Origin: Spirochaetaceae bacterium
Lineage (GTDB): Bacteria > Spirochaetota > Spirochaetia > SZUA-6 > Bin103
Reading direction: 5' to 3'
Length of the DNA stretch: 64,000 bases
Assembly (NCBI GenBank): GCA_028820215.1
Contig: JAPPKD010000258.1
Coordinates: forward strand, 1-64,000
Shown here: positions 1-64,000 of the stretch, one piece after another
Layout: each line of letters opens with the position of its first letter
Position numbering within the stretch: the first letter of the stretch is position 1
Position numbers and translations under genes: made by a program
The notes under the pieces: model-generated
The model's database searches: none
What the model was told of the DNA's origin: nothing
The model's input: the letters and a program-made list of their open reading frames with translations, nothing else

Positions 1-83
1 GGCTTCAACTTGGTCCCGGAGACTGCCTGATTCTGCTTGTTTCTAAGGAGCTCGCCGAAGCGGCCGGCGAATCGATCCCCACT

Positions 84-230
84 TCAGTCCTCGATCATGC
101 CCTCGACGAATGCGCGGCCGGCCTCGATGGAGGCGATCACGTTCTGGTTGAAGCGGAACAGCAGGTGGCGCTCGGTCCCGTCGTCGGTATAGGCGATCAT
201 CTGTCCGTCGACCGCGTGGTCGCCGCTCAC
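84..230 (-). CDS. Small hypothetical protein, 48 aa
   Basis: I do not recognise a family. The frame opens with GTG at 230, whose last two bases are part of the TGA stop of the upstream GNAT gene (GTGA overlap). That arrangement recurs in this genome and suggests translational coupling. An internal ATG at 200 would give 38 aa. The C-terminal half is a plausible soluble sequence (TERHLLFRFNQNVIASIEAG) with balanced composition, unlike the Arg/Pro-rich shadow upstream of it. No signal peptide or membrane segment is visible. The 83 bases beyond its stop, to the window edge, show no gene I can support. It could be a small partner of the acetyltransferase or a chance ORF. Confidence 0.45.
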   Translation of the reverse strand: MSGDHAVDGQMIAYTDDGTERHLLFRFNQNVIASIEAGRAFVEGMIED

Positions 231-760
231 AGATCGCAGATCATGTAGAGTTGCTGGTGCGTGCCGCGGTCCTGCGGCGGCTTGGTCGGATCGTGCCGGA
301 AGCCGACCGACTCGTAGACGTGAATGGCGCGTGGATTGTCGTCGTTGACGCCCAGCCGGATCGCCTGCAAGCCCATTCCGCGGCCCACGTCGAGCAGGGC
401 GCGGAGCAGCAGCCGGCCGATGCCGCGCTCGTGCCAGGCGTCGACGAGTCCGATGCCGAGCATGGGGATGTCGGGACCGCCGAGGTCCTGCAGCCACGCG
501 TAGCCGACGATCGCTTCCCGTCCCCTGCGCTCGGCGGTGGCGACGATGCGGTACCACTCCGGCGAGTCGAGGTTGCCGGTGACCGACTCGGCGCTCGCCC
601 GATCGAACGCGAACGGCCGGAAGAAGTAGCGGCTACGCTCGGACAACCCGGCGAAGTACTCGACGAACCGGTCGGTGTCGCCCGCCCGCACCCTGCGCAA
701 CGTGACCGTCGTCCCGTCCCGCAGCCGATGCGGGCCGGCTGCCTTGAAGTCCGGCGGCAT
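227..760 (-). CDS. GNAT-family N-acetyltransferase
   Basis: Acyl-CoA-dependent acetyltransferase of unknown substrate, cytosolic, about 177 aa, a normal length for one GNAT domain. The acetyl-CoA loop is visible as HERGIG, followed by the amphipathic helix LLLRALLDVGRGMG. Near the C terminus comes the typical N-x-x-A-hydrophobic-x-x-Y-x-x-x-G-F signature (NPRAIHVYESVGF). I chose ATG at 760 because longer frames run into the coding region of the preceding aspartic-protease gene, whose stop lies 14 bases upstream. The 48-aa gene downstream overlaps its stop codon. The substrate cannot be read from the context. Confidence 0.85.
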   Translation of the reverse strand: MPPDFKAAGPHRLRDGTTVTLRRVRAGDTDRFVEYFAGLSERSRYFFRPFAFDRASAESVTGNLDSPEWYRIVATAERRGREAIVGYAWLQDLGGPDIPMLGIGLVDAWHERGIGRLLLRALLDVGRGMGLQAIRLGVNDDNPRAIHVYESVGFRHDPTKPPQDRGTHQQLYMICDL

Positions 761-774
761 GCGGGTGAAGTCCG

Positions 775-1179
775 TCAGGCGACTGGTTCGTCCGTCTCGG
801 CCGGCCTGCTGCCGAGGAAGCCGCCGATGATGGCGAGGATGGGTTTCAGCTCCCTGGAGACCGGATCGACGTCCACGCCGAACGCCTCGAGCGCCGTCGC
901 CCCCAGCAGGCACAGCGAACCCGCCGGGGTGAAGATGATCTGGCAGGTCAGGGCATCTTCGAGACCCTCGATCGCCAGCTTCGCCTCGCCCATGAGGCGG
1001 CGGTCACGACGGCCGTGGGCCAGGAGCAACTCCCGGCTCTGCAAGGGCTCGACGCCGATCGCGTGCAGCCGGTCCTCCGGTATGAACGTGTAGAGTGCCC
1101 CCGTATCGACCCAGAAGCGTTCCGTCAAGCTCATGGCAGGCTCGTCCACGTTGGAGACCGTCACACGGACCTGGAACAT
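775..1179 (-). CDS. Retropepsin-like aspartic protease, 134 aa
   Basis: Single-domain retroviral-type aspartyl protease fold. The catalytic signature D-T-G-A lies at residues 25-28 (FWVDTGALYTFIP), followed by the flap region and the second hydrophobic-Gly element (LLGATALEAFG) near residue 95. The length matches the small bacterial clan-AA proteases that act as homodimers. ATG at 1179 is preceded by a GGAG ribosome-binding site about 6 bases away, so the start is well supported. It begins the small minus-strand run with the GNAT gene and is divergent from the methyltransferase. The role is unknown. Bacterial members are often accessory genes, and nothing here points to phage or retroelement functions. 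Confidence 0.8.
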   Translation of the reverse strand: MFQVRVTVSNVDEPAMSLTERFWVDTGALYTFIPEDRLHAIGVEPLQSRELLLAHGRRDRRLMGEAKLAIEGLEDALTCQIIFTPAGSLCLLGATALEAFGVDVDPVSRELKPILAIIGGFLGSRPAETDEPVA

Positions 1180-1236
1180 ACCCACTCCGCTATTGAGGAC
1201 CCGCGGCCCGGCCGCGTCAACCCGAGCGCGACACCC

Positions 1237-1893
1237 ATGGACGCGACCGGCGCCAGCCTGCATGCTGTCTCCAGCGTTCATGAAGCACGTGTCCACCCCG
1301 TGACGGGACAGCCTGCACGGGAGCGCTATACCGACGAGTGGATCGCGAACCTGCTGGACGGCGACAAGCGGTTTGGCGATGCCGATCCGGGGCAGATGCT
1401 CGGCAACCTCGGCGTGACCGCGGGCTGCGCCGTGGTGGACTACGGCTGCGGGCCGGGGCTGTTCGCGTTGGCAGCCGCCCGGCTGGTGGGACCGGGCGGA
1501 ACGGTCTACGCGGTCGACCTGGAGCCGCGCATGGTCGAGCTGGCGCGCAGGCGGGCGGCGGAGGCCGGCCTCGCCAACGTCCGTGCCGTCCCGTCGGACG
1601 GTATGCGGGCCGCGTTGCCCGACGGCGTGGCGGACTTCATCCTCTGTGTGCAGATCATGCACTACCACGCGAAGCGCCAGGACCGGGTTGCGGTCGCCCG
1701 CGACCTTCGGCGCCTACTGAGGGCGGAGGGACGCGTCGTCATCATGCAGTGGAGTCCGAAGCGCGGGGACACGGGGATCTCCTACCGCGCGCTGGCCGGC
1801 ATCATGCGCGACGCCGGGCTGATCACCGACGGCGCCCATGCGGTGACCGATGAGCTGTACCGAACGCTGGCCCGCAAGCCACCGGGAGACTGA
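1237..1893 (+). CDS. Class I SAM-dependent methyltransferase
   Basis: About 218 aa. Motif I is clear at residues 67-80 (VDYGCGPGLFALAA), followed by the acidic residue of motif II (AVDLEPRMVELA) and a motif IV-like segment (ADFILCVQIMHYH). It should bind S-adenosylmethionine in the cytosol; the acceptor is unknown. The layout resembles the ubiE/type-11 group. The start is uncertain: ATG at 1237 has no strong ribosome-binding site, but upstream codons would run into the divergent protease promoter region. The 57 bases between the two divergent starts must hold both promoters. Confidence 0.8.
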   Translation: MDATGASLHAVSSVHEARVHPVTGQPARERYTDEWIANLLDGDKRFGDADPGQMLGNLGVTAGCAVVDYGCGPGLFALAAARLVGPGGTVYAVDLEPRMVELARRRAAEAGLANVRAVPSDGMRAALPDGVADFILCVQIMHYHAKRQDRVAVARDLRRLLRAEGRVVIMQWSPKRGDTGISYRALAGIMRDAGLITDGAHAVTDELYRTLARKPPGD

Positions 1894-1934
1894 AACCGCC
1901 GGCCGAGCGCACCGGCCTCAGACGGCGGACCGTC

Positions 1935-2864
1935 TCAGACGGCGATCACCAGGATCACGCCGGCCACCGCCAGCAGGGTGCCGACGGCGGTCAGCGGACT
2001 CGGCGGCTCCCGCAGCAGCAGTGCGCTCAGAGGCGCGGCGTAGAGCGGTGCCGTGGCGCCGATGGTGGCGGTGAGCGTTACGCCCACCAATTTGATCGAC
2101 TCCACGTAAAGCGTGCTGGCGACCACCCACCCCAGCAGGCTCGCCATGATGAGCCACCACATCGTGCTGCCGTTGCGCAGCGCCTTTTGAGCGGCGTCGA
2201 AGGCACCCGGGCGCCGCAGCGCGACGGTGAGCGAGAGGAGCGCGGCGGCCGGCACGCGCACGGCGTTCACGGCCAGGGTGGTCGTGCCCTCGACGGCGAT
2301 GGCGGTCAGGACCGTCTCAAGCCCCCAGGCGGCGGCCGTGGCAGCGGCGAGCAGCAGTCCCAGGGAGCGGTGCCGGCGCGCCACCTCGATCCGGACCGCC
2401 GATCCGCCCTCCCGCCGGCGCACCGGTCCCGGGTCGCGTTCGGACGCCGACAGCAACGCTGCGCCCCCCACTACCAGCAGGGCGCCGAGGATCGCCAGCG
2501 GTGACGGCGCATCGCCCCACAGCAGGAAGGCGAACAGCACGGTGAAGACCGGGAAGCTGCTGGTCAGGGGCACGGCGCGGGAGACGCCGACCAGCCGCAG
2601 GGCCACCACATTGCAGGTGTCCCCGAGCAGCCCACCCACCACGATGGAGGCCACGATCACCAGCATCTTCCCGGACGTGAGCGTCGCGCCGCCGGGAGCG
2701 CCGGCCGCCAGGAACCAGGCCACCACCACCGCGGCGCCCAGCAAGGCGCGCAGGCCGTTGAGGACGAACACGTCCAGGCGCAGCGACAGGTGGCGCAGCA
2801 GGACGCTGGTGGCGCCCCAGCTCACGGCGTGGGCAAAGGCGATGAAAATGCCCCAGGTGGTCAT
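1935..2864 (-). CDS. EamA/DMT-family transporter
   Basis: Integral membrane exporter of the drug/metabolite transporter superfamily, 309 aa, the usual size for ten membrane segments made of two EamA repeats of five helices each. The N-terminal repeat begins MTTWGIFIAFAHAVSWGA. A charged cytoplasmic linker rich in Arg (SERDPGPVRRREGG) lies near residue 165, and the second repeat begins at LGLLLAAATAAAWGLETV. The last helices end VGTLLAVAGVILVIAV. The substrate is unknown; family members export amino acids, metabolites or drugs. It stands alone on the minus strand, convergent with the methyltransferase and divergent from the 419-aa gene. Confidence 0.9.
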   Translation of the reverse strand: MTTWGIFIAFAHAVSWGATSVLLRHLSLRLDVFVLNGLRALLGAAVVVAWFLAAGAPGGATLTSGKMLVIVASIVVGGLLGDTCNVVALRLVGVSRAVPLTSSFPVFTVLFAFLLWGDAPSPLAILGALLVVGGAALLSASERDPGPVRRREGGSAVRIEVARRHRSLGLLLAAATAAAWGLETVLTAIAVEGTTTLAVNAVRVPAAALLSLTVALRRPGAFDAAQKALRNGSTMWWLIMASLLGWVVASTLYVESIKLVGVTLTATIGATAPLYAAPLSALLLREPPSPLTAVGTLLAVAGVILVIAV

Positions 2865-2942
2865 CGCCGCATGCCTGCGGCATACCGCCGGTACGCGCTC
2901 TCACCGAAGACGCCGTCCACGATGCACTGTACCGTGTCCTCC

Positions 2943-4202
2943 ATGGCATCGGCTCGCATCGCCGCGATCGTCACCACGTTCTTCCCGAACAGCCACGCCG
3001 GCGTCCTGGCGGCCAAATTCCTCACCGGCTTTCCGACCGACGAGGGGCTGATCCCGCCGCGTACCCGAGTCGTCTCGATGTACATCGATCAGATCCACCG
3101 GAACGACGTGGGACTGCAGCTCGCCAGCCAATACGGCGTGCCGGTGTACCAGAGCATTCCCGGCGCCCTGACCCTGGGCACCGGCGAGCTGGCCGTGGAC
3201 GGGGTGCTCCTGATCGGCGAGCACGGCGACTACCCGCGCACCGCCCTGGGGCAGGAGATGCTGCCGCGCCGCTGGCTGTTCGAACAGGTCTGCGGGGTTC
3301 TCGCGGAGCGCGGCCGGTCCGTGCCGGTGTTCGTCGACAAGCACCTGTCCTACCGGTGGTCCGACGCGCGCTGGATGTACGACACCGCGCGCGAGCTGCG
3401 GGTGCCGCTCTGGGCCGGCTCCTCGCTTCCCGTCCACTGGCGCCGGCCGAACTTCGATCATCCGCTCGGCGATCCGCTCGACGAGGCGCTCGCTACCGGG
3501 TTCCACATGCTGGAGCGCTACGGGTTCCACGCCCTGGAGTCCCTGCAGTGCCAAGTGGAGCGCCGCGCGGGCGGGGAGACCGGGGTCGTGGCCGTGACCT
3601 GCCTGTCAGGCGAGTCCGTGTGGCGGGCGGCAGACGAGAGCCGCTGGCCCATCGACCTGGCCGACGCCGCGCTGGCCGCGACGAACCCCGGACCCGACCG
3701 GCTTGAGCCGGAACGCGTCAGCGATCCGCACCTGTTCCTCCTCGAATTCGCCGACGGACTGCGCGGGACGGTGCTGATGCTCGGTGACGACGGCTACATC
3801 CGGAAGTTCGCCTACGCCGGCCGGCGGGGAGGACGCATCGATTCGTGCGAGTACCACGGTGACGAAGGCCCCAACCGCGCGCACTTCAGCTACTTCAGCC
3901 TGGGCGTCGAGGACTTTCTGCTGTCCGGCCGGCCGCAGAGCCCGGTGGAGCGGACGCTGCTCACCACCGGGGTGCTGGAGGCGGCGATGGTCTCCCACCA
4001 CCGCGGCGGCCGGCGCATCGAGACCCCTCACCTGGATATCGCGTACGCGCCGATGACTGGCGAGGTGCGCCGGCCCACGGGATCCGAGCCTGTGGGAGCG
4101 TCGTTGCAGCCCGTGCCCATGCCCGAGCCCGGCGCCACTCCGGCGGCCGAGCCGATCCGCGTCGACCGGGACGGCACGATTCGGTCAACACCGCACGACT
4201 GA
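2943..4202 (+). CDS. Conserved protein of unknown function, 419 aa
   Basis: I do not recognise the family with confidence. The N terminus (ARIAAIVTTFFPNSHAG) resembles the first Rossmann strand of sugar oxidoreductases but has no G-x-G-x-x-G. The middle segment ARELRVPLWAGSSLPVHWRR looks like a conserved active-site stretch, and there are motifs DKHLSYRW and a C-terminal segment with a His pair (VSHHRGGRR). A distant Gfo/Idh/MocA-like relationship is possible. The last 30 residues are Pro-rich and probably disordered. ATG at 2943 is the start that leaves a sensible N terminus. It lies between two enzymes and shows no operon partner. Confidence 0.7.
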   Translation: MASARIAAIVTTFFPNSHAGVLAAKFLTGFPTDEGLIPPRTRVVSMYIDQIHRNDVGLQLASQYGVPVYQSIPGALTLGTGELAVDGVLLIGEHGDYPRTALGQEMLPRRWLFEQVCGVLAERGRSVPVFVDKHLSYRWSDARWMYDTARELRVPLWAGSSLPVHWRRPNFDHPLGDPLDEALATGFHMLERYGFHALESLQCQVERRAGGETGVVAVTCLSGESVWRAADESRWPIDLADAALAATNPGPDRLEPERVSDPHLFLLEFADGLRGTVLMLGDDGYIRKFAYAGRRGGRIDSCEYHGDEGPNRAHFSYFSLGVEDFLLSGRPQSPVERTLLTTGVLEAAMVSHHRGGRRIETPHLDIAYAPMTGEVRRPTGSEPVGASLQPVPMPEPGATPAAEPIRVDRDGTIRSTPHD

Positions 4203-4217
4203 TCACATCGGCGAACC

Positions 4218-4634
4218 TCAGTCGTCCAGCCGGACCCCGACCCACTCGCTGCGGTTGGAGGTGATGTCGACCACGTTGCCGTCGGGGTCGAGGACCTTGA
4301 AGGAGACCGGCGGCGGCTGGCTGGGATCGATCGGCTTGCGTTCCTTGACGCTCTCTTTCGAGAACGACACCCCCAGCTCGTGCAGCCGCTGCCACACCGC
4401 GTCCAGGTCGTCGACGACGATGCCGAAGTGGATGAACTCCTCGCCCTCCTCGTACTGGCGGCGGTCGGTCGGGTCCTGGTCGATCAGCGTGACGTTGAGC
4501 GTGCCGTCGCTGAGATCCAGCGCGCGCCTGCTGGGCCGATAGCCCACGAACCGCCAGCCGAACACGGTCTCGTAGAAGTTCCGCGAGCGTTCCATGTCGC
4601 CGCAGCGCAGCGCGAGGTGCCGAAGCTGTGCCAT
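4218..4634 (-). CDS. VOC-family (glyoxalase/dioxygenase fold) protein
   Basis: About 138 aa, one vicinal-oxygen-chelate domain made of two beta-alpha-beta3 modules. Expected metal-ligand positions are visible: His in LRHLALRCGD near the N terminus, His in EEFIHFGIVVDDL at mid-chain, and an acidic residue in VLDPDGNVVDITS near the end, where glyoxalase I has Glu. The segment SRNFYETVFGWRFVG is characteristic of the family. I prefer ATG at 4634; a GTG nine bases upstream is possible. It is divergent from the PhyH gene across 68 bases. The reaction is unknown and could be an isomerase, dioxygenase or resistance protein. Confidence 0.85.
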   Translation of the reverse strand: MAQLRHLALRCGDMERSRNFYETVFGWRFVGYRPSRRALDLSDGTLNVTLIDQDPTDRRQYEEGEEFIHFGIVVDDLDAVWQRLHELGVSFSKESVKERKPIDPSQPPPVSFKVLDPDGNVVDITSNRSEWVGVRLDD

Positions 4635-4702
4635 ACCGCGCACGGTACCGCCGGGCGCGAATCCGTCGCAAGTCCGGCGCCCCGCGTGGTACGTTGCGAC
4701 CC

Positions 4703-5611
4703 ATGGCGACGGACATCGAGACCGAGCTGCAGAACCTGAAGACCGACCCGGCGATGCTCAGGCACTTCGAGGAGCTGGACGAGCACGGCTACACCATCCT
4801 CGAAGACACCCTCACCCAGCGCCAGGTCGACGAGGCGATCCGGGAGATCGCCGTCACCTACCGGGAAGTGAGTGCCACCGAGCACGAGCCCGGCACCCTG
4901 CGCACCCACAACCTGACCGCACGCGCCGAGGTGTTCCGGGAGATGCTGCAGGTGCCGCGCGTGATGGCCTGCCTGGCCTACCTGCTGGGCGACGACTACA
5001 TCCTGTGCGACTCCGGAGCGCGGTCGCCGATGCCGGGCATGAAGGCGCAGGGGCTGCACCGCGACGGCGACGACTTCATGCCCAACCCGCCCTACAAGGT
5101 GCACGCGGTGGTGCCCACGTTCGCGCAGTCCCTGTTCGCGCTGTCCGAGTTCACGGCGGAGAGCGGCGCGACCCGCTTCGTGCCCGGGTCGCACGTCAGG
5201 GACCTCGATTCCGCGAAGATCCCGCCCGAGGACGAGCGCCAGTTCATCTGCAAACCGGGGGCCTGCCTGGTGTACGACGGCCGTCTCATGCACGGCGGCG
5301 CGCCCAACGACACGGACCAGATCCGCTACGCGGTGCTGAACTTTCACTGCCGGGCTCGCATGAAGCCGTTCTGCGACCACACCCGCTCGATCCCGAACGA
5401 CGTCGTGGAAGCGGCTTCGCCCACGCTGCGCCGGCTCTGGGGCTTCGAGTGCCAGTCCGCGTGGGAGGAGTCGCCGCGCAACTACCAGATCATCGAGGTC
5501 ACCGGCGCCAAGCCGCGCTTCGAGTACCGCGGCATCGGCGCGGTCAAGGAACGGGAAGAACGGCAGAAGCGCGAGCGGGAGCGGGAACAGGCGGAGGCGG
5601 CGACTCGATGA
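4703..5611 (+). CDS. Phytanoyl-CoA dioxygenase (PhyH) family protein
   Basis: Fe(II)/2-oxoglutarate-dependent oxygenase, 302 aa. The iron facial triad is visible as H119-x-D121 (GLHRDGDD) and distal H197 (RLMHGGAPN), with a conserved Ser/Gly-Pro-Gly-Ser-His segment (RFVPGSHVRD) between them. Family members hydroxylate small metabolites; the substrate here is not evident. The C terminus is a highly charged tail (KEREERQKREREREQ), probably a solvent-exposed helix. Its TGA overlaps the ATG of the downstream HD-domain gene (ATGA at 5608-5611), so the two are translationally coupled and may act in one pathway. Confidence 0.88.
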   Translation: MATDIETELQNLKTDPAMLRHFEELDEHGYTILEDTLTQRQVDEAIREIAVTYREVSATEHEPGTLRTHNLTARAEVFREMLQVPRVMACLAYLLGDDYILCDSGARSPMPGMKAQGLHRDGDDFMPNPPYKVHAVVPTFAQSLFALSEFTAESGATRFVPGSHVRDLDSAKIPPEDERQFICKPGACLVYDGRLMHGGAPNDTDQIRYAVLNFHCRARMKPFCDHTRSIPNDVVEAASPTLRRLWGFECQSAWEESPRNYQIIEVTGAKPRFEYRGIGAVKEREERQKREREREQAEAATR

Positions 5612-6195
5612 ATGCCAAAGAGGACGCCGCTCTCTTTGAGACCGTGACGGCCAGCCTGCCGGAGCTCGCCGAGATCACCGACGCAGGCCTGCGCGACAAG
5701 GTGGCGCGGGCCTGGGCGTACTCGCTGGCGCGCAGCTCGTTCACCGCCATCGACCAGATCCGCGGCTCGGGCGTGCCGGACTCGCCGCGCATGAAGCGCG
5801 GCACCCAGCTCGACCACATTCGCGGGGTCACGTGCCTGGCGCTGGCGATGGGCGACGAGATGAAGGGCCGCTTCCCGGAGCTGCCGATCGACCGCGACCT
5901 GCTCGCGGCGTGCGCCCTCTGCCACGACGTCGGCAAGCCGTTCGAGTTCGACCCGGACAACCAGCGGCGCTGGCGCGCCGATACCGTCGCCACCGGCCGT
6001 CCGGCGCTCCGCCACACCCTGTACGGCGTCCACGTCTGCCTGACCGTCGGGCTCCCGGAGGAGGTGTGCCACGCCGCCGGCTGCCACTCGGGTGAAGGCG
6101 AGCTGGTGCAGCGCTCCCTGCACGTGAGCATCGTGCACCACGCCGACGTCGTCTTCTGGCACACCCTCACCGACGGCGGCGCCATGGAAGACTGA
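5608..6195 (+). CDS. HD-domain phosphohydrolase-like protein
   Basis: 195 aa, starting inside the stop of the PhyH gene. The HD signature is at residues 106-107 (CALCHDVGKPFEF), preceded by an upstream His (QLDHIRG, about 70). Several His residues follow towards the C terminus (HTLYGVHVCL, IVHHADVVFWH), as expected for a metal-dependent HD hydrolase. The coupling to an iron oxygenase is notable because HD-fold proteins include both phosphohydrolases and di-iron oxygenases such as PhnZ and myo-inositol oxygenase. A PhnZ-like pairing with a 2OG oxygenase is therefore one possibility, but the sequence alone does not show it. Confidence 0.8.
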   Translation: MNAKEDAALFETVTASLPELAEITDAGLRDKVARAWAYSLARSSFTAIDQIRGSGVPDSPRMKRGTQLDHIRGVTCLALAMGDEMKGRFPELPIDRDLLAACALCHDVGKPFEFDPDNQRRWRADTVATGRPALRHTLYGVHVCLTVGLPEEVCHAAGCHSGEGELVQRSLHVSIVHHADVVFWHTLTDGGAMED

Positions 6196-6223
6196 GCCTG
6201 ACGTCATCGGTCTGTTCAGATCC

Positions 6224-6260
6224 TTGACATCCCTAACCGGGATGAACAAAATGTGCAGCC
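6224..6260 (+). promoter_or_regulatory. Putative promoter/operator of the higB-higA module
   Basis: A consensus -35 hexamer TTGACA (6224-6229) is followed by an A-rich stretch at 6245-6250 that could serve as a weak -10. An inverted repeat CATCCC-N5-GGGATG (6228-6244) overlaps the -35 box. Type II modules usually repress themselves, so this palindrome is a reasonable operator candidate. This is inference from position and symmetry only. Confidence 0.4.
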
Positions 6261-6554
6261 GTGCATATCATCGCGAAGCGGACACTGCGTGAGTATTGGC
6301 AAGAAGAGCCGCGAGCGGAACAGCCGCTGAAGTCATGGTACGCGATTGCCTCGAAAGCGGACTGGTCGTCGCCGACGGACGTGAAGCAAGCGTACAGAAC
6401 CGCGAGCATCGTCGGGAACGACCGGATCGTATTCAACATCGCCGGGAACAGGTACCGACTCATCGTTCGGTTCGACTACGCGGGTCGACTCGGGTTTGTA
6501 CGCTTCGTGGGAACCCATGCCAAGTACGACGCGGTCGATGCGACCAACGTGTAA
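6261..6554 (+). CDS. higB: HigB-family toxin (mRNA interferase)
   Basis: 97 aa, RelE/HigB superfamily. The N-terminal MHIIAKRTLREYW and the core VFNIAGNRYRLIVRFDY and VRFVGTHAKYDAV match the HigB_toxin group, which cleaves mRNA on the ribosome. The start is GTG at 6261. It is followed after 97 AT-rich bases by the antitoxin gene, which is the toxin-first order typical of higBA. Base composition of the intergenic stretch is markedly lower in GC than the surroundings, fitting acquisition by transfer. Toxicity is inferred from family. Confidence 0.88.
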   Translation: MHIIAKRTLREYWQEEPRAEQPLKSWYAIASKADWSSPTDVKQAYRTASIVGNDRIVFNIAGNRYRLIVRFDYAGRLGFVRFVGTHAKYDAVDATNV

Positions 6555-6600
6555 GGAGTTCGACATGAGCAAGATCTGACATCCGATGATCTTTGAAGGA

Positions 6601-6645
6601 ACCAAAGTTTTTGGTACATGAGGTGAAAATAGGACTCTTTGAGTC
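6601..6645 (+). promoter_or_regulatory. Two palindromes ahead of higA
   Basis: The AT-rich gap between higB and higA holds two inverted repeats: ACCAAA-N3-TTTGGT at 6601-6615 and GACTC-TTT-GAGTC at 6633-6645. Both lie just upstream of the higA start at 6652. They could be operators for the HTH antitoxin, a second promoter control, or a small mRNA hairpin that sets the toxin/antitoxin ratio. They differ in sequence from the palindrome upstream of higB. Confidence 0.35.
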
Positions 6646-6651
6646 AATAAA

Positions 6652-7032
6652 ATGATCGAGAATATTAAGCCGATCAAGAACGAATCCGATTACGACATGG
6701 CCTTGACCGCCATCGACGGACTCATGGGCGCCGCACCCGACACACCGGAACGCGACGAGCTTGAAGCGCTTGTAATTCTGGTGGAGGCTTACGAAGCCAA
6801 GCGGTGGCCGATAGACGCGCCTGACCCGATCTCGGCCCTTGAGCACGTCATGGAGGCGCGAGGTCTCCGCCAGAAAGACCTCGCCGAATTGATCGGGTCC
6901 CAGCCACACGCGTCAGAGGTGCTGCACCGTCGCCGCCCGCTCACTTTGGCGATGATCCGGGCTCTGTCGGACGAATGGGGCCTTCCAGCCGATGTCCTCG
7001 TGCGCGAGTACGATCTCGCGACCACTGCGTGA
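6652..7032 (+). CDS. higA: HigA-type antitoxin with XRE helix-turn-helix
   Basis: 126 aa. The N-terminal half (YDMALTAIDGLMGAAP, then DELEALVILVEAYEAKRW) is the domain seen in HigA antitoxins paired with HigB_toxin proteins. The C-terminal half is an XRE HTH (QKDLAELIGSQPHASEVLHR, RPLTLAMIRALSDEWGLP). It should neutralise HigB and bind the operator. The 3' part of the gene lies antisense to the extended C-terminal reading frame of the neighbouring sialidase-like gene (6789-7032), which suggests that one of the two boundaries is recent. Confidence 0.9.
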   Translation: MIENIKPIKNESDYDMALTAIDGLMGAAPDTPERDELEALVILVEAYEAKRWPIDAPDPISALEHVMEARGLRQKDLAELIGSQPHASEVLHRRRPLTLAMIRALSDEWGLPADVLVREYDLATTA

Positions 7033-8189
7033 CGGTCGTCGAATGTATCGGCGCCATCCTGCCGTGCAGGTCCCGCCGGGTCAGTTCGCGAAACGTCCAG
7101 CCTGATCCAGCGGATGCGGGTCGACCAGTCCTCGAAGCACCAGAACACGACCAGCACCTCGCCTCCGTCACGCTCGATCATCTGCGGGAAGCCGAACTTC
7201 AGGGCCGCGAGTTCATCGGAGGCGCCGCCGGCGCCGGTCATCCCCGAATCGGCCAGGCCGCCGTTCCAGAGCAGGAGATGCTCCCCGTACCGCCAGCCGC
7301 CACCGTTCAGGGTGCCCGGCACCGCCCACAGCCCCGGGGGGTCGATGCGGCGGTAGACGAACAGCACCCGGCCGTCGCTTAGCGCGACCGCCTTGCAGGT
7401 CTGCCCGCGCAGGCTCAGCTCCGCCGGAGGCTCGAAGCTGCGCCCGCCGTCACCGCTCAACGCGTACCGGTTCGGCCGGTGGGAGCCGGACTCCGTGTGG
7501 CACACCCAGCTCACCGCCAGCACCCGGTCGCCGCCGAGCGGCACCACCGACACTTCCCAGTGCTCGACGCCCTCGGCGGTCCCGTCGAACATCACCGCGT
7601 ACCGCGGCCACGTGCGCCCGCCGTCGTCGCTCTCCAGCACCACGGTCTTGCGGCCCTCGGGACGTTCCCCGTCCCAGCCGGCCCAGGTCGCCGTGGGCGC
7701 CAGGCAGCGCCCGTCAGGCAGTTCCACGATCGCGTGGCAGATCTCGAACGCGGGGCCGGTCAGCGGCGTGTCGATGATCTCCGGGTCGCTCCAACTCGCC
7801 CCACGGTCATCTGAGCGGACCAGGATCAGGTTCATCGGCACCATGCCCAGCGTGGCGTGGTTGACGATCCCTTCGGCGGGATCGTCGCGCCGGTGAAGCG
7901 CACCGAAGCCGACCAGGCCGCCGGCGGCGGCGCTCAGCCTGACCGAGTGGGTGTAGCCGTCCGCCCAGCGGTCAGGGAGCAACGGCCCCTCCGGTTCCCA
8001 GGTGGCGCCCCCGTCCCGAGACCGGGCCAGGTAGGTGCGGTAGTCCAGACCCTCCACCGCGCGCCCCACGTCGTAGCCGCACAGCAGCTCCCCGCCGCCA
8101 AGGTCGACCAGCGTCGGGTGGAAGGCGTGCCTGGTGTGCAGGTGGGGCTTGGGATTGGCGTAGACCAGACCCGTGTCCAGGATGCGCAT
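6789..8189 (-). CDS. Sialidase-like BNR-repeat protein with an abnormal 3' end
   Basis: Beta-propeller of the exo-alpha-sialidase/BNR group. Asp-box motifs S-x-D-x-G-x-[ST]-[WF] occur several times (SRDGGATWEP, SDDRGASWSD, SDDGGRTWPR, SGDGGRSFEP). No export signal is visible. Recognisable propeller sequence ends around residue 370 (RWIRLDVSR, near position 7080). The last roughly 95 codons, to the stop at 6789, run antisense through higA and look like non-coding translation. A one-base shift near 7080 would instead end the protein at once, so the natural stop was probably lost, by insertion of the module or by an indel. It follows the DHDPS/NanA-like gene on the same strand by 22 bases. Cytosolic family members may act on acidic sugars, but substrate is unknown. 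Confidence 0.75.
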   Translation of the reverse strand: MRILDTGLVYANPKPHLHTRHAFHPTLVDLGGGELLCGYDVGRAVEGLDYRTYLARSRDGGATWEPEGPLLPDRWADGYTHSVRLSAAAGGLVGFGALHRRDDPAEGIVNHATLGMVPMNLILVRSDDRGASWSDPEIIDTPLTGPAFEICHAIVELPDGRCLAPTATWAGWDGERPEGRKTVVLESDDGGRTWPRYAVMFDGTAEGVEHWEVSVVPLGGDRVLAVSWVCHTESGSHRPNRYALSGDGGRSFEPPAELSLRGQTCKAVALSDGRVLFVYRRIDPPGLWAVPGTLNGGGWRYGEHLLLWNGGLADSGMTGAGGASDELAALKFGFPQMIERDGGEVLVVFWCFEDWSTRIRWIRLDVSRTDPAGPARQDGADTFDDRHAVVARSYSRTRTSAGRPHSSDRARIIAKVSGRRRCSTSDACGWDPINSARSFWRRPRASMTCSRAEIGSGASIGHRLAS

Positions 8190-8211
8190 CAGCGTTCCCT
8201 CCCCATTCGGC

Positions 8212-9120
8212 TCACAGCAGCGACAACTCCCGCAGCCCGGCGCGCAGCCGCTCCAGTTCCTCGTCGGTGTAGTCGGACAGCGGCGGCCGCCGCCAGCGGC
8301 CGGAGATGCCGGTCAGCTCCATCATCGCGTGCTGGGCGGCGTCGCTGCCGGCCGGCGAGGCGGCGTCCATCAGGTCGAACATCGGCATGTCGTAGTCGCG
8401 GATGATCCCGGCCGCCGCCGGGATGTCGCCGCCCTCGATCGCGTTCCAGTACGCGCGGCTGATCTCCGGCTTGAAGACCACCAGCACGGACATGTACCCG
8501 GCGCACCCGTAGGGATGCATGTCCAGGTGGGTCTGCTTCTGGCCGCCGGCGAAGTTGCTCCACGTGCCCTGCGACAGCAGGCAGGCAGGCCGCGCGAATT
8601 CGGGGCCGTAGTCCTCCTTGAAGCCGACGATGCGGTCGCCTTCGGCCACCAGCATCCGCACCGCCTCCAGCGCCCCGCCGAGTCCCAGCGGCGCCAGCGT
8701 GGCGCTCAGGATCACCGTCGGCAGCTCGCGCGAGACGGCCAGGAAGTAGTCGGCGCAGTCGCGCACGCTCACGCCCCGGTACGGCGGAGAGGCCAGCACG
8801 CCGTCGGCGCCGACCTCGGCCGCGTAGCGTGCGAACGCCACGGCCTGGTCCTGCCACCAGGGGGCCGCCGCGGCCAGGAACATCGCCCGGCCGCCGACGT
8901 GCTCACGCGTTGCCCGGGTCAGATCGGCGATCTCCTGCTCCGACAGCACCGCGTAGAGGCTGTCGCCCGGCGTGAACAGGACCGTGCGCGCGCCGCCGGC
9001 GATGGCGGCGTCGACGAACCGGCGCAGGCCTTCGTAGTCGATGGCGCCGTCCGATCGGAACGGCGTGTTGATCGAGGCGAGCGGTCCGGTGAAGTGATGC
9101 TCGAAGCGTGCCCGGTCCAT
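8212..9120 (-). CDS. DHDPS/N-acetylneuraminate lyase family protein
   Basis: 302 aa, class I aldolase barrel. The Schiff-base lysine is visible at residue 168 (RIVGFKEDYG). The Tyr normally found in the Y-N-x-P segment is absent: the equivalent strand reads LPTVILSATLAPLG. The catalytic mechanism or substrate therefore probably differs from canonical dihydrodipicolinate synthase or NanA. ATG at 9120 is preferred; another ATG at 9141 would add seven residues. It is upstream of the sialidase-like gene in the same direction, a pairing that fits cleavage of a 2-keto sugar acid. Confidence 0.82.
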   Translation of the reverse strand: MDRARFEHHFTGPLASINTPFRSDGAIDYEGLRRFVDAAIAGGARTVLFTPGDSLYAVLSEQEIADLTRATREHVGGRAMFLAAAAPWWQDQAVAFARYAAEVGADGVLASPPYRGVSVRDCADYFLAVSRELPTVILSATLAPLGLGGALEAVRMLVAEGDRIVGFKEDYGPEFARPACLLSQGTWSNFAGGQKQTHLDMHPYGCAGYMSVLVVFKPEISRAYWNAIEGGDIPAAAGIIRDYDMPMFDLMDAASPAGSDAAQHAMMELTGISGRWRRPPLSDYTDEELERLRAGLRELSLL

Positions 9121-9205
9121 GGCGGACAGAGCATACTCCATGACTTGGCCGCGCGTTGACGCCCGGCGCCGGCGCGCTATCGTTGCCGGCCATGGAGCAC
9201 GGGTC

Positions 9206-9851
9206 ATGCTGACGATAGACGGGAAGCGGGTCTGCGAGACCCTGGCCGAGGTGGTCGATCCGGACCGCGCGGCGCTGGCCGTGATCGACATCGAGAACTC
9301 GTCGATGTGGGACGACGGGGCCGACCGCGCCATCCTGGAGCGGGTGAAGCGGCTCACGCAGGCGGCGCGCGCTGCCGGCGTGCCGGTGTTCTTCTTCTAC
9401 AACTTCCGGGGCCCGGGCCTGCGCAACTTCTCGGCCGCCTACCTGCGCGGTGATCAACCTGGGCCATCCGGCCGACGAGCTCCGGACTCGTTTCGAGCCG
9501 GCCGCGGACCGCATGCGCGTGCATCCTCGCCTGGAACCTGCACCGGGCGACGTCGTGATTCCCAAGGACCGTGGCAGCGCTTTCAAGGGCACGGACTTCG
9601 ATCTGTTGCTGCGCACCCTGCAACGCGAGACCGTGGTGGTGACCGGCTGCTCGACCGACTGGTGCGTGGAGGCGACCGCCTGGGACGGCAACGGCCTCGA
9701 CTACTACCTGGTGATGGTCTCGGACTGCCTGCGCTCACCCCGCCCCGACGGCCACAGGGCCGCGCTGCGGCAGTTCCGGGCCATCGGCCTGGACCTGACC
9801 ACCTCCGCCGATCTGCTGCATCTCTGGGAGCACGCGGCACCGGCGCCGTAG
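9206..9851 (+). pseudogene. Isochorismatase-like cysteine hydrolase, frameshifted
   Basis: Isochorismatase-fold hydrolase split over two frames. Residues from ATG 9206 (MLTIDGKRVCETLAE, then AVIDIENSSMWDD with catalytic Asp at 28) read to about 9447 (NFSAAYLR). The homology then continues in another frame from about 9450 (INLGHPADELRTRF), including the catalytic Lys in VIPKDRGSAF and the nucleophilic Cys in VVTGCSTDWC. All three triad residues survive, and the rest of both halves looks intact, so a sequencing or assembly indel is as likely as a true mutation. A functional enzyme would be about 214 aa. It is divergent from the DHDPS-like gene across about 85 bases. Confidence 0.75.
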
Positions 9852-9887
9852 CCCAACTCTCCGGTCTCAGGATTTGCTCAACGGCCA

Positions 9888-9915
9888 TTGTGCAAATATG
9901 CATAATGCCTATCAT
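9888..9915 (+). promoter_or_regulatory. Putative promoter of the AAA/DUF4143 gene
   Basis: A short AT-rich island sits before the ATPase gene. TTGTGC (9888-9893) and TATCAT (9910-9915) are spaced 16 bases apart and could be -35 and -10. Transcription would then begin within a few bases of the ATG at 9924, giving a nearly leaderless message. CATAAT at 9901 is an alternative -10. Confidence 0.3.
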
Positions 9916-9923
9916 GTAATCCG

Positions 9924-11294
9924 ATGATCGGGGACCCGCGTTTTGCGCCGCACAACCTCCATCTCGACGATCCCGAGGTGTTCCGCACGATGGACCCGCA
10001 GCTCCGCGAGTTGCAGCGGCTCCCCATAGCCTACCGCTACCCCATGCTGGAGCACCTGCCGGTCGATCGGCCCGGCGTGTACTCGATCACCGGGGGCCGG
10101 CGCGTGGGCAAGTCCACGGTCCTCAAGCAATGGATGGCCGACCTTCTGGACGCGGGAGTGCGCCCGCAGCGGATGCTCTATCTGACCGGCGAGCTGATCG
10201 ACGACCACCATGCGCTGGTCTCCCTGCTCGGCAGGATCATCCCCGACCGCTCCCCCACCCGGCCGGCGTACCTGCTCGTGGACGAGGTCACCTACATCCG
10301 GGAATGGGATCGTGGCGTGAAGTATCTCGCCGATGCCGGCCTTCTCGACGACGTGATCCTGGTCCTGACCGGCTCGGACTCGGTCATCATCCGCGAAGCC
10401 CGCGCGCGACTCCCCGGACGTCGGGGGCGCGAGGCGCGCGTCGACTATCATCTCTACCCGCTGTCGTTCTCCGAGTACCTCGGGCTCGGGACCGCCCGCC
10501 GCATGGAGGGCGCCGGGACCGACGCAGCGACCGTCCTGATCGCCGCATTCGAGCGCTACCTCATGCACGGGGGATACCTCAGCGCGATCAACGACCTGGA
10601 GGCCCATGGGCGCATTCTCCCCGCGACGTTTGCGGTCTACGCCGACTGGATCCGTGGGGACATGCTCAAGCGTGGGAAGCAGGAGCGCTTTCTGGCGGAA
10701 ATCGCCGGCAGCGTCATCCGGCGCTACGGCAGCCAGGTGACGTGGCCCGGCCTTGCAGCGGATCTGTCGATCGATCATCCCATGACGGTCGCGGATTACC
10801 TGCAGTTGCTTGCGCAGATGGACGTGCTCATCGTCCAGTACGCGCTGCGCGAGGATCGCCTTGCTCCAGCGCCGAAGAAGGCGCGCAAGGTGGTGTTCTC
10901 CGACCCGTTCATCTTCCACGCCCTGCGGAGCTGGATCGAGCCGGTGGACGATCCGTTTGCCGCTCAGGTCGAGTCCGTCGTAGCCGACCCGGAGTGGGCC
11001 GGCAAGCTGGCCGAGGCATGCGCCGCCGTTCATCACCACCGCATGCACCCCACCTACTACATCAAGGGAGATGGAGAGGTCGACATCGCCATCGTCGAGG
11101 GTTCGACGTTCCGGCCGATCGAGGTGAAGTGGACGGGGCAGATCCGCTCGACCGACGTGAAACAGGCGAGGAAGTACCGCAACAGCGTGGTCTGTTCCAG
11201 GCTTGTCGCCGACCGCCTGCACGGGCTGCCCAACGAGTTGCTGCCCCTCCACCTCCAGCGCCTCGGCCCGTCGCCGCACTACGTCACCTGGTAG
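9924..11294 (+). CDS. AAA ATPase with C-terminal DUF4143
   Basis: 456 aa. N-terminal P-loop domain of the AAA_14 type: Walker A GGRRVGKST at residues 57-65, Walker B AYLLVDEV around 116-122, and a sensor-like Ser/Thr segment (VLVLTGSDS). The C-terminal half matches the DUF4143 pattern, ending with IEVKWTGQIRSTDVKQARKY, the nuclease-like helix-strand segment of this family. Such proteins are common, often multicopy and laterally moved in anaerobes and spirochaetes, and their role is unsettled (defence or toxin-related functions have been proposed). It stands alone between two catabolic cassettes. Confidence 0.88.
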   Translation: MIGDPRFAPHNLHLDDPEVFRTMDPQLRELQRLPIAYRYPMLEHLPVDRPGVYSITGGRRVGKSTVLKQWMADLLDAGVRPQRMLYLTGELIDDHHALVSLLGRIIPDRSPTRPAYLLVDEVTYIREWDRGVKYLADAGLLDDVILVLTGSDSVIIREARARLPGRRGREARVDYHLYPLSFSEYLGLGTARRMEGAGTDAATVLIAAFERYLMHGGYLSAINDLEAHGRILPATFAVYADWIRGDMLKRGKQERFLAEIAGSVIRRYGSQVTWPGLAADLSIDHPMTVADYLQLLAQMDVLIVQYALREDRLAPAPKKARKVVFSDPFIFHALRSWIEPVDDPFAAQVESVVADPEWAGKLAEACAAVHHHRMHPTYYIKGDGEVDIAIVEGSTFRPIEVKWTGQIRSTDVKQARKYRNSVVCSRLVADRLHGLPNELLPLHLQRLGPSPHYVTW

Positions 11295-11350
11295 ACCGCG
11301 GTCCGAGCGCGTCGCCGGGAGCGCGCCGATTTGACCGTGGATGGGCGCTC

Positions 11351-11375
11351 TAGACATTTTCGGTAGCAGTGTCTA
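11351..11375 (+). promoter_or_regulatory. Inverted repeat upstream of the first sugar-binding protein
   Basis: TAGACA (11351-11356) and TGTCTA (11370-11375) form a perfect 6-bp inverted repeat with a 13-base spacer. It ends just before the GAGGAGG ribosome-binding site at about 11378-11384. It could be an operator for a local regulator or a leader hairpin. Confidence 0.3.
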
Positions 11376-11391
11376 TCGAGGAGGAACACAC

Positions 11392-12720
11392 ATGAATCGA
11401 GCACGCACGTTGCTCATCCTGGCGACGCTCTGCGCCCTCGCAGCAGCGCCGCTGTTCGCCACCGGCGAAGAGGAGACCTCGACGGCGTCCGCCGCCGCCG
11501 ACAACCCCTGGACCGACGGCCAGGACCTGTCCGGGTCCACGGTCAACGTCTTCGGCGCCTTCGTCGACGTGGACGCAGAGCGCTTCGACGCCAGCATGGC
11601 GCCGTTCGAGGAGCAGACCGGCATCGACATCGTCTACGAGGGATCAGGCGACTTCGAGTCGCTGGTCGTGATCCGCGCCGAGGGCGGCGATCCGCCGGAT
11701 ATCGCGGCTTTCCCGCAGCCCGGCCTGATGGCCGACATGGTACGGCGCGGCTTCATCGTCGACCTTTCCGAGTCGTTCAGCATGGACTACCTGCAGCAGC
11801 AGTACTCCGACGCCTGGATCGACCTGTCGCGCGTCGACGACACCATCGCCGGCGTCTGGTACCGCGCTTCGCTGAAGATCCTGGTCTGGTACGCCAAGCC
11901 CGTGTTCGAGGCCGAAGGCTACGAGATTCCGGAGACCTGGGACGACCTGGTCGCGCTCTCCGAGCAGATGGTCGCAGACGGCCACGTCCCCTGGTCGATC
12001 GGCATCGAGAGCTCCGGCGCGACCGGCTAGGTCGCCACCGACTGGATCGAGGACATCCTGCTGCGCACGGCGACGCCCGAGCAGTACGACGCCTGGACCC
12101 GCGGCGAGCTGCCGTTCGACTCGCCCGAGGTGCGGCGAGCGGTCGAGATCATGGGCGACATATGGTTCCGGGACGACTTCGTCCTGGGCGGCCGCAGCGC
12201 GATCCTGACCGTGCCGTTCGGCGACGCGGCCACGCCGCTGGTGACGGACCCGCCGCGCGCCCTGATGCATCGGCAGGCCACCTTCATCGCCGGCTTTCTG
12301 CCGGAGAGCGCGCAGGAACAGGTCGGAGAGGTCATCGACGTCTTCTACCTGCCGCCGATCGACGACGAGGAAGGCCGCCCGGCGCTCGGCGCCGGCGACA
12401 TCCTGAGCGCCTTCAACGACGACCCGGCGACCCTTGCGGTCATGCGCTGGCTGGCATCGGGCGAGTCCACGCGCGTATGGGCCGGCTTCGGCGGCTTCGT
12501 GGCTCCGCACAAGGACGCCAAGATCGAGTGGCACGGCTCCTACGTCGATCAGAAGGCGGCGGAGATCATCCAGAACGCCGACACCTTCCGCTTCGACGGC
12601 TCGGACCTGATGCCGGGCGCAGTCGGCGCCGGCACCTTCTGGACCGGCATGGTCGACTACATCAGCGGCGAGGAGCTGGGCTCCGTGCTCGCGAAGATCG
12701 ACGCCTCGTTCCCGCGCTGA
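11392..12720 (+). pseudogene. CUT1 ABC sugar-binding protein with internal TAG
   Basis: Extracellular family-1 solute-binding protein, 442 residues if read through. The start at ATG 11392 follows a strong GAGGAGG site. The signal peptide is clear (hydrophobic LLILATLCALAAAPLFA), but there is no lipobox Cys; the mature protein would begin near TGEEE. The frame is broken by a TAG at 12028-12030, codon 213, exactly where coding continues in the same frame (GIESSGATG, stop, VATDWIEDILLRT). Family homologues normally have Trp at this place, so TGG to TAG is the simplest explanation. The two permeases downstream are intact. The binding protein is therefore either a recent pseudogene, a sequencing error, or a suppressed codon. 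Confidence 0.85.
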
Positions 12721-12804
12721 CCTGAACCGCAGCACGCGCTTCGGCGCCGGCCGCAGGCCCGCCGCACGATGCGGGCGCGGCCGGCGCTGTGCGCACTTCC
12801 GGCG

Positions 12805-13917
12805 ATGAGCGAAGGCACACGCCCCGAACGGACCGCGCTCCCCGCGCTGCTCCGCGCCGCGGGGCTGTTCACGGCCGTCGCGGCGCTCCTGTTCCTGGCG
12901 TTCCTGTTCATGCGGGACAGCCGGGCACCGAAGGCGCTGATCGCCGTGATCGCGCTGATCATCGGCATCGGCGGCGTCTGGGGGCTGTTCTACGCCGGCA
13001 ACGGCGTGATCGAAGCCCTGCCGCGCCGACTGCGGGAAGCGGCCCGGCCCTGGCTGTTCGTCGGCCCCGCCATCCTGATCCTGTGCATCTACATCGTCTT
13101 CCCGGCGGTGCGCACGATCTGGATCAGCTTCTTCGACCGCACCTCGCAGGTGTTCGTCGGGCTCGCCAACTACGCCTACATCATCACGGACCCGGAGATG
13201 CTGCTGGTGCTCCGCAACACCCTGCTCTGGGTGCTGCTGGTGCCGTTCTTCTCGGTCGTGCTGGGACTCCTGATCGCGGTCCTGATCGACCGCCTGGGGC
13301 GGGTGGTCGAGCGCGTCATCAAGGCGCTGATCTTCCTGCCCATGGCGATCTCGTTCGTCGGCGCCAGCGTGATCTGGCGCTTCGTCTACTACTTTCAGCC
13401 GGCCGGCTACGACCAGGTCGGACTGCTCAACGCCATCTTCACCGCGCTCGGCGGCGAGCCGCAGGCATGGCTGACGCAGATCCCCTGGAACGCGATCGGC
13501 ATCCCGTGGATCAACAACCTGTTCCTGATATTCATCATGATCTGGCTGCAGACCGGGTTCGCGATGGTGATCCTGTCGGCCGCGGTCAAGGGCGTTCCCC
13601 AGGAGCTCCTGGAGGCCGCGCGCATCGACGGCGCGGGCGAGATCAGGGTCTTCTTCCGCATCACCATCCCGCGCATCAGGGCTACGGTGCTCACCGTCTC
13701 CACCACCATCCTGTTCCTGGTGCTGAAGGTCTTCGACGTCGTGTTCGTCATGACCAGCGGCAACTTCGACACCGACGTGGTGGCGTCGCGCATGTACGCC
13801 GAGGCGTTCCGCTTCTTCGACTTCGGCCGCGGCAGTGCGCTGGCGGTGCTGCTGTTCATCATCGTCGTCCCGTTCATGATGCGGACCGTCCGGCGCATGC
13901 GGAGGGAGTCCGCATGA
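12805..13917 (+). CDS. CUT1 ABC transporter permease (MalF/UgpA type)
   Basis: Inner-membrane permease, about 370 aa. Two hydrophobic segments near the N terminus (LFTAVAALLFLAFLFM, ALIAVIALIIGIGGVWGLFY) precede the standard six-helix core, so it is longer than the usual 290-aa permease. The EAA loop that contacts the ATPase is visible as EAARIDGAGEIRVFFRITIP. The start is uncertain: ATG at 12805 is preferred, and ATG at 12769 would add 12 residues. The stop overlaps the ATG of the next permease. No ATP-binding subunit is encoded nearby. Confidence 0.9.
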   Translation: MSEGTRPERTALPALLRAAGLFTAVAALLFLAFLFMRDSRAPKALIAVIALIIGIGGVWGLFYAGNGVIEALPRRLREAARPWLFVGPAILILCIYIVFPAVRTIWISFFDRTSQVFVGLANYAYIITDPEMLLVLRNTLLWVLLVPFFSVVLGLLIAVLIDRLGRVVERVIKALIFLPMAISFVGASVIWRFVYYFQPAGYDQVGLLNAIFTALGGEPQAWLTQIPWNAIGIPWINNLFLIFIMIWLQTGFAMVILSAAVKGVPQELLEAARIDGAGEIRVFFRITIPRIRATVLTVSTTILFLVLKVFDVVFVMTSGNFDTDVVASRMYAEAFRFFDFGRGSALAVLLFIIVVPFMMRTVRRMRRESA

Positions 13918-14759
13918 AAGCCGGCAAACTGTTCATCTGGATATTCGTGGGGGCGCTGGTGATCATCTGGACGGCCCCGACGCTGGGGTTGCTGGTGAGC
14001 TCGTTTCGCTCCGAGGACGCCATCCTGAACAGCGGCTGGTGGACGGCGTTCGCCAGGCCGTTCGCATCCGGACAGTGGACCCTGGGCAACTACGAGCGCG
14101 TCATCCTGGCCGACAACATGGGCAACGCCTTCCTGAACAGCCTGCTGGTGACGATCCCGTCCACGGTGATCCCGATCACGATCGCGGCGTTCGCCGCCTA
14201 CGCGATCGCATGGATGGACTTTCCGGGCCGCCACCTGATCTTCATCCTCATCGTCAGCCTGCTGATCGTGCCGCTGCAGATGGCGCTGATCCCGGTGCTG
14301 CGGCTCTACACCGGTCTGCGCCTGAACGGCACCTTCCTGGGCATCTGGCTCGCGCACACCGGCTTCGGCCTGCCGCTGGCCACCTACCTGCTGTACGGAT
14401 ACATCGCCACGTCCATCTCCGGCGAGATCATCGAGTCGGCGCACACCGACGGCGCCACGCCGTGGATCACCTTCACACGGCTGGTGCTGCCGCTCGCCAC
14501 GCCGGTGGTCGCGTCCTTCGCGATCTTCCAGTTCCTGTGGGTGTGGAACGACCTGCTCGTCGCGCTGGTGTTCCTCGGCACCAAGGCGGAGCTCGCGCTG
14601 GTCACCACCCGCCTCGCCGAGCTGGTGGGGTCCCGCGGGCAGGACTGGCACGTGCTAACCTCCGGGGCGTTCGTGACCATCGTGATGCCCCTGGCCGTCT
14701 TCTTCGCGCTGCAGCGCTACTTCGTGCGCGGCCTGATGGCCGGATCGGTCAAGGGATGA
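13914..14759 (+). CDS. CUT1 ABC transporter permease (MalG/UgpE type)
   Basis: 281 aa, six membrane segments. The N-terminal helix is WIFVGALVIIWTAPTLGLLV and the EAA loop reads ESAHTDGATPWITFTRLVLP. It ends with the family's typical RYFVRGLMAGSVKG. Start and stop are both overlapped by neighbours (ATGA at 13914 and at 14756), so the two permeases and the dehydrogenase downstream are translated as a coupled set. The substrate is probably a glycan-derived sugar or sugar acid. Confidence 0.93.
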   Translation: MKAGKLFIWIFVGALVIIWTAPTLGLLVSSFRSEDAILNSGWWTAFARPFASGQWTLGNYERVILADNMGNAFLNSLLVTIPSTVIPITIAAFAAYAIAWMDFPGRHLIFILIVSLLIVPLQMALIPVLRLYTGLRLNGTFLGIWLAHTGFGLPLATYLLYGYIATSISGEIIESAHTDGATPWITFTRLVLPLATPVVASFAIFQFLWVWNDLLVALVFLGTKAELALVTTRLAELVGSRGQDWHVLTSGAFVTIVMPLAVFFALQRYFVRGLMAGSVKG

Positions 14760-15796
14760 GTCCTCCGCGGCCGGACGGGGCCGGCGCCGCCGGCGTGCGC
14801 TCCGTGATCTGCGTGCACCGGCAGTTCGAGCGCAGTTGGCCCTACACGGCCGATCACTGGCAGCGCCGCTGGGAGGAACGCGGCGCGTGCGAGTTGATCC
14901 GGACCGAGGCGGAGGACGCCGTCCCGGCGCGCCTGGTGCCGGATCCCGGTTCGGTGCAGCGGCTGGTGCTGCTGGGGTTCGAGCTCCACGCGCGTGACCT
15001 GGACCCCTTCACCGCTCTGGAGGAGTGCTACCTCGGCCAGCAGCACCGCTCGCAGGAGGCGGTCGCGTCCGCCGAGGCGCGCGGCGTGCGCATCATCCCG
15101 CACCGCGCGGACGTGTACTGGGGCCAGACGGTGGCCGAGTACGCCCTTGCGATGACCATCTGTGGGCTGCGCCGGATTCCGCAGAACCACACCGCCATGC
15201 AGAGCAGTCTGGCACCATGGGACTACTCCCCGGAAGCGGGCGCCGGCCGGGTACGCGGGTCTCAGTTCGCAGACGACCCGCGGTTCTGCAACGGCACCGT
15301 GGCCGGCAAGCGGGTGCGCGTGGTCGGCGTCGGCAACATCGGCGCCCGCTACGCCTCCTGGTGCGCGGCGCTGGGCGCCGACGTGGCGGCCTGGGACCCG
15401 TTCGCGCCCGACGCCTCGTTCGTGGCGGCGCGCGCCGCACGACGCTTCCACGTCGAGGAGCTGGTCGCCGACGCGCAGATCTTCGTGCCCATGGTGCCGC
15501 TCACCGATTCGACCCGCGGCCTGATCACCGCGGAGCTGATCGACGCCCTGCCCATGCACGGCCTGGTGGTGCAGGTCACCCGAGCGGCGGTGTGCGACAC
15601 GCGCGCCCTGTACCGACGCGTGCTGAACGACGAGCTGGCGCTGGCCGCCGACGTGTTCGACGCGGAGCCGGTGCCACTCGACTCACCCCTGATCGGCCGT
15701 CACAACGTCGTGCACACCCCGCACGCCGCGGGCCGGACACGCGACGCCAACCACGCCTATGCCGACGACGTGATCGCCCGCTTCAGGCCCCGCTGA
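14756..15796 (+). CDS. D-2-hydroxyacid dehydrogenase family protein
   Basis: 346 aa. The NAD-binding loop G-x-G-x-x-G is at 181-186 (VVGVGNIGARYA), and the catalytic set is complete: Arg 266 (VQVTRAAVCD), Glu 294 (VFDAEPVPL) and His 313 (HTPHAAGRT). The enzyme should reduce a 2-keto acid or oxidise a 2-hydroxy acid with NAD(H). Its start overlaps the permease stop, so it belongs to the importer operon and may process the imported sugar acid or its product. The N-terminal domain is longer and less conserved than in D-lactate or glycerate dehydrogenases. Confidence 0.87.
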   Translation: MSPPRPDGAGAAGVRSVICVHRQFERSWPYTADHWQRRWEERGACELIRTEAEDAVPARLVPDPGSVQRLVLLGFELHARDLDPFTALEECYLGQQHRSQEAVASAEARGVRIIPHRADVYWGQTVAEYALAMTICGLRRIPQNHTAMQSSLAPWDYSPEAGAGRVRGSQFADDPRFCNGTVAGKRVRVVGVGNIGARYASWCAALGADVAAWDPFAPDASFVAARAARRFHVEELVADAQIFVPMVPLTDSTRGLITAELIDALPMHGLVVQVTRAAVCDTRALYRRVLNDELALAADVFDAEPVPLDSPLIGRHNVVHTPHAAGRTRDANHAYADDVIARFRPR

Positions 15797-15811
15797 GACC
15801 GGGAGGGCGGC

Positions 15812-16216
15812 TCAGGAGCGCAGCTCGCTCCAGGGAACCTGCTCGTGCACCTCCTCCAGCTCGTACCCCTCCTCGCCGATGCAGGGGGCGAGGATCGCCA
15901 GCAGCTTCGCGGGCGCCCCGGACACGTTGAACGAGGCGTGCACCATCGCGGCGGGGATGAACGCCGAGTCGCCCGCCCGCAGCGTGCGGCTGCGGCGGTC
16001 GACCCACTGCTCGACCTCGCCGTCCAGGACGTAGATCACCTCTTCCTGATTGGGGTGGCGGTGGAAGTCGTGTCCTCCGCCGGGCTCGAGCTTCACCTCG
16101 ATGACCACGAGCTGCCCGGCCCCCGTGGTCTCCGGCCGGCTGTGCCAGCCCAGCTCGAACCCCTCCAACGCATCGCGCTCCACCTCGTCGCGCGCAAAGA
16201 ACCGACCTTGGCCCAT
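15812..16216 (-). CDS. Cupin-domain protein
   Basis: 134 aa, single cupin barrel. Motif 1 (HRHPNQEEVIYVLDGEV) gives the His-x-His-x4-Glu metal ligands, and motif 2 (FIPAAMVHASFNVSG) gives the last His. Small cupins of this kind act as isomerases, sugar-acid binding proteins or regulators; the function here is not clear. It is convergent with the dehydrogenase and lies beyond the sulfatase stop on the same strand. The C terminus is acidic (EEGYELEEVHEQ). Confidence 0.85.
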   Translation of the reverse strand: MGQGRFFARDEVERDALEGFELGWHSRPETTGAGQLVVIEVKLEPGGGHDFHRHPNQEEVIYVLDGEVEQWVDRRSRTLRAGDSAFIPAAMVHASFNVSGAPAKLLAILAPCIGEEGYELEEVHEQVPWSELRS

Positions 16217-16280
16217 GCCTCACCGTAGTACCCCATCAAACTGATGTCCACGTTCCGATCACTGCCCCACCGGGCAACCG

Positions 16281-17855
16281 CTAGTCGGCGGTGACCTGAC
16301 TGCCCCACCAGTCGGCGTTCGGCTGCCAGTCCGGGTCGAGATAGGCCGCGTGCTGCGCCTCCAGCTCGGGCATCAGTTCATGCTCGAGCCGATGCACACG
16401 CGCCTGATCCTCGGCCGCATCGTACTGCGGGTCGGACGCCGGAAACTTCGCATCCACTTCGTCGAGCCAACGTTCCAGGCGCAGCCACAACTCCTCGGCG
16501 GTGTCGCGCCGGTCGCTCAGGACGTCATGCCGCTCTCCGGGATCGGCACTCAGATCATACAGCTCGTTGTGACGGTCTTCGTGGTAGTGAATCAGCTTCC
16601 ATGGCCCGCGTCTGACTATCGATGAGGGATCGCCGCCCTGGTTGCCGTAGTGGGGGTAGTGCCAGAACAGGTCGCGTTCCGAAATGGCCGGGTCCGGCCG
16701 GCCCCGCAGCAGCGGGACCAGGGTGCGCCCGTCGATCGCCTGCTCGGCCGGTATGCCCAGACCTGCCAGCTCCAGGAGCGTGGGATAGAAGTCGATGCCC
16801 GAAACCGGCACCTCGCAGGTGGTCCCCGGCTCCACCACCCCGGGAAAGCGGACATGGAAGGGCTCGCGAATCCCGCCCTCCCACTGGCGCCCCTTGCCGC
16901 CGCGCAGGGGCAACATCGACGCGGAGTAGGAGTCGCCGGAGGAGGCGCCGCCATTGTCGGACGTGAAGCAGACGATCGTGTTCTCGGCGAGCCCGAACCG
17001 ATCCAGTGCATCAAGCACCAGGCCGACTGCCTCGTCCATGGCGGCGATCATGCCCGCATAGACCGGGCAGTCGGCCACCTGCCGAACGGGCAGGTTCCGA
17101 TCGAACCGGAACCGTCGCCCCGGTGCTCCGAGAGCACACGCCTTTGCACGAAACCGCGCCCAGCGCTCCCGGCTCGTCTGGATCGGTCCATGCACCGAGT
17201 AAAACGACAGATAGGCGAGAAACGGCTGGTCCCGATGATCGCTGATGAAGCGTGCGGTCTCCCTGCCGAGCCGGAGCGGCAGCGATTCGCCGTCGGGGCC
17301 CGACTCCAGCTTCGGGTTGTCCCACGGGGCGAAGTACCCGCCCTTGGGCGATCCGACCCTCCAACCCCCCTTGTTGATCTGAAAGCCGAAGTCCTCCGGA
17401 TCGGCGCCGGTGTCGCCGAGGTGCCACTTGCCGGCGAAAAACGTGCGGTAGCCGGCTCTCCGGAACACCTCGACAAAGGTGATCTCGTCTGCTCTCAGGC
17501 TGCGTTCATACTCGGGAGGCAACAGCTTGCTGTGCCGGCCCTGCTCACGCCACGCGGCGCCGGCCGGGGCGCCGATCCAGTCGGTAACCCCGTGGCGCGG
17601 TGGGTACTTGCCGGTCAGGATGCTGGCACGCGAGGGGCTGCACACCTGACAGGCGGCGTAGCCCTGGGTGAAGCGCATCCCGCCACCGGCCAAGCGGTCG
17701 ATGTGCGGACTCTCGTAGAAGCGGCTCCCTTCGATGCCGAGGTCGCACCACCCCAGGTCGTCGGCCAGAATGAAGACCACGTTGGGCCGGTTGGCGACGC
17801 TCTGCCATCTCGCCATGGCAACGCGAGGCTGGCACGCGGCAGCGCGCCCTGTCAC
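16281..17855 (-). CDS. Sulfatase (arylsulfatase family)
   Basis: Type I sulfatase, up to 524 aa. The metal-binding Asp pair follows NVVFILADDLGW, and the formylglycine signature C-x-P-S-R is present (CSPSRASILTG) at Cys 72, or Cys 59 counted from the internal ATG at 17816. Downstream elements GKWHLGD and ITVCFTSDNGG-like (NTIVCFTSDNGG) are also present. The GTG start at 17855 overlaps the hyuB stop (GTGA); ATG at 17816 is an alternative and removes a Ala/Arg-rich leader. No obvious signal peptide is seen, so export is uncertain. It requires an activating enzyme (anSME or FGE), not found in this window. It likely desulfates glycan or aryl sulfate substrates. Confidence 0.9.
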   Translation of the reverse strand: MTGRAAACQPRVAMARWQSVANRPNVVFILADDLGWCDLGIEGSRFYESPHIDRLAGGGMRFTQGYAACQVCSPSRASILTGKYPPRHGVTDWIGAPAGAAWREQGRHSKLLPPEYERSLRADEITFVEVFRRAGYRTFFAGKWHLGDTGADPEDFGFQINKGGWRVGSPKGGYFAPWDNPKLESGPDGESLPLRLGRETARFISDHRDQPFLAYLSFYSVHGPIQTSRERWARFRAKACALGAPGRRFRFDRNLPVRQVADCPVYAGMIAAMDEAVGLVLDALDRFGLAENTIVCFTSDNGGASSGDSYSASMLPLRGGKGRQWEGGIREPFHVRFPGVVEPGTTCEVPVSGIDFYPTLLELAGLGIPAEQAIDGRTLVPLLRGRPDPAISERDLFWHYPHYGNQGGDPSSIVRRGPWKLIHYHEDRHNELYDLSADPGERHDVLSDRRDTAEELWLRLERWLDEVDAKFPASDPQYDAAEDQARVHRLEHELMPELEAQHAAYLDPDWQPNADWWGSQVTAD

Positions 17856-19606
17856 TCGCGCACGCGCGGCGGGTCGATCCGGTCACTGCGCGTGAGGGCG
17901 AGGGCGCGCCGCCGGCGCACGGAGGCGGCGTGGTCGACGGCGCCGGTCGCGGGATCGATCACCACGCCGTAGCGCTGCGCGGCGGCCCGCACCGACACGT
18001 AGCCCTGGCGCACGTCCTCGGCCACCGCCGCCGGATCGCGCTGCCAGGGCGGGTGGTAGCCTGCGCCTCCCGGCAGGCGAAGGGTGAACCGTTCCCCCGG
18101 CTGCAACGTGTAGCGCTTCTTGGGGTGCAGCGCGCGGCCGTCACTGTGCACGACCTCTCCCACGCTGCCGTCCTCACCGCCGGCAAAGCCGTGCGCCGGG
18201 TTGCGCGTGCGGTCGTACATCGGCGAGTGGACCGCCGTGTTGCCGGTGACCACCTCCAGCTCCATCTCCTGGCCCAGCCCGCCGCGAAACCGGCCCGGGC
18301 CGCCGGAGTCCCGGATCAGCGCCCGGCGGTGCAGCAGCACCGGCGCCACCGCCTCGATCGCCTCGGCCGGCACGCCGGTGATGCCCGACGGAAACGCCGT
18401 CGCCGACAGGCCGTCGCGGTGCGCCCGCGCGCCCATGCCGCCGGCGGAGAAGAAGATGTAGGCGAACAGCTCGCCGTCCTGCCCGGTTCTGCCCTCCAGC
18501 ATGGTGTTCCAGAGCCCGGCCGAGCCCTCGGCCATCACCCGCTCCGGGACCGCCTGCCCCAAGGCGGTCAGGATCGGCTGCGACACGAAGTGCCCGATCA
18601 GGTGGCGGGCGGCCACCGCGGCCGGCCGGCGGCAGTTGAGGATCGATCCCGGCGGCGCGGTGATGGTCATCGGCCGGAAGGCGCCCTCGTTGTTGGGGAT
18701 GGCCGGAGCCACCACCGTCATCACCGTGTAGGTGGAGTAAGCGTGCGTGTAGTTCATGACCACGTTGATGCCGCGCTCCACCTGCGGCGAGCTGCCGGCG
18801 TAGTCGATGGCGATCGTGTCGCCAGCCACCTGCACGCGGCATTCGATCCGCAGAGGATCGTCGAATCCGTCGATGGCCACGGCGCTGCGGTAGGTGCCGT
18901 CGGGAATCTCGCGGATCGCGGCGCGCACCGCGTCCTCGGTCCGGTCGAGGATCGCCTCGCCTATTGCCTCCACGTCCGGGAGCCCGTACTCGTCGAGCAT
19001 CTCCACGAGCTTGCGCGCCCCGACGAGGTTGCCGGTGTGCTGCGCGTACAGGTCGCCGATCACCATGTCCGGCATGCGCACGTTGGCGCGGACGATCTCG
19101 AGCAGCTCGCGGTTGGGCTCGCCGCCGCGGAACAGCTTCAGCAGCGGCACCGCCAGCCCCTCCTCGAACACCTCCGTGGCGTCCGCGCCCATGCTCAGGC
19201 CGCCGATATCGGTGGCGTGGCAGGTGTTGGCGAACCAGCCGACGCCGCGGCCGCGGTGGAACACCGGCGTGACCACCGTGAAGTCGAACAGGTGCCCGGA
19301 GGCGGCCCACGGATCGTTGGTGATCAGGGTGTCGCCGGGGCTCAGAGACGCAAGCGGATGGCGAGGCACAACGTAGTCGCGCACGCAGTTGGCCATGGTG
19401 TTGATGTGGCCGGGAGTGCCGGTGACCGCCTGCGCCAGCATGCGCCCGCGGGCGTCGAACACGCCGGCGGACAGGTCGCCCGCCTCGCGCACCACGGTCG
19501 TGAAGGAGGCGTGGATCAGGGCCGCCGCCTGCTCGTCGACGATGGAGATCAGCCGGTTGCGCAGCACCTCCAGCGTGATCGGGTCGATCGTGATCGGATC
19601 GATCAT
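17852..19606 (-). CDS. hyuB: Hydantoinase B / oxoprolinase beta-type subunit
   Basis: 584 aa, cytosolic. It begins with the family hallmark DPITLEVLRNRLISIVDEQA and continues with the conserved GDLSAGVFDARGRML and LITNDPWAASGHLFDF segments; the Gly-rich C-terminal region (LRLPGGAGYHPPW) is also typical. It pairs with HyuA to open hydantoin- or 5-oxoproline-like rings with ATP hydrolysis. Its ATG overlaps the hyuA stop (19603-19606), so the subunits are coupled. The sulfatase gene overlaps its end. Substrate specificity cannot be told from sequence; acetone carboxylase subunits are related. Confidence 0.93.
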   Translation of the reverse strand: MIDPITIDPITLEVLRNRLISIVDEQAAALIHASFTTVVREAGDLSAGVFDARGRMLAQAVTGTPGHINTMANCVRDYVVPRHPLASLSPGDTLITNDPWAASGHLFDFTVVTPVFHRGRGVGWFANTCHATDIGGLSMGADATEVFEEGLAVPLLKLFRGGEPNRELLEIVRANVRMPDMVIGDLYAQHTGNLVGARKLVEMLDEYGLPDVEAIGEAILDRTEDAVRAAIREIPDGTYRSAVAIDGFDDPLRIECRVQVAGDTIAIDYAGSSPQVERGINVVMNYTHAYSTYTVMTVVAPAIPNNEGAFRPMTITAPPGSILNCRRPAAVAARHLIGHFVSQPILTALGQAVPERVMAEGSAGLWNTMLEGRTGQDGELFAYIFFSAGGMGARAHRDGLSATAFPSGITGVPAEAIEAVAPVLLHRRALIRDSGGPGRFRGGLGQEMELEVVTGNTAVHSPMYDRTRNPAHGFAGGEDGSVGEVVHSDGRALHPKKRYTLQPGERFTLRLPGGAGYHPPWQRDPAAVAEDVRQGYVSVRAAAQRYGVVIDPATGAVDHAASVRRRRALALTRSDRIDPPRVRE

Positions 19607-21738
19607 GACGCGCCTCCCGCAGCCGAGGTGGAGCGCACCAGCAGGCAGCCGCCCGCGCCGCCGGCCACGCTCCAGCCCGGCGGCACCACGGTGGTGGACT
19701 CCGCCTCCTCGATGATCGCCGGCCCCTCGGTGGCGAAATCCGGCGCCAGCAGGTGGCGCTGGTAGACCGGCGTGGACAGGAAGGCACCCGTGCCGTCGAA
19801 CAGCGCATCGCGGCGCGGCGGCTCCGCGGCAGCCTGAGCCGCACCACCGGTTGCGTCGTCACGCGCTGCCATGTGCTCCGGGATCTGGCCGAGGTCGGGG
19901 CGCGGCCCCTCCACGGAGACCCGCCAGTTCACGGCCTCCAGCGGCACGCCGTCACAGAGCTGGCCGTAGAAGGCCGTGTAGGCGCGCTCGAAGCTCCGCC
20001 GCACGTCCTCCAGCAGGGCGGCGTCCGGCGTGCCCGGCGGAACCTCCACCCGGATCTCGTAGCCCTGCCCCGCGTAGCGCAGGTCGGCGGAACGCCGCAC
20101 GGCGATCGCCTCGTCAGCCACGCCGGCCGCGCCCACCCGCTCCCGGCCCTCCCGCTCCAGCTCCTCCAGGATCGCCGCCAAGGTAGAGCACTCGATCCGG
20201 TCGAGCCGCGCCACGTAGCTGCGCGTGATGTCGAACGAGAGCGGCGCCAGCAGCAGGCCGAACGCCGAGCCGACCCCGGTCAGCGGCGGGATCACCACCG
20301 TGTCGAGCCCCAGGCGCCGCGCCACGCCGCAGGCGTGCAGCGGGCCGGCGCCGCCGGTCGCCACCAGGGCGTAGCGCCGCGTGTCCAGGCCGCGTTCGGC
20401 CGCGTGCACGCGGGCGGCCGCGGCCATGTTCTCGTTGACCAGGTCGTGGATCCCCCACGCCACGCGCACCGCATCCATCTCCAGGCTCGACGCCAGCTCC
20501 CCGAAGGCGGCGCGGGCGGCGTCCACGTCCAGCGTCATCGTACCGCCGGCGAAGGCGTGCGGATCGAGGTAGCCCAGCAGCAGGTCGGCGTCGGTGACCG
20601 TGGCCTCGCGCCCGCCGCGCCCGTAGCAGGCGGGCCCTGGTTCCGAGCCGGCGCTCCGAGGACCCACGGCCGGCAGTCCCAGGTCGCCCAGCCGGGCGAT
20701 GCTGCCGCCGCCGGCGCCGATCTCGATCATCTGCATGGTGGGCATCAGCAGCGGCAGCCCGCTGCCGCGCTTGAAGCGGTGCACGCGCGCCACCTCCGAC
20801 TCGGCCGTCACCGCGAACTCGCCGTGCTCGGTGAACACCGCCTTGGCCGTGGTGCCGCCCATGTCGAACGCCAGCACCTCGTCGTGGCCGGTGAGGCGGC
20901 CCCACCAGGCGCCGGCCAGCGCACCGCCGGCCGGTCCCGACTCCACCAGGCGGATGGGGACGTCGGCCGCGGTCTCGACGGTGGCGGTGCCGCCGGTGGA
21001 CAGCATGATGTGCACGGGTGCCGCCACGCCGGCGCGGCGCAGCCCGTCCTCCAGCCCGCGAAGGTAGCCGGCCGCGAGCGGCTGCACGTAGGCGTTGGCG
21101 ACCGCGGTGGAGGCGCGCTGGTACTCGCGCAGGGCCGGCGCCACCCGGTGCGACAGGGTCACCGGCAGGCTCGGCAGCCGCTCCCGCAGCAGCTCCGCGG
21201 TGGCGACCTCGTGCGCGGGGTTGGCGTACGCGTGCAGGTAGCACACCGCCACCGCCTCGATGCCCTCGGCCTGCAGCGCGTCGCAGATCGGCTCCAGGAC
21301 CTCCGGGTCCAGCGTCCGAAGCGGCGTTCCGGCCGCGTTCATCCGCTCCGGCACCTCGAAGCGCAGCCGGCGCTCCACCAGCGGCGCCGGTTTGACGAGC
21401 CCCAGGTCGTAGATGTCGTAGCGGCCCTCCGTGCCGATCTCCAGCGCGTCGCGGAAGCCGGCGGTGGTGAGCAGCGCGGTGCGCGCCCCGCGCCGTTCGA
21501 TCAGGGCGTTGGTTACCAACGTCGTGCCGTGAATGACGCCGCCAATGCCTGCCGGCGCCACCCCACTCGTCTCCAGCAGGGCCGCGATCCCCTGCAGCAC
21601 GCCGGCCGAGGGGTCGGGCACGGTGGTCAGCACCTTGCCGACGTGGCAGCGCTGCCGCTCCTCGTCCAGGATCAGGAGATCGGTGAAGGTACCGCCGATG
21701 TCCACGGCGACGCGGTAGCGTCGGGGCGGTTCAGCCAT
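19603..21738 (-). CDS. hyuA: Hydantoinase A / oxoprolinase alpha-type subunit
   Basis: 711 aa, actin-like ATPase fold. The N-terminal phosphate-binding loop is VAVDIGGTFTDLLI. The second ATP loop is the segment DEVLAFDMGGTTAKAV near residue 290. IGAGGGSIAR and GRGGREATVTDADLLLGYL are further family markers. Start ATG 21738 follows non-coding sequence; longer frames add Arg-rich shadow. It should couple ATP hydrolysis to ring opening of a hydantoin or 5-oxoproline with HyuB. It is divergent from the DHDPS cassette across 110 bases. Confidence 0.93.
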   Translation of the reverse strand: MAEPPRRYRVAVDIGGTFTDLLILDEERQRCHVGKVLTTVPDPSAGVLQGIAALLETSGVAPAGIGGVIHGTTLVTNALIERRGARTALLTTAGFRDALEIGTEGRYDIYDLGLVKPAPLVERRLRFEVPERMNAAGTPLRTLDPEVLEPICDALQAEGIEAVAVCYLHAYANPAHEVATAELLRERLPSLPVTLSHRVAPALREYQRASTAVANAYVQPLAAGYLRGLEDGLRRAGVAAPVHIMLSTGGTATVETAADVPIRLVESGPAGGALAGAWWGRLTGHDEVLAFDMGGTTAKAVFTEHGEFAVTAESEVARVHRFKRGSGLPLLMPTMQMIEIGAGGGSIARLGDLGLPAVGPRSAGSEPGPACYGRGGREATVTDADLLLGYLDPHAFAGGTMTLDVDAARAAFGELASSLEMDAVRVAWGIHDLVNENMAAAARVHAAERGLDTRRYALVATGGAGPLHACGVARRLGLDTVVIPPLTGVGSAFGLLLAPLSFDITRSYVARLDRIECSTLAAILEELEREGRERVGAAGVADEAIAVRRSADLRYAGQGYEIRVEVPPGTPDAALLEDVRRSFERAYTAFYGQLCDGVPLEAVNWRVSVEGPRPDLGQIPEHMAARDDATGGAAQAAAEPPRRDALFDGTGAFLSTPVYQRHLLAPDFATEGPAIIEEAESTTVVPPGWSVAGGAGGCLLVRSTSAAGGAS

Positions 21739-21848
21739 CGCCGCATCGTACCCCGCGGTGCGGTGAGCGTACGCGCGACGCGCTCCCGGAACTTGCCGCT
21801 GCGCGCGCATTGCGCGAAGCTCGGGTGAATACGCACGAGGAGCGTTCA

Positions 21849-22763
21849 ATGTCCGCAGACCGTCCCGCGCCGCTGCGCGGCTACATCATGCCCCTGCTGA
21901 CCCCGTTCAACGCCGACGGCAGCGTCGACGAGCAGGGCATGCGCACCAACATCGACTACCTGATCGGCGAAGGCATCCACGGCATCACCCTCACCGGCTC
22001 GTTCGGGGAGTTCCCGCTGCTCAGCGAGCCGGAGCGCATCCGCCTGTACGAGGTGGCAGTCGAGCAGGCGGCCGGCCGCTGCACGGTGATCGCCGGCACC
22101 GCGCACGCGCGCACCGACACCGTGATCGAGCTCGGCGACGCCGCCGCCCGTGCGGGAGCGGACGGCGTGATGATGACGCCCCCCCACTACCTCCGCCCCT
22201 GCGACGACGACCTGCGGTGGCACTTCGGTCGCATCGCGGCCGAGAGCAAGCTGCCGATCACGATCTACAACAACCCGCCGCGCGTCGCGATCAACATGTC
22301 GGTGTCGCTCCTGGTGGAGCTGAGCCGGCTCGACAACGTGGTGACCATCAAGCAGTCCAGCCTGGACCTCACCGAGCTGATCGACCTGATCGATCACACC
22401 GATGGCCGGGACGGCTTCTTCGTGACCAACGGACAGGAGCCGCGGGCGATGCCGGCGCTGGTGATGGGGGCGGACGCCAACTACGGCATCTCGCCGCTGA
22501 TGCTGGGGCGCGAGTGCATCGACCTGTACGACTGCGTCCGCGCCGGCGACCTGGCGCGGGCGCGCGCGATTCAGCGGAAGGTGAACAGCATCCGGCGCGC
22601 GTTCGCGGCCGCGGCCGCCACGCCGGCCGCCGCGCTGCGCTACCTGGCCAACAAGCGGGGTCTGGCCGGCGGATGCACGCGCGCGCCGATCGCGGCGCTG
22701 TCCGACGCCGACATGCAGCTGCTGGACCAGGCCGCGGCGGACGCCGGCATGACCAGCGTCTGA
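21849..22763 (+). CDS. Dihydrodipicolinate synthase family aldolase
   Basis: 304 aa. Both key residues are present: Tyr 140 (ITIYNNPPR) and Schiff-base Lys 168 (VVTIKQSS). The N-terminal PLLTPFNADGSVD and GSFGEFPLLSEPER segments are classical. ATG at 21849 follows a GAGGAG ribosome-binding site. The catabolic context (aldo/keto reductase and BNR protein downstream) argues for a 2-keto-3-deoxy sugar acid aldolase or dehydratase, or a NanA-like lyase, rather than lysine biosynthesis. It leads a three-gene plus-strand operon. Confidence 0.88.
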   Translation: MSADRPAPLRGYIMPLLTPFNADGSVDEQGMRTNIDYLIGEGIHGITLTGSFGEFPLLSEPERIRLYEVAVEQAAGRCTVIAGTAHARTDTVIELGDAAARAGADGVMMTPPHYLRPCDDDLRWHFGRIAAESKLPITIYNNPPRVAINMSVSLLVELSRLDNVVTIKQSSLDLTELIDLIDHTDGRDGFFVTNGQEPRAMPALVMGADANYGISPLMLGRECIDLYDCVRAGDLARARAIQRKVNSIRRAFAAAAATPAAALRYLANKRGLAGGCTRAPIAALSDADMQLLDQAAADAGMTSV

Positions 22764-22784
22764 CCCGCGGCGGAGGAGCGGAGG

Positions 22785-23759
22785 ATGGAGTTCCGCACGC
22801 TGGGCCGCACCGGCCTTTCGGTTTCGCTGGTCTCCTTCGGCACCGGCGGCCCCAGCGGGTTCGGCGCCCCGGAGGCGGCCGAGCGGCCGCAGCGCGCCGC
22901 GCTGGTGCACCGCTGTCTGGACCACGGCATCAACCTCTTCGACACCTCCGAGAACTACGGCGAGAGCGAGGCACTGCTCGGCGAGGCGCTGGCCGGCGTG
23001 CCGAGCGACCATTACCTGCTGCTCACCAAGTGGGCACCTTCGCCGCGCTGGTCGCCGGCGGGGATGGGCGGCGCCGACGCGCCGATCCAGACCGATCCGG
23101 AGTCGCTCACCCGCGGGGTCGAGGCGAGCCTGCGGCGGCTGCGGACCGACGTCATCGACGTCATGGAGCTGCACGGCGTGCGCCCCGAGCAGTACGAGGA
23201 GGTGGCCGAGCGGTTCATCCCGGTGCTGGACCGGCTTCGCGCCGAAGGCAAGATCCGCTACCGCGGCATCAGCGAGCGCTACATCGTCGACCCCGCGCAC
23301 GAGGCGGTCTCGCTGGCGCTCGAACGCCACCCGGACTCCTGGGACGTCATCTCGCTCAAGTACGGGATCCTCAACCAGTTCGCGGCCAAGCGCGCGCTGC
23401 CGCTGGCGCGGCAACACGGCACCGGCGTCGTCTGCATGAGCGCGGTGCGTTCGAAGCTCTCCCAGCCGGCCCAGCTCCGCGCGCTGATCGCCGAGCTCAA
23501 GCGGGACGAAGCGATTTCCGACGACGCCCTGGACGACGATGATCCGCTGGGCTGGCTGGTCGGAGGCAGCGTCGACTCGGTCATCACCGCCGGCTACCGC
23601 TTCGCGGCCCGCCATCCGGACATCCACACGGTGCTGACCGGCACCACCAACCTCCAGCACCTCGACGCCAACGTCGCCTGCATGGAGAGCCTGGAGCTCC
23701 CCGAGGAGCACGCCGAGCGCCTGCGCTCGGTGTTCGGCGAGCTAGCCGTCTGGGCATGA
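22785..23759 (+). CDS. Aldo/keto reductase
   Basis: 324 aa, NADPH-dependent (beta/alpha)8 oxidoreductase. The catalytic tetrad is visible: Asp 53 and Tyr 58 (LFDTSENYGE), Lys 82 (LLTKWAP) and His 130 (VMELHGVRP). The start is ATG 22785, preceded by GGAGGAGCGGAGG only bases away. It follows the DHDPS-like gene by 21 bases. The length matches L-fucose, galactose or related sugar dehydrogenases of the AKR superfamily, but the specific substrate is unknown. Confidence 0.9.
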   Translation: MEFRTLGRTGLSVSLVSFGTGGPSGFGAPEAAERPQRAALVHRCLDHGINLFDTSENYGESEALLGEALAGVPSDHYLLLTKWAPSPRWSPAGMGGADAPIQTDPESLTRGVEASLRRLRTDVIDVMELHGVRPEQYEEVAERFIPVLDRLRAEGKIRYRGISERYIVDPAHEAVSLALERHPDSWDVISLKYGILNQFAAKRALPLARQHGTGVVCMSAVRSKLSQPAQLRALIAELKRDEAISDDALDDDDPLGWLVGGSVDSVITAGYRFAARHPDIHTVLTGTTNLQHLDANVACMESLELPEEHAERLRSVFGELAVWA

Positions 23760-23783
23760 GATCGGAATAGAAGGGAGGAAACC

Positions 23784-24992
23784 ATGGATACAACGACCGC
23801 GGGTCGCCCGACGTTTCGCAAGCCGCCTCCGGAAGGCGTGATGGAAGTCGTGGGGATCGGCCGAGAGTGGAGCATCGCGCAGCTCGCCGACGGCGCGCTG
23901 CTGGCGGCGCGCAAGCGCCACTATCGCCTGTCCCGTGACGGCGGCGAGTCGTGGGATGAGGAACGGGAGTTCCCGGAGCCGGTCTGCGCGTGGGGGGTGC
24001 TGCGGCTGCAGTCCGGCGCCCTGGCCGCGTTCTCGCGGGAAACGCTGTGGCTCTCCGGCGACGACGGGAGGAGCTGGGGCGAGGGAAGGCCGATCGAACT
24101 GTTCGGCAGTCCCTACTACGACACCCTGATCCAGTTGTCGAGCGGCCGCCTCCTCTACCCCAACCGGACGTGCTTCGCCAACCAGAACCACTCCGACCTG
24201 CCGCTGGACCAGATCCGCAGCTACGGCATCTGGAAGGGAATCCGGCGCCTGGTGGACGGGCACTACCACTGGCCGGAGATCGACATCGGCTCCGTAAGCT
24301 ACTCCGACGACGAGGGCGCGACCTGGCAGGTGTGCGACGGCGAGCTGATGGGCTGGTTCGACCGCGACGGCATCGCCAACGGCTACGGCGGCGTCACCGC
24401 CTGCGACGAGCCGAGCGTGGTCGAGACCTCCGACGGTCGCGTGCTGTTCCTGGCCCGCTCCACGGTGGGCCGGCTGGTGGGCAGCTACAGCCGGGACGGC
24501 GGCGCAACGTGGTCGGCGGTGCGCCCCACCGCGCTGGCCGCCTCCTACTCGCCGCCGGCCGCGACCTCGATCCCGTCCACCGGCGACCTGCTCTGCGTCT
24601 GGAACCAGACATCGCGGGAGGAGATCCGCCGCGGCTACCGGCGCGGCCGGCTGTCGGCCGCCATCTCGCGCGACTCGGGCGCCACCTGGGAACAGTTCCG
24701 CACCATCGAGGTGAGCGCGGGCCTGGACGACGTCGAGCGAATCCCGGAGGAGTACCCGCTCACCCCCGTGATCGGCGTGCCCGACCTGGGCCAGCTTCCC
24801 GACGACTTCGCCGTGTTCCGCTACCCCAATGTCCGCGTCATCGGTGACCGGGTCTTCATCCTCTACGCGCGCGAGTGGTTCAAGCTCGCGGGTGGCACGA
24901 AGTCCGGCTTCGAGGACGAGGGCAGCTCCGACGTGGTGCTGGGCCAAGAAAACGTGCTGCGCATCTACCCGCTCGCCTACTTCTACCCGTAG
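23784..24992 (+). CDS. Sialidase-like BNR-repeat protein
   Basis: 402 aa beta-propeller of the exo-alpha-sialidase group. Asp boxes include SRDGGESWDE, SGDDGRSWGE, SDDEGATWQV, SRDGGATWSA and SRDSGATWEQ. There is no signal peptide. The start has a strong GGGAGGAAACC ribosome-binding site. It closes the DHDPS/AKR operon. The stop overlaps the stop of the convergent acyltransferase by 10 bases. Many proteins of this group are annotated sialidases without evidence; hydrolysis or epimerisation of an acidic sugar is possible. Confidence 0.85.
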   Translation: MDTTTAGRPTFRKPPPEGVMEVVGIGREWSIAQLADGALLAARKRHYRLSRDGGESWDEEREFPEPVCAWGVLRLQSGALAAFSRETLWLSGDDGRSWGEGRPIELFGSPYYDTLIQLSSGRLLYPNRTCFANQNHSDLPLDQIRSYGIWKGIRRLVDGHYHWPEIDIGSVSYSDDEGATWQVCDGELMGWFDRDGIANGYGGVTACDEPSVVETSDGRVLFLARSTVGRLVGSYSRDGGATWSAVRPTALAASYSPPAATSIPSTGDLLCVWNQTSREEIRRGYRRGRLSAAISRDSGATWEQFRTIEVSAGLDDVERIPEEYPLTPVIGVPDLGQLPDDFAVFRYPNVRVIGDRVFILYAREWFKLAGGTKSGFEDEGSSDVVLGQENVLRIYPLAYFYP

Positions 24993-26140
24993 ACCGGCCG
25001 TCGTTTGCGGCCGTTCAGCAGGGTGCCGATCGGCGTGTAGCGGACGAACGCCTGATAGCTGAGCAGCAGGACGGCGGTGACCCCGCCGGTGATCAGCAGG
25101 AACTTGATCCCGGACGGCACGGCCCAGTCGCGGACGACGATCTGCGCGCCGATCACCAGCGGCAGGTGTACGAGGTAGATCCAGTACGAGGCGTCAGCCA
25201 GGTAGCGCACGCTCGGCCGCTCGCGGGTCAGGAGGACACGGAACAGCCCGATCAGGCCCAGGCACATGCCCCAGGCGTAGAGCACCTGCAGGACCTGCGA
25301 TGCCGCCCACGAGCGGACCTCCGGCAGGTAGGTGACGGCGAGTCCTGCCGGGAGCACCGCCAGCACGGTGACCGGGAGCACGACCGGCCAACGCCTGCCG
25401 AGCGTGTCGGCCAGGAGCGCGCCGCCCCGGTCGCGGCGGCCGTACGCCAGCGCCCCGAACCCGAAGAACGCCCCGTAGTAGGCCGGCAGGTGGAGCGGGG
25501 GCAGCAGCCCGGTGTCGGTGTCCGGGCCGTACAACGGGTAGGCGCCGCCGTCGGCCATGCCGAGCTGCGGAAGCAGCGTCAGCGGGACCAGCAGCCACAT
25601 CACCCATCGCGGCCATGCCGGCTGCGCGGCGCGACCGCTACGCGGAGCTTCGGAGCGAACCCGATCGGCGACGAACGCCACCACCAGGAAGCCGGCCAGC
25701 AGCCACAGCAACATCCACAGGAACCACATGTGATGGAGCCCGCCCAGCCACGGCAGCAGCTCGTGGGCGGAAGAGCCGTTCGCCCTTGATTCGAGGGCAC
25801 GGGCGACGATCCAGTCCATCGCCGGGCCGACCGTCGCCATGGCGAGTACCAGCGGCAGGGCCACCCGGCGCAGACGATGGCGGATCAGGGACGGCAGGCC
25901 GCGCCGGCGCCACAGCATGGCGGTGAAGAACCCGCTCAACAGGAAGAACACCGGCATGCGGAAGCCGTGCACGGCGAGGGAAAGCTCGTCCCAGGGGCCG
26001 TGGTAACCGGCCGTGCGGTCCTGCACCGGCCACACTCCGGGAGAGAACGTCAGCAGTGCGTGCAGCGCGACGCCAAGCAGCATGGCGAAGGCGCGCAGGG
26101 CGTCCAGCTCGTGGCGGCGCGGCTCCTCGTCCGGCCGCAC
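24983..26140 (-). CDS. Acyltransferase 3 family membrane protein (OpgC/MdoC-like)
   Basis: 385 aa with about ten hydrophobic segments. The N-terminal LDALRAFAMLLGVALHALL holds the catalytic-type His of acyltransferase 3 proteins, and GFRMPVFFLLSGFFTAMLW is a second family hallmark. The C-terminal YWIYLVHLPLVIGAQ is also characteristic. Members add acyl or succinyl groups to glycans at the membrane (for example glucan succinylation by MdoC). The GTG start at 26140 follows the stop of the enolase-superfamily gene by one base, making it the last gene of a six-gene minus-strand chain. Confidence 0.87.
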   Translation of the reverse strand: MRPDEEPRRHELDALRAFAMLLGVALHALLTFSPGVWPVQDRTAGYHGPWDELSLAVHGFRMPVFFLLSGFFTAMLWRRRGLPSLIRHRLRRVALPLVLAMATVGPAMDWIVARALESRANGSSAHELLPWLGGLHHMWFLWMLLWLLAGFLVVAFVADRVRSEAPRSGRAAQPAWPRWVMWLLVPLTLLPQLGMADGGAYPLYGPDTDTGLLPPLHLPAYYGAFFGFGALAYGRRDRGGALLADTLGRRWPVVLPVTVLAVLPAGLAVTYLPEVRSWAASQVLQVLYAWGMCLGLIGLFRVLLTRERPSVRYLADASYWIYLVHLPLVIGAQIVVRDWAVPSGIKFLLITGGVTAVLLLSYQAFVRYTPIGTLLNGRKRRPVYG

Positions 26141-26141
26141 G

Positions 26142-27311
26142 CTATGGGTGCGAGGGCGTGCCGTCCGCCTCGTACGCCTGCAAGACCGGCCGGTGGCGGT
26201 ACGGGTGAGCGGCGATTACCTCCTCGTCCAGGTCGACGCCAAGTCCGGGTCCTGCAGGCAGCGCGTAGCCCGATTCGCCGATCCGCATCGGTTCCGCCTG
26301 CACGGCGTCGTACAGCGGGTTGGCGTGCGCGTGCTCGAGAATCAGGAAATTGGGGATGGTCGCGCAGACGTGCAGGCTGGCGGCCGTGGACACCGGCCCC
26401 TTGGGATTGTGCGGCGCGACGGTGATCCCGTAGATCTCCGCCAGCGCCGCGATGCGGCGCAGCTCGGAGATGCCGCCACAGTGGCAGATGTCCGGCTGGA
26501 TCACGTCCACGAGCTGGCGGATCACCAGGTCGCGGAACGCCCAGCGGCTGTGCAGGCGCTCGCCGGCGGCCAGCGGCGTGGACAGGCCGGCGGCACGCAG
26601 CAGCGCCAGCTCGTCGGGGTTGTCGGGCGGCACCGGCTCCTCGAAGAACAGCAGCCCCAAGTCGTCGACCGCCCGGATCTGCCGGATCGCGTCCGGCGGC
26701 CGCGAGTGGCCGTGGTTGTCGACCATCAGCTCGGCGTCCGGCGGCAGCGCCTCCCGGATCGCGAGCAGCTCCCGGCGAAGGGTTTCCGGCGCCCGCCGGT
26801 CGTCCACGGCGTGGTCCGGACCGTGCCAGCCGCCGCCGGCCTTGACGCCGGCGAAGCCCTCGGCGATCCGCTCCCGCGCCTGCTCCGGGTCGCCCGCGCC
26901 GGCATAGACCCGGATCGACTCGCGCACGGCGCCGCCGAGGAGTTGGTATACCGGCGCGTCCAGCACCTTGCCCTTGATGTCCCACAGCGCCTGGTCGATG
27001 GCGCTCAGCGCGGAACTGATGACCACGCCGCCGCGATAGCGGTTGTGCAGGTACATGATCTGCCAGAGCCGCTCGATCGCAGCGGGATCCTGCCCCATGA
27101 TCTGCCGGCCGAGCAGCTCGACCGACGCCGCGATCGCCGGGGTCTGGTTGACCAGGGACGCCTCGCCCCAACCGTGCACGCCGGCGTCGGTCTCCACCTT
27201 GACGAACAGCCAGTTGCGCCCCGCCCCGCGGCCCCACAGGGTAGAGGAGAACTGGAATCCGCCCGCATCGCCGCCCCACATGATGTGCGGCGTCACGGCC
27301 GTGATCTTCAC
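26142..27311 (-). CDS. Mandelate racemase/muconate lactonizing enzyme family protein
   Basis: 389 aa, enolase superfamily, probably a sugar-acid dehydratase. Metal ligands are Asp 198 (ELMVDNHGH), Glu 224 (LFFEEPVPPD) and Glu 251 (LAAGERL). Likely acid/base residues are Lys 157 (AGVKAGG), His 200 and His 301 (VAPHNPKGP). The H-N-P segment resembles galactonate- and related aldonate dehydratases. The GTG start at 27311 overlaps the stop of the unknown 245-aa gene (GTGA), so its translation is coupled to that gene. The acyltransferase follows directly. Confidence 0.9.
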   Translation of the reverse strand: MKITAVTPHIMWGGDAGGFQFSSTLWGRGAGRNWLFVKVETDAGVHGWGEASLVNQTPAIAASVELLGRQIMGQDPAAIERLWQIMYLHNRYRGGVVISSALSAIDQALWDIKGKVLDAPVYQLLGGAVRESIRVYAGAGDPEQARERIAEGFAGVKAGGGWHGPDHAVDDRRAPETLRRELLAIREALPPDAELMVDNHGHSRPPDAIRQIRAVDDLGLLFFEEPVPPDNPDELALLRAAGLSTPLAAGERLHSRWAFRDLVIRQLVDVIQPDICHCGGISELRRIAALAEIYGITVAPHNPKGPVSTAASLHVCATIPNFLILEHAHANPLYDAVQAEPMRIGESGYALPAGPGLGVDLDEEVIAAHPYRHRPVLQAYEADGTPSHP

Positions 27312-28045
27312 CGCGTGTCCCCGAGCCCCGGGCCGATCGCGAACAGGCGGTTGGTCGCGGACAGCGAGACCAGGTTCGAGTAGTGATAGACCTCGGCCGC
27401 GGCTTCCCCCTCGCCGACCGTGGTCGGCGCCTCGATCACGAAGTCGGCGAAGTGCGGGGCGTTGAAGGCGACGAAGGCGAGCGACAGCAGGTCGGCCAGC
27501 CGCTCGCGCGTCTCGCTCAGGTCCGGCCACGCGACCGGTCCGGTATCCACCTGGTAAATCCGGTCGGGCTCGTGGATGTTCATGGTCTTCACCGGGTACT
27601 CGATGGTCGCGGTGAGGCCGCTCACCTCGTTGCCGATCTCGGTCACCGCCACCAGCGGCTTGGCCTGGTGGGTGGCCGCGGCGATCTCCTCGAAGGTGGA
27701 CACCTCCTGCACGTCGGCCGCGGAGACCAGGCGGTATTCCTGACCGCCCCACCACTCGTGCGCCGGACGCGTCTCGCGGTACCCGTCGTGCCGGGCGGAC
27801 TTGCGCCGGAAGACGATGCCGTGGTCCTGACCGAAGATCGGCAGGAAGTCGTAGTTGTCCTCCACGAACAGGTTGCGCTCCGCGAAGGTGTGCTCGCTCT
27901 TGCACGAGGCGCACTGGTAGAAGCAGTCGCTCCTGCCGGTCACGCTGTCGAAGATGCGGGTCCGCGACTCGATCCAGAACCGCACCCGGTTCTCCTCGGC
28001 CCTGCCGGAGATGAAGGAGAGCCCATAGTCCAGGATGTCGCCCAT
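27308..28045 (-). CDS. Hypothetical protein, 245 aa, coupled to a HigA-like regulator
   Basis: I do not recognise this protein. It has a C-x2-C pair preceded by another Cys (DCFYQCASCKSEHTF, about residues 40-50), then an aromatic, charged middle (HEWWGGQEYRLV). The C-terminal alpha/beta-looking part ends VYHYSNLVSLSATNRLFAIG. No signal peptide or membrane segment is visible. The ATG at 28045 shares its A with the TGA of the upstream HigA-like gene, and its own stop overlaps the racemase GTG. By position it could be a non-standard partner of the HigA-like protein, or simply the first metabolic gene of the racemase operon. The compact N-terminal region with clustered acidic and Cys residues does not resemble known HigB/RelE toxins. 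Confidence 0.75.
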   Translation of the reverse strand: MGDILDYGLSFISGRAEENRVRFWIESRTRIFDSVTGRSDCFYQCASCKSEHTFAERNLFVEDNYDFLPIFGQDHGIVFRRKSARHDGYRETRPAHEWWGGQEYRLVSAADVQEVSTFEEIAAATHQAKPLVAVTEIGNEVSGLTATIEYPVKTMNIHEPDRIYQVDTGPVAWPDLSETRERLADLLSLAFVAFNAPHFADFVIEAPTTVGEGEAAAEVYHYSNLVSLSATNRLFAIGPGLGDTR

Positions 28046-28365
28046 CACTCGGCTCCCGCGGGGGCCAAACGCTCGACGTCGATGCGGTCTGCCTGCTTCA
28101 TGGCCTGAGCTACGTCGTACGCGGCCTGCAGCCGATACCACGTGGCAGCTCCACCACCGAACGCCTTGTCGAGGCGGATCGCCATTTCCGGCGAGATGCC
28201 CGAGCGGCCATTCACAACATCCGACAACTGCTTGCGGCTGACTCCCAGCTTCTGCGCGGCTTCCGTCACGCTCAGCCCGAGAGGCTCCAGACAATCATGG
28301 CGTACGGAAAGACCCGGGTGGGGCGGGCTCTTCATCCGCAGCCTGGCATCTACTCTGAACTCCAT
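28045..28365 (-). CDS. HigA-family antitoxin-like XRE regulator without an adjacent HigB
   Basis: 106 aa. The classical HigA/VapI pattern is clear: [40 protein letters not shown] with the recognition helix, then [19 protein letters not shown] and a C-terminal [12 protein letters not shown]. Start ATG 28365 has an AAAGGAG site 6 bases upstream and lies inside the end of the TOPRIM-like gene; an internal ATG at 28335 would give the usual HigA length. No RelE/HigB gene precedes it. Instead it sits between the ATPase/TOPRIM-like pair and the unknown 245-aa gene, overlapping both. It may regulate the operon or neutralise one of its products. Confidence 0.88.
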
Positions 28366-28991
28366 CCCTGCTCCTTTGCCGCTCTTGCGACATCCGCGGA
28401 CAAACGTTGGAATGCCACCAACCGGTACAGCGGACGAAAGTCCTCAATCAACTCAGCCACTCGCTGCCCGCTCAATCGTTCGTTGAAACTCCTGAGACGG
28501 CGCCCTCGGAGCCCGCTGGCCTGCCGGAGGAGTTCGTGAAGAGTCTGCTTCGGGTTCGGCAGCCCTTCAAGCGTCTCGATGCCGGGCAGATCCAGCGGCT
28601 CCTTGCCATTCGGATTGCCGGCGGCGGCCCTTAGCGCGGTCTCGTCAATGAGGAGCCACGCCTCCTGCATCCGCACCGGGACCACGCAAACCATCGGCCA
28701 TGTAGCTACGCTGGTTTCCCTCACGGCTCGACGTATCTCTGCCACGCGATGCTCGATGGTCGCGCGCTCGGCATCCCGATGGACGAACAGCAACTCGCAG
28801 GGAAACAACTCAGCGCTGCGGTCTATGCGCGCGGCTAGCCTGTTCGGAGGATTCGGCAGTCGTCGGAGGTCGGAGAACTCCCCCTGGATCGGCTTGGGAC
28901 CCAGTGTTTGCCGCAGCAACCAAGTGAGAATCGGGATGAGAGCCTGATCAGACGATCCGTCAGCTACGAGCGTGTAGCGCAGCAGGTTCAT
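28350..28991 (-). CDS. TOPRIM-like (DUF4276-like) protein, putative nuclease partner
   Basis: 213 aa. The N terminus [20 protein letters not shown] corresponds to the first TOPRIM strand and acidic turn (Asp 11, Asp 15; many relatives have Glu-Gly). The second acidic cluster is [12 protein letters not shown] (Asp 73, Glu 75). [15 protein letters not shown] and [12 protein letters not shown] fit the DUF4276 pattern. It starts in a TGATG overlap with the ATPase stop. AAA ATPase plus TOPRIM-type protein pairs occur in anti-phage systems (OLD-related, PARIS AriA/AriB), so a defence role is a reasonable inference. The nuclease activity is not proven by sequence. Confidence 0.75.
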
Positions 28992-30505
28992 CAAGAGTCG
29001 ACACCGAAGTGCCACGAGTACTGCTTGACGTCCTTCCGATCGATCACGCGCTTCTTCCGTGTCGGCTCCCCACGCTCCCTTGGCAGCACGGGATTCAGGT
29101 ATGCAAGCAGGTCGCCGCGGGGCGCGTATTCACTCACTTTGGCGCGCCAAGTGTCGGACAAACACAGGAAATCCGCTTTCTTGAAGCGAAGCCCCGCATC
29201 CATAGCCTCTCTCGTCTTGACGAACACGACGCTCTCATCCGGCACCTGCTGAAACACTACCGGAGAGTGCGTGTTGACGATTACTTGACGCAGGGGGTTG
29301 TCCTCCCCGACAGGTTGCTGAAGGTCCACCGCGATGTCTTGTAGTAACTGCAGTATGGCCGGAATACGTGCGGGATGAACCCCGTTTTCCGGCTCTTCCA
29401 AACAGAGAACACCCTGCATCGTGGGGTCGTTCTCCAGAACAGAAAGCGCAAGAAACCGCAATGTGCCGTCCGAGAGTGCACGTGCGGGGTGCGGCGTGCC
29501 TTCCTTGTCGCGTACATACAGCGTCAGGATCTCCCGCTTTTCGTCCAGGTCTACGTGGATCTGCCGGACATCGTCGATGAGCTCCGCCAAGCGGCTGGCA
29601 ATCTGGCTGTATACTCGTTCGTTTCCACCGTTCACCGCCAAGTATGGCGCCGCCTCATCAGCCACCTTGCTGTCGGTGCTCTCCTGACGTCCGGCGTTGC
29701 GTGCCAAGCGATACAGGGTTGCCGCCAGATGGCGTCCATCCGTTCCCAACCGGGTGGGTGAAACAAACTCATCGGGTTGCCTCAGTGCCGACGGTTCGAG
29801 CTGCACCAGTTGCCACGATTCCATCTCCCGACGTGCCATCAGCACGGTAGGGCTCTCCGCAGCGTTGGCGACTGACAGGACCGTGCGAGGCAGGTTGGCG
29901 GCTGGCCTAGGCAGCGGACGCCCCCTGCTGCCACCATCCTGATGGAGCTTGATGATCCTGTTCTCGCCATCGCCGTCTGTCGAAATGAAATAGGGAACAG
30001 ATCGCCTTCCCGTTACAACGGAATCCCGCCACTTCCCCGCGCTGTGGGGAAACGGAAGGTGGTTGGGTGCGTCCCGCTTGGTGATGTGAACCAATTCTTC
30101 CTTGACGATAGTGAGGTCGCCCCGCGCCAAGCGGTCATCCGGCTCGCGGTAGGCGAGATCGAGTGAGTAGCGCAAGAATGTAGTGCTCGCCTCTGCCTCT
30201 TGGCCCAGGTCGTCGATGGCGCGCCGCGGCACGATCATCTCCGCTACAAACGACATGCGATCGGCATAACGGTCACCTACGTGATGAAACAGATCCCGCA
30301 CATGTGCGTTGCCGCTGTGTTGGTCGCGTACGGACGTCGCTGCCTCCATGAGGGTGTGATTCGCCAACGCGCTCAAGAATCGGATCGCATCAAACAGGTT
30401 CGACTTACCCACTCCGTTCGGCCCAACGACGCACGTAAACGGCCCAAGCCGCAAGTCCACATCGACCAGATTCTTGAAACCGGAGACTCTAAGTCGAGTC
30501 AACAT
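28991..30505 (-). CDS. ABC/SMC-type AAA ATPase (AAA_21), putative defence
   Basis: 504 aa. Walker A GPNGVGKSN at 28-36, signature-like ALSDGTLRFLALS around 345-358, Walker B VLCLEEPENG around 366-375 with Glu 370/371, and H-loop His 413 (IVNTHSPVV). The split ATPase halves flank an insert of about 250 residues. This is the architecture of RecF/SMC-like ATPases found in OLD, PARIS and related defence systems, where the ATPase senses infection or nucleic acid and activates a nuclease partner. It heads the minus-strand operon, and the TOPRIM-like gene overlaps its stop. Confidence 0.88.
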   Translation of the reverse strand: MLTRLRVSGFKNLVDVDLRLGPFTCVVGPNGVGKSNLFDAIRFLSALANHTLMEAATSVRDQHSGNAHVRDLFHHVGDRYADRMSFVAEMIVPRRAIDDLGQEAEASTTFLRYSLDLAYREPDDRLARGDLTIVKEELVHITKRDAPNHLPFPHSAGKWRDSVVTGRRSVPYFISTDGDGENRIIKLHQDGGSRGRPLPRPAANLPRTVLSVANAAESPTVLMARREMESWQLVQLEPSALRQPDEFVSPTRLGTDGRHLAATLYRLARNAGRQESTDSKVADEAAPYLAVNGGNERVYSQIASRLAELIDDVRQIHVDLDEKREILTLYVRDKEGTPHPARALSDGTLRFLALSVLENDPTMQGVLCLEEPENGVHPARIPAILQLLQDIAVDLQQPVGEDNPLRQVIVNTHSPVVFQQVPDESVVFVKTREAMDAGLRFKKADFLCLSDTWRAKVSEYAPRGDLLAYLNPVLPRERGEPTRKKRVIDRKDVKQYSWHFGVDS

Positions 30506-30703
30506 GAGACGGCGTTACCGATTGGTGCGCAGCTAGCCAGACAAGACCCATAGGGATTCCGAGGGGGCTCTTTGGACATGCGTTCAGCCCCACGTCATGG
30601 TGCATGCTTTTCCCAGCCTTGTCACATGCCTTTTCCTGGCCCTGTGCGACCAGCGAACGGCATCGCTTGAGGTTGCCCGGGCCATCAGGGATGATGCTGG
30701 GCC
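30506..30703. other. Intergenic region between ATPase and BNR gene
   Basis: This 198-base gap separates divergent genes and should hold both promoters. An imperfect direct repeat is visible (CATGCTTTTCCCAG near 30602 and CATGCCTTTTCCTGG near 30627). I see no clear -35/-10 pair and no gene. Confidence 0.4.
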
Positions 30704-31789
30704 ATGAGCGATCGCACCGGCGTACGACGGACGCTCCGGCTGGAACCGGGGCCGGGCAACACGCGCAACAGCGAGGGGGCGTTCGTCGAGCTGCGCGACG
30801 GGCGGCTCATGCTGGTCTACTCGCGGTTCTCCGCGGGCCGCGGCGGCGATCACGACCCGGCGGAGCTGGCCGCGCGCTTCTCGGCCGACGATGGGCTCAC
30901 TTGGTCCAAGCGCGACGAGATCGTCCTCGGCAACGAAGCCGGCCTGAACGTGATGTCGGTGAGCCTGCTGCGGCTGGACGACGGAGATCTGCTGCTGTTC
31001 TACCTGCTGAAGAACGCGCTGTCCGACTGCAAGCCGGTCGTGCGGCGGTCGAGCGACGACGGCGCGACTTGGGGCGACCCGGTCGACATGGTCACCGACG
31101 ACGACGGCTACCTCATCCTCATCGCCGACCGCGTCGTGGTCTCCGCGAGCGGGCGCCTGATCGCCCCGATCGCCGACCACGGACCCGAGTGGTCGAACGA
31201 CCCCGTGGCCACCGGCGAGGCGGTGTGCTACCTGTCCGACGATCAGGGCCGGAGCTGGCGCCGCGGGCGCGGCAGCGCGGCGGTCGCCGATGACCCCACC
31301 GGCACCGGGCTGCAGGAGCCGGGCGTCGTGCAGCTCCGCGACGGACGGCTGCTCATGTTCAGCCGCACCGTGCTAGGCAGCCAGTACCTGTGCCACTCCG
31401 ACGACGACGGCGAGACCTGGACGCAGCCGGTGCCGAGCGACATCCGCTCGCCCCGCTCGCCGGCGTCGATCAAGCGCATTCCCTCGACGGGCGACCTGCT
31501 GCTGGTGTGGAACGACAGCTACGACGCCGCTCACGGCCGCCACGGACCGCGCACGCCGCTGACCACGGCGATCTCCGCGGACGACGGCCGCACCTGGCGG
31601 CACCGGCAGGTGCTGGAGGACGATCCGAACGGGCACTACTGCTACACGGCCATGCACTTCGTGGCGGGCGATCCGGAGCGGGTCCTGCTGGCCTACTGCG
31701 CCGGCGACTCCCGCCGCAACGGGCTGGCCACGCTGCAGGTCACCAGCGTCGAGGTGCCCTGGCTCTATGCGACAGGAGGAGCGCGATGA
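30704..31789 (+). CDS. Sialidase-like BNR-repeat protein
   Basis: 361 aa propeller. Asp-box motifs: SADDGLTWSK, SSDDGATWGD, SDDQGRSWRR, SDDDGETWTQ and SADDGRTWRH. The N-terminal segment NSEGAFVELRDGRLMLVYSR has the R-x-P-x-like opening strand of sialidase-fold proteins. There is no signal peptide. Its stop overlaps the ATG of the NIPSNAP gene (31786-31789). This is the third protein of its kind in the window, and all three differ in sequence. The substrate is unknown. Confidence 0.85.
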   Translation: MSDRTGVRRTLRLEPGPGNTRNSEGAFVELRDGRLMLVYSRFSAGRGGDHDPAELAARFSADDGLTWSKRDEIVLGNEAGLNVMSVSLLRLDDGDLLLFYLLKNALSDCKPVVRRSSDDGATWGDPVDMVTDDDGYLILIADRVVVSASGRLIAPIADHGPEWSNDPVATGEAVCYLSDDQGRSWRRGRGSAAVADDPTGTGLQEPGVVQLRDGRLLMFSRTVLGSQYLCHSDDDGETWTQPVPSDIRSPRSPASIKRIPSTGDLLLVWNDSYDAAHGRHGPRTPLTTAISADDGRTWRHRQVLEDDPNGHYCYTAMHFVAGDPERVLLAYCAGDSRRNGLATLQVTSVEVPWLYATGGAR

Positions 31790-32106
31790 TCTACGACATG
31801 AGAATCTACGACGTGCAGCCGGGCGCCGTGCCGACCTACATGGAGGCGGTCCGGGACATCGCCCTGAAGATCCGGGAGGACCACGGCGTGAAGCTGGCCG
31901 GCTGGTACTACACCGACATCGGCCCGCTCAACCGCATCGTCCACATCTGGGCCTACCAGGACTACGCCCACTTCCAGGAAGCGCGCGAGAAGGTGCGCAC
32001 CGATCCACGTTGGATCAACGAGTACCTGCCGCGCGTGAAGGGCTTGGTGGTCAGGCAGCAGGACATGATGATGCAGGGCGCCGACTTCTTCCCCGGCCCT
32101 CCGTAA
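31786..32106 (+). CDS. NIPSNAP-family small protein
   Basis: 106 aa, dimeric alpha/beta-barrel (ferredoxin-like) fold. The start MIYDMRIYDVQPGAVPTYM and the aromatic strand LAGWYYTDIGPLNRIVHIWAY are typical, as is YAHFQEAREKVRTDPRW. Bacterial members often accompany sugar or aromatic catabolic enzymes, but their chemistry is unknown. The gene is translationally coupled to the BNR gene, which suggests a common substrate. Confidence 0.85.
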   Translation: MIYDMRIYDVQPGAVPTYMEAVRDIALKIREDHGVKLAGWYYTDIGPLNRIVHIWAYQDYAHFQEAREKVRTDPRWINEYLPRVKGLVVRQQDMMMQGADFFPGPP

Positions 32107-32161
32107 CGGCGCCGGCTCGGTCCGGTAGGCAGGAGCCGCCGAACCGATCATCCTCGGGGCC

Positions 32162-33898
32162 ATGAAACGCGCGATGCAGAACTGCGTGGCGGAGTGGTCC
32201 TTCTCGTCCGCACGGGAGTACGGCGATCCGTGCAACGAGGTCGAGCTGTCCGCCGTCGTCACCGATCCCGACGGAGAGGAGACGGTCGTTCCTGCGTTCT
32301 GGGCCGGCGGCAGCTTCTGGGGTGTCCGCTATTCCTCGTCCACGATCGGCCGCCACGTGCTGGAGACGACCTGCTCCGATGAGACCAACGCCGACCTGCA
32401 TGGACGCAGGGAAGTCCTGGAGGTAACGCCGTATCGGGGGGACAACCCCCTGTTCCGGCACGGTCCGCTGACGGTGAGCCCGGATCGCACGCACCTCCGG
32501 CATCGCGACGGGACCCCGTTCTTCTGGCTGGCCGACACCTGGTGGATGGGCCTCACCAAACGGCTCACCTGGCCGGACGGATTCGACACGCTGACCGATG
32601 ACCGGGTCGCCAAGGGATTCTCCGCGGTCCTGATCGTCGCCGGCCTCTATCCCGACATGTTCCCGTTCGACCCGCGCGGCGCCAACGAGGCCGGCTTCCC
32701 GTGGGAGGAGGACTACTCGCGCCTGAACCCGGCCTACTTCGACCTGATGGATCGCCGCATCGGCCGGCTGGTCGCCCGTGGACTGCTGCCGTGCATCGTC
32801 GGCGCCTGGGGCTACTTCATCGAGTACGCCGGCGAGCAGGTGATGAAGCGCCACTTGCGGAATCTCGTCGCTCGTTACGGAGCCTGGCCGGTGGTGTGGT
32901 GCGTGGCCGGAGAGGCGATCAGCCCGAAGAACCCGGACGTGCGGTATCGCATCTATGGCGGAGACGACGAGCGTTTCGCCGTGAAGGCTCGCGCGGGCTG
33001 GTCGAACGTCGCGCGCTATCTGCAATCGATCGATCCCTATGATCACCCGGTGACGATCCACGCGGGATTCGTCGAGGAACTGGTCGACGATCCGTCGATC
33101 GTCGACTTCGAGCTCCTGTCCGGCTCGCACAGCCCCGTGCAGAGCGAGAGCGTGCCGGCGACCGTGAGCGCGTTGGCGAAGGCCGCCGCCAGGAATCCGC
33201 GCATGCCGGCCCTCATCGGCGAGACCAACTACGAGGGGATCCTGGGCGGCAACTGGGAGTACCAGCAGCGCCTGATGTTCTGGACGAGCGTGCTGAGCGG
33301 CGCGGCCGGCCACAACTACGGCGCGAGCGGCGTCTGGGAGGTCAGCACCAGGGCGCAGCCGTACGGTCACTCGCCGCAGTTGATGGACGAGCGGTGGGCG
33401 GACATCCCGTGGGAGCAGGCCTACGGGTCGCCCGGTCAGGCGTACAGCGCGCATCCATGGGAGGATTCCTACCGGTTCGCGGGCTCCGCACAGGTCGGCA
33501 TCGGCAAGGCCCTGCTGGAGCGATACGAGTGGTGGCGCTTCGAGCCGCACCCGGAGTGGGTCGAGCCCCACCGGAGCCGGGACGATTACTTCAACCCTTA
33601 CGTTGCGGGGATCCCGCACGAGATCCGGATCATCTACGCCCCGAAGGGGATCTCGTCACAGCGGGCGGACCAGTTGACCGTCAAGGGACTCGAGCGCGGC
33701 ATCGCGTACCAGGGATTCTTCTTCGACCCACGGACCGGCGAGGAGCACGACATCGGCGAGATCCGACCCGACCGCGAAGGCGATTGGCGCTTGGCCGACA
33801 CGATCCGGGGGACCCCGCCGATACGCCAGGACTGGGTCGTGATGATCCAGTCCGGCTCGCCCGAAGGCGTTCGCGCTCAATCCGCTCCCGCCGCCTGA
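32162..33898 (+). CDS. DUF5060/DUF4038 glycoside hydrolase-like protein
   Basis: 578 aa. An N-terminal beta domain of DUF5060 type (CVAEWSFSSAREYGDPCNEVEL) is followed by a (beta/alpha)8 DUF4038 domain from about residue 95 (HRDGTPFFWLADTWWMGLTK), with candidate catalytic acids Glu 251 (VAGEAISP) and Glu 354 (LIGETNYEG). A C-terminal beta domain completes it. DUF4038 includes apiosidases (GH140) and related enzymes that act on branched plant or algal glycans. There is no signal peptide, so it probably acts on imported oligosaccharides. It overlaps the 3' end of the convergent uxuA-like gene by 22 bases. Confidence 0.85.
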   Translation: MKRAMQNCVAEWSFSSAREYGDPCNEVELSAVVTDPDGEETVVPAFWAGGSFWGVRYSSSTIGRHVLETTCSDETNADLHGRREVLEVTPYRGDNPLFRHGPLTVSPDRTHLRHRDGTPFFWLADTWWMGLTKRLTWPDGFDTLTDDRVAKGFSAVLIVAGLYPDMFPFDPRGANEAGFPWEEDYSRLNPAYFDLMDRRIGRLVARGLLPCIVGAWGYFIEYAGEQVMKRHLRNLVARYGAWPVVWCVAGEAISPKNPDVRYRIYGGDDERFAVKARAGWSNVARYLQSIDPYDHPVTIHAGFVEELVDDPSIVDFELLSGSHSPVQSESVPATVSALAKAAARNPRMPALIGETNYEGILGGNWEYQQRLMFWTSVLSGAAGHNYGASGVWEVSTRAQPYGHSPQLMDERWADIPWEQAYGSPGQAYSAHPWEDSYRFAGSAQVGIGKALLERYEWWRFEPHPEWVEPHRSRDDYFNPYVAGIPHEIRIIYAPKGISSQRADQLTVKGLERGIAYQGFFFDPRTGEEHDIGEIRPDREGDWRLADTIRGTPPIRQDWVVMIQSGSPEGVRAQSAPAA

Positions 33899-34857
33899 AT
33901 GGCGGCCTTCATGTAGCCCAGCGCGAACGCCTTGGCCGGCCACTGGTCGGGGCCGCCGGCCATCTCCGGCACGTGGTCCTCCACCATGGGCCCGTCGAAG
34001 CCGGCGTCGCGGCAGGCTCGCATAGCCTTCACCATGTCCACGTAGCCTTCGTCGATGAACGTCTCGGCGAACGCGGGCACCGTGCCGTTCACGTTCCTGA
34101 AGTGCACGTGGTGGATCTTGCCGCGCGTGCCGAAGTACTCGATCGCTTCGAGCACGTCCCCCGGCATGGCCCCGATCGTTCCCACGCAGAAGGTGAGGCC
34201 GTTCGCGTCGCTGGGCACGATGTCGACCACGCGCTTCAGCGCGGCGTGATCGCGCAGCACCCGCGCCACGCCGGCGATCGGCGACACCGGCGGGTCGTCC
34301 GGATGGAGGGCCAGCTTGACGCCGGCGTCCTCGGCGACCGGGACGACCCGCTCCAGGAACCAGGTCAGGTTGTCCCACATCTGATCGTCCGTCACCTCCA
34401 GCGACCGGTCGACCGGCGGGTCCCAGAAGTCCTGGGTGGCCGACCGGATCTGATCGTGGTCGAAACTGGTCACCTTCGCGCCGCCCCTGCCCGGCGTGCT
34501 GCGCGAGGTGCGCAGGCCGTAGTGGCCTATGGAGCTGCGAAGCGCGAAGCAGTAGTGGAGGATCGGCACGCCGGCCGCTCCCAGGTGCTCGATGGACCGG
34601 CACCAGCTCGTGACCTGCGCGTCGCGGCCCGGAAGTCCCAGCTTGATCCGGTGCGTCCACTCCTCCGGGATGCCGGCCACCGTCCACTTCAGGCCCGCGT
34701 CCTCGACGCGGTTGCGGGCGATCATCAGCTCCTGGAAGCCGAACCAGCCCCGCTCGCGCGGGATGTCGGGTGGGTCGCCCACGTAGTCGGTGGCGCCGAT
34801 CTGAACGCCGAAGGCCAGGACCTCGTCGGTCAACGGTCCCGATATTGCCAGCCGCAT
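33877..34857 (-). CDS. UxuA-like mannonate dehydratase family protein
   Basis: 326 aa, xylose-isomerase-like barrel. Family motifs are VKLALHPDDPPVSPIAGVAR, IHHVHFRNVNGT and MVEDHVPEM, which carry the metal-binding His and Asp residues of UxuA. It is shorter than E. coli UxuA (about 394 aa) but like many paralogues in such genomes. It should dehydrate a hexonate such as D-mannonate to a 2-keto-3-deoxy acid. A nitrilase-family gene lies upstream on the same strand. A second intact paralogue is at 50361, and a decayed fragment resembling this gene lies at 37490-37620. Confidence 0.88.
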   Translation of the reverse strand: MRLAISGPLTDEVLAFGVQIGATDYVGDPPDIPRERGWFGFQELMIARNRVEDAGLKWTVAGIPEEWTHRIKLGLPGRDAQVTSWCRSIEHLGAAGVPILHYCFALRSSIGHYGLRTSRSTPGRGGAKVTSFDHDQIRSATQDFWDPPVDRSLEVTDDQMWDNLTWFLERVVPVAEDAGVKLALHPDDPPVSPIAGVARVLRDHAALKRVVDIVPSDANGLTFCVGTIGAMPGDVLEAIEYFGTRGKIHHVHFRNVNGTVPAFAETFIDEGYVDMVKAMRACRDAGFDGPMVEDHVPEMAGGPDQWPAKAFALGYMKAAIQAAGAD

Positions 34858-34888
34858 CGTCTTTCCTCCTGAGAACGCGATCGTAGCG

Positions 34889-35770
34889 TCAGCCGCGGTC
34901 GATGTCGTCGGTGGGTGTGCTGATGATCCCGTACGCCTCCGGGCGCCGGTCGCGGAACATGAAGTGCATGCGGCGCGAGCGCAGCAGGTGGTCGCGGTCC
35001 AGGTCCACGCGCAGCACCTCGTCGCGGTCGTAGCTGGCCATCGCCAGCTCCTCGCCGTACGGGTCGATGGCGATGCTGTGGCCGCCCATCACGATCGGCA
35101 TGTCCGGGGCCGGCACGTAGCCGGTGTTGTTGGCGGCCGCAAGGTAGACCATGTTCTCGAACGCACGGGTCGCCAGCAGCTCCCTCCAGATCGTCTTCTT
35201 GGTATCGGAGATCCCGAACGGCGCCAGGATGACCTCGGCCCCGCCCAACGCCAGGCAGCGCGCCGCCTCAGGGAAGTAGGTGTCGTAGCAGAGCATGATG
35301 CCGACCCGCCACTCGCCGATGCCGAACACCGGGAAGCGCATGCCGGTACGGAAGTAGATGGACTCGATGCCCAGGTCGGTGGCCAGCTCGCCGTCGACGA
35401 CGATGTGGCGCTCGCCGCCGATGTGGGTCTTGCGGTACTTGCCGGCGATGCGGCCGTCCGGCCGGACCAGCATGGCGGTGTCGTAGCAGAGGTCGCTGCC
35501 GTCGCGCTCGAAGATGGTCGCAACCACGTGCAGACCCAGCTCGACCGCCTTGTCGCGGACCGCCGTCATCGCCGGCCCGTCGTCGGGCGCCGCCAGGTCG
35601 TAGCGGCGGTAGTCGCGGCTGGCCGGGAAGAAGCCGGTGCTCCAGTACTCGGGCAACAGCGCCACCTCCGCCCCCGCCGCGGCGGCCTGATCGAGCAGGC
35701 GGAGGGCGGCATCGATGTTGCGGCTCACCTCGCCCATCACGCTCTGCATCTGCACGATCGCCAGCTTCAT
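34889..35770 (-). CDS. Carbon-nitrogen hydrolase (nitrilase superfamily)
   Basis: 293 aa. The catalytic triad is complete: Glu 41 (ALLPEYWST), Lys 114 (KYRKTHIGG) and Cys 161 (GIMLCYDTYFPE). The enzyme hydrolyses a non-peptide C-N bond in an amide, carbamoyl compound or related substrate. It ends with an FRDRRPEAYG segment common in N-carbamoyl-putrescine amidase-like members. It is followed by the uxuA-like gene after 31 bases, in the same direction. Confidence 0.9.
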   Translation of the reverse strand: MKLAIVQMQSVMGEVSRNIDAALRLLDQAAAAGAEVALLPEYWSTGFFPASRDYRRYDLAAPDDGPAMTAVRDKAVELGLHVVATIFERDGSDLCYDTAMLVRPDGRIAGKYRKTHIGGERHIVVDGELATDLGIESIYFRTGMRFPVFGIGEWRVGIMLCYDTYFPEAARCLALGGAEVILAPFGISDTKKTIWRELLATRAFENMVYLAAANNTGYVPAPDMPIVMGGHSIAIDPYGEELAMASYDRDEVLRVDLDRDHLLRSRRMHFMFRDRRPEAYGIISTPTDDIDRG

Positions 35771-35893
35771 CGTCGGCTCATCCCGACCGAAGTCGATGCG
35801 TCGCGTTCCATCTTCCCTCCGCCTGCACCATGGTAGCGAAATCCGGCGTGCGACTCAGGGCCGGTCGAACCCGACCGGCGCCGGTTCCGGGGT

Positions 35894-37456
35894 ATGATGC
35901 GCCCGGTGTCCAGACGCAGACTGCCCATCGGCATGCAGACGTTCCGCGAGCTGCGGGAGAAGGACTGCTACTACGTCGACAAGACAGCCTACGTCGAACG
36001 GTTGATCCACGAGGGCAAGCACTATTTTCTGTCACGCCCGCGGCGGTTCGGCAAGAGTCTCTTCCTGGACACCCTGAAGGAGCTGTTCGAGGGCAACGAG
36101 GCGCTGTTCTCGGGGCTTCACATCCACGACGGATGGCGGTGGTCGGTGAGCCATCCGGTGGTGCGGCTGGACTTCGCCGGCGGCCACTTCGCGGAGCCGG
36201 GTCATCTCCACGCCAACGTCTTGGCGCAGTTGGACGGCATTGAGGTGGCGAGCGGCGTCACTCCTCGCTACCACACGGCGCCGGAGCGCTTCGGCTACCT
36301 GATCAGGTCGCTGCACGAGCGGACCGGCCGCCGGGCCGCGGTGCTGGTCGACGAATACGACAAGCCGATTCTGGACGCGCTGGTCGAGACGCCGGCGCTG
36401 GCGCGCGCCAACCGGGACTACCTTGCCGGTTTATACGGGGTGATCAAGGCGAACGACGCGCACGTGCACTTCACGTTCCTGACGGGCGTGAGCAAGTTCT
36501 CGAAAGTGAACCTGTTCTCGCAGTTGAACAACCTCACCGACATCACCCTCGATCCGGTCTATTCGTCGATCTGCGGCTACACGGAGTGCGACCTGGACAC
36601 GGTGTTCGCCCCGGAGATCACCGGCCTGGACCGCGAGCGCGTGCGCGAGTGGTACAACGGCTACAACTGGCTCGGGCCGGAGAAGGTCTACAACCCGTAC
36701 GACGTGCTGCTGCTGCTGCGTCGCCGCACGTTCGCCGCCCACTGGTTCGAGACCGGGACACCGGCGTTCCTGGTGGAGACGCTGTGCAAGCGGCGCGTGT
36801 CCTCCGTGTCGTTGGGCGACACCGTGAGCACCGGCGAGCTGCTGTCGGAGTTCGACGTGGAACGCATTGGCACGGAGGCGCTGCTGTTCCAGACCGGCTA
36901 TCTGACGATCGCGGAGGAAGAGGAGCTGGGAGGCAAGGCGCTGTATCGGCTGAGCTATCCCAACCGTGAGGTGCGGCAGAGCCTGAACGAACATCTGCTG
37001 CGCCATCTGGTGCAGGACGGGGAGCGACAGACGGCGAACAGCGTGCGACTGCATCGGTTGCTGGCCGCCCACGACTGCGCCGGTCTGAAAGACCTGTTCC
37101 ACGCCTTTTTCGCGAGCATCCCGTACGAGTGGTACACCAACAACGACATCACGCGGTACGAAGGCTACTACGCGAGCGTATTCTATTCTTACTTCGCCGC
37201 GCTCGGCTACGAAATCGTGGTCGAGGACTCGTCCAGCCACGGCCGGCTGGACATGGCCGTGCGCAGCGGCGGCCACGTCTACCTGTTTGAATTCAAGGTA
37301 TCCGAGCTCTCACCGCCGGGATCGGCGCTCGTGCAGTTGCGGGAGCGACGCTACGCGGACAAGTACCGCGGCCGGGGCGAGCCCATCCACCTGATCGGCG
37401 TCGAGTTCAGCCGCAACACCCGCAATGTGACCGCTTTCGAGGTAACCGACGGATGA
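35894..37456 (+). CDS. AAA ATPase / PD-(D/E)XK nuclease (DUF1703) protein
   Basis: 520 aa. The N-terminal AAA domain has the family signature FRELREKDCYYVDKTAYVE and Walker A RPRRFGKS at 48-55; a Walker B-like segment is AAVLVDEYDKPI. The C-terminal PD-(D/E)XK nuclease core reads GRLDMAVRSGGHVYLFEFKV, giving Asp 453, Glu 466 and Lys 468. Such proteins are multicopy and lineage-specific in anaerobes and spirochaetes, and probably mobile or defence-related; their function is unknown. Two tandem ATGs at 35894 and 35897 can start it. It sits between the nitrilase promoter and a decayed uxuA fragment, which suggests insertion. Confidence 0.9.
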   Translation: MMRPVSRRRLPIGMQTFRELREKDCYYVDKTAYVERLIHEGKHYFLSRPRRFGKSLFLDTLKELFEGNEALFSGLHIHDGWRWSVSHPVVRLDFAGGHFAEPGHLHANVLAQLDGIEVASGVTPRYHTAPERFGYLIRSLHERTGRRAAVLVDEYDKPILDALVETPALARANRDYLAGLYGVIKANDAHVHFTFLTGVSKFSKVNLFSQLNNLTDITLDPVYSSICGYTECDLDTVFAPEITGLDRERVREWYNGYNWLGPEKVYNPYDVLLLLRRRTFAAHWFETGTPAFLVETLCKRRVSSVSLGDTVSTGELLSEFDVERIGTEALLFQTGYLTIAEEEELGGKALYRLSYPNREVRQSLNEHLLRHLVQDGERQTANSVRLHRLLAAHDCAGLKDLFHAFFASIPYEWYTNNDITRYEGYYASVFYSYFAALGYEIVVEDSSSHGRLDMAVRSGGHVYLFEFKVSELSPPGSALVQLRERRYADKYRGRGEPIHLIGVEFSRNTRNVTAFEVTDG

Positions 37457-37489
37457 CGGAGCCTCTCGGTCAGGCTGCCGGCCCTCCAG

Positions 37490-37620
37490 GCCGAGCGTCG
37501 GTCCACCGGCGGGTCCCAGACGTCCTGGGCACTCACTGGTCGAAGTTGTCGTCGGCCAAGCGCGCTGAGTTACCCCGTCGGGTTTGGGCTCCCCAGTAGC
37601 CTATGGCTCTACCGGCACCT
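37490..37620 (-). pseudogene. Decayed fragment of a uxuA-like gene
   Basis: Read on the minus strand, this short stretch resembles the middle of the 33877-34857 gene. AIGYWGAQTRRGNSARL matches SSIGHYGLRTSRSTPG. After a frame break, SAQDVWDPPVDRR matches SATQDFWDPPVDR. At DNA level, gtccaccggcgggtcccaga here corresponds to gtcgaccggcgggtcccaga in that gene. At least one frameshift and a stop are present, and no other part of the gene survives. It is a relic of a third copy. Confidence 0.7.
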
Positions 37621-38636
37621 CACTCGAAGGAGCCGGTCGTGGGCCGAGCGTGCGGCAGCGCCAAGTCGGCCACGGTCAGGTAGCCCGGCCGCGCCTCCAG
37701 CAGCCGCGGCATCACGTTGGCGATCATGGCGGCGGTGCCGAGCTGCGGCTGGCAGCCGGGATTGATGGAGAGGTTGAGCGCGTTGTAGCCGTCGATCCGG
37801 ATCGAGTCGGACGGCTCGTGGCCGGCGGCCGGCGGGTCGACGTGGGCGATGAACTCGGCGGACATCCACGCCCGGCCGTCGCAGATGGCGCGGTAGCGCT
37901 GCACGAAGCCGGCGGTGGTGCCGGGCTCCACGCGGAGATGCTCGCCGTCGTGGGGCCGGTCGGCGATCAGCGGCTCGAAGCCGCTTTCGATGCGGTCGAT
38001 GCGGACGCCCATGCAGCGGGCCGCCAGGTGGAAGGACTGCGGAAAGCCGATGTGGCCGGTGATGGAGCCGGCGGCGACCCCTTCCGCGAAGCGCTCGGCG
38101 GTGAAGCCGATCCCCAGCCGCCGCTGGATCGTGGCGCTGAAGCGCGACACGTCGACCACGCGGCGGATGCGGATCTCCCGCACGTCCCAGGCGATGCCGC
38201 TGGCGGTCAGCAGCAGCGCGTCGAAGATGAAGCCCGGATTAAGCCCCACGCCGATCACGGACACGCCGCGGTCCCGCGCCAGCCCGTCCAGCTCTTCAGC
38301 CAGGTCGGCGTCGATGATCCACGGGAACGCCGCCTCCTCGGCGGTGGTGATGACATTCAGGCCGCGCTCGAGCCCGGCGAGCACGTCGGCGGCCACCTCG
38401 CCCAGGAAGGAGGTCGTGGCCACCAGCAGCAGGTCGGCCGGCTCACGCAGCGCCGTGCCGAGGTCGCCCGCCACCGCGACGCCAAGCGGCGCACCGCCGG
38501 CCAGCTCGCCGAGATCGCGGCCGGCCAGTTCGGGGTTACGCGAGCACGCCGCCACGATCCGGTAGTCCGGGCGCCCTCGCAGCAGGCGAGTCACGTTGCG
38601 CCCCACCCCGCCGACGCCGCACAGCACCACCTTCAT
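37620..38636 (-). CDS. DapB-like NAD(P)H-dependent amine/amino-acid dehydrogenase family
   Basis: 338 aa. The Rossmann loop is CGVGGVGRNVTRLL at the N terminus. VATTSFLGEVAADVLAGLE and a GVGLNPGFIFDALLLT segment are typical of the group that includes 2,4-diaminopentanoate dehydrogenase and other dihydrodipicolinate-reductase-like enzymes. It should oxidise or reduce an amine or imine with NAD(P). It is divergent from the ceramidase-like gene. The C terminus includes IDGYNALNLSINPGC, which is conserved in relatives. Confidence 0.82.
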   Translation of the reverse strand: MKVVLCGVGGVGRNVTRLLRGRPDYRIVAACSRNPELAGRDLGELAGGAPLGVAVAGDLGTALREPADLLLVATTSFLGEVAADVLAGLERGLNVITTAEEAAFPWIIDADLAEELDGLARDRGVSVIGVGLNPGFIFDALLLTASGIAWDVREIRIRRVVDVSRFSATIQRRLGIGFTAERFAEGVAAGSITGHIGFPQSFHLAARCMGVRIDRIESGFEPLIADRPHDGEHLRVEPGTTAGFVQRYRAICDGRAWMSAEFIAHVDPPAAGHEPSDSIRIDGYNALNLSINPGCQPQLGTAAMIANVMPRLLEARPGYLTVADLALPHARPTTGSFE

Positions 38637-38730
38637 CGCCGGAACGCCACCCTCTGCGCCGCATGGTAGCATGGCCGGCGCGCGGTGCCGGGCCCGAACC
38701 GGGCTCCAGCGGCACCCGCAGGAGCAGTTC

Positions 38731-40173
38731 GTGGCCGACAACACCCTGACCGCCGGGACCGCCCGGATCGACATCACCCCTCCCCTCGGCTTCCGCATGC
38801 AGGGGGCGATGCGCCGCATCGAAGGCGCCGTGGGCGTCGAGCAACCGCTGACGGCGACCGCCCTCGTGCTGGCCGACGACGACCACAAGGTAGTCATCCT
38901 GGACTGCGACCTGATCGGCTTCGACCTGCCGCTAGCCGAGTCCATCCGCCGCCAGATCGCCGACCGCGTCGGCACGACCACCACCGGCGTGACACTCGGC
39001 TGCACGCATACGCACAACGGCCCGTGCACGGCGCGCGGCAACCTGGGCGGCCCCGGCCACGTCGCGCCCCGCGACGGCGAGGTCGAGGCGCTCGACCACT
39101 ACATCGAGGTGCTGGTGCAACAGCTCGTGGGCGTCAGCGCCATGGCCAACGCCGCCCGCGGGCCGGCGCGGGTGGCGGGAGGCCACGGCCACGCCGCCGT
39201 GGCGGTCAACCGCGAGGAGGTTGCCGCCGACGGCCGGGTGCTGGTCGGGCGCAACCCCGACGGCGTCAGCGACCACGCCGTGGACGTGCTGCGAGTGGAC
39301 GACCTGGCCGGCAACCCGATCGCGGCGATCGTCGGCTACGCCGCCCACCCCGTGGTGATGGGCTACCAGACCTACGAGCTCAGCCCGGACTTTCCGGGCG
39401 TGGTGCGGCGCATCGTCGAAGGCGCCACCGGCGCCACCTGCCTGTACCTGACCGGCGCCGCCGGCAACCAGGCATGCCTGTCGTTCCTGCAGAGCGACTG
39501 GGGCGAAAAGGAACGCATCGGCGGCCAGGTCGCGGCCGGCGCGCTGCAGGCGTACTACGGGATCGAGACGCGGCCGCACCGCGAGGTCCGCGAGGAAGGC
39601 ACGTCGCTCTCGTCCATCGCGCTCTACCACAAGGAGTTCACCGACGGCCCCACGCACCGGACCCTGCGCAGCGCCGAGCGCAAGGGGACGGTGGCGCTGC
39701 AGCCGCTGCCGCCGATCGAGGAAGCCGAGAAGCAGGTCGCTGCCGCGGAAACGAAGCTGCAGGAGCTGCGCGACGAGGGCGCCTCCACCGTGCTCACCGC
39801 TCCGCAGGAGATCGAGGTCTACTGGGCGCACACCGTCCTGGACCGGGTCCGCGCGGGCGAGACGCAGTGCTCGGTGGACTACGACCTGATCGGCCACCGG
39901 ATCGACGACTTCGTGCTGCTCGGCATGCAGGGCGAGCCGTTCGTGGAGATCGGCTTGGGCGCCAAGCAACGCTCGCAGGCTGCGCACACCATGTTCGCCG
40001 GCTACGTCAACGGCGTGCTCGGCTACGTGCCCACGGCGCAGACCGTACGCCAGGGCGGCATGTCCGTCTCCTCGGCCGTGCGCACCTACGATCTGCCGGC
40101 GCCGCCCGCCGAGGATGCGGTCGACACCCTGGTGGCCGGCTTCGGCGAGCTGCTCGCGGACCTCGGCCTGTGA
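38731..40173 (+). CDS. Neutral/alkaline ceramidase-like protein
   Basis: 480 aa. The N-terminal pattern TAGTARIDITPPLGFRMQG and the metal-binding segment GCTHTHNGPCTARG match the neutral/alkaline ceramidase N-terminal family; YAAHPVVMGYQTYELSPDFPG provides further ligands. Start is GTG at 38731, preceded by an AGGAG site. No signal peptide is visible, although true ceramidases are exported. Many members without a signal sequence are of unknown specificity and may cleave other amides. The GTG of the SDR gene overlaps its stop, so they are coupled. Confidence 0.82.
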   Translation: MADNTLTAGTARIDITPPLGFRMQGAMRRIEGAVGVEQPLTATALVLADDDHKVVILDCDLIGFDLPLAESIRRQIADRVGTTTTGVTLGCTHTHNGPCTARGNLGGPGHVAPRDGEVEALDHYIEVLVQQLVGVSAMANAARGPARVAGGHGHAAVAVNREEVAADGRVLVGRNPDGVSDHAVDVLRVDDLAGNPIAAIVGYAAHPVVMGYQTYELSPDFPGVVRRIVEGATGATCLYLTGAAGNQACLSFLQSDWGEKERIGGQVAAGALQAYYGIETRPHREVREEGTSLSSIALYHKEFTDGPTHRTLRSAERKGTVALQPLPPIEEAEKQVAAAETKLQELRDEGASTVLTAPQEIEVYWAHTVLDRVRAGETQCSVDYDLIGHRIDDFVLLGMQGEPFVEIGLGAKQRSQAAHTMFAGYVNGVLGYVPTAQTVRQGGMSVSSAVRTYDLPAPPAEDAVDTLVAGFGELLADLGL

Positions 40174-40967
40174 CGGACGGCGGCCAGCCGCGCAGCGCGC
40201 TGATCACCGGCGGCGCCAACGGCTTCGGACTGGCCACGGCCCGGGCGCTGCTCGGGCGCGGCGAGCGGGTGACGATCGCCGACATCGACCGCCGCAAGCT
40301 CGACGCGGCGCGCGCCGCGCTCCCGCAGGACGGCCTGCATTCGGTCGAGCTGGACGTCACCACGCCGGCGTCGGTGCGCGCCGCGGTGGAGGCGCACGTG
40401 GCCGCCCACGGCGGCCTCGACTGCCTGGTCAACTGCGCCGGCATCATCCACCTGGCGCCGCTGGCCGAGATCGGCGAGGAGGACTGGGACCGGACCATCG
40501 ACGTCGACCTGAAGGGCACGTTCCTGTGCTCGCAGGCGGCGGCGCCGCACCTGACCGCGAGCGGCCGCGGCCGGATCGTCACCATCGGCTCGGACGCCTC
40601 GCACGTCGGCTTCCCGATGATCCCGCACTACTGCGCCGCCAAGCACGGCGTGCTCGGGCTCACCAGGGCGCTGGCCGGGGAGCTGGCGCCCGGCAAGGTC
40701 ACCGTGAACTGCGTCTGCCCGGTCGGCGTGCCCACCACCGGCATGGGGCAGCAGGTCGTGCGCTGGAAGATGGACGCCACCGGCTCGGCCGCGAAGGAGA
40801 TCCGCGATGCCACGGCCGCCGGCATCCCGCTCGGCCGCAACGCGACGGAGGACGACATCGTGCAGGCGATCCTCTTCTTCCTCAGCGACAAGGCCGCGTT
40901 CATCACCGGATCGGCGCTCGACGTCGACGGCGGCATGATGAGCACCATCCCGGTGCCCGGCACCTGA
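40170..40967 (+). CDS. Short-chain dehydrogenase/reductase
   Basis: 265 aa. Cofactor loop GGANGFG at 14-20, structural NCAG near 98-101, and catalytic Ser (TIGSDAS, about 141-144), Tyr 154 and Lys 158 (HYCAAKHG). The acid after the second strand (ADIDRRK) predicts NAD rather than NADP. GTG start overlaps the ceramidase-like stop (GTGA). The C-terminal GSALDVDGGMM is standard for classical SDRs. It likely oxidises a polyol or sugar in the same pathway. Confidence 0.93.
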   Translation: MTDGGQPRSALITGGANGFGLATARALLGRGERVTIADIDRRKLDAARAALPQDGLHSVELDVTTPASVRAAVEAHVAAHGGLDCLVNCAGIIHLAPLAEIGEEDWDRTIDVDLKGTFLCSQAAAPHLTASGRGRIVTIGSDASHVGFPMIPHYCAAKHGVLGLTRALAGELAPGKVTVNCVCPVGVPTTGMGQQVVRWKMDATGSAAKEIRDATAAGIPLGRNATEDDIVQAILFFLSDKAAFITGSALDVDGGMMSTIPVPGT

Positions 40968-41012
40968 CCTACCGAATCGAACTGAGCTCCTCGGCACCGG
41001 GTCGAGTTGACG

Positions 41013-41064
41013 TGACGCGTCATTGACATGCGCATCATGCGAGGCCGTACGATACCGAGTACGG
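41013..41064 (+). promoter_or_regulatory. Putative promoter/operator of the DUF433-DUF5615 module
   Basis: A perfect 10-bp palindrome TGACGCGTCA (41013-41022) lies next to a consensus TTGACA (41023-41028). A possible -10, TACGAT, is at 41048 with a long 19-base spacer. A second inverted repeat, CCGTAC-N8-GTACGG (41045-41064), covers that -10. The arrangement fits an autoregulated toxin-antitoxin promoter. Function is inferred. Confidence 0.4.
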
Positions 41065-41101
41065 ACCGTTGAGAGTCGCTTGGTCGCAACGGGTTACCGA
41101 G

Positions 41102-41332
41102 ATGGACACGAGAGAGATCTATCACTCCGATCCGAACATCATGGGAGGCGCATTCGTGTTCACTGGGACCCGCGTGCCCGTCGACAGCCTCATCGCACAC
41201 CTGAAGGCCGGCGACTCACTGGAGCAGTTCCTCGACGGGTTCCCGAGCGTGAGTCGCGATCAAGCCGAAGGGTTTCTCGAACATGCCCTTGCACAAGCGA
41301 CTGAACCCGCAGCCACTGAGCGCTCACCCTGA
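41102..41332 (+). CDS. DUF433 antitoxin-like protein
   Basis: 76 aa. The DUF433 helix-turn-helix-like core is clear: IYHSDPNIMGGAFVFTGTRV, then PVDSLIAHLKAGDSLEQFL and GFPSVSRDQAEGFLEHAL. DUF433 proteins act as DNA-binding antitoxins for PIN-like DUF5615 toxins, and that gene follows directly. ATG at 41102 gives the usual length. A TTG 33 bases upstream is in frame but would add an unconserved leader. Its stop overlaps the start region of the toxin gene. Confidence 0.88.
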   Translation: MDTREIYHSDPNIMGGAFVFTGTRVPVDSLIAHLKAGDSLEQFLDGFPSVSRDQAEGFLEHALAQATEPAATERSP

Positions 41333-41667
41333 TTCGGATCCTGCTTGACGAGCAACTCGATTGGCGGTTGGAACGCTCGTTCAGCAACGCACATGAGATA
41401 CGGTCCGTCCACGTCATGGGCTGGTCAGGGATGCGCAATGGGGAATTGTTGGACGCAGCGCAGCGCGCATTCGACGTGCTGATCACGATGGACAGGAGTC
41501 TGAGGCACCAGCAGCACCTGCCGAGGTATGATCTCGCCGTGATCGTATTGTCGGCGACGAGCAATCGTCTGGCAGACACTAGCGTTGCCGTCCCGGCGAT
41601 CGAAGCGGTCCTGGCCGCTGGCGTCGAGCCCGGACGGCTGTACGAAGTGATGGGTGCTCGGCACTAA
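41329..41667 (+). CDS. DUF5615 PIN-like toxin with a non-standard start
   Basis: About 112 aa. The PIN-like N terminus RILLDEQLDWRLERSF supplies the conserved acidic pair, and VLITMDRSLRHQQHL has the central Asp. It is a putative ribonuclease toxin paired with DUF433. The essential N-terminal motif lies upstream of the first TTG (41368). In frame before it there are only CTG at 41329 (overlapping the antitoxin stop as CTGA) and ATT at 41332; a stop lies at 41317. The ATT would give exactly the family's M-R-I-L-L-D-E opening. Translation must therefore use a rare start coupled to the antitoxin, or the start codon has been lost. Confidence 0.75.
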   Translation: MIRILLDEQLDWRLERSFSNAHEIRSVHVMGWSGMRNGELLDAAQRAFDVLITMDRSLRHQQHLPRYDLAVIVLSATSNRLADTSVAVPAIEAVLAAGVEPGRLYEVMGARH

Positions 41668-41668
41668 G

Positions 41669-42526
41669 ATGGAACCTCTGAGTCCCGGCGAAGCGCAGGC
41701 GACGGAGGAGTTGCAACTCCAGGAGTACCTGTTCGACCTCAACGGCTACCTGGTGGTCAGGGACGTGCTCGCCCCGGACGAGGTGGCGGCGCTCAAACAG
41801 ACGGTCGACCGGCGGCTGGCGGCCGAGGGCGAGGTGCTCGGCGACCACATGGTCCGTTTCGGCGCCGCGCCATCGGGGTCGGGGTTCCTGGAGTGGGGAG
41901 ACCCGTTCTGCGCGCTGCTCACCCACCCGCGGATCATGCCGGTCCTGCGCTTCCGGCTCGGCGACTGCTTTCGCCTGGACCGCATCTACGGCATCTGCAT
42001 GCGGCCGGGGATGTCACGCGGGGTATTGCATGCCGACTACGGCGCCAGCGCTCCGGTGGGCGGAGCCTCGCCCGGAAGCTATTTCCCGTTCCGGGAGAAC
42101 CAGATCGCCGAGGGGTTCGTCGTGGTCACCTTCAACCTCACCGACGCCGGGCCCGAGCACGGCGGCTTCTGCTGCATCCCCGGCAGCCACAAGAGCCACT
42201 TCCGGCTGCCGGAGCGGATCGCCGATTCCCCCGAAGACTGCCCGGTCGTGGTGGTGCCGGAGGTGCCGGCAGGCGCAGCGGTGCTGTTTACGGAGGCGCT
42301 GACGCACGGCACGGCGGCGTGGGACGGCCCCCACGAGCGCCGCTCGCTGCTCTACAAGTACTGCGTGTCGCACGTCGCCTGGACCGCCAACCGGGTGGTG
42401 CCGCCGCCCGCCACGGAGCTCACCGAGCAGCAGCAGATCCTGTTCCGCGAGCCGGCCGACCCGCACCGGCACTTTCCGTCCCTGTTCCCGGAGACCGATC
42501 GGCCCCTGGAACGCGGGTACAATTGA
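41669..42526 (+). CDS. Phytanoyl-CoA dioxygenase (PhyH) family protein
   Basis: 285 aa Fe(II)/2OG oxygenase. The iron ligands are H121-x-D123 (GVLHADYGASAP) and H213 (EALTHGTAAWDG); the IPGSHKSHFRLPER segment is typical of the family. It begins one base after the toxin stop, so it may be co-transcribed with the toxin-antitoxin module. The RraA-like aldolase follows after nine bases. The sequence is clearly different from the PhyH protein at 4703, so they probably hydroxylate different substrates. Confidence 0.88.
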   Translation: MEPLSPGEAQATEELQLQEYLFDLNGYLVVRDVLAPDEVAALKQTVDRRLAAEGEVLGDHMVRFGAAPSGSGFLEWGDPFCALLTHPRIMPVLRFRLGDCFRLDRIYGICMRPGMSRGVLHADYGASAPVGGASPGSYFPFRENQIAEGFVVVTFNLTDAGPEHGGFCCIPGSHKSHFRLPERIADSPEDCPVVVVPEVPAGAAVLFTEALTHGTAAWDGPHERRSLLYKYCVSHVAWTANRVVPPPATELTEQQQILFREPADPHRHFPSLFPETDRPLERGYN

Positions 42527-42535
42527 GGACGAACG

Positions 42536-43297
42536 ATGGACACCAACCCCCGCATCCCCGGCCGGACGCCGGACATCGAGCGCCCGCCGCGCGCGCTCAT
42601 CGAGCGCTTCGCCGGCGTTTCTGCGGCCACCGCCGCCGGCGACCTGAACGAGCTGGGGATCCGCGATCCCTACCTGCGCGGCCCCACGCCGCGCACGCCC
42701 GGCGCCAGGATCGTCGGCCCCGCGCTGACGCTGCAGTTCATGCCCAAGCGCGAGGATCAATACGCCAAGGGCGCCTACGACGATCCCGAGCAGCAGCTCC
42801 ACCGCCACTGCCTGTACCACGCGCAGCCCGGCGACGTGGTGGTCGTGGACGCCCGCGGCGATCTGCAGAGCGGCGTGTTCGGGGAGATGATGCTCACCTT
42901 CTTCAAGGGGCGCGGCGGCATCGGCGCCGTGATCGACGGCTGCATCCGCGACTTCCCGCTGGCCCGCACGCTCGGCCTGGGCCTGTGGCTGCGCGGCACG
43001 ACGCCGAACTTCCATACCCAGACCAACATCGTGCCGTTCGCGGTCAACGTGCCGGTCGCCTGCGGCGACACGCTGGTGATGCCGGGCGACCTGATCGTCG
43101 CCGACGACGACGGCGCGGTGGTGGTGCCGATCCAGATGGCCGAGGAGCTGGCCGAGCGCGCCAGCGAGCACGCCGAGTGGGAGGATTTCAGCCGCGAGCG
43201 CCTGGGCGAAGGCGGCGACCTGCGCCGCTACTACCCGCTCACCGGCGACGCGCAGGCCGAGTACGAGGCGTGGAAGGAGCGCCGCTCGTCCGACTGA
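42536..43297 (+). CDS. RraA-like protein / HMG-type aldolase family
   Basis: 253 aa. The core VVVDARGDLQSGVFGEMM and GIGAVIDGCIRDF carries the Gly-rich loop and the Arg-Asp pair that, in class II HMG/CHA aldolases, bind pyruvate and metal. It is longer than RraA (about 160 aa) by an N-terminal extension and a charged C-terminal helix. It could cleave 4-hydroxy-4-methyl-2-oxoglutarate-like compounds or act on a hydroxylated product of the upstream PhyH enzyme. It is convergent with the GH2 gene, with four bases between stops. Confidence 0.85.
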   Translation: MDTNPRIPGRTPDIERPPRALIERFAGVSAATAAGDLNELGIRDPYLRGPTPRTPGARIVGPALTLQFMPKREDQYAKGAYDDPEQQLHRHCLYHAQPGDVVVVDARGDLQSGVFGEMMLTFFKGRGGIGAVIDGCIRDFPLARTLGLGLWLRGTTPNFHTQTNIVPFAVNVPVACGDTLVMPGDLIVADDDGAVVVPIQMAEELAERASEHAEWEDFSRERLGEGGDLRRYYPLTGDAQAEYEAWKERRSSD

Positions 43298-43301
43298 CCG
43301 G

Positions 43302-45089
43302 TTACCGCTCGATCGAGAAGATCCGCCTGATCCGCTCCATGTCGAACTTCTCCGAGCGGTCGTAGCAGTAGATTCCGTTCCGCTCCTGCTCGACGTCGGT
43401 GAGTTGCGTGTAGCACCAGCCGCAGATGTGGCCGTGCGCCGTCACGGCCCGCACCAAGCCCTCCAGCCGCCGGTAGAACTCCTCCAGGGACGCCGGCGCC
43501 TGCCCGTAGCCCCATGAGACCGGATTCTGGCCCGAGCCCGAGGCGGCGTCCGCCTGCGTTCCCGGGTCCCACTTGATGCCGCCGAACTCGTCGATCAGAT
43601 AGGGCTGGCCGTCGTAGGGCGCGTCCAGGTCGGGATGGTTGCGAAACGGACCGATCCCCGGCCGGTCGGCGAGCTGCTCGCCCAGCTTGTCGGGGTCCTG
43701 CTCGTAGCTGTGCACGGTGTACAGGTCGGTGACGTGGTGGACGTAGCCCGATGCGTCGTTCACCGGCCGCGTGGGGTCGAGGCTCTTGCAGACCGCGTAG
43801 GCGTCCTCATGGATCCGCTGGTGGGCGCGCGGCTCGCGTACGTCCAGGGTCTCGTTGAACGGGGTCCAGGCGATGATGCTGGGATGGTTGCGGTCGCGGC
43901 GGACGATCTCCCGCCACTCGGCCAGGATGTTGCGGTGTGGGGCGCCCTCGTCCAGGAGATCGAGCCCCCAGCTCGGGGACTCGCCCCACAGCAGGTAGCC
44001 CAGGCGGTCCGCCCAGTAGAGAAACCGCTCCTCGAACACCTTCTGGTGGAGCCGGGCACCGTTGAAACCGGCGGCCAGGGCCAGCTCGATGTCGCGGCGC
44101 AGCGCACCGTCGGAGGGCGCGGTCCAGATGCCGTCCGGATAGAAGCCCTGGTCGAGCACCAGCTTGAGGTAGCGGGGCGTGCCGTTCAGGAACACCCGGT
44201 TGCCTTCGACGTGGGTCTCCCGCAAGCCGGCATAGCTCGACACGCGATCGACCTCGGCACCGTCGCTGCCGGTGACGCGCAACTCCAGGTCGTAGAGCAC
44301 CGGCGACTCGGGCTCCCAGAGCTGCGGGTCGGCGATCTCCAGAGACAGCGGAATGCCGTCCCGCGCCGGCCGGCCCGCACGGCCCACTTCGCGGCCGTCG
44401 AGACCGGCCACGACCTCCAAGCGCTGACCGGCCGCAATGCCGTGGAACGAGGGCGTGACGATCAGGCGCCCCGCCTCGACGTCGGCGACGATCTGAACGT
44501 CCGCCAGGCCGCAGGGGTCGACCGCCTCCATCCACACCGTCTGCCAGATCCCCGTGGTCCGGGTGTAGTGGCAGCCGTAGGAGCGGGATCTCCACGACTG
44601 CTTGCCTGAGGGCTGCACCCGGCTCCACAGGTCGTTGGTGACGGCGACCGTCAGGTGATGACTGCCGCCCGGCTTGACGAAGCGCGTGACGTCCGCGGCG
44701 AAGGAGACGCTGCCGCCCACGTGCTGGCCGGCGTAGGCGCCGTCGACGTAGATCTCCGCCCGGTAGAACACCGCCCCGAAGTGCAGCAGCACGCGCCGTC
44801 CGGTCCAGGCGGCCGGCACCTCGATCACGCGGTGGTACCAGATGACGCCGATGAACTCGCGGTCTCCCACGCCCGACAGCGGGCTCTCCGGACAGAACGG
44901 GACCGTGATCGGGGTCTCGAAGCCGCCGTGCGCCGCCATCTCGCGGTGCTTGTCCGGGTGGATCTGACCCGGCCGCGTCGGCTCGATCCGGCACGTCCAC
45001 GGGCCGTTGAGATTGACCCACGCGGAGCGTCGGAACCCTGGCCGAGGATGCTCCGTCCGCGGGATGTCCCCGGGCGACGAGGTGCCCAT
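43302..45089 (-). CDS. Glycoside hydrolase family 2 protein
   Basis: 595 aa. The N-terminal jelly-roll sugar-binding domain (WVNLNGPWTCRIEP; WYHRVIEVPAAWTGRRVLLHF) is followed by an immunoglobulin-like domain and a TIM barrel from about residue 300. Acid/base Glu 413 (WTPFNETLD) and nucleophile Glu 501 (LIDEFGG) are both present. The family includes beta-galactosidase, beta-glucuronidase and beta-mannosidase activities; the specific substrate is unclear. There is no signal peptide. It follows the GH29 gene by 29 bases on the same strand. An open frame continues upstream through GH29, but that extension is a shadow. Confidence 0.92.
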   Translation of the reverse strand: MGTSSPGDIPRTEHPRPGFRRSAWVNLNGPWTCRIEPTRPGQIHPDKHREMAAHGGFETPITVPFCPESPLSGVGDREFIGVIWYHRVIEVPAAWTGRRVLLHFGAVFYRAEIYVDGAYAGQHVGGSVSFAADVTRFVKPGGSHHLTVAVTNDLWSRVQPSGKQSWRSRSYGCHYTRTTGIWQTVWMEAVDPCGLADVQIVADVEAGRLIVTPSFHGIAAGQRLEVVAGLDGREVGRAGRPARDGIPLSLEIADPQLWEPESPVLYDLELRVTGSDGAEVDRVSSYAGLRETHVEGNRVFLNGTPRYLKLVLDQGFYPDGIWTAPSDGALRRDIELALAAGFNGARLHQKVFEERFLYWADRLGYLLWGESPSWGLDLLDEGAPHRNILAEWREIVRRDRNHPSIIAWTPFNETLDVREPRAHQRIHEDAYAVCKSLDPTRPVNDASGYVHHVTDLYTVHSYEQDPDKLGEQLADRPGIGPFRNHPDLDAPYDGQPYLIDEFGGIKWDPGTQADAASGSGQNPVSWGYGQAPASLEEFYRRLEGLVRAVTAHGHICGWCYTQLTDVEQERNGIYCYDRSEKFDMERIRRIFSIER

Positions 45090-45118
45090 GACGCGACTAT
45101 GCCACGGCTCCGGCGCCG

Positions 45119-46615
45119 TCAGCGCCGGGTGATCCTGAACGCCACCGCCTCGTCCGCCGGAGCCTGCCGCGGGGCGCGGATGCGCAGCTCGCGGCGCGTC
45201 TGCTCGAACGCCAGCGGCTCGTCGGAGCCGAGTGCGCTGACGGCAGCGACCTCGCCGGGGTGCAGGTACTCGGCCGCATCGCGCAGGATCACCTCTCCGG
45301 CGGTACGTCCCAGGCAGATGGCGTACAGCGCGTTCCCCTTGCAGGTGTAGCGGACGTCGTCGCCCGTGTAACTGATGGTGCTCCGCCTCTCGCTGATGCG
45401 ATCGCTGATGCGGTCGCCGCCGGTCACGGTGTTCGGACCCTCCCCGAACAGCTTCCAGGGCGTGGTGTCGAAGATCGCCTCGCCTGCGACCTGCAGCCAG
45501 CGGCCGATGCCGCGCAGCACCTCCTGCGCTTCCTCCGGGATGCTGCCGTCCGCGCGCGGGCCGACGTTGAGCAGCAGGTAACCGTTCTTGGCCACGTTGT
45601 CGACAAGGTTGTGGACGATCTGCGCGGCCGTCTTGAACGGCACGCCCTCCACGTAGGCCCACATGCCCTGCGCGTCGATCGAGGTGTCGGTCAGCCAGTC
45701 GTGGTAGGTCAGGCCGGCGAACCGGCCCAGCTCCAGGTCGACCACGGCGCTGCCCGGCACCAGGTGGTGGTGCTTGTAGGTGACCGCCACCTCCCTGCCC
45801 CAATCGACCGCCCGGTTGTAGTAGTAGGCCAGCAGGTCGAGGAGGGAGCGCTCGCGGATCCAGTTGATGCCGAAGTCGAACCACAGCAGGTCCGGGTTGA
45901 AGCGGTCGATCACCTCGCGGGTCTTGCCCAGCCACTGGTCGCAGAACGCCGCGCTCGGCTGATCCTGAACCCACCAGTGCGCCATCAGGTCGCCGGCCGA
46001 GCGCTCGAAGTCGACCTCCGGGACGCCGTCGGCGAAGTCGAGGTTGTGCCGCTCGCCGTAGAGGCTCGACGCGTCCGGGCCGCCGGTGTCGTAGTCCCGC
46101 CGCCAGTGCGGGTAGAACCACCAGTGCTCGGCGTGGTGCAGGGCGACCATGTAGCGCATGCCGGCCGCGCGGATCGACCGCTCCAGCGCGGCGACGACGT
46201 CCCGCTTCGGCCCGAGCCGGCCGGCGTGCCACTCGCTCCGGGCGGTCGCCCACAGGGAGAATCCGTCGTGGTGCTCGCCCACCGGCCCGGCGAAGCGCGC
46301 GCCGGCGGCCCTGAACAGCTCCGCCCACTCGTCGGGGTCGAACTTCGGCGCCGTGAACAGGGGAATGAAGTCCTTGTAGCCGAACCGGTCCAAGGGACCG
46401 TAGGTGGCGAGGTGGTGCCGCTGGTGCGGGCTTCCGTCCACGTACATGCGGTGCGGGTACCAGGTGGCGTTGCTCGCGGCCCCGGAGCTGCCGAATCCCG
46501 GCACCGAGTAGACGCCCCAGTGGGTGTAGATCCCGAACTTGGCGTCGCGGAACCACTGCGGCGTCGCGTGCTCGCGCAGGCTGCGCCAAGTCGGTTCGTA
46601 GCGGGTCGAGGGCAT
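45119..46615 (-). CDS. GH29 alpha-L-fucosidase
   Basis: 498 aa. Family markers: WFRDAKFGIYTHWGVYSVPG near the N terminus, EHHDGFSLW and the nucleophile Asp 247 in LLWFDFGINW, then NGYLLLNVGPRADGSIPEE. The GH29 barrel is followed by a short C-terminal beta domain. I chose ATG 46615 because the sequence upstream is Ala-rich with no family resemblance; ATG 46675 is a weaker alternative. No convincing signal peptide. The enzyme releases alpha-L-fucose. It is divergent from the second sugar importer, across a region with a long inverted repeat. Confidence 0.93.
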   Translation of the reverse strand: MPSTRYEPTWRSLREHATPQWFRDAKFGIYTHWGVYSVPGFGSSGAASNATWYPHRMYVDGSPHQRHHLATYGPLDRFGYKDFIPLFTAPKFDPDEWAELFRAAGARFAGPVGEHHDGFSLWATARSEWHAGRLGPKRDVVAALERSIRAAGMRYMVALHHAEHWWFYPHWRRDYDTGGPDASSLYGERHNLDFADGVPEVDFERSAGDLMAHWWVQDQPSAAFCDQWLGKTREVIDRFNPDLLWFDFGINWIRERSLLDLLAYYYNRAVDWGREVAVTYKHHHLVPGSAVVDLELGRFAGLTYHDWLTDTSIDAQGMWAYVEGVPFKTAAQIVHNLVDNVAKNGYLLLNVGPRADGSIPEEAQEVLRGIGRWLQVAGEAIFDTTPWKLFGEGPNTVTGGDRISDRISERRSTISYTGDDVRYTCKGNALYAICLGRTAGEVILRDAAEYLHPGEVAAVSALGSDEPLAFEQTRRELRIRAPRQAPADEAVAFRITRR

Positions 46616-46710
46616 CGGGCTGCGTGCGGAGTCTGTCGGGTCTGCGGCGTCAGCGGCAAGGCCGGCTGCGGTCATTGCGGTTGCACACGCAGCCGCGGTG
46701 TGACACCGTT

Positions 46711-46759
46711 TTGGACGGACCGGTTTCGGAGGGTGCCCTCGAGAAGACAGTCCGTCCAA
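46711..46759 (+). promoter_or_regulatory. Long inverted repeat with internal palindrome, divergent region
   Basis: TTGGACGGAC (46711-46720) and GTCCGTCCAA (46750-46759) form a perfect 10-bp inverted repeat separated by 29 bases. A second palindrome GAGGGTGCCCTC (46729-46740) lies near the middle. The element is 30 bases before the binding-protein ATG and about 95 bases from the divergent GH29 start. It could be a two-site operator shared by both operons, or fold in the mRNA leader as a stem with an inner hairpin. Confidence 0.5.
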
Positions 46760-46789
46760 CATCTCTTTCCATCACAGAGGAGTATTCCC

Positions 46790-48409
46790 ATGAAGAGGCT
46801 CTTTCTCGTTCCCGTGCTGCTCTCGGTCGCCGCCCTGCTGTTCTCGACCGCGACCACGGAGACCGACTCGGAAGGCGGCGGACCCGTTGTGCTCAGTGCC
46901 GCCGCGACGCAACCGCCCTGGATCGCCTCCATCGAGGACAACCGGCTGACCGACCTGATCGAAGAGACGTTCAACGTCGAGTTCGACTTCATCGTCATCC
47001 CGCTGGAGGGGGCCAAGCAGCAGATCACGCTGCTGTTGACCAGCGGCAGGTATCCCTCGGTCTTCATGAACGCCCCGTTCGTGCCGGCCGACGAGCTGGA
47101 GTTCGGCGTCGAGGGCAAGGTCCTGATCCCGCTCAACTCTTATCTCACGGAAGAGAGCACGCCGGACATCCTCAGCGGGTTCCGGGAGTTCCCGCAATTG
47201 CGGCAGGAGATCACCGCTCCGGACGGCAACATCTACGTCCTGACCGGCGGCGGCTCGGGCGGCTGCTACCACTGCTCGATCTATCAGAAGTTCTGGATCA
47301 ACCAGGCGTGGCTGGACGCGCTGGGACTGGACATGCCGGCGACGCCGGACGAGTACCGGGACGCGCTGCGCGCGTTCAAGACCCGGGACCCCAACGGCAA
47401 CGGCCAGCAGGACGAGGTGCCGCTCACCGGCGCCACCAACGGCTGGTACACCAATCCCATCTACTTCATCGGCCAGGCGTTCGTGCCGTACGCCGCCGCC
47501 GGATCCGGCACCAAGCTGTTCGGCGTGGACGGCACGCGCGTGTACTTCCCGTACAGCGAAAGCCGCTGGCGCGACGCGCTGCGCTTCATGAACGGGCTGT
47601 TCGAGGAAGGGTCGCTCGACCTCAACGCCTTCGTGCAGACCGGCGATCAGCTCAGCGCCATGGGCGGCTCCAGCGACGATCCCAAGGACGTCGTCATCGG
47701 CTCCTTCCCGGCCGGCGGCCCGATGGTCGCTTTCGGCGGGGGCAACCCGCGGGCCGAGGACTACTCGCCGCTCCCGCTGCTGCGGGGACCCACCGGGATC
47801 CGGACCGCGGCCGGCTATCCGTTCGGCACCCGCCGCCTGGGCGGTGAGGCCGGCACCTTCTCCATCACCGACAAGGCCAGTGACGCGGAGATCGACGTCG
47901 CCATGCAGATCATGAACTGGGCCTTCTCGTTCGAGGGCTCCAACCACGTCACGCACGGCGCCAACCTGTGGCGCAAGGCCGAACCTGGCGAGGAGAACGT
48001 GCTGGGCGGCCAGGCCGCGGTCGTTGCCCTGGAACGCCCGGGAACGGGAGACGTCAAGTGGGAGTTCCCGGTCTTCTTCCCGACCCCGGACTTCGGCTTC
48101 GGCATCGGTTTCGAAGGCGAGGTGAACGTCCTGGAGCGGCTCCTGAACGTGTCGACCAGGGACGTGTACGAGCCGGTCAAGGACGCGACCGGCGTCAGCA
48201 TGTTCTCGGACTTCATCTACCTGGCTCCGGACGACGCCCGCCGGGTCGCGCAGATCTCCGCGGAGCTGCGCACGTTCGTCGAGCAGCAGGCCGCCCTGTT
48301 CGTCACCGGAGAGCGCGACCTGGACGGCGACTGGGACGCCTACGTCAACGATCTGGTCAAGATCGGCCTGGCCGAGGTCACCTCGATCCTGCAGGCGACC
48401 CTGCAGTAA
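46790..48409 (+). CDS. CUT1-type ABC sugar-binding protein (LipO/YtcQ-like)
   Basis: 539 aa. The signal peptide is MKRLFLVPVLLSVAALLFST and has no lipobox Cys, so the protein would be a free periplasmic or otherwise anchored binding protein. The mature part has the LPTPDEY-like helix (TPDEYRDALRAFKTRDPNGN) and acidic NGQQDEVPLTG loop typical of large oligosaccharide-binding proteins. A Cys pair (GGCYHCSIY) lies near residue 165. The start follows an AGAGGAG site. Permeases follow after 79 bases. The likely substrate is a fucosylated or uronate-containing oligosaccharide, judged from neighbours only. Confidence 0.92.
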   Translation: MKRLFLVPVLLSVAALLFSTATTETDSEGGGPVVLSAAATQPPWIASIEDNRLTDLIEETFNVEFDFIVIPLEGAKQQITLLLTSGRYPSVFMNAPFVPADELEFGVEGKVLIPLNSYLTEESTPDILSGFREFPQLRQEITAPDGNIYVLTGGGSGGCYHCSIYQKFWINQAWLDALGLDMPATPDEYRDALRAFKTRDPNGNGQQDEVPLTGATNGWYTNPIYFIGQAFVPYAAAGSGTKLFGVDGTRVYFPYSESRWRDALRFMNGLFEEGSLDLNAFVQTGDQLSAMGGSSDDPKDVVIGSFPAGGPMVAFGGGNPRAEDYSPLPLLRGPTGIRTAAGYPFGTRRLGGEAGTFSITDKASDAEIDVAMQIMNWAFSFEGSNHVTHGANLWRKAEPGEENVLGGQAAVVALERPGTGDVKWEFPVFFPTPDFGFGIGFEGEVNVLERLLNVSTRDVYEPVKDATGVSMFSDFIYLAPDDARRVAQISAELRTFVEQQAALFVTGERDLDGDWDAYVNDLVKIGLAEVTSILQATLQ

Positions 48410-48488
48410 CGTTCGGCGTTCGAATGTTTCTCGGGAGCCGCCGCCGTCGGCGGCTCCCCGCCTACCTTCCCGCCACACCAGGCGGTCC

Positions 48489-49442
48489 ATGACGCTGTCT
48501 GAGCGGCGACCCGCCCTGGGACGGCCGCGCATCGACAAGCGGCCGTTCTCGACCGTTTTCAGAAAGCACTGGCAGCTCTACCTGCTGATGGCGATCCCGA
48601 TCGCCTGGATGCTGATCTTCCTGTACGCGCCGATGTACGGCGTGGTGATCGCCTTCAAGAACTTCAGCGTGCTCAAGGGCATCCACGGGAGTCCCTGGGT
48701 GGGATTCCGGGAGTTCGAGCGCCTGTTGGGATCGTTCCAGTTCTGGAACATCGTCCGCAACACCGTCGTCATCGCGTTCGTGCGCATCGGCTTCGCGTTT
48801 CCGGCGGCGATCGTCCTGGCGCTGGCGCTGAACGAGATGCGCTGGATGAAGCTGCGGCGCGCGGTCCAGACGATCGCCTTCGCCCCGCACTTCATCTCGA
48901 CCGTGGTGATGGCGGGGATGATCCTGACCTTCCTGGATCCGCGCTTCGGGTTCATCGGCTTCTTCTTCGACCTGCTCGGGATGGAGACGGTCAGCCTGAT
49001 CGCCGATCCCTCGTACTTCGCGATCATCTACGCCCTCTCCGAGGTGTGGCAGCACATGGGCTTCGCGGCGGTCATCTACATCGCCGCCCTGTCAGCCGTC
49101 GACGTCGAGCTCTACGACGCGGCGCGGATCGACGGCGCATCGAAGCTGCAGAAGATCCGCAACGTCGACATCCCCGGCATCCGCGCCACCATCGTCATCC
49201 TGCTGATCCTGGAGATCGGCAGCGCGATGACGCTGGGATTCGAGAAGGTGTACCTGCTGCAGAACCCCCTCAACCTGGCTTCCTCGGAGATCATCGCCAC
49301 CTACGTCTACAAGATCGGGGTCCTGAACACCAATTACAGCCTGGGCGCGGCCGTGGACCTGTTCAACGGCGTGATCAACCTGGCGCTCATCGTGTCGGCC
49401 AACCTGCTCTCCAGACGGCTGTCGGAGATCAGCCTGTGGTAG
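48489..49442 (+). CDS. ABC sugar transporter permease (LplB-like)
   Basis: 317 aa, six membrane segments. The N-terminal LYLLMAIPIAWMLIFLYAPMYGVVIAFKNF is the LplB-type opening (shown as one segment of about 30 residues at positions 33-62, whose key features are the LYAPMYG turn). The EAA loop reads DAARIDGASKLQKIRNVDIP. It pairs with the next permease, whose start overlaps its stop. No ATPase gene is adjacent. Confidence 0.93.
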   Translation: MTLSERRPALGRPRIDKRPFSTVFRKHWQLYLLMAIPIAWMLIFLYAPMYGVVIAFKNFSVLKGIHGSPWVGFREFERLLGSFQFWNIVRNTVVIAFVRIGFAFPAAIVLALALNEMRWMKLRRAVQTIAFAPHFISTVVMAGMILTFLDPRFGFIGFFFDLLGMETVSLIADPSYFAIIYALSEVWQHMGFAAVIYIAALSAVDVELYDAARIDGASKLQKIRNVDIPGIRATIVILLILEIGSAMTLGFEKVYLLQNPLNLASSEIIATYVYKIGVLNTNYSLGAAVDLFNGVINLALIVSANLLSRRLSEISLW

Positions 49443-50356
49443 CCGGCACGCGCCGCATTGTGCGCAGCGACGGCGCGGGCGACCGCGCGTTCGACGTCCT
49501 CAACACGCTGCTGCTGGTCACGATCGGCCTCGCCATCGTCATCCCGGTGCTGAACGTGGTCGCCTCCTCGTTCTCAAGCTCGGACCACATCCTGGCCGGC
49601 GACGTCACCGTCTATCCGCGCGGCTTCACGCTGCTGAGCTACGAGCGCATCTTCCGCTACAAGCTGGTGCTCTCCGGTTTTCTCAACAGCCTGTTCTACG
49701 TGACGGCCGGCACCTCGCTCAACCTGGTGCTGACCGTGTTCCTGGCCTATCCCCTTTCGCGAAAGGACCTGCGCGGACTGGCGGTCATCGGCATCTTCGT
49801 GCTCATCCCCATGTTCTTCCGGGGCGGCATCGTGCCCACGTTCCTGGTGGTCAACTCGCTCGGCCTGGTCAACAGCCGCTGGGCGGTCATCCTGCCGGCG
49901 GGCCTGTCCATCTGGAACACCATCGTCGCGCGCACCTACTTCGCCAACCTGCCGCAGGAGCTCACCGAGGCGTCGGAGATCGACGGCTGCTCGGATCTCC
50001 GCTTCCTCGCCCAGGTGGTGCTGCCGCTGTCGCGGCCGATCCTGGCGGTGCTGGTGCTGTGGTACGCAATCGACCACTGGAACACCTACTTCAACGCCCT
50101 GCTGTACCTGTTCGACGAGTCGAAGTTCCCGCTGCAGCTCGTGCTGGCGCGGATCCTGATCATCAACGAGAGCATCATCGCGCAGGCCATGGCGGGGGGA
50201 GACATCGACATACGCACGCTGATGGAAAGCACGGAGATCTTGCAGACCCTCAAGTTCGCGCTTATCGTCGTGGCCAGCGTACCGATGATGATCCTCTATC
50301 CGTTCATCCAGAAGCACTTCGCCAAGGGCGTGATGATCGGCTCCATCAAGGGGTAG
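49436..50356 (+). CDS. ABC sugar transporter permease (LplC/YtcP-like)
   Basis: 306 aa, six membrane segments; FDVLNTLLLVTIGLAIVIPV is the first. EAA loop: EASEIDGCSDLRFLAQVVLP. C terminus KHFAKGVMIGSIKG is the family ending. The start is a GTG at 49436 overlapping the previous stop, or a GTG at 49460; no ATG is available before the first membrane helix. It completes the importer with the binding protein and the LplB-like permease, followed by the uxuA-like gene after four bases. Confidence 0.92.
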   Translation: MVAGTRRIVRSDGAGDRAFDVLNTLLLVTIGLAIVIPVLNVVASSFSSSDHILAGDVTVYPRGFTLLSYERIFRYKLVLSGFLNSLFYVTAGTSLNLVLTVFLAYPLSRKDLRGLAVIGIFVLIPMFFRGGIVPTFLVVNSLGLVNSRWAVILPAGLSIWNTIVARTYFANLPQELTEASEIDGCSDLRFLAQVVLPLSRPILAVLVLWYAIDHWNTYFNALLYLFDESKFPLQLVLARILIINESIIAQAMAGGDIDIRTLMESTEILQTLKFALIVVASVPMMILYPFIQKHFAKGVMIGSIKG

Positions 50357-50360
50357 CGAG

Positions 50361-51353
50361 ATGAGACTGGCGCTGCACATGCCGGGCGAGCCCGGCGAAC
50401 GCTGGGACCTGGCCCGCCAGATCGGCGTCACCGACCTGGTGTGCGGCGTGCCGCTGGGTGCCGACGGGACGCCGGCGGCCGACCGCGAGGCGCTGAACAA
50501 GCTGTGCGACCGGGCCGCAGACGCCGGGTTGCGCCTGTCGGTGGTCGAGGGACCGACGCCGATGGAGGACGCCAAGCTCGGTCTGCCGGGGCGTGACCGC
50601 GAGGTCGACCGCTTCTGCCGGATGCTCGAGCACCTGTCCGCCGCTGGCGTGGAGGCGGTCTGCTGGAACTTCATGGCGGTCTTCGGCTGGCTGCGCACCG
50701 ACAAGGCGGTGCCGGTGCGCGGCAACGCGCTTTCGTCTGCCTACGACCATGCCGCGATGGAGGCGCGCGGACCCGCTGCCGCCCGTGGTCTGAAGCCCAA
50801 CGCGGACGGGCTGCTGATCAGCGAGGAGCAGCTCTGGGAGAACTTCGCCTGGTTCAGCGAGCGTGTCGTGCCGGCGGCGGAGGCGAACGGCGTGAAGCTG
50901 GCGCTGCATCCGGACGACCCGCCGCTGTCGCCGATACGCGGCGTGGGGCGGATCATGCGCAGCGTCGAGAACATCGAGCGTGCCATCAACCTGGTGCCGA
51001 GCCCGTGCAACGGCGTCACCTTCTGCCAGGGCAACTTCACGGCCATGGGAGCCGACATACCGGCGGCGATCCGCCGCTTCGGCGCGGACGGCAAGATCTT
51101 CTTCGTGCACTTCCGCGACGTGCGCGGCACCGCCTCGCGCTTCGTGGAGACCTTCCAGGACGACGGCCCGACCGACATGGCCGCGGCCGTGCGCGCCTAT
51201 CGGGAAGTCGGCTTCGACGGCCCGGTCCGTCCCGATCACGTGCCGACCATGGCCGGTGAGCCCAACGACCACCCCGGCTACATGATGAAGGGCCGGCTGT
51301 TCGCGATCGGCTACCTGCGCGGTCTGCTGGAAGCGCTGGACCTCGCCGGATGA
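50361..51353 (+). CDS. UxuA-like mannonate dehydratase family protein
   Basis: 330 aa. The same motifs as the 33877-34857 paralogue are present: VKLALHPDDPPLSPIRGVGR, KIFFVHFRDVRGT and PDHVPTM. They carry metal-binding residues for sugar-acid dehydration. It is located in the second importer operon immediately after the permease, so the imported substrate probably yields a hexonate. The two paralogues differ throughout, so this is not a recent duplication. Confidence 0.9.
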   Translation: MRLALHMPGEPGERWDLARQIGVTDLVCGVPLGADGTPAADREALNKLCDRAADAGLRLSVVEGPTPMEDAKLGLPGRDREVDRFCRMLEHLSAAGVEAVCWNFMAVFGWLRTDKAVPVRGNALSSAYDHAAMEARGPAAARGLKPNADGLLISEEQLWENFAWFSERVVPAAEANGVKLALHPDDPPLSPIRGVGRIMRSVENIERAINLVPSPCNGVTFCQGNFTAMGADIPAAIRRFGADGKIFFVHFRDVRGTASRFVETFQDDGPTDMAAAVRAYREVGFDGPVRPDHVPTMAGEPNDHPGYMMKGRLFAIGYLRGLLEALDLAG

Positions 51354-51363
51354 AGCTGCCCCG

Positions 51364-53262
51364 ATGACGGTGAACCTTCTGGGCCGCGGCGTCAGGGTCG
51401 CGATCGACGACGCGCTGCGGCTCACGGTGTCGGGGCTCGACGGGGAGCCGTTGTGGGAGAGCTCCGCGAGCATGCGGCCGGCGGTCGTCGCGGACACCGG
51501 CGGCGGCGCACCGAGCCGCCTCGGCCTGGCCGACGCACGGGAGCGATCGGCCCGTCCGTTCGCCGATGGGCGCTACCGCGGGCAGCGGATCGCACTCTCC
51601 GGCTACCCCGGCGCGGACTTGGCGCTGGAGCTTGTCGTCGCGCTCGACGCGGACGACGACGAGCTCCTGATCGGCATCGAGCAGACCGGCGGCGAGCACG
51701 CCGTGCAGCGCGTCGAGCACCTGTACCGCTTCGAGCGGCCGGCCGCGCAGGGCGGCTTCCTGGTGCTGCCGCACGGCTCCGGCTACCTGGTCCCGGCCGA
51801 CTGCCCGGACGCGCTGCCCGGCCGCGGGCCGGAGCCGATCCAGGTCGGCGGACGCTGGTCGCTGCCGATCTTCGGCCTGACCCGCGACGGCGCGGGGCTG
51901 TGCGCCACGGTGGACACGTGGTGGGACGCCGAGGTCCGCGCCCACCACCTGCCGGCCGACCGTTCGATCCTGGACTTCTCCTGGGCGGACGAGCTGGGCA
52001 CCCTGGCCTATCCCCGGCGGCTGCTTCTCCACTTCGCGCGCGACCTGGACTACGTGGCGATGGCCAAGCGCTACCGCGTCGCCGCGCGGCGGCAGGGACT
52101 GGTGAGAACCCTGGAGGAGAAGGCGGACGAATCGCCCCGCATCCGCGAGTACGCCGGCAACGTCCTGTTCCGCTGGACGGAGTGGAACGGCGCGGACGCG
52201 AAGCGGGTGCTCGGCGACCTCCGCCGGCTGCGGGAGCTGGGTATCGGCGCCAACCTGTTCTATCCCAAGTGGGGCGGTCCGGACGGCCGGCCGCCGATCC
52301 AGAACCACCAGGCTTTCCTGGTCGACGAGCCCGGTGACGGCGGCTGGGGTCCGATGGTCGACTTCGCCAACCGCGCGCGCGAGCTGGGATGCCTTACTCA
52401 GGGATTCATCCGCCCGCGCGAGCAGAGCCCCGGCGTCACGGGCTATGACGAGTCGTTCTGGGCGGTGAACGCCGACGGATCCCGCTCGGACCATCTCGGC
52501 ACCCACGCGGCGCTCGCGATCACCTCTGCGGCACTGGACGGCCTGGAGGAGCGAGGCCTCCCCTTCGACGTGCTTTACTTCGACGGGTACACGGCGGCCA
52601 GCACTCCGCCGCGCAACTTCTCGCCCGCCCATCCGGTGACGCGCCGGCAGGTGTTCGAACACCAGCAGGCCTGTTTCGACGAGACGCGCCGACGGGGGAT
52701 CATCCCGGCCGGCGAGCTGCGCCAGTTCTGGGCCATCCCGCACTGCGACCACTTCTTCTTTACGGACTGGAGCGGCCACCGGCTGAGCGCCCGCGTGGAC
52801 GACGAGGCCGCCGAGCATCGGCCGGTGGGCGAGCCGATCCCGTTGTGCCAGCTCGTGTTCCATGACTGCTGCATGTCCGGTTTCTCGGGCGACCCCGGCC
52901 AGGGAGCGTTCTACGACTGGTTCCCCAGCCGCTCTCATCGGCTGTACGAGCTGATGTACGGGGCGCCGCCGTCCTGGAACTGGATGCTGTCGCCGCGCGA
53001 CGGCTACCCGGTCCCGGTCGCCGACTGGCAGAGCGGCCGCACCGCACGCGCGCTCGCGTGGCTGCGCACGTGGCGCGCGTTCTACCGCTCGATCGCCCTG
53101 TCGGAGATGACCGCCCACCGGCTGCTCTCCCCGGACGGCACGCTGCAGCGCACGGAGTTCGCCTGCGGCATCGCCGCCGAGTTCGACCTGCCCGGCGAAC
53201 GCTTCCGGATCCTCGGATCGCCCGACTTCGACGGCACTTGGCAAATCCCGGTATCGCCATGA
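51364..53262 (+). CDS. Putative glycoside hydrolase (DUF5696/GH101-like barrel)
   Basis: 632 aa, last gene of the second importer operon. It has an N-terminal beta domain (SGLDGEPLWESSAS), a propeller- or supersandwich-like middle, and a TIM-barrel segment from about residue 260 with FDVLYFDGYTAAS as a candidate catalytic strand and REQSPGVTGYDESFW nearby. The C-terminal part is a small beta domain. The arrangement recalls DUF5696 and GH101-like enzymes, but I cannot assign it firmly. No signal peptide, so it probably cleaves imported oligosaccharide. Confidence 0.7.
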   Translation: MTVNLLGRGVRVAIDDALRLTVSGLDGEPLWESSASMRPAVVADTGGGAPSRLGLADARERSARPFADGRYRGQRIALSGYPGADLALELVVALDADDDELLIGIEQTGGEHAVQRVEHLYRFERPAAQGGFLVLPHGSGYLVPADCPDALPGRGPEPIQVGGRWSLPIFGLTRDGAGLCATVDTWWDAEVRAHHLPADRSILDFSWADELGTLAYPRRLLLHFARDLDYVAMAKRYRVAARRQGLVRTLEEKADESPRIREYAGNVLFRWTEWNGADAKRVLGDLRRLRELGIGANLFYPKWGGPDGRPPIQNHQAFLVDEPGDGGWGPMVDFANRARELGCLTQGFIRPREQSPGVTGYDESFWAVNADGSRSDHLGTHAALAITSAALDGLEERGLPFDVLYFDGYTAASTPPRNFSPAHPVTRRQVFEHQQACFDETRRRGIIPAGELRQFWAIPHCDHFFFTDWSGHRLSARVDDEAAEHRPVGEPIPLCQLVFHDCCMSGFSGDPGQGAFYDWFPSRSHRLYELMYGAPPSWNWMLSPRDGYPVPVADWQSGRTARALAWLRTWRAFYRSIALSEMTAHRLLSPDGTLQRTEFACGIAAEFDLPGERFRILGSPDFDGTWQIPVSP

Positions 53263-53303
53263 AGTCCCGCATCGGGGGCAATCACGCGCTGACGGAGTGT
53301 CGG

Positions 53304-53645
53304 TCAGCCCTGGGCTTCTGTGCTGCGCCGGGGCTCCGAGGCGGTAGGCCAAGGGGCAGTGCGCACCAACACCGCCTCGCGCAATCCTTCCAGGAGTCCT
53401 TCGAGTCGCGCCAGCCCACGCTCCTGCGTGCGCATCCGTTCGTCGAGGCCGCGGATGTCCGTGCGCAGCTCGTCGCGCAACGCGTCGCGCGCAGCATGGA
53501 TCTCGCCGCGCAGCTCGTTGCACACCGTTCCCGTCTCCCGGGCGATTTCGCGCCGCAGGTCGGTGCGGACAGCGCGCAAGGCGGTCAGCATGAGCGAAGC
53601 CAGCGCTACCCCTACCGCCAGGATGCCGATCAATTCGGCGCTCAC
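53304..53645 (-). CDS. Membrane-anchored coiled-coil protein, 113 aa
   Basis: An N-terminal membrane helix (LIGILAVGVALASLMLTAL) is followed by an Arg/Glu-rich coiled coil of about 65 residues with heptad-like spacing (RTDLRREIARETGTV; RDELRTDIRGLDERMRTQ; LEGLLEGLREA), then a short disordered tail. Small proteins of this layout are frequent in metagenome genomes but have no known role. It stands alone between two plus-strand operons. The 183 bases to the next gene hold a good ribosome-binding site for that gene and no other feature that I can name. Confidence 0.75.
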   Translation of the reverse strand: MSAELIGILAVGVALASLMLTALRAVRTDLRREIARETGTVCNELRGEIHAARDALRDELRTDIRGLDERMRTQERGLARLEGLLEGLREAVLVRTAPWPTASEPRRSTEAQG

Positions 53646-53828
53646 GTTCGCGCCTCATCTCGAGTCATGGCTTCCTCCCTCGTTCTAACGCTCCGCGGCG
53701 CAGGCCGTCAACCAGACGGGCTTCGGCCCACGCTCACCTCGTAAAACGCCGGGAGGTCCGTCGCGCTTCAGGATGGGATCCGAACGTGCCAGTATCGAAC
53801 AGCTCGGACGTGACAGGAGGATGGCGAC

Positions 53829-54944
53829 ATGAGGATCGTGGACGTGCGGATCCACCAGGTTGTGGTGCCGATGCGGCCCGGAGTCGTGCACTCTGAGGGA
53901 GTCGACGACAAGCTGTGTGCGCCCGACCCGGTGACCGGCCGCTCGCTGAACTTCTGGGAGTTCCCCAAGTGGATCATCGAGCTGGAAGCGGACAGCGGCC
54001 TGGTCGGGTTGGGTGAACCGCGCCGCGGCGACCTCTACGGTCCGCTGCGCGAGCAGGCCGACCTGCTGATCGGCAAGGAGCTGATCGACCTGCCGATCGG
54101 CAACCTGCCGCTGCCCCACTCCGACGACTACGAGTCGTACATCATCTACGAAGCGTACGAGATGGCGTGGCTCGACCTGCTCGGCAGGCACCTGGGCGTG
54201 CCGGTCCACCACCTGCTGGGCGGCAAGAAGATCGACCGCGTCCCGGTGGACTTCTGGATGGGCCGCGGCACGCCGGAAGACACCGCCGCGCGGGCGCGAA
54301 CCGGGCTCGACCTGGGCTTCCGGGGCATGAAGATGAAGTGCGCGCTCGGCGACCCGATCGCGGAACGCGTGGCGGCCGTCCGCGAGGTGGCCCCGCACTT
54401 CCCGATCGTGCTCGACCCGAACGAACGGTTCCACCATCCGGAAGGGACACGCGAGGTGTCGCGCTCGCTGGACGGCCTGGACCGCGTCACCTTCGAGAGC
54501 CCCATGCCGCAGGACCGCCTTGACTGGTACGCCGAGGTGCGCGGGACCATCCCGCAGCCGGTGGCGCTGCACCTGACCTCGATCACGGACCTGCTGCCGG
54601 CGGTCCGCGCGGAGGCCGCCGACTGCTACAACCTCCTCGGTCCGCTCAAGGAGTTCGTCGAGTGGGCGACCCTCACGCGCAAGGCCGGGCTGCCGACCTG
54701 GCGCGGCACCGGCGTCGACCTGGGGGTGCGCGACATGTCGAGCGTGCACGCCGCGGCGGCGGCCGGGTGCGAGCTGCCGTGCGACATCATCGGCAGCCTG
54801 CTGCGCGAGGACGACCTGATCGTCGATCCGATCCCGTTCGAGGACGGCCTGCTGGTAGTGCCGGACGCGCCCGGCCTGGGGGTGGAGTTGGACCGGGATG
54901 CCATGGCCCACTATGCCGTCCCGATCGAGGAGGCCGCGGCATGA
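53829..54944 (+). CDS. Mandelate racemase/enolase superfamily protein, atypical
   Basis: 371 aa. Likely base residues K168-x-K170 (GMKMKCAL), metal ligands Asp 196 (IVLDPNERF) and Glu 223 (VTFESPMPQD). The third acidic ligand position, normally Glu in an A-x-G-E segment, appears as VALHLTS with His 248, so metal binding or function may be altered. A GAGGATGGCGAC site precedes the start; the operon continues with the 398-aa gene in an ATGA overlap. The substrate is unknown. Confidence 0.82.
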   Translation: MRIVDVRIHQVVVPMRPGVVHSEGVDDKLCAPDPVTGRSLNFWEFPKWIIELEADSGLVGLGEPRRGDLYGPLREQADLLIGKELIDLPIGNLPLPHSDDYESYIIYEAYEMAWLDLLGRHLGVPVHHLLGGKKIDRVPVDFWMGRGTPEDTAARARTGLDLGFRGMKMKCALGDPIAERVAAVREVAPHFPIVLDPNERFHHPEGTREVSRSLDGLDRVTFESPMPQDRLDWYAEVRGTIPQPVALHLTSITDLLPAVRAEAADCYNLLGPLKEFVEWATLTRKAGLPTWRGTGVDLGVRDMSSVHAAAAAGCELPCDIIGSLLREDDLIVDPIPFEDGLLVVPDAPGLGVELDRDAMAHYAVPIEEAAA

Positions 54945-56137
54945 GCCCGGCCAACCTGCGGGCGGCGTACCTGTTCTGCTATCCGTGGGACTTCGCCGAC
55001 GAAGGGATCGAGCAGCTCGTCGGCCGCGCCCACGACCTGGGCGTCACCCACCTGGCGGTCGCCAGCCTCTACCACGCCGGCTTCTTCTTCTATCCCCACA
55101 ACCCGCGCCGCAAGGTGCACATGCTGGAGGACGGGGTGGCCTACTACCGTCCCGACCCGGCGTGCTACCCCGCCGGGCTCACGCCACAGGTGGCCGCCGT
55201 CAGCGGCGACCGGGACCTGTTCGGCGACATTTGCGAGGCGGCCTCTCGCGCCGGGCTGCGGATGTGCTCCTGGACAGTGCTGCTGCACAACTCGCGCATC
55301 GGCCTGGCACACCCCGAGCTGACCATTCACAACGCGTTCGGCGACAGCTACCCGCACGCGCTCACCCCCGGCCATCCCACGGCGGCGGCGTTCGCCCGCG
55401 GCGTGATCCGCGACCTGTCCTCCCGCTATCCGCTGGACACGATCATGCTGGAGGCGGCCGACTACCGCTCCCGCGCCCACGGCGGCTCCTGGGTCGGCGG
55501 CCACCACCACGAGCGGCAGGGGACGCACCTGCGCGATCTGGAGACCGCCCTGCTGGACGTGTCGTTCAACCCGGCGGACATGGCCGGCGCGGAGCGGGAC
55601 GGCGTCGACGCGACCGCGCTGCGGGAGGCCGTGCGCGCGCACCTGGAGGCGTACCTGGCCGTCGCGCCCGACGTGCCCGCCGATCTACCCGATACGCTTG
55701 CGGCATTCGGCCGCGTGCATCCTGCCCTGGAAGACTACGAGCGCTCGCTGCAAGCGAACGAGGCGCGGCTCCTGCAGGAATTCAGGCAGGAGGCCGAGCC
55801 GCACGGCGTGCGGCTGATGGGCTCGGCCGATCCGGCCGTGCAACTGGTGATGGGCGGCGCGTACGGCCAGCCGCCAGAGCGGACCGCGGCGATCGCCCGC
55901 GACGCCCGCGACGGGCTCGGCCGTGGCCAGGAGCTGATCGTGCTGCTCCGCATGGGGTTCTACGGCGGCCCGCAGTACGGCACGCCGATCGTCACCGAGC
56001 AGGCGATGGTGGACAGCGTACGCGCCGTGGCAGATGCCGGCGCCCACGCGGTGGGGTTCTACAACTACGCCGAGGCGCCCACCCGCTGCGTCGACTGGAT
56101 CGCGCCCGCGCTGCGCGCGGCCGGCCTGAAGAGCTGA
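54941..56137 (+). CDS. Unknown barrel-like protein, 398 aa
   Basis: I do not recognise a named family. The alternation of strands and helices (TIMLEAADYRSRAHGG; QELIVLLRMGFYGG; AVADAGAHAVGFYNYAEAP) suggests a TIM barrel, and N-terminal AYLFCYPWDFADEGIEQL and LGVTHLAVASLYHAGF resemble glycoside-hydrolase-like barrels in sugar catabolic operons. Candidate catalytic residues are Glu and Asp in MLEAADYR. Its ATG overlaps the enolase-superfamily stop, and an aldo/keto reductase follows, so it probably takes part in the same pathway. Confidence 0.7.
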   Translation: MSPANLRAAYLFCYPWDFADEGIEQLVGRAHDLGVTHLAVASLYHAGFFFYPHNPRRKVHMLEDGVAYYRPDPACYPAGLTPQVAAVSGDRDLFGDICEAASRAGLRMCSWTVLLHNSRIGLAHPELTIHNAFGDSYPHALTPGHPTAAAFARGVIRDLSSRYPLDTIMLEAADYRSRAHGGSWVGGHHHERQGTHLRDLETALLDVSFNPADMAGAERDGVDATALREAVRAHLEAYLAVAPDVPADLPDTLAAFGRVHPALEDYERSLQANEARLLQEFRQEAEPHGVRLMGSADPAVQLVMGGAYGQPPERTAAIARDARDGLGRGQELIVLLRMGFYGGPQYGTPIVTEQAMVDSVRAVADAGAHAVGFYNYAEAPTRCVDWIAPALRAAGLKS

Positions 56138-56156
56138 CCAGGCGAAACGGCAGGCC

Positions 56157-57140
56157 GTGCAGTACACCTGCCTGGGCACCTCGCACCTGCGGGTCTCCCG
56201 TCTCTGCCTGGGAACCGTGTTCCGCAGCGAGCCGGATACGGCGACCGGCATCGCCACCATCCACGCCGCCGCCGAGCACGGCTGCAACTTCCTGGACTGC
56301 GCCGACTTCTACGGCACGGGCCGCTCCGAGCGGATCGTCGGCGCGGCGGTCAAGGGGCAGCGTGACGGCTTCGTCGTCACCACCAAGGTCGGCTCGCCGA
56401 TGCCCGGCGCCGCGGGGGGCTTGAAGCGCGATTACATCCTGCGCGCCTGCGAGGCGAGCTTGCGGCGCCTGGACACCGACTACATCGACTGCTACCTCTG
56501 CCACTTCCCCGACCCGGACACGCCGCTCGACGAGACGCTGTCCGCCTTCGACCGCCTGGTGACCGATGGCAAGGTGCGTTATCCGGGGGTGAGCAACTTC
56601 AGCGCGGCGCAGGTGCTGGAATCGGCAAGGATCAGCCGGGAATGCGGCTGGGCCGGCTACGTCTGCAACCAAGTGGGCTACAGCCTGCTCGACCGGCGCA
56701 TCGAGGAGGAGCTGCTGCCGGCGATCGAGCCGGCCGGCATCGGCGTCACCGCATTCGCGACCACGGCGATCGGCCTGCTGGCCGGCCGCTACCGCTACGG
56801 CCGGCCGCCCCCGGCCGGCACCTCCTGGCACCGCGGCCCGTACAACTTCCGCGCCGCCATGACCCCGGCGGTCGGCCGCGTGATCGATGCCGTCCTGGAC
56901 ATCGCCCGCCGCTTTGGCACCTCCCCCACCCGCGTCGCCACCGCCTGGTGCCTGCGCCTGCCGGCCGTGAACGCCGCCATCATCGGCACCGACACGCCCG
57001 AGCAGGTGCGGCAGAACTTCGGAGACGCCGACTGGGAGCTGCCCGCGGAGGCGGCCGCGGAGCTGGACCGGTGCTCGGCCGGGCTCAAGATGGCGATCCG
57101 CAAGGACTGCCCGCAGGGCTGGGTGCCGGACGAGCCCTGA
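56157..57140 (+). CDS. Aldo/keto reductase
   Basis: 327 aa, starting with GTG. Catalytic tetrad: Asp 47 and Tyr 52 (NFLDCADFYG), Lys 77 (VTTKVGSP) and His 116 (CYLCHFPDPD). The TIM barrel is of the AKR5/AKR12-like length. It is the last gene of the enolase-superfamily operon. The 160 bases that follow, up to the MazE gene, hold the module's promoter region. The substrate is presumably a sugar aldehyde or keto sugar. Confidence 0.9.
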   Translation: MQYTCLGTSHLRVSRLCLGTVFRSEPDTATGIATIHAAAEHGCNFLDCADFYGTGRSERIVGAAVKGQRDGFVVTTKVGSPMPGAAGGLKRDYILRACEASLRRLDTDYIDCYLCHFPDPDTPLDETLSAFDRLVTDGKVRYPGVSNFSAAQVLESARISRECGWAGYVCNQVGYSLLDRRIEEELLPAIEPAGIGVTAFATTAIGLLAGRYRYGRPPPAGTSWHRGPYNFRAAMTPAVGRVIDAVLDIARRFGTSPTRVATAWCLRLPAVNAAIIGTDTPEQVRQNFGDADWELPAEAAAELDRCSAGLKMAIRKDCPQGWVPDEP

Positions 57141-57240
57141 CCGCAGCGGCCGATGTCGACGCCTCGAAGCCTCGGGCGTTGCCGGTCGGCACCGCATGGA
57201 CCTGGCCATCGCTCAAAGAGTGCGCATTGATCGACGACGC

Positions 57241-57301
57241 TTGTTGCAGGAGGAAGCATCCTCGTCTATTCTTACTGTACAGAATTGCAGGAGTCCAAGA
57301 C
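57241..57301 (+). promoter_or_regulatory. Putative promoter/operator of the MazE/MazF module
   Basis: TTGTTG (57241) and TATTCT (57267) or TTACTG are possible promoter boxes with imperfect spacing. The perfect palindrome CTGTACAG (57275-57282) and the smaller repeat GAGGA-N4-TCCTC (57250-57263) lie nearby. A GGAG ribosome-binding site precedes the ATG. AbrB-fold antitoxins usually bind such palindromes. Confidence 0.4.
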
Positions 57302-57526
57302 ATGGAGTTTGCGAAGCTCACGAGCCGCGGCCAGACCACCATCCCGAAAGCCATCCGTGAAGCGGCGTCGTTGCGGCGGGGAGACGTGATCGCCTTCGAG
57401 ATTGCTGGCGACCATGTGGTACTGCGCAAGGTGCACTCCGAACGAGATGATTACCTACGCGGCCTTGCGGACACGATGGACGAGTGGGCAACCGCGGAGG
57501 ACGAGGACGCTTGGCGTGACCTTTGA
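57302..57526 (+). CDS. mazE: MazE/AbrB-family antitoxin
   Basis: 74 aa. A SpoVT/AbrB swapped-hairpin domain fills the N terminus: FAKLTSRGQTTIPKAIREAA, LRRGDVIAFEIAGDHVVLRK. The acidic C-terminal tail (DEWATAEDEDAWRDL) would bind and inhibit the toxin. It overlaps the toxin start by 11 bases, which is typical for coupled antitoxin-toxin pairs. Confidence 0.92.
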   Translation: MEFAKLTSRGQTTIPKAIREAASLRRGDVIAFEIAGDHVVLRKVHSERDDYLRGLADTMDEWATAEDEDAWRDL

Positions 57527-57857
57527 CCCGTTGGATGTCGTGGTGGTGCCGTTCCCATTCAGCGACCGGCGGGCGACGAAGCGCAGGCCGGCACTCGTCG
57601 TCTCCTCGACGGCATTCAACCGGGCTCACGCGCACGCGATCTTGACGATGATCACGTCGACCACCCGCGACCGGTGGCAGAGCGACGTGCCGATAGATGA
57701 CTGGCGGAAGGCCGGTCTCACCACAGCATGTCGCGTGCGCTTCAAGGTGTTCACGCTCGACAACTTCCGTGTGTTGCGCCGGCTAGGCAGGCTGTCGGCG
57801 CGCGACGGCGAGGCCGTCGTGCGCTCGCTCGCACGTCATCTCACGATGGGACTCTGA
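57516..57857 (+). CDS. mazF: MazF/PemK-family endoribonuclease toxin
   Basis: 113 aa. The MazF/PemK signature is visible as VVVVPFPFSDRRATKRRPAL, which carries the basic active-site loop, then VVSSTAF and LTTACRVRFKVFTLDN. It cleaves RNA at short sequence motifs. GTG start at 57516 lies within the antitoxin gene. It is convergent with the permease gene, 16 bases away. The MazF cleavage site cannot be predicted here. Confidence 0.92.
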   Translation: MTFDPLDVVVVPFPFSDRRATKRRPALVVSSTAFNRAHAHAILTMITSTTRDRWQSDVPIDDWRKAGLTTACRVRFKVFTLDNFRVLRRLGRLSARDGEAVVRSLARHLTMGL

Positions 57858-57873
57858 CCACGTGCCCCGCCCG

Positions 57874-58785
57874 CTACTTCAGCGATCCGATCAACGCCCC
57901 CTTCACGAAGTAGCGCTGGATGAACGGGTAGATGCAGACGATCGGCACGATCGAGACGATGATCGACGCCGCCTGGAACGCCTGCACCGGCACCGGCTCC
58001 TGCCGCTCGCGCTCCATGATGCTGCGCTCCATCTGCTCGCGCAGCGACTGGACGTCGACCTCGACCAACAGGCGCCTCAGGAACAGGGTGAGCGGCTGCA
58101 GGTCCTCGTCGTTCATGAACAGCAGCGGCCGGAAGAAGTCGTTCCAGATCAATACGATCTGAAACAGCGCCCCGAAGGCGACCACCGGCTTCGACAGGGG
58201 CAGATAGATCCGGAACAGGATGTAGAGGTCGTTGGCGCCGTCGATGTGGGCCGCTTCGCGCAGCTCGGTGCCCAGGCCGAGAAAGTAGGTGCGAAAGACG
58301 ACGGTGGTGAACACCGCGATCGCGCCCGGCAGCACCATCACCCACATGGTGTCGATCATGCCGAGCGACCGGTACACCAGGTACATGGGAACGAGCCCGC
58401 CGGAGAAGAACATGGGGATCACGTGGAAGATCATCACCCCCCGGTTGAGCCAGAATCCCCGCACCGCCAGCGGATACGCGACGATCGACGTCGCCAGCAC
58501 GAAGATCACGGTCCCGATCGCTGCGTAGCGCAGGGAGTTGTAGTAGGCGCGCACCATGCCCTCGTCGCTGAACACGAACCGGTAGGCGTCGATGTTCACC
58601 CCCGACGGATACAGCGCCACGGCCCCGCTCGCGATCCCGGCCGCGTCGCTCAACGACACGGCCACGATGTGAATGAACGGGTACACGGTCAACGCAGCGA
58701 GCAGGAACAGAACCGCGACGTTGCCGTAGTCGAACAGCGTCACCGGGAAAAGCGCCAGGTGCTTCTCTTTCACGCCTGCATGCAT
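57874..58785 (-). CDS. ABC sugar transporter permease (LplC/YtcP-like)
   Basis: 303 aa. About six membrane segments, first NVAVLFLLAALTVYPFIHIV. EAA loop EAAHIDGANDLYILFRIYLP. It ends RYFVKGALIGSLK. It is the second permease of the third importer and follows the LplB-like permease by 13 bases on the minus strand. Both resemble the pair at 48489-50356 but are not close copies. No ATPase gene is adjacent. Confidence 0.93.
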   Translation of the reverse strand: MHAGVKEKHLALFPVTLFDYGNVAVLFLLAALTVYPFIHIVAVSLSDAAGIASGAVALYPSGVNIDAYRFVFSDEGMVRAYYNSLRYAAIGTVIFVLATSIVAYPLAVRGFWLNRGVMIFHVIPMFFSGGLVPMYLVYRSLGMIDTMWVMVLPGAIAVFTTVVFRTYFLGLGTELREAAHIDGANDLYILFRIYLPLSKPVVAFGALFQIVLIWNDFFRPLLFMNDEDLQPLTLFLRRLLVEVDVQSLREQMERSIMERERQEPVPVQAFQAASIIVSIVPIVCIYPFIQRYFVKGALIGSLK

Positions 58786-58798
58786 CCCGTGCCCATCC

Positions 58799-59767
58799 CT
58801 ACCAGAGGCTGTGGCCGGCGACGCGCCGGGCCAGCAGGTTGACCGCGACCATGAAGATCAGGCTGACGACCGAGTTGAACAGCCCCACCGCCGTGCCGAA
58901 CGCGAACTGCCCGCCCTCCAGCGCCAGACGGTAGACGAAGGTCTGGATCACGTCGGCGGTTTCATAGGTGGCCGGCGAGTACATCAGGAAGACCTTCTCG
59001 AAGCCGACGTTGATGATGCCGACCGTGCTCAGGATCAGGAGCACCATGACGTACGGCAGCAGGTGCGGGAGGGTGATGAAGCGGGCCATCTGCAGGCGGC
59101 CCGCACCCTCGACGATGGAGCTCTCGTACAACTCCGGGTCGATCCCGGAAAGCGCCGCCAGGTAGATGATCGTGCTGAAGCCGATCCCCTGCCAGACACC
59201 GGATCCTATGTAGATGGTGCGAAACCAGCCCGGTTTGGCGAAGTAGCTGACCTGCTCGCCGCCCAGTGCGGCCACCAGGCGATTGACCACCCCGTCGTAT
59301 GCCAGGAGCTCCTTGAGCATGCCGATGATGACGACGACCGCGATGAAGTGAGGGAGATACGTGATGGTCTGCACCGCGCGCTTGTAGCCGGCCGACCGCA
59401 CCTCGTTGAGCAGCAGCGCCAGCAGGATCGGCGGCCAGAACCCCCAGACGATGGACAGGAAGCCGAGCAGCACCGTATTGCGTATGAGGCGCCAGAAGAA
59501 CGGGTTCTTGAAGAAGAGCTCGAAGTTGTGGAACCCGACCCAGGGGCTGCCCAGGATGCCGGCGGTGAAGTCGTAGCGCTTGAACGCCAGCAGGACGCCG
59601 TACATGGGCAGGTAGCTGAAGAGGAAGACCAGGACCACTCCCACGGCGGTCATCGCGTAGAGATACTTCTCATGGCCGAAATTCCTGGCGATCCGGTCGA
59701 GCCGGGTGCCACCCTTGGCCGGACCTCCTGACGCTGTTACCGTGTCCGCGCTTGTGTCCGACGCCAT
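58799..59767 (-). CDS. ABC sugar transporter permease (LplB-like)
   Basis: 322 aa, six membrane segments, with the LplB opening LVFLFSYLPMYGVLLAFKRY and EAA-type loop SSIVEGAGRLQMARFITLPH. The loop has lost the usual Ala-Ala-x-Asp (it reads S-S-I-V-E-G), a noticeable departure in the ATPase contact region. ATG at 59767 has a GGAGAG site upstream; GTG at 59782 is an alternative. It shares a divergent start region with the barrel-protein gene, which starts at 59796 or 59766. Confidence 0.92.
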   Translation of the reverse strand: MASDTSADTVTASGGPAKGGTRLDRIARNFGHEKYLYAMTAVGVVLVFLFSYLPMYGVLLAFKRYDFTAGILGSPWVGFHNFELFFKNPFFWRLIRNTVLLGFLSIVWGFWPPILLALLLNEVRSAGYKRAVQTITYLPHFIAVVVIIGMLKELLAYDGVVNRLVAALGGEQVSYFAKPGWFRTIYIGSGVWQGIGFSTIIYLAALSGIDPELYESSIVEGAGRLQMARFITLPHLLPYVMVLLILSTVGIINVGFEKVFLMYSPATYETADVIQTFVYRLALEGGQFAFGTAVGLFNSVVSLIFMVAVNLLARRVAGHSLW

Positions 59768-59795
59768 GTCAGCGCTCTCCACACCACCGACCTGG

Positions 59796-61028
59796 ATGGT
59801 GGTGATCCGCGTCTACGGCAGCATCCTGTACGCCACCGGACGCTGGCCGGAAGCCGCCGTGGGATCGGCCGCAACGCCGCTTACCGAAGGGCATATCGAC
59901 GCGTGGTTCGAGGACTGCGCCCGGCACGGCGTGGCGGCGGTGCTGTGGCAGGCCAACTGCGGGGGCACCCTCACCTACCCGAGCGCCCATGTGCCGCTGG
60001 CCGGAGACCCGCCGCTGCCGCCGCGGTTCCGCATTGGCGCCGAGCCGCACGAGCAGGGCTGGACAGCCGGCGACTGGGCGTGGCTGGGCGAGCAGTGCCG
60101 GCGCTTCGACACGCTGGAGGCGGCGGTACGGGCCGCGCACCGGCACGGCGTCGCCCTGATCCTCAACTTCAGCGTGTTCGACCTGCCCGGCGTCTGGTGC
60201 ACGGCGGAGAGCTGGCCGGGCGGCTCCCCGCTCTTCGACCGGGACCTGTGGCTGTGGTCTCGCGATCAGCGGACGCGGCTGGAAGGGATCCCCTGCTACG
60301 GCGATCCGCGCCTGCGCGAGCTGCGGCTCGCCGAGGTTCGGGAGGCGCTCGACCGCGGGGTCGACGGCATCGCCCTGGGCTTCTTCAGCCACTGCGATGC
60401 CGCGGCCGGCGACGAACCGCACCGCTTCGGATTCAACCCGTGCGTAGTGGAGGAGTTCAGGGAGCGATACGGCGTCGACGTACTGCGCGAGCCGTTCGAT
60501 ACCGCTGCGTGGTACGCCCTGCACGGCGAGCATTTTACCCGGTTCGTGCAGGCGGTGAGCGCCGAAACCCGGCGCCGCGGCCGCGCGCTGCTGGGCTACG
60601 CGCGCACCGACGGCATCCACGGCTGGGCCGGTCGGGGCACTCCCGTGATCTCGCAGGGGATGGCCGCCGGCGGCGTGCACCGGTTCGACGCCCGGACCGG
60701 GCGCTCGAGCGATCAGCCGGCGGCCGGCTTTCACGTCGACTACGAACGGTGGGGCCGGGAGGGGCTGGTCGACGCCCTGGTGGCGCTGCCGCCGCCGTAT
60801 CCGCACGGCCTTGACGCCGCCGCCGCGATGCGGGAAGCGGCCGGCGTGCCGGTGCTGGTGTGGCGCAAGATTATCGCCTGCGACCCCGATCTTCCCGCAG
60901 ACAAGCGCGCGGAGATCACGGCCGTGCGCGACGGTTCCGTGGACGGATACGTGCTGCACTTCATGTACTGGACCGACTGCCGCCACCCGCGCGGCGACTA
61001 CAACCACCCGGCCTCGTTGCTTGGGTAG
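59796..61028 (+). CDS. Unknown TIM-barrel-like protein, 410 aa
   Basis: No family is recognised. Segments such as LEAAVRAAHRHGVALILNFS, GVDGIALGFFSHCDAAAG and GYARTDGIHGWAGRG suggest a (beta/alpha)8 glycosidase-like barrel, with Asp and Glu in the catalytic-type strands. The start may be ATG 59796 or, less likely, ATG 59766, which would overlap the divergent permease. It lies between the permeases and the IrrE-type peptidase module. A carbohydrate-related role is inferred from the neighbouring importer. Confidence 0.65.
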   Translation: MVVIRVYGSILYATGRWPEAAVGSAATPLTEGHIDAWFEDCARHGVAAVLWQANCGGTLTYPSAHVPLAGDPPLPPRFRIGAEPHEQGWTAGDWAWLGEQCRRFDTLEAAVRAAHRHGVALILNFSVFDLPGVWCTAESWPGGSPLFDRDLWLWSRDQRTRLEGIPCYGDPRLRELRLAEVREALDRGVDGIALGFFSHCDAAAGDEPHRFGFNPCVVEEFRERYGVDVLREPFDTAAWYALHGEHFTRFVQAVSAETRRRGRALLGYARTDGIHGWAGRGTPVISQGMAAGGVHRFDARTGRSSDQPAAGFHVDYERWGREGLVDALVALPPPYPHGLDAAAAMREAAGVPVLVWRKIIACDPDLPADKRAEITAVRDGSVDGYVLHFMYWTDCRHPRGDYNHPASLLG

Positions 61029-61042
61029 ACACCGGGCGCCGT

Positions 61043-62623
61043 TCAGACCTCCCCCTGTACTGACGCGCTGTACTCGTTCTCGATCCGCTCCTGTTCGGCT
61101 TCGTCGATGAACCCGAGATTGGTCAGGTGACGCAGCGCCGCCAGAAAGCCTGCCTGCAGGCGCTTCGCCACCTGACCGACTCCTTCCATGGTGTCGAGCT
61201 GGGTCGTCACCATGGATACCGTGCGCTGGACCAGATCAGACGGCATGAGCAACATCGCCGCGAAGGCGTTCGCTCGCCGCTCGATGTCACGCGGCGCCCA
61301 AGGTCCGCTGGCCATTGCCAGCCGGCTCCCCGCCTCGCGGTCGAACAGCAAGTGACAGAGCTCGTGTGCCAGGGTAAATCGCCTGCCCGACGGGTAGGCA
61401 TTGGCGTCATTACGCGTGTTGAAGAGTATTCCAGCCCGATGCTGCGGCCCGACGATGGAGACTCCTCGAATCCTGTCGTCCGACAAGCGTAACAGCCCGC
61501 GCGTAACGCCCAGGTGATCGACCATCCCTTCGATGTCGACAGACTCACCCTTCGCGAATCTCATGTCGAACCGCTCGTGAAGCTCGTCCGCGAGCTCATA
61601 GCCCTGAGACCAGGAAGTCGAACCGGAGTCCTCGACCGGGGCTGATCGGCATATCGCGCGCGTCCCTTCCGATTCGCCGTCCAGCGAGTAAAGGTCGACC
61701 ATCTTCCGAGCGATCTGTTCCACGTCTTCCTTGCTGACGTCGGGTGCGAGCGACCCAAACATCAGAGCCGCATGACAGGAACCGACGACGACAAGCGGCG
61801 ACTCGCGCGGGACATCCAACATCGCCTGGCGCTGCGGTTCGCCGATACTCGACAGGGCTCGGCTTGCCCGATGCCATCCGGATCGGATGGCGTGCTCGTC
61901 CGCTCCGAGCCCGGCCAGCCACATGAGCCGTCGCCCGGACTTGGCTGCTGACTTCAGCGCTCGAAGCGCCTTGCACAGCGCCCTGACTCGATCGGCATCC
62001 GGCGTCAACGACAAGAGATATTCGCTTGCGCCTGACAGGACCTCGTGGAGTGGATCGGCGACTTGGTGCGGCAGCAACGTGCTGGAGCCTCTCTCCGACT
62101 CCATAAAGCTGAAGTGCTGGGGCGTCCCGTCGCTACGGGCTGGCCCCCAGGACACTTCGACCGAGTCTCGCAAGCGCCTCAGAATGACATCGGGGAACAA
62201 GCCACCTTCGTTCGCCGACCGAATCGCGTGCCTGGCCCACCAGTTTTGCCACTCTGTTTCCCACTGTGAGGCCTTCGCGTCATCGTCTTCCACGGCAGGC
62301 GGCGGAAACCGAGTTGCGCGGAGCGATGCCCAAGCGGTATCACCGTCGTTCCGTACGGGCAGTCGCTCCTCGTGGAGCAGGGGATTCCAGTTACGGGCGA
62401 ACCACTCGATGAGCGGGAGGAGATACCAATGCACTGAATCGATGCGCTCGCCTTCCTCGACATGAGCGCACAGGTTCCTGCCTCCGACCCAGATCTGAAA
62501 GCATCCCCAGGAGAGGCTGATCTCCCGATTGGCGCCGTACCCTTGGTCGGGATCGGGAGAAAACGCCATTCGCAAGGCAAACACGCTGGTGTCGCCGGCC
62601 AGTCTCTCCCATCGAGTAGCCAT
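61043..62623 (-). CDS. ImmA/IrrE-type metallopeptidase with a large N-terminal domain
   Basis: 526 aa. The C-terminal half carries the peptidase motif H-E-x-x-H at 420-424 (LAHELCHLLFD) and the third ligand Glu 448 (DIERRANAFAAMLLMP), matching ImmA/IrrE peptidases, which cleave repressors such as ImmR or DdrO. The first 300 residues are an unusual domain (SWGCFQIWVGGRNLCAHVEE; SVHWYLLPLIEWFARNWNPL) that I cannot name. No HTH is seen. The 98-aa Cys protein gene precedes it by 10 bases, forming a two-gene unit inserted between a binding protein and its permeases. Confidence 0.85.
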   Translation of the reverse strand: MATRWERLAGDTSVFALRMAFSPDPDQGYGANREISLSWGCFQIWVGGRNLCAHVEEGERIDSVHWYLLPLIEWFARNWNPLLHEERLPVRNDGDTAWASLRATRFPPPAVEDDDAKASQWETEWQNWWARHAIRSANEGGLFPDVILRRLRDSVEVSWGPARSDGTPQHFSFMESERGSSTLLPHQVADPLHEVLSGASEYLLSLTPDADRVRALCKALRALKSAAKSGRRLMWLAGLGADEHAIRSGWHRASRALSSIGEPQRQAMLDVPRESPLVVVGSCHAALMFGSLAPDVSKEDVEQIARKMVDLYSLDGESEGTRAICRSAPVEDSGSTSWSQGYELADELHERFDMRFAKGESVDIEGMVDHLGVTRGLLRLSDDRIRGVSIVGPQHRAGILFNTRNDANAYPSGRRFTLAHELCHLLFDREAGSRLAMASGPWAPRDIERRANAFAAMLLMPSDLVQRTVSMVTTQLDTMEGVGQVAKRLQAGFLAALRHLTNLGFIDEAEQERIENEYSASVQGEV

Positions 62624-62633
62624 AGTTACCGGA

Positions 62634-62930
62634 TCAATCCCAGTGCCTCCGCACGTCGCGCCGCCGCAGACATCCTTCCCTTACCCATTTGCGTCGCAGT
62701 GTCTCCGGAACCTCGACCCAGCCGACCGGGTACCCATGCCACACACCGGCTCGATGCTCCTGTGCACAATACGCTCTCCCTTCATGCACCGCATAACGCT
62801 TGCCGTTCGCCGGCTCGCTTCGGCTGAGCAACCGAGCAGCCGTCTCCTGGTCGATCTCCTTGGGACAGAGCGTTCCCTGGCGACCGCGCTGCCACGGTTC
62901 CCTGTGCTTCGGACTGCCACAGTACCGCAT
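62634..62930 (-). CDS. Small Cys/His-rich protein, partner of the IrrE-type peptidase
   Basis: 98 aa. Four Cys (4, 22, 55, 87) and several His (9, 49, 59, 65) could bind a metal, although no tight C-x2-C pair is present. Distinctive segments are MRYCGSPKHREPWQRG, GTLCPKEID and VWHGYPVGWVEVPE, and the C terminus is Arg-rich (LRRRDVRRHWD), which suggests nucleic-acid binding. I do not recognise the family. It immediately precedes the metallopeptidase, in the same direction, and could be its substrate, regulator or cofactor. Confidence 0.7.
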   Translation of the reverse strand: MRYCGSPKHREPWQRGRQGTLCPKEIDQETAARLLSRSEPANGKRYAVHEGRAYCAQEHRAGVWHGYPVGWVEVPETLRRKWVREGCLRRRDVRRHWD

Positions 62931-62945
62931 CTGCTTGAAGATGAC

Positions 62946-62976
62946 GGCGAGGCTCCATAGTGAAATGAGCCTCGCC
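62946..62976 (-). terminator. 9-bp hairpin downstream of the binding-protein gene
   Basis: GGCGAGGCT (62946-62954) and AGCCTCGCC (62968-62976) pair perfectly around a 13-base loop. On the minus strand it lies just beyond the binding-protein stop at 63013 and before the 98-aa gene. There is no U-run after it, so it is a weak terminator or an mRNA-stabilising hairpin that limits read-through into the peptidase module. Confidence 0.5.
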
Positions 62977-63002
62977 GTTCGATCGCCGTTCGATCGCCGT
63001 TC
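62974..63002. repeat. 11-bp tandem repeat, 2.6 copies
   Basis: The unit GCCGTTCGATC occurs at 62974-62984 and 62985-62995, with seven bases of a third copy to 63002. It abuts the hairpin and the binding-protein stop. It may mark an insertion or slippage site at the edge of the peptidase module. Confidence 0.7.
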
Positions 63003-63012
63003 CGGTGTGCGG

Positions 63013-64000
63013 CTACCTGCCGGCCGCTTCCTGGTACAGCGCGATCAGGTCGCCGGTGCCGAGCTCTTCGAGGCGAGCCTTGTAGGCGTCGTAGTTGGAC
63101 AGCGGCTCCTCGCCGAAGATGAACTTGATCGTCATCTCGTGCGCGTAGGTGTCCAGGATCGTCTTGAGCTGCCCGGCCTGCTCCTGAGCCTCGGCCGCAA
63201 AACGCACGATGGGCTGCGGGTCGGTCTGCGTGCTGCCCTGCTCCTGGTACATGAAGGACTCGCGGATGAACTGCGCGTAGTCGCCGTCGGAGGCGCCGTC
63301 GTGCAACTCGAAGAAGATGCCGTCCACGCTGATGGAGCTGAAGTTGTTCTCCGACCGGAAGAAGTTGTAGACGTTGCGGTAGTAGTCGATCGACGCCCAC
63401 TTGCCGTCCGGATTGTACGGCGTCTTGATGTCCGGATGGATGAAGCGGTACGTGCCGTCGACGATGTCCCACTCCTCGCCGGGAGCTCCAAGCGTCATCT
63501 GGATGCTGACCGCGGGATCGGCGATGAAGTCCTTGAGAGCGATGATCTCGCGGATGTAGTCCGACTTGGCGTTGATCAGCCACGGCGGTCCATGCACGTT
63601 GGTCGGCGCCTTGTTGCCGGTCCAGCCGCGCGGCCCGTCGGCCGAGATGCGCGGCACCGGATGCGCCTCTACCCAGTGCTTGCCCGGGCCGTAGTTGGGG
63701 TTGTTGCCCGGGTTCTCGATGAACCAGTTGCCGGTCGCCGACCACCACCACGCGAAGAAGGTCCTGTCGTTGATCCAGTCCTGCACCCACTGCTCATAGG
63801 AGGTGGTGGTGGCGTCCGGGTTCAACAGGCCTTCGCTGTAGAGCTTGGCCATGTACTCGACGTAGTACTGGTAGTTGTCCTCCGCCGGGCCGTACACCCA
63901 GTCGTCCACGTCGTGGTTGTAGTAGATGGTAGGACCGGTGCGGAACGTCGGCGCAGCCAGGTTGATCAGCGTGATGACGCCGCCCTGGGTGAAGGGGCCG
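63013..64000 (-). CDS. ABC sugar-binding protein, partial (5' end beyond window)
   Basis: C-terminal 328 residues of a large extracellular binding protein; the frame is open through the right edge (upstream codons read FTQGGVITLINLAAP). Typical features are LNPDATTTSYEQWVQDW, the Trp-rich FFAWWWSATGNWF and the late helix FIFGEEPLSNYDAYKARLEE. The signal peptide is outside the window. Its permeases should be the genes at 57874-59767 on the same strand, separated from it by the IrrE-type module and a divergent gene. Confidence 0.9.
   Translation of the reverse strand, partial: GPFTQGGVITLINLAAPTFRTGPTIYYNHDVDDWVYGPAEDNYQYYVEYMAKLYSEGLLNPDATTTSYEQWVQDWINDRTFFAWWWSATGNWFIENPGNNPNYGPGKHWVEAHPVPRISADGPRGWTGNKAPTNVHGPPWLINAKSDYIREIIALKDFIADPAVSIQMTLGAPGEEWDIVDGTYRFIHPDIKTPYNPDGKWASIDYYRNVYNFFRSENNFSSISVDGIFFELHDGASDGDYAQFIRESFMYQEQGSTQTDPQPIVRFAAEAQEQAGQLKTILDTYAHEMTIKFIFGEEPLSNYDAYKARLEELGTGDLIALYQEAAGR

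What the first reader, a model, noticed from the sequence alone, without database searches (positions are those of the whole stretch)
61043..62930. Two-gene module: IrrE-type peptidase with novel N-terminal domain plus 98-aa Cys/His protein
Seen: H-E-x-x-H and Glu ligand in the C-terminal part, about 300 residues of unassigned N-terminal domain, a small Cys/His-rich gene directly upstream. Known: ImmA/IrrE peptidases control mobile elements and DNA-damage responses by cleaving repressors. Inference: a self-contained stress or defence module whose small protein may be the substrate or sensor.
Basis: partly seen in the sequence, partly recalled or inferred. Interest (0 to 1): 0.75.

Follow-up and report, generated by a model that had tools for sequence, protein, structure and literature searches.

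The report
Toxin plus immunity-domain/IrrE-peptidase antitoxin pair
Two neighbouring genes look like a bacterial poison and its antidote borrowed from a cell-to-cell warfare system, with the antidote fused to a protein-cutting enzyme of a stress-response family; the same pair recurs in distant bacteria and its parts had no assigned function in the family libraries searched.

Summary
In detail: 62634-62930 (-) encodes 98 aa and, 10 nt on, 61043-62623 (-) encodes 526 aa with an ImmA/IrrE (M78) peptidase domain. The pair is conserved: 70 of 76 family loci from one genome scan have the small gene directly upstream (damaged in 7); 3 of the other 6 are cut by a contig end. 'Substrate or sensor' is not the best reading. 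[quoted passage not shown] The peptidase's unassigned N-terminal domain is homologous to the immunity genes directly behind two such CdiA genes (hhalign E 4.6e-7; the immunity profile ranks family peptidases 1-31 among 16,800 ORFs). Toxin divergence tracks the immunity domain rather than the peptidase (partial r 0.55 against 0.15). Damaged toxins beside intact immunity domains: 9; the reverse: 0. Best explanation: a toxin-antitoxin module made from a contact-dependent-inhibition toxin/immunity pair, the antidote fused to an ImmA/IrrE peptidase that probably releases the toxin under stress. No description found in the capped listings of ten literature searches. New variant of a known kind.

The parts
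62634..62930 (-). Toxin gene: 98 aa, stand-alone CdiA-CT-type domain; K8-H9 at 62904-62909, W64-H65-G66 at 62733-62741
   Evidence: ORF; profile of its family against a CdiA C-terminus: hhalign 99.2%, E 3e-19; 73 of 83 family members match the PADLOC NsnC model PDLC03898 at E<=0.01; conserved Y3, H9, P23, H65
62624..62633 (-). 10-nt gap between toxin stop and peptidase start; in many relatives the assigned starts make the two genes overlap by 1-14 nt
   Evidence: coordinates; gap column
61043..62623 (-). Antitoxin gene: 526 aa, immunity domain + linker + M78 peptidase
   Evidence: ORF; Pfam PF06114 E 3.6e-10; 1599 relatives
62129..62623 (-). CdiI-type immunity domain, residues 1-165 (boundary approximate); the part aligned to CdiI is residues 61-158 (62150-62443), consensus around RHALRxAxEGGLFPDVxxRRxxDxxExSW
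   Evidence: hhalign of A5 with the CdiI alignment A6: 92.6%, E 4.6e-7; reciprocal HMM search
61607..62128 (-). Linker region, residues 166-339, least conserved part (mean pairwise identity 24% over 52 loci)
61094..61606 (-). M78 (ImmA/IrrE) peptidase domain, residues about 340-510
   Evidence: Pfam, PADLOC capP and RmrA matches, PDB IrrE and CapP chains
61352..61366 (-). HELCH zinc/catalytic motif (residues 420-424); presumed third ligand E448 at 61280-61282
   Evidence: translation; HExxH present in 171 of 175 family members examined
62944..62978 (.). Perfect 12-bp inverted repeat (11-nt spacer) just upstream of the toxin start; operator of the module or part of the end of the upstream gene
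   Evidence: 0 of 500 shuffles as long, but not a shared feature: 3 of 59 relatives at p<=0.05, about what chance gives

Best explanation
A chromosomal toxin-antitoxin module built from a contact-dependent-inhibition (CDI) cassette. Gene 1 is a free-standing CdiA-CT-type toxin, probably an enzyme using the conserved His9/His65 (inferred). Gene 2 is its immunity protein (about residues 1-165, CdiI-like) fused through a linker to an ImmA/IrrE zinc peptidase. In unstressed cells the immunity domain binds and blocks the co-expressed toxin (inferred from homology, synteny and co-divergence). Under stress, for example a rise in free zinc or oxidants as known for IrrE, the peptidase becomes active and cleaves, most likely, the immunity-domain/linker region of its own or a sister molecule, freeing the toxin to arrest growth (inferred, not shown). 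Shown here by sequence: homology of both halves to CdiA-CT and CdiI, close pairing, retained peptidase motif, toxin-immunity co-divergence.
For: (1) The toxin profile A3, searched in 398 Pseudomonadota genomes, hit 16 at E<=0.01; two contain giant frames (4110 and 2452 aa) with the domain at the extreme C-terminus, HMM E 1.5e-15 and 3.2e-15. Those proteins carry the TPS secretion domain and haemagglutinin repeats, i.e. are CdiA-like. hhalign with one of them 99.2%, E 3e-19. (2) Each CdiA is followed at once by a 153- or 172-aa gene in the immunity position, matched by the peptidase N-terminal profile A5 at E 1.5e-4 and 1.7e-5. Profile-profile 92.6%, E 4.6e-7; 60 column-shuffled controls reach at most 0.8%. 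(3) Reciprocal: the CdiI profile against 16,800 ORFs of the 80 loci ranks family peptidases 1-31 (39 of the first 40); without the rows P0247 and L127 it still ranks them 1-16. (4) Pairing in 70 of 76 loci. (5) Mirror-tree in 52 loci: r(toxin, immunity) 0.67, reached by 0 of 1000 permutations; partial r 0.55 given the peptidase, against 0.15 for toxin-peptidase given immunity. (6) Asymmetric decay: 9 loci with a damaged or missing toxin and intact immunity domain, 0 the other way. (7) L130 keeps toxin and immunity domain but no peptidase is found. (8) HExxH kept in 171 of 175. (9) Precedents: COG2856 peptidases in TA operons (PMC2701414, passages); Rhs toxin/immunity pairs act as type II TA, the antitoxin being degraded under stress (PMC7043789, abstract and section 9); zinc activates IrrE (PMC7907104, abstract).
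Against: No toxicity, binding or cleavage was or could be tested; structure prediction was off. The immunity homology covers about 95 residues at 16% identity. With the stricter 18-row CdiI profile the individual E-values are only 0.022 and weaker; the case then rests on the ranking. Only two intact CdiA loci and one orphan copy tie this toxin domain to this immunity type; the genomic context of the 37 CdiI relatives was not checked, and one pair of Duffyella records has a CdiI homologue with no recognisable toxin beside it. The only plausible solved-structure relative of the toxin, the 5t87 CdiA toxin, is borderline (E 0.29 with A3, 0.012 with A7), the CdiA C-terminus alone does not hit it, and the immunity profiles hit no solved structure, 5t87's immunity chain included. 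Four of 175 members lack HExxH and a distant actinobacterial relative, L144, has lost it, so peptidase activity may be dispensable or the switch may be something else. The substrate rests on analogy alone.
Confidence: 0.72

Rival explanations
1. The peptidase disarms the toxin by cutting it: the immunity domain is only a docking site and the M78 domain destroys (or matures) the small protein.
For: HExxH is kept in 171 of 175 members and the two genes are paired in 70 of 76 loci.
Against: In the two CDI loci the same toxin domain is followed by a 153- or 172-aa immunity gene without any peptidase, and L130 has toxin plus immunity domain without peptidase, so cleavage is probably not needed for neutralisation. 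The toxin co-varies with the immunity domain rather than the peptidase.
Confidence: 0.13
2. Classical ImmA/ImmR-, IrrE/DdrO- or CapP/CapH-like regulation: the small protein is a repressor that the peptidase cleaves to induce a stress or mobile-element response.
For: The M78 domain is closest in PADLOC to capP (E 1.5e-17) and RmrA and in PDB to IrrE and CapP chains.
Against: No DNA-binding Pfam family among the weak hits of 83 small-protein members at E<=0.1. The small protein is a CdiA-CT homologue. No third conserved gene that it could regulate was found.
Confidence: 0.04
3. Same toxin-antitoxin pair, but the trigger is phage infection: an abortive-infection defence system.
For: The toxin domain is shared with PADLOC's NsnC (73 of 83 members; hhalign 93.9%), which I recall as part of the anti-phage system Menshen. 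Genes within 3 kb match 157 PADLOC models against 79 for genes over 6 kb away, 72 crudely called genes each.
Against: PADLOC models are redundant and both sets contain defence genes, so the contrast is weak. No relative was found by the pattern scan of viral contigs or in phage records; plasmid records gave two partial matches. No trigger known.
Confidence: 0.35
4. An orphan CDI immunity gene kept to protect against CdiA toxins delivered by neighbours, with the toxin gene a silent passenger cassette.
For: Orphan immunity genes are common at CDI loci (PMC9086364, passages); Duffyella plasmids carry a CdiI homologue without adjacent toxin.
Against: 70 of 93 loci show all three domains unflagged, the conserved His residues are kept and the genes often overlap. 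A passenger would not explain the conserved peptidase.
Confidence: 0.08

Closest known systems
CdiA-CT/CdiI toxin-immunity pairs of contact-dependent growth inhibition
   Same: Homologous toxin domain (hhalign E 3e-19) and homologous immunity domain (E 4.6e-7), same gene order toxin then immunity
   Different: Toxin is a stand-alone 98-aa protein with no TPS/haemagglutinin delivery part; immunity domain is fused to an M78 peptidase
COG2856 (ImmA/IrrE)-Xre toxin-antitoxin modules, incl. RmrA (RosmerTA, recalled) and spr1629-type antitoxins
   Same: M78 peptidase as part of an antitoxin-like protein paired with a small toxin (Makarova 2009, PMC2701414, passages; RmrA and spr1629 models match the M78 part)
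   Different: No Xre helix-turn-helix found; in its place a CdiI-type immunity domain; toxin is CdiA-CT-type, not RelE or PIN
IrrE/DdrO, ImmA/ImmR, CapP/CapH protease-repressor pairs
   Same: Same peptidase family and possibly the same zinc/redox activation (PMC7907104, abstract)
   Different: The partner is not a repressor; the presumed inhibitor is in the peptidase's own chain
NsnC of PADLOC (Menshen anti-phage system; that assignment is recalled)
   Same: The small protein matches the C-terminal domain of NsnC
   Different: The rest of NsnC is absent; no M78 family match in the one NsnC locus seen (L089)
Rhs toxin/immunity pairs acting as type II toxin-antitoxin modules in Salmonella
   Same: Polymorphic-toxin pair used inside the producing cell, antitoxin removed by proteolysis under stress (PMC7043789, abstract and section 9)
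   Different: There the protease is cellular (Lon and another); here a peptidase is part of the antitoxin

Membership tests
M78 (ImmA/IrrE) peptidases | PF06114 above its gathering score, HExxH plus Glu ligand | tested here: met
   40.2 bits against a 22 cut-off; H420, H424, E448 invariant in 73 rows, E421 at 90% or more
CDI CdiA-CT toxin domain | Sequence homology to the extreme C-terminal domain of CdiA | tested here: met
CDI CdiA-CT toxin domain | Delivery parts (TPS domain, haemagglutinin repeats) on the same protein | tested here: not met
   98-aa stand-alone ORF without Pfam hit; so it is not itself a CDI system
CdiI-type immunity proteins | Homology to the gene directly behind the CdiA carrying this toxin domain | tested here: met
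Type II toxin-antitoxin modules | Two adjacent co-directional genes, conserved as a pair in distant lineages | tested here: met
   phyla mixed in the tree
Type II toxin-antitoxin modules | Gene 1 is toxic and gene 2 neutralises it by binding | not testable with these tools
   needs expression and binding assays
COG2856-Xre / RosmerTA modules | Xre-type helix-turn-helix fused to or beside the peptidase | tested here: not met
   No Xre/HTH_3-type family among the 19 families hit by any of 73 members at E<=0.1; the few weak HTH hits are other families, and the LacI- and CytR-type chains align to the C-terminal part of the profile
Menshen (recalled as NsnA-NsnB-NsnC) | NsnA and NsnB genes beside NsnC | tested here: not met
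   By Pfam only: the flanking genes are two ABC permeases, an unassigned + strand gene and a - strand frame without Pfam hit that I read as a solute-binding protein; only the NsnC C-terminal domain is shared
5t87 (Cupriavidus taiwanensis CdiA) toxin fold | Detectable sequence homology | tested here: inconclusive
   E 0.29 and 0.012, best hit; not hit by the CdiA C-terminus alone; fold comparison impossible

The most novel reading that the evidence does not exclude
A widespread class of 'self-disarming antidotes': CDI-type immunity domains fused to ImmA/IrrE peptidases, in which the antidote carries its own stress-activated protease that cuts it off the toxin. The same toxin domain serves three arenas: intercellular warfare (CdiA), phage defence (NsnC, recalled as Menshen) and intracellular toxin-antitoxin control.
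Probability: 0.4. Interest if true: 0.85.

Novelty: new variant of a known kind. Interest (0 to 1): 0.72.

Why it matters
It proposes a function for a large unnamed N-terminal domain (1599 hits) and for a small unnamed toxin family. It links contact-dependent inhibition, ImmA/IrrE stress peptidases and the NsnC defence protein by one toxin domain, and it poses a directly testable mechanism: an antitoxin with a built-in zinc-dependent protease switch. It also predicts that NsnC is a toxic effector of Menshen (assignment recalled); the review PMC10952713 (passages) calls the role of a Menshen component unknown.

Tried and rejected
Small protein as DNA-binding repressor: rejected (no such Pfam family among the hits of 83 members; toxin homology). 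Zinc-ribbon reading of the Cys/His residues: rejected, because Cys22 is not kept in the CdiA or NsnC relatives. Third conserved gene in the module: none found; the other shared neighbour clusters (at most 9 loci) are scattered, most of them over 1 kb away. Phage or plasmid carriage: no match in the pattern scan of viral contigs, which finds close relatives only, or in phages; two partial plasmid matches; a relative of the small protein found nothing in plasmids. Empty-site comparison: the best relative (G003, permease 60-61%) has a different operon layout, so insertion in the window is not shown. Conserved upstream operator: only 3 of 59 loci have an inverted repeat at p<=0.05. Defence-island enrichment: near 157 against far 79 PADLOC models over 72 genes each (72 of 92 near genes and 72 of 72 far genes drawn), but models are redundant and proteins cannot be counted from the output; left inconclusive. 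CdiI survey in 247 genomes of G445's order found only G445 itself. Toxin search in 346 genomes of the phylum of G005: 4 hits, of which G005, G790 and G875 are M78-paired and G917 looks like chance. Weak DUF5984 hits (4 of 73 members, best E 0.023) not followed.

Full report
Observation. The window encodes on its - strand a 98-aa ORF (62634-62930) followed after 10 nt by a 526-aa ORF (61043-62623). Pfam recognises, above cut-off, only Peptidase_M78 at residues 410-500 of the long protein, and nothing in the small one. NCBIfam and PHROGs match only the peptidase part of the long protein. PADLOC matches the peptidase part to capP and RmrA, and the small protein to the last 80 residues of NsnC; that NsnC belongs to the anti-phage system Menshen, and RmrA to RosmerTA, is recalled, not from a call.

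Conservation. The long protein has 1599 relatives at E<=1e-3 among 7996 scored; of the 120 listed, 117 cover at least 96% of the query. The small one has 142 among 146 candidates. A genome-contig scan with the 32-row alignment A1 returned 80 of 81 loci. 76 carry a family peptidase (over 100 bits), and 69 of these have the small domain upstream on the same strand within 400 bp; one more, L065, has it just upstream but inside a long open frame that my rule missed. In 7 of the 70 (L029, L033, L036, L039, L055, L068, L070) the small gene is damaged or incomplete. The six others: L014, L059 and L066 are cut at a contig end; L007 has a peptidase split over two frames and no small gene; L075 is a fragment; in L005 the small gene is interrupted. 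The remaining 4 of the 80 loci (L077-L080) are distant M78 proteins and were not counted. Where starts could be assigned, the gap runs from overlaps of a few nt to about 30 nt. In eight genomes tested the small domain occurs once per genome, beside the peptidase to judge by the coordinates. No other gene is shared by the neighbourhoods beyond scattered clusters of at most 9 loci. The peptidase tree of 56 rows mixes phyla: 17 label changes over 12 groups where 11 would suffice. The window sits in a 4-row set with two Gammaproteobacteria and one Spirochaetota (SH-aLRT 99), which suggests transfer but, with metagenome bins, does not prove it.

What the small protein is. The 83-row profile A3 searched in 398 Pseudomonadota genomes hit 16 at E<=0.01. 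By inspection: 11 are paired with an M78 protein (two of them, G007 and G236, repeat loci already held), one (G176/L130) is paired with a 220-aa frame holding the immunity domain without peptidase, two (G401, G445) are CDI loci, and two (G384, G484) look like chance frames. In G445 and G401 the domain is the extreme C-terminus of 4110- and 2452-aa frames that carry the TPS secretion domain and haemagglutinin repeats, i.e. CdiA-type proteins. G401 also has an orphan toxin/immunity copy (L127). Profile comparison of A3 with the G445 CdiA C-terminus gives 99.2%, E 3e-19; with the C-terminus of an NsnC-model match (L089) 93.9%, E 1.7e-7, although the plain A3 HMM scores L089 only at E 0.063. Across 22 diverse homologues Tyr3, His9, Pro23 and His65 are invariant. 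The only plausible solved-structure hit is the CdiA toxin 5t87 at E 0.29 and, with the wider profile A7, 0.012; the CdiA C-terminus alone does not hit it. 5t87 is the toxin of Cupriavidus taiwanensis, and a Rickettsia paper models stand-alone relatives of it beside antidote genes (PMC9111745, passages). Suggestive only.

What the N-terminal domain is. Directly behind each CdiA lies a 153- or 172-aa gene (P0246, P0247), the immunity position. The profile of peptidase residues 1-200 (A5, 23 rows) matches them at E 1.5e-4 and 1.7e-5. A CdiI alignment was made from P0246, 17 of its 37 database relatives, P0247 and L127 (A6). A5 against A6: 92.6%, E 4.6e-7 over residues 61-158. Controls: 60 column-shuffled versions reach at most 0.8%, the reversed one 0.1%, the toxin alignment 0.1%. 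Reciprocally, the CdiI profile against 16,800 ORFs of the 80 loci puts family peptidases at ranks 1-31 and in 39 of the first 40. Without P0247 and L127 they hold ranks 1-16, with weak individual E-values, best 0.022. Neither A5 nor A6 hits any solved structure. The context of the CdiI relatives was not surveyed; two Duffyella plasmids found with P0246 have a CdiI homologue without a recognisable toxin beside it.

Do the halves act together? In 52 loci the toxin's pairwise distances correlate with those of the immunity domain (r 0.67; 0 of 1000 permutations) more than with the peptidase (0.48); partial correlations are 0.55 and 0.15. Among 93 loci classified by domain models (70 unflagged), I count nine with damaged or missing toxin and intact immunity domain (L005, L007, L029, L033, L036, L055, L068, L137, and L139 by its in-frame stop) and none the other way. 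L134 repeats L033 and was dropped; L039, L070 and L075 have both or more parts damaged; L014, L059 and L066 are contig ends; L125 and L126 are flagged only for having no peptidase. In L129-L131 and L143 the toxin flag only reflects a divergent toxin, and L127's immunity gene was missed at the threshold used (it matched at E 0.02). These are my readings of a script's flags, and assembly errors can mimic breaks; the first scan also started from the peptidase, so it could not find toxin-only loci. In the toxin-first search every hit that I judged real has an immunity-type domain beside it. HExxH is present in 171 of 175 family members examined (120 database proteins and 55 loci), so activity is generally selected; the exceptions, and the distant L144 with the motif lost, show it is not indispensable everywhere.

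Mechanism. Homology gives toxin plus antidote; neutralisation by binding is inferred. The peptidase's role is inferred from its family: IrrE cleaves DdrO when zinc rises under oxidative stress (PMC7907104, abstract), and COG2856 peptidases fused to Xre domains are found with RelE/PIN toxins (PMC2701414, passages). Rhs immunity proteins are degraded under stress, which is proposed to free the toxin (PMC7043789, abstract and section 9). Hence the proposal that this antidote carries its own protease switch. The main rival at this step is that the peptidase cuts the toxin. A phage trigger is possible and not exclusive.

Novelty. Ten paper searches over open-licence PubMed Central texts, each with a capped listing, showed no title or abstract start describing a CdiI-type domain fused to an ImmA/IrrE peptidase. 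The polymorphic-toxin survey PMC3482391 does not mention DUF955, COG2856, IrrE or ImmA in the first 300,000 characters held. Subscription papers were not searched. I file it as a new variant of a known kind: a toxin-antitoxin module with a new antitoxin architecture.

Noticed in passing
L089:1033-1782 (NsnC-model match) and PADLOC NsnC models: The C-terminal domain of NsnC (recalled as a Menshen anti-phage protein) is homologous to the small toxin and to CdiA-CT domains, suggesting that NsnC is a toxic effector.
   Followed up: partly
L090:4477-6669 (Azospirillum ramasamyi plasmid): An M78 peptidase whose first half does not align with this family follows directly behind a 262-aa protein without Pfam hit: perhaps the same design with another toxin/immunity pair.
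   Followed up: partly
L144:1833-3266: Actinobacterial relative whose toxin's C-terminal part resembles the CdiA form by eye and whose M78 domain has lost the HExxH motif.
   Followed up: partly
window 62944-63004: Perfect 12-bp inverted repeat overlapping three 11-bp tandem repeats between the upstream gene and the toxin start; not shared with relatives.
   Followed up: yes
window 57196-57857 (+): MazF/PemK-type toxin gene (PF02452, E 5.2e-15) with an AbrB-like reading frame just upstream (my reading of the translation): a second toxin-antitoxin pair about 3 kb from this one.
   Followed up: no
P0077: 658-aa family member with an insertion of roughly 130 residues in the linker before the peptidase part.
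   Followed up: no
L005, about 4900-5256: The toxin gene seems interrupted: its middle matches on the opposite strand while its last residues are on the usual strand.
   Followed up: partly
L147:3932-7973 (Duffyella gerundensis plasmid): CdiI homologue, split over two frames, without a recognisable toxin just upstream, about 3.2 kb from a gene annotated as VENN pre-toxin: perhaps an orphan immunity array.
   Followed up: partly
G003, G151, G152 (genome of locus L003 and its family): Spirochaetia-type genomes with 32-52 matches each to the window's ABC permease; best match 61%, so the window's host may be related but is not identified.
   Followed up: no
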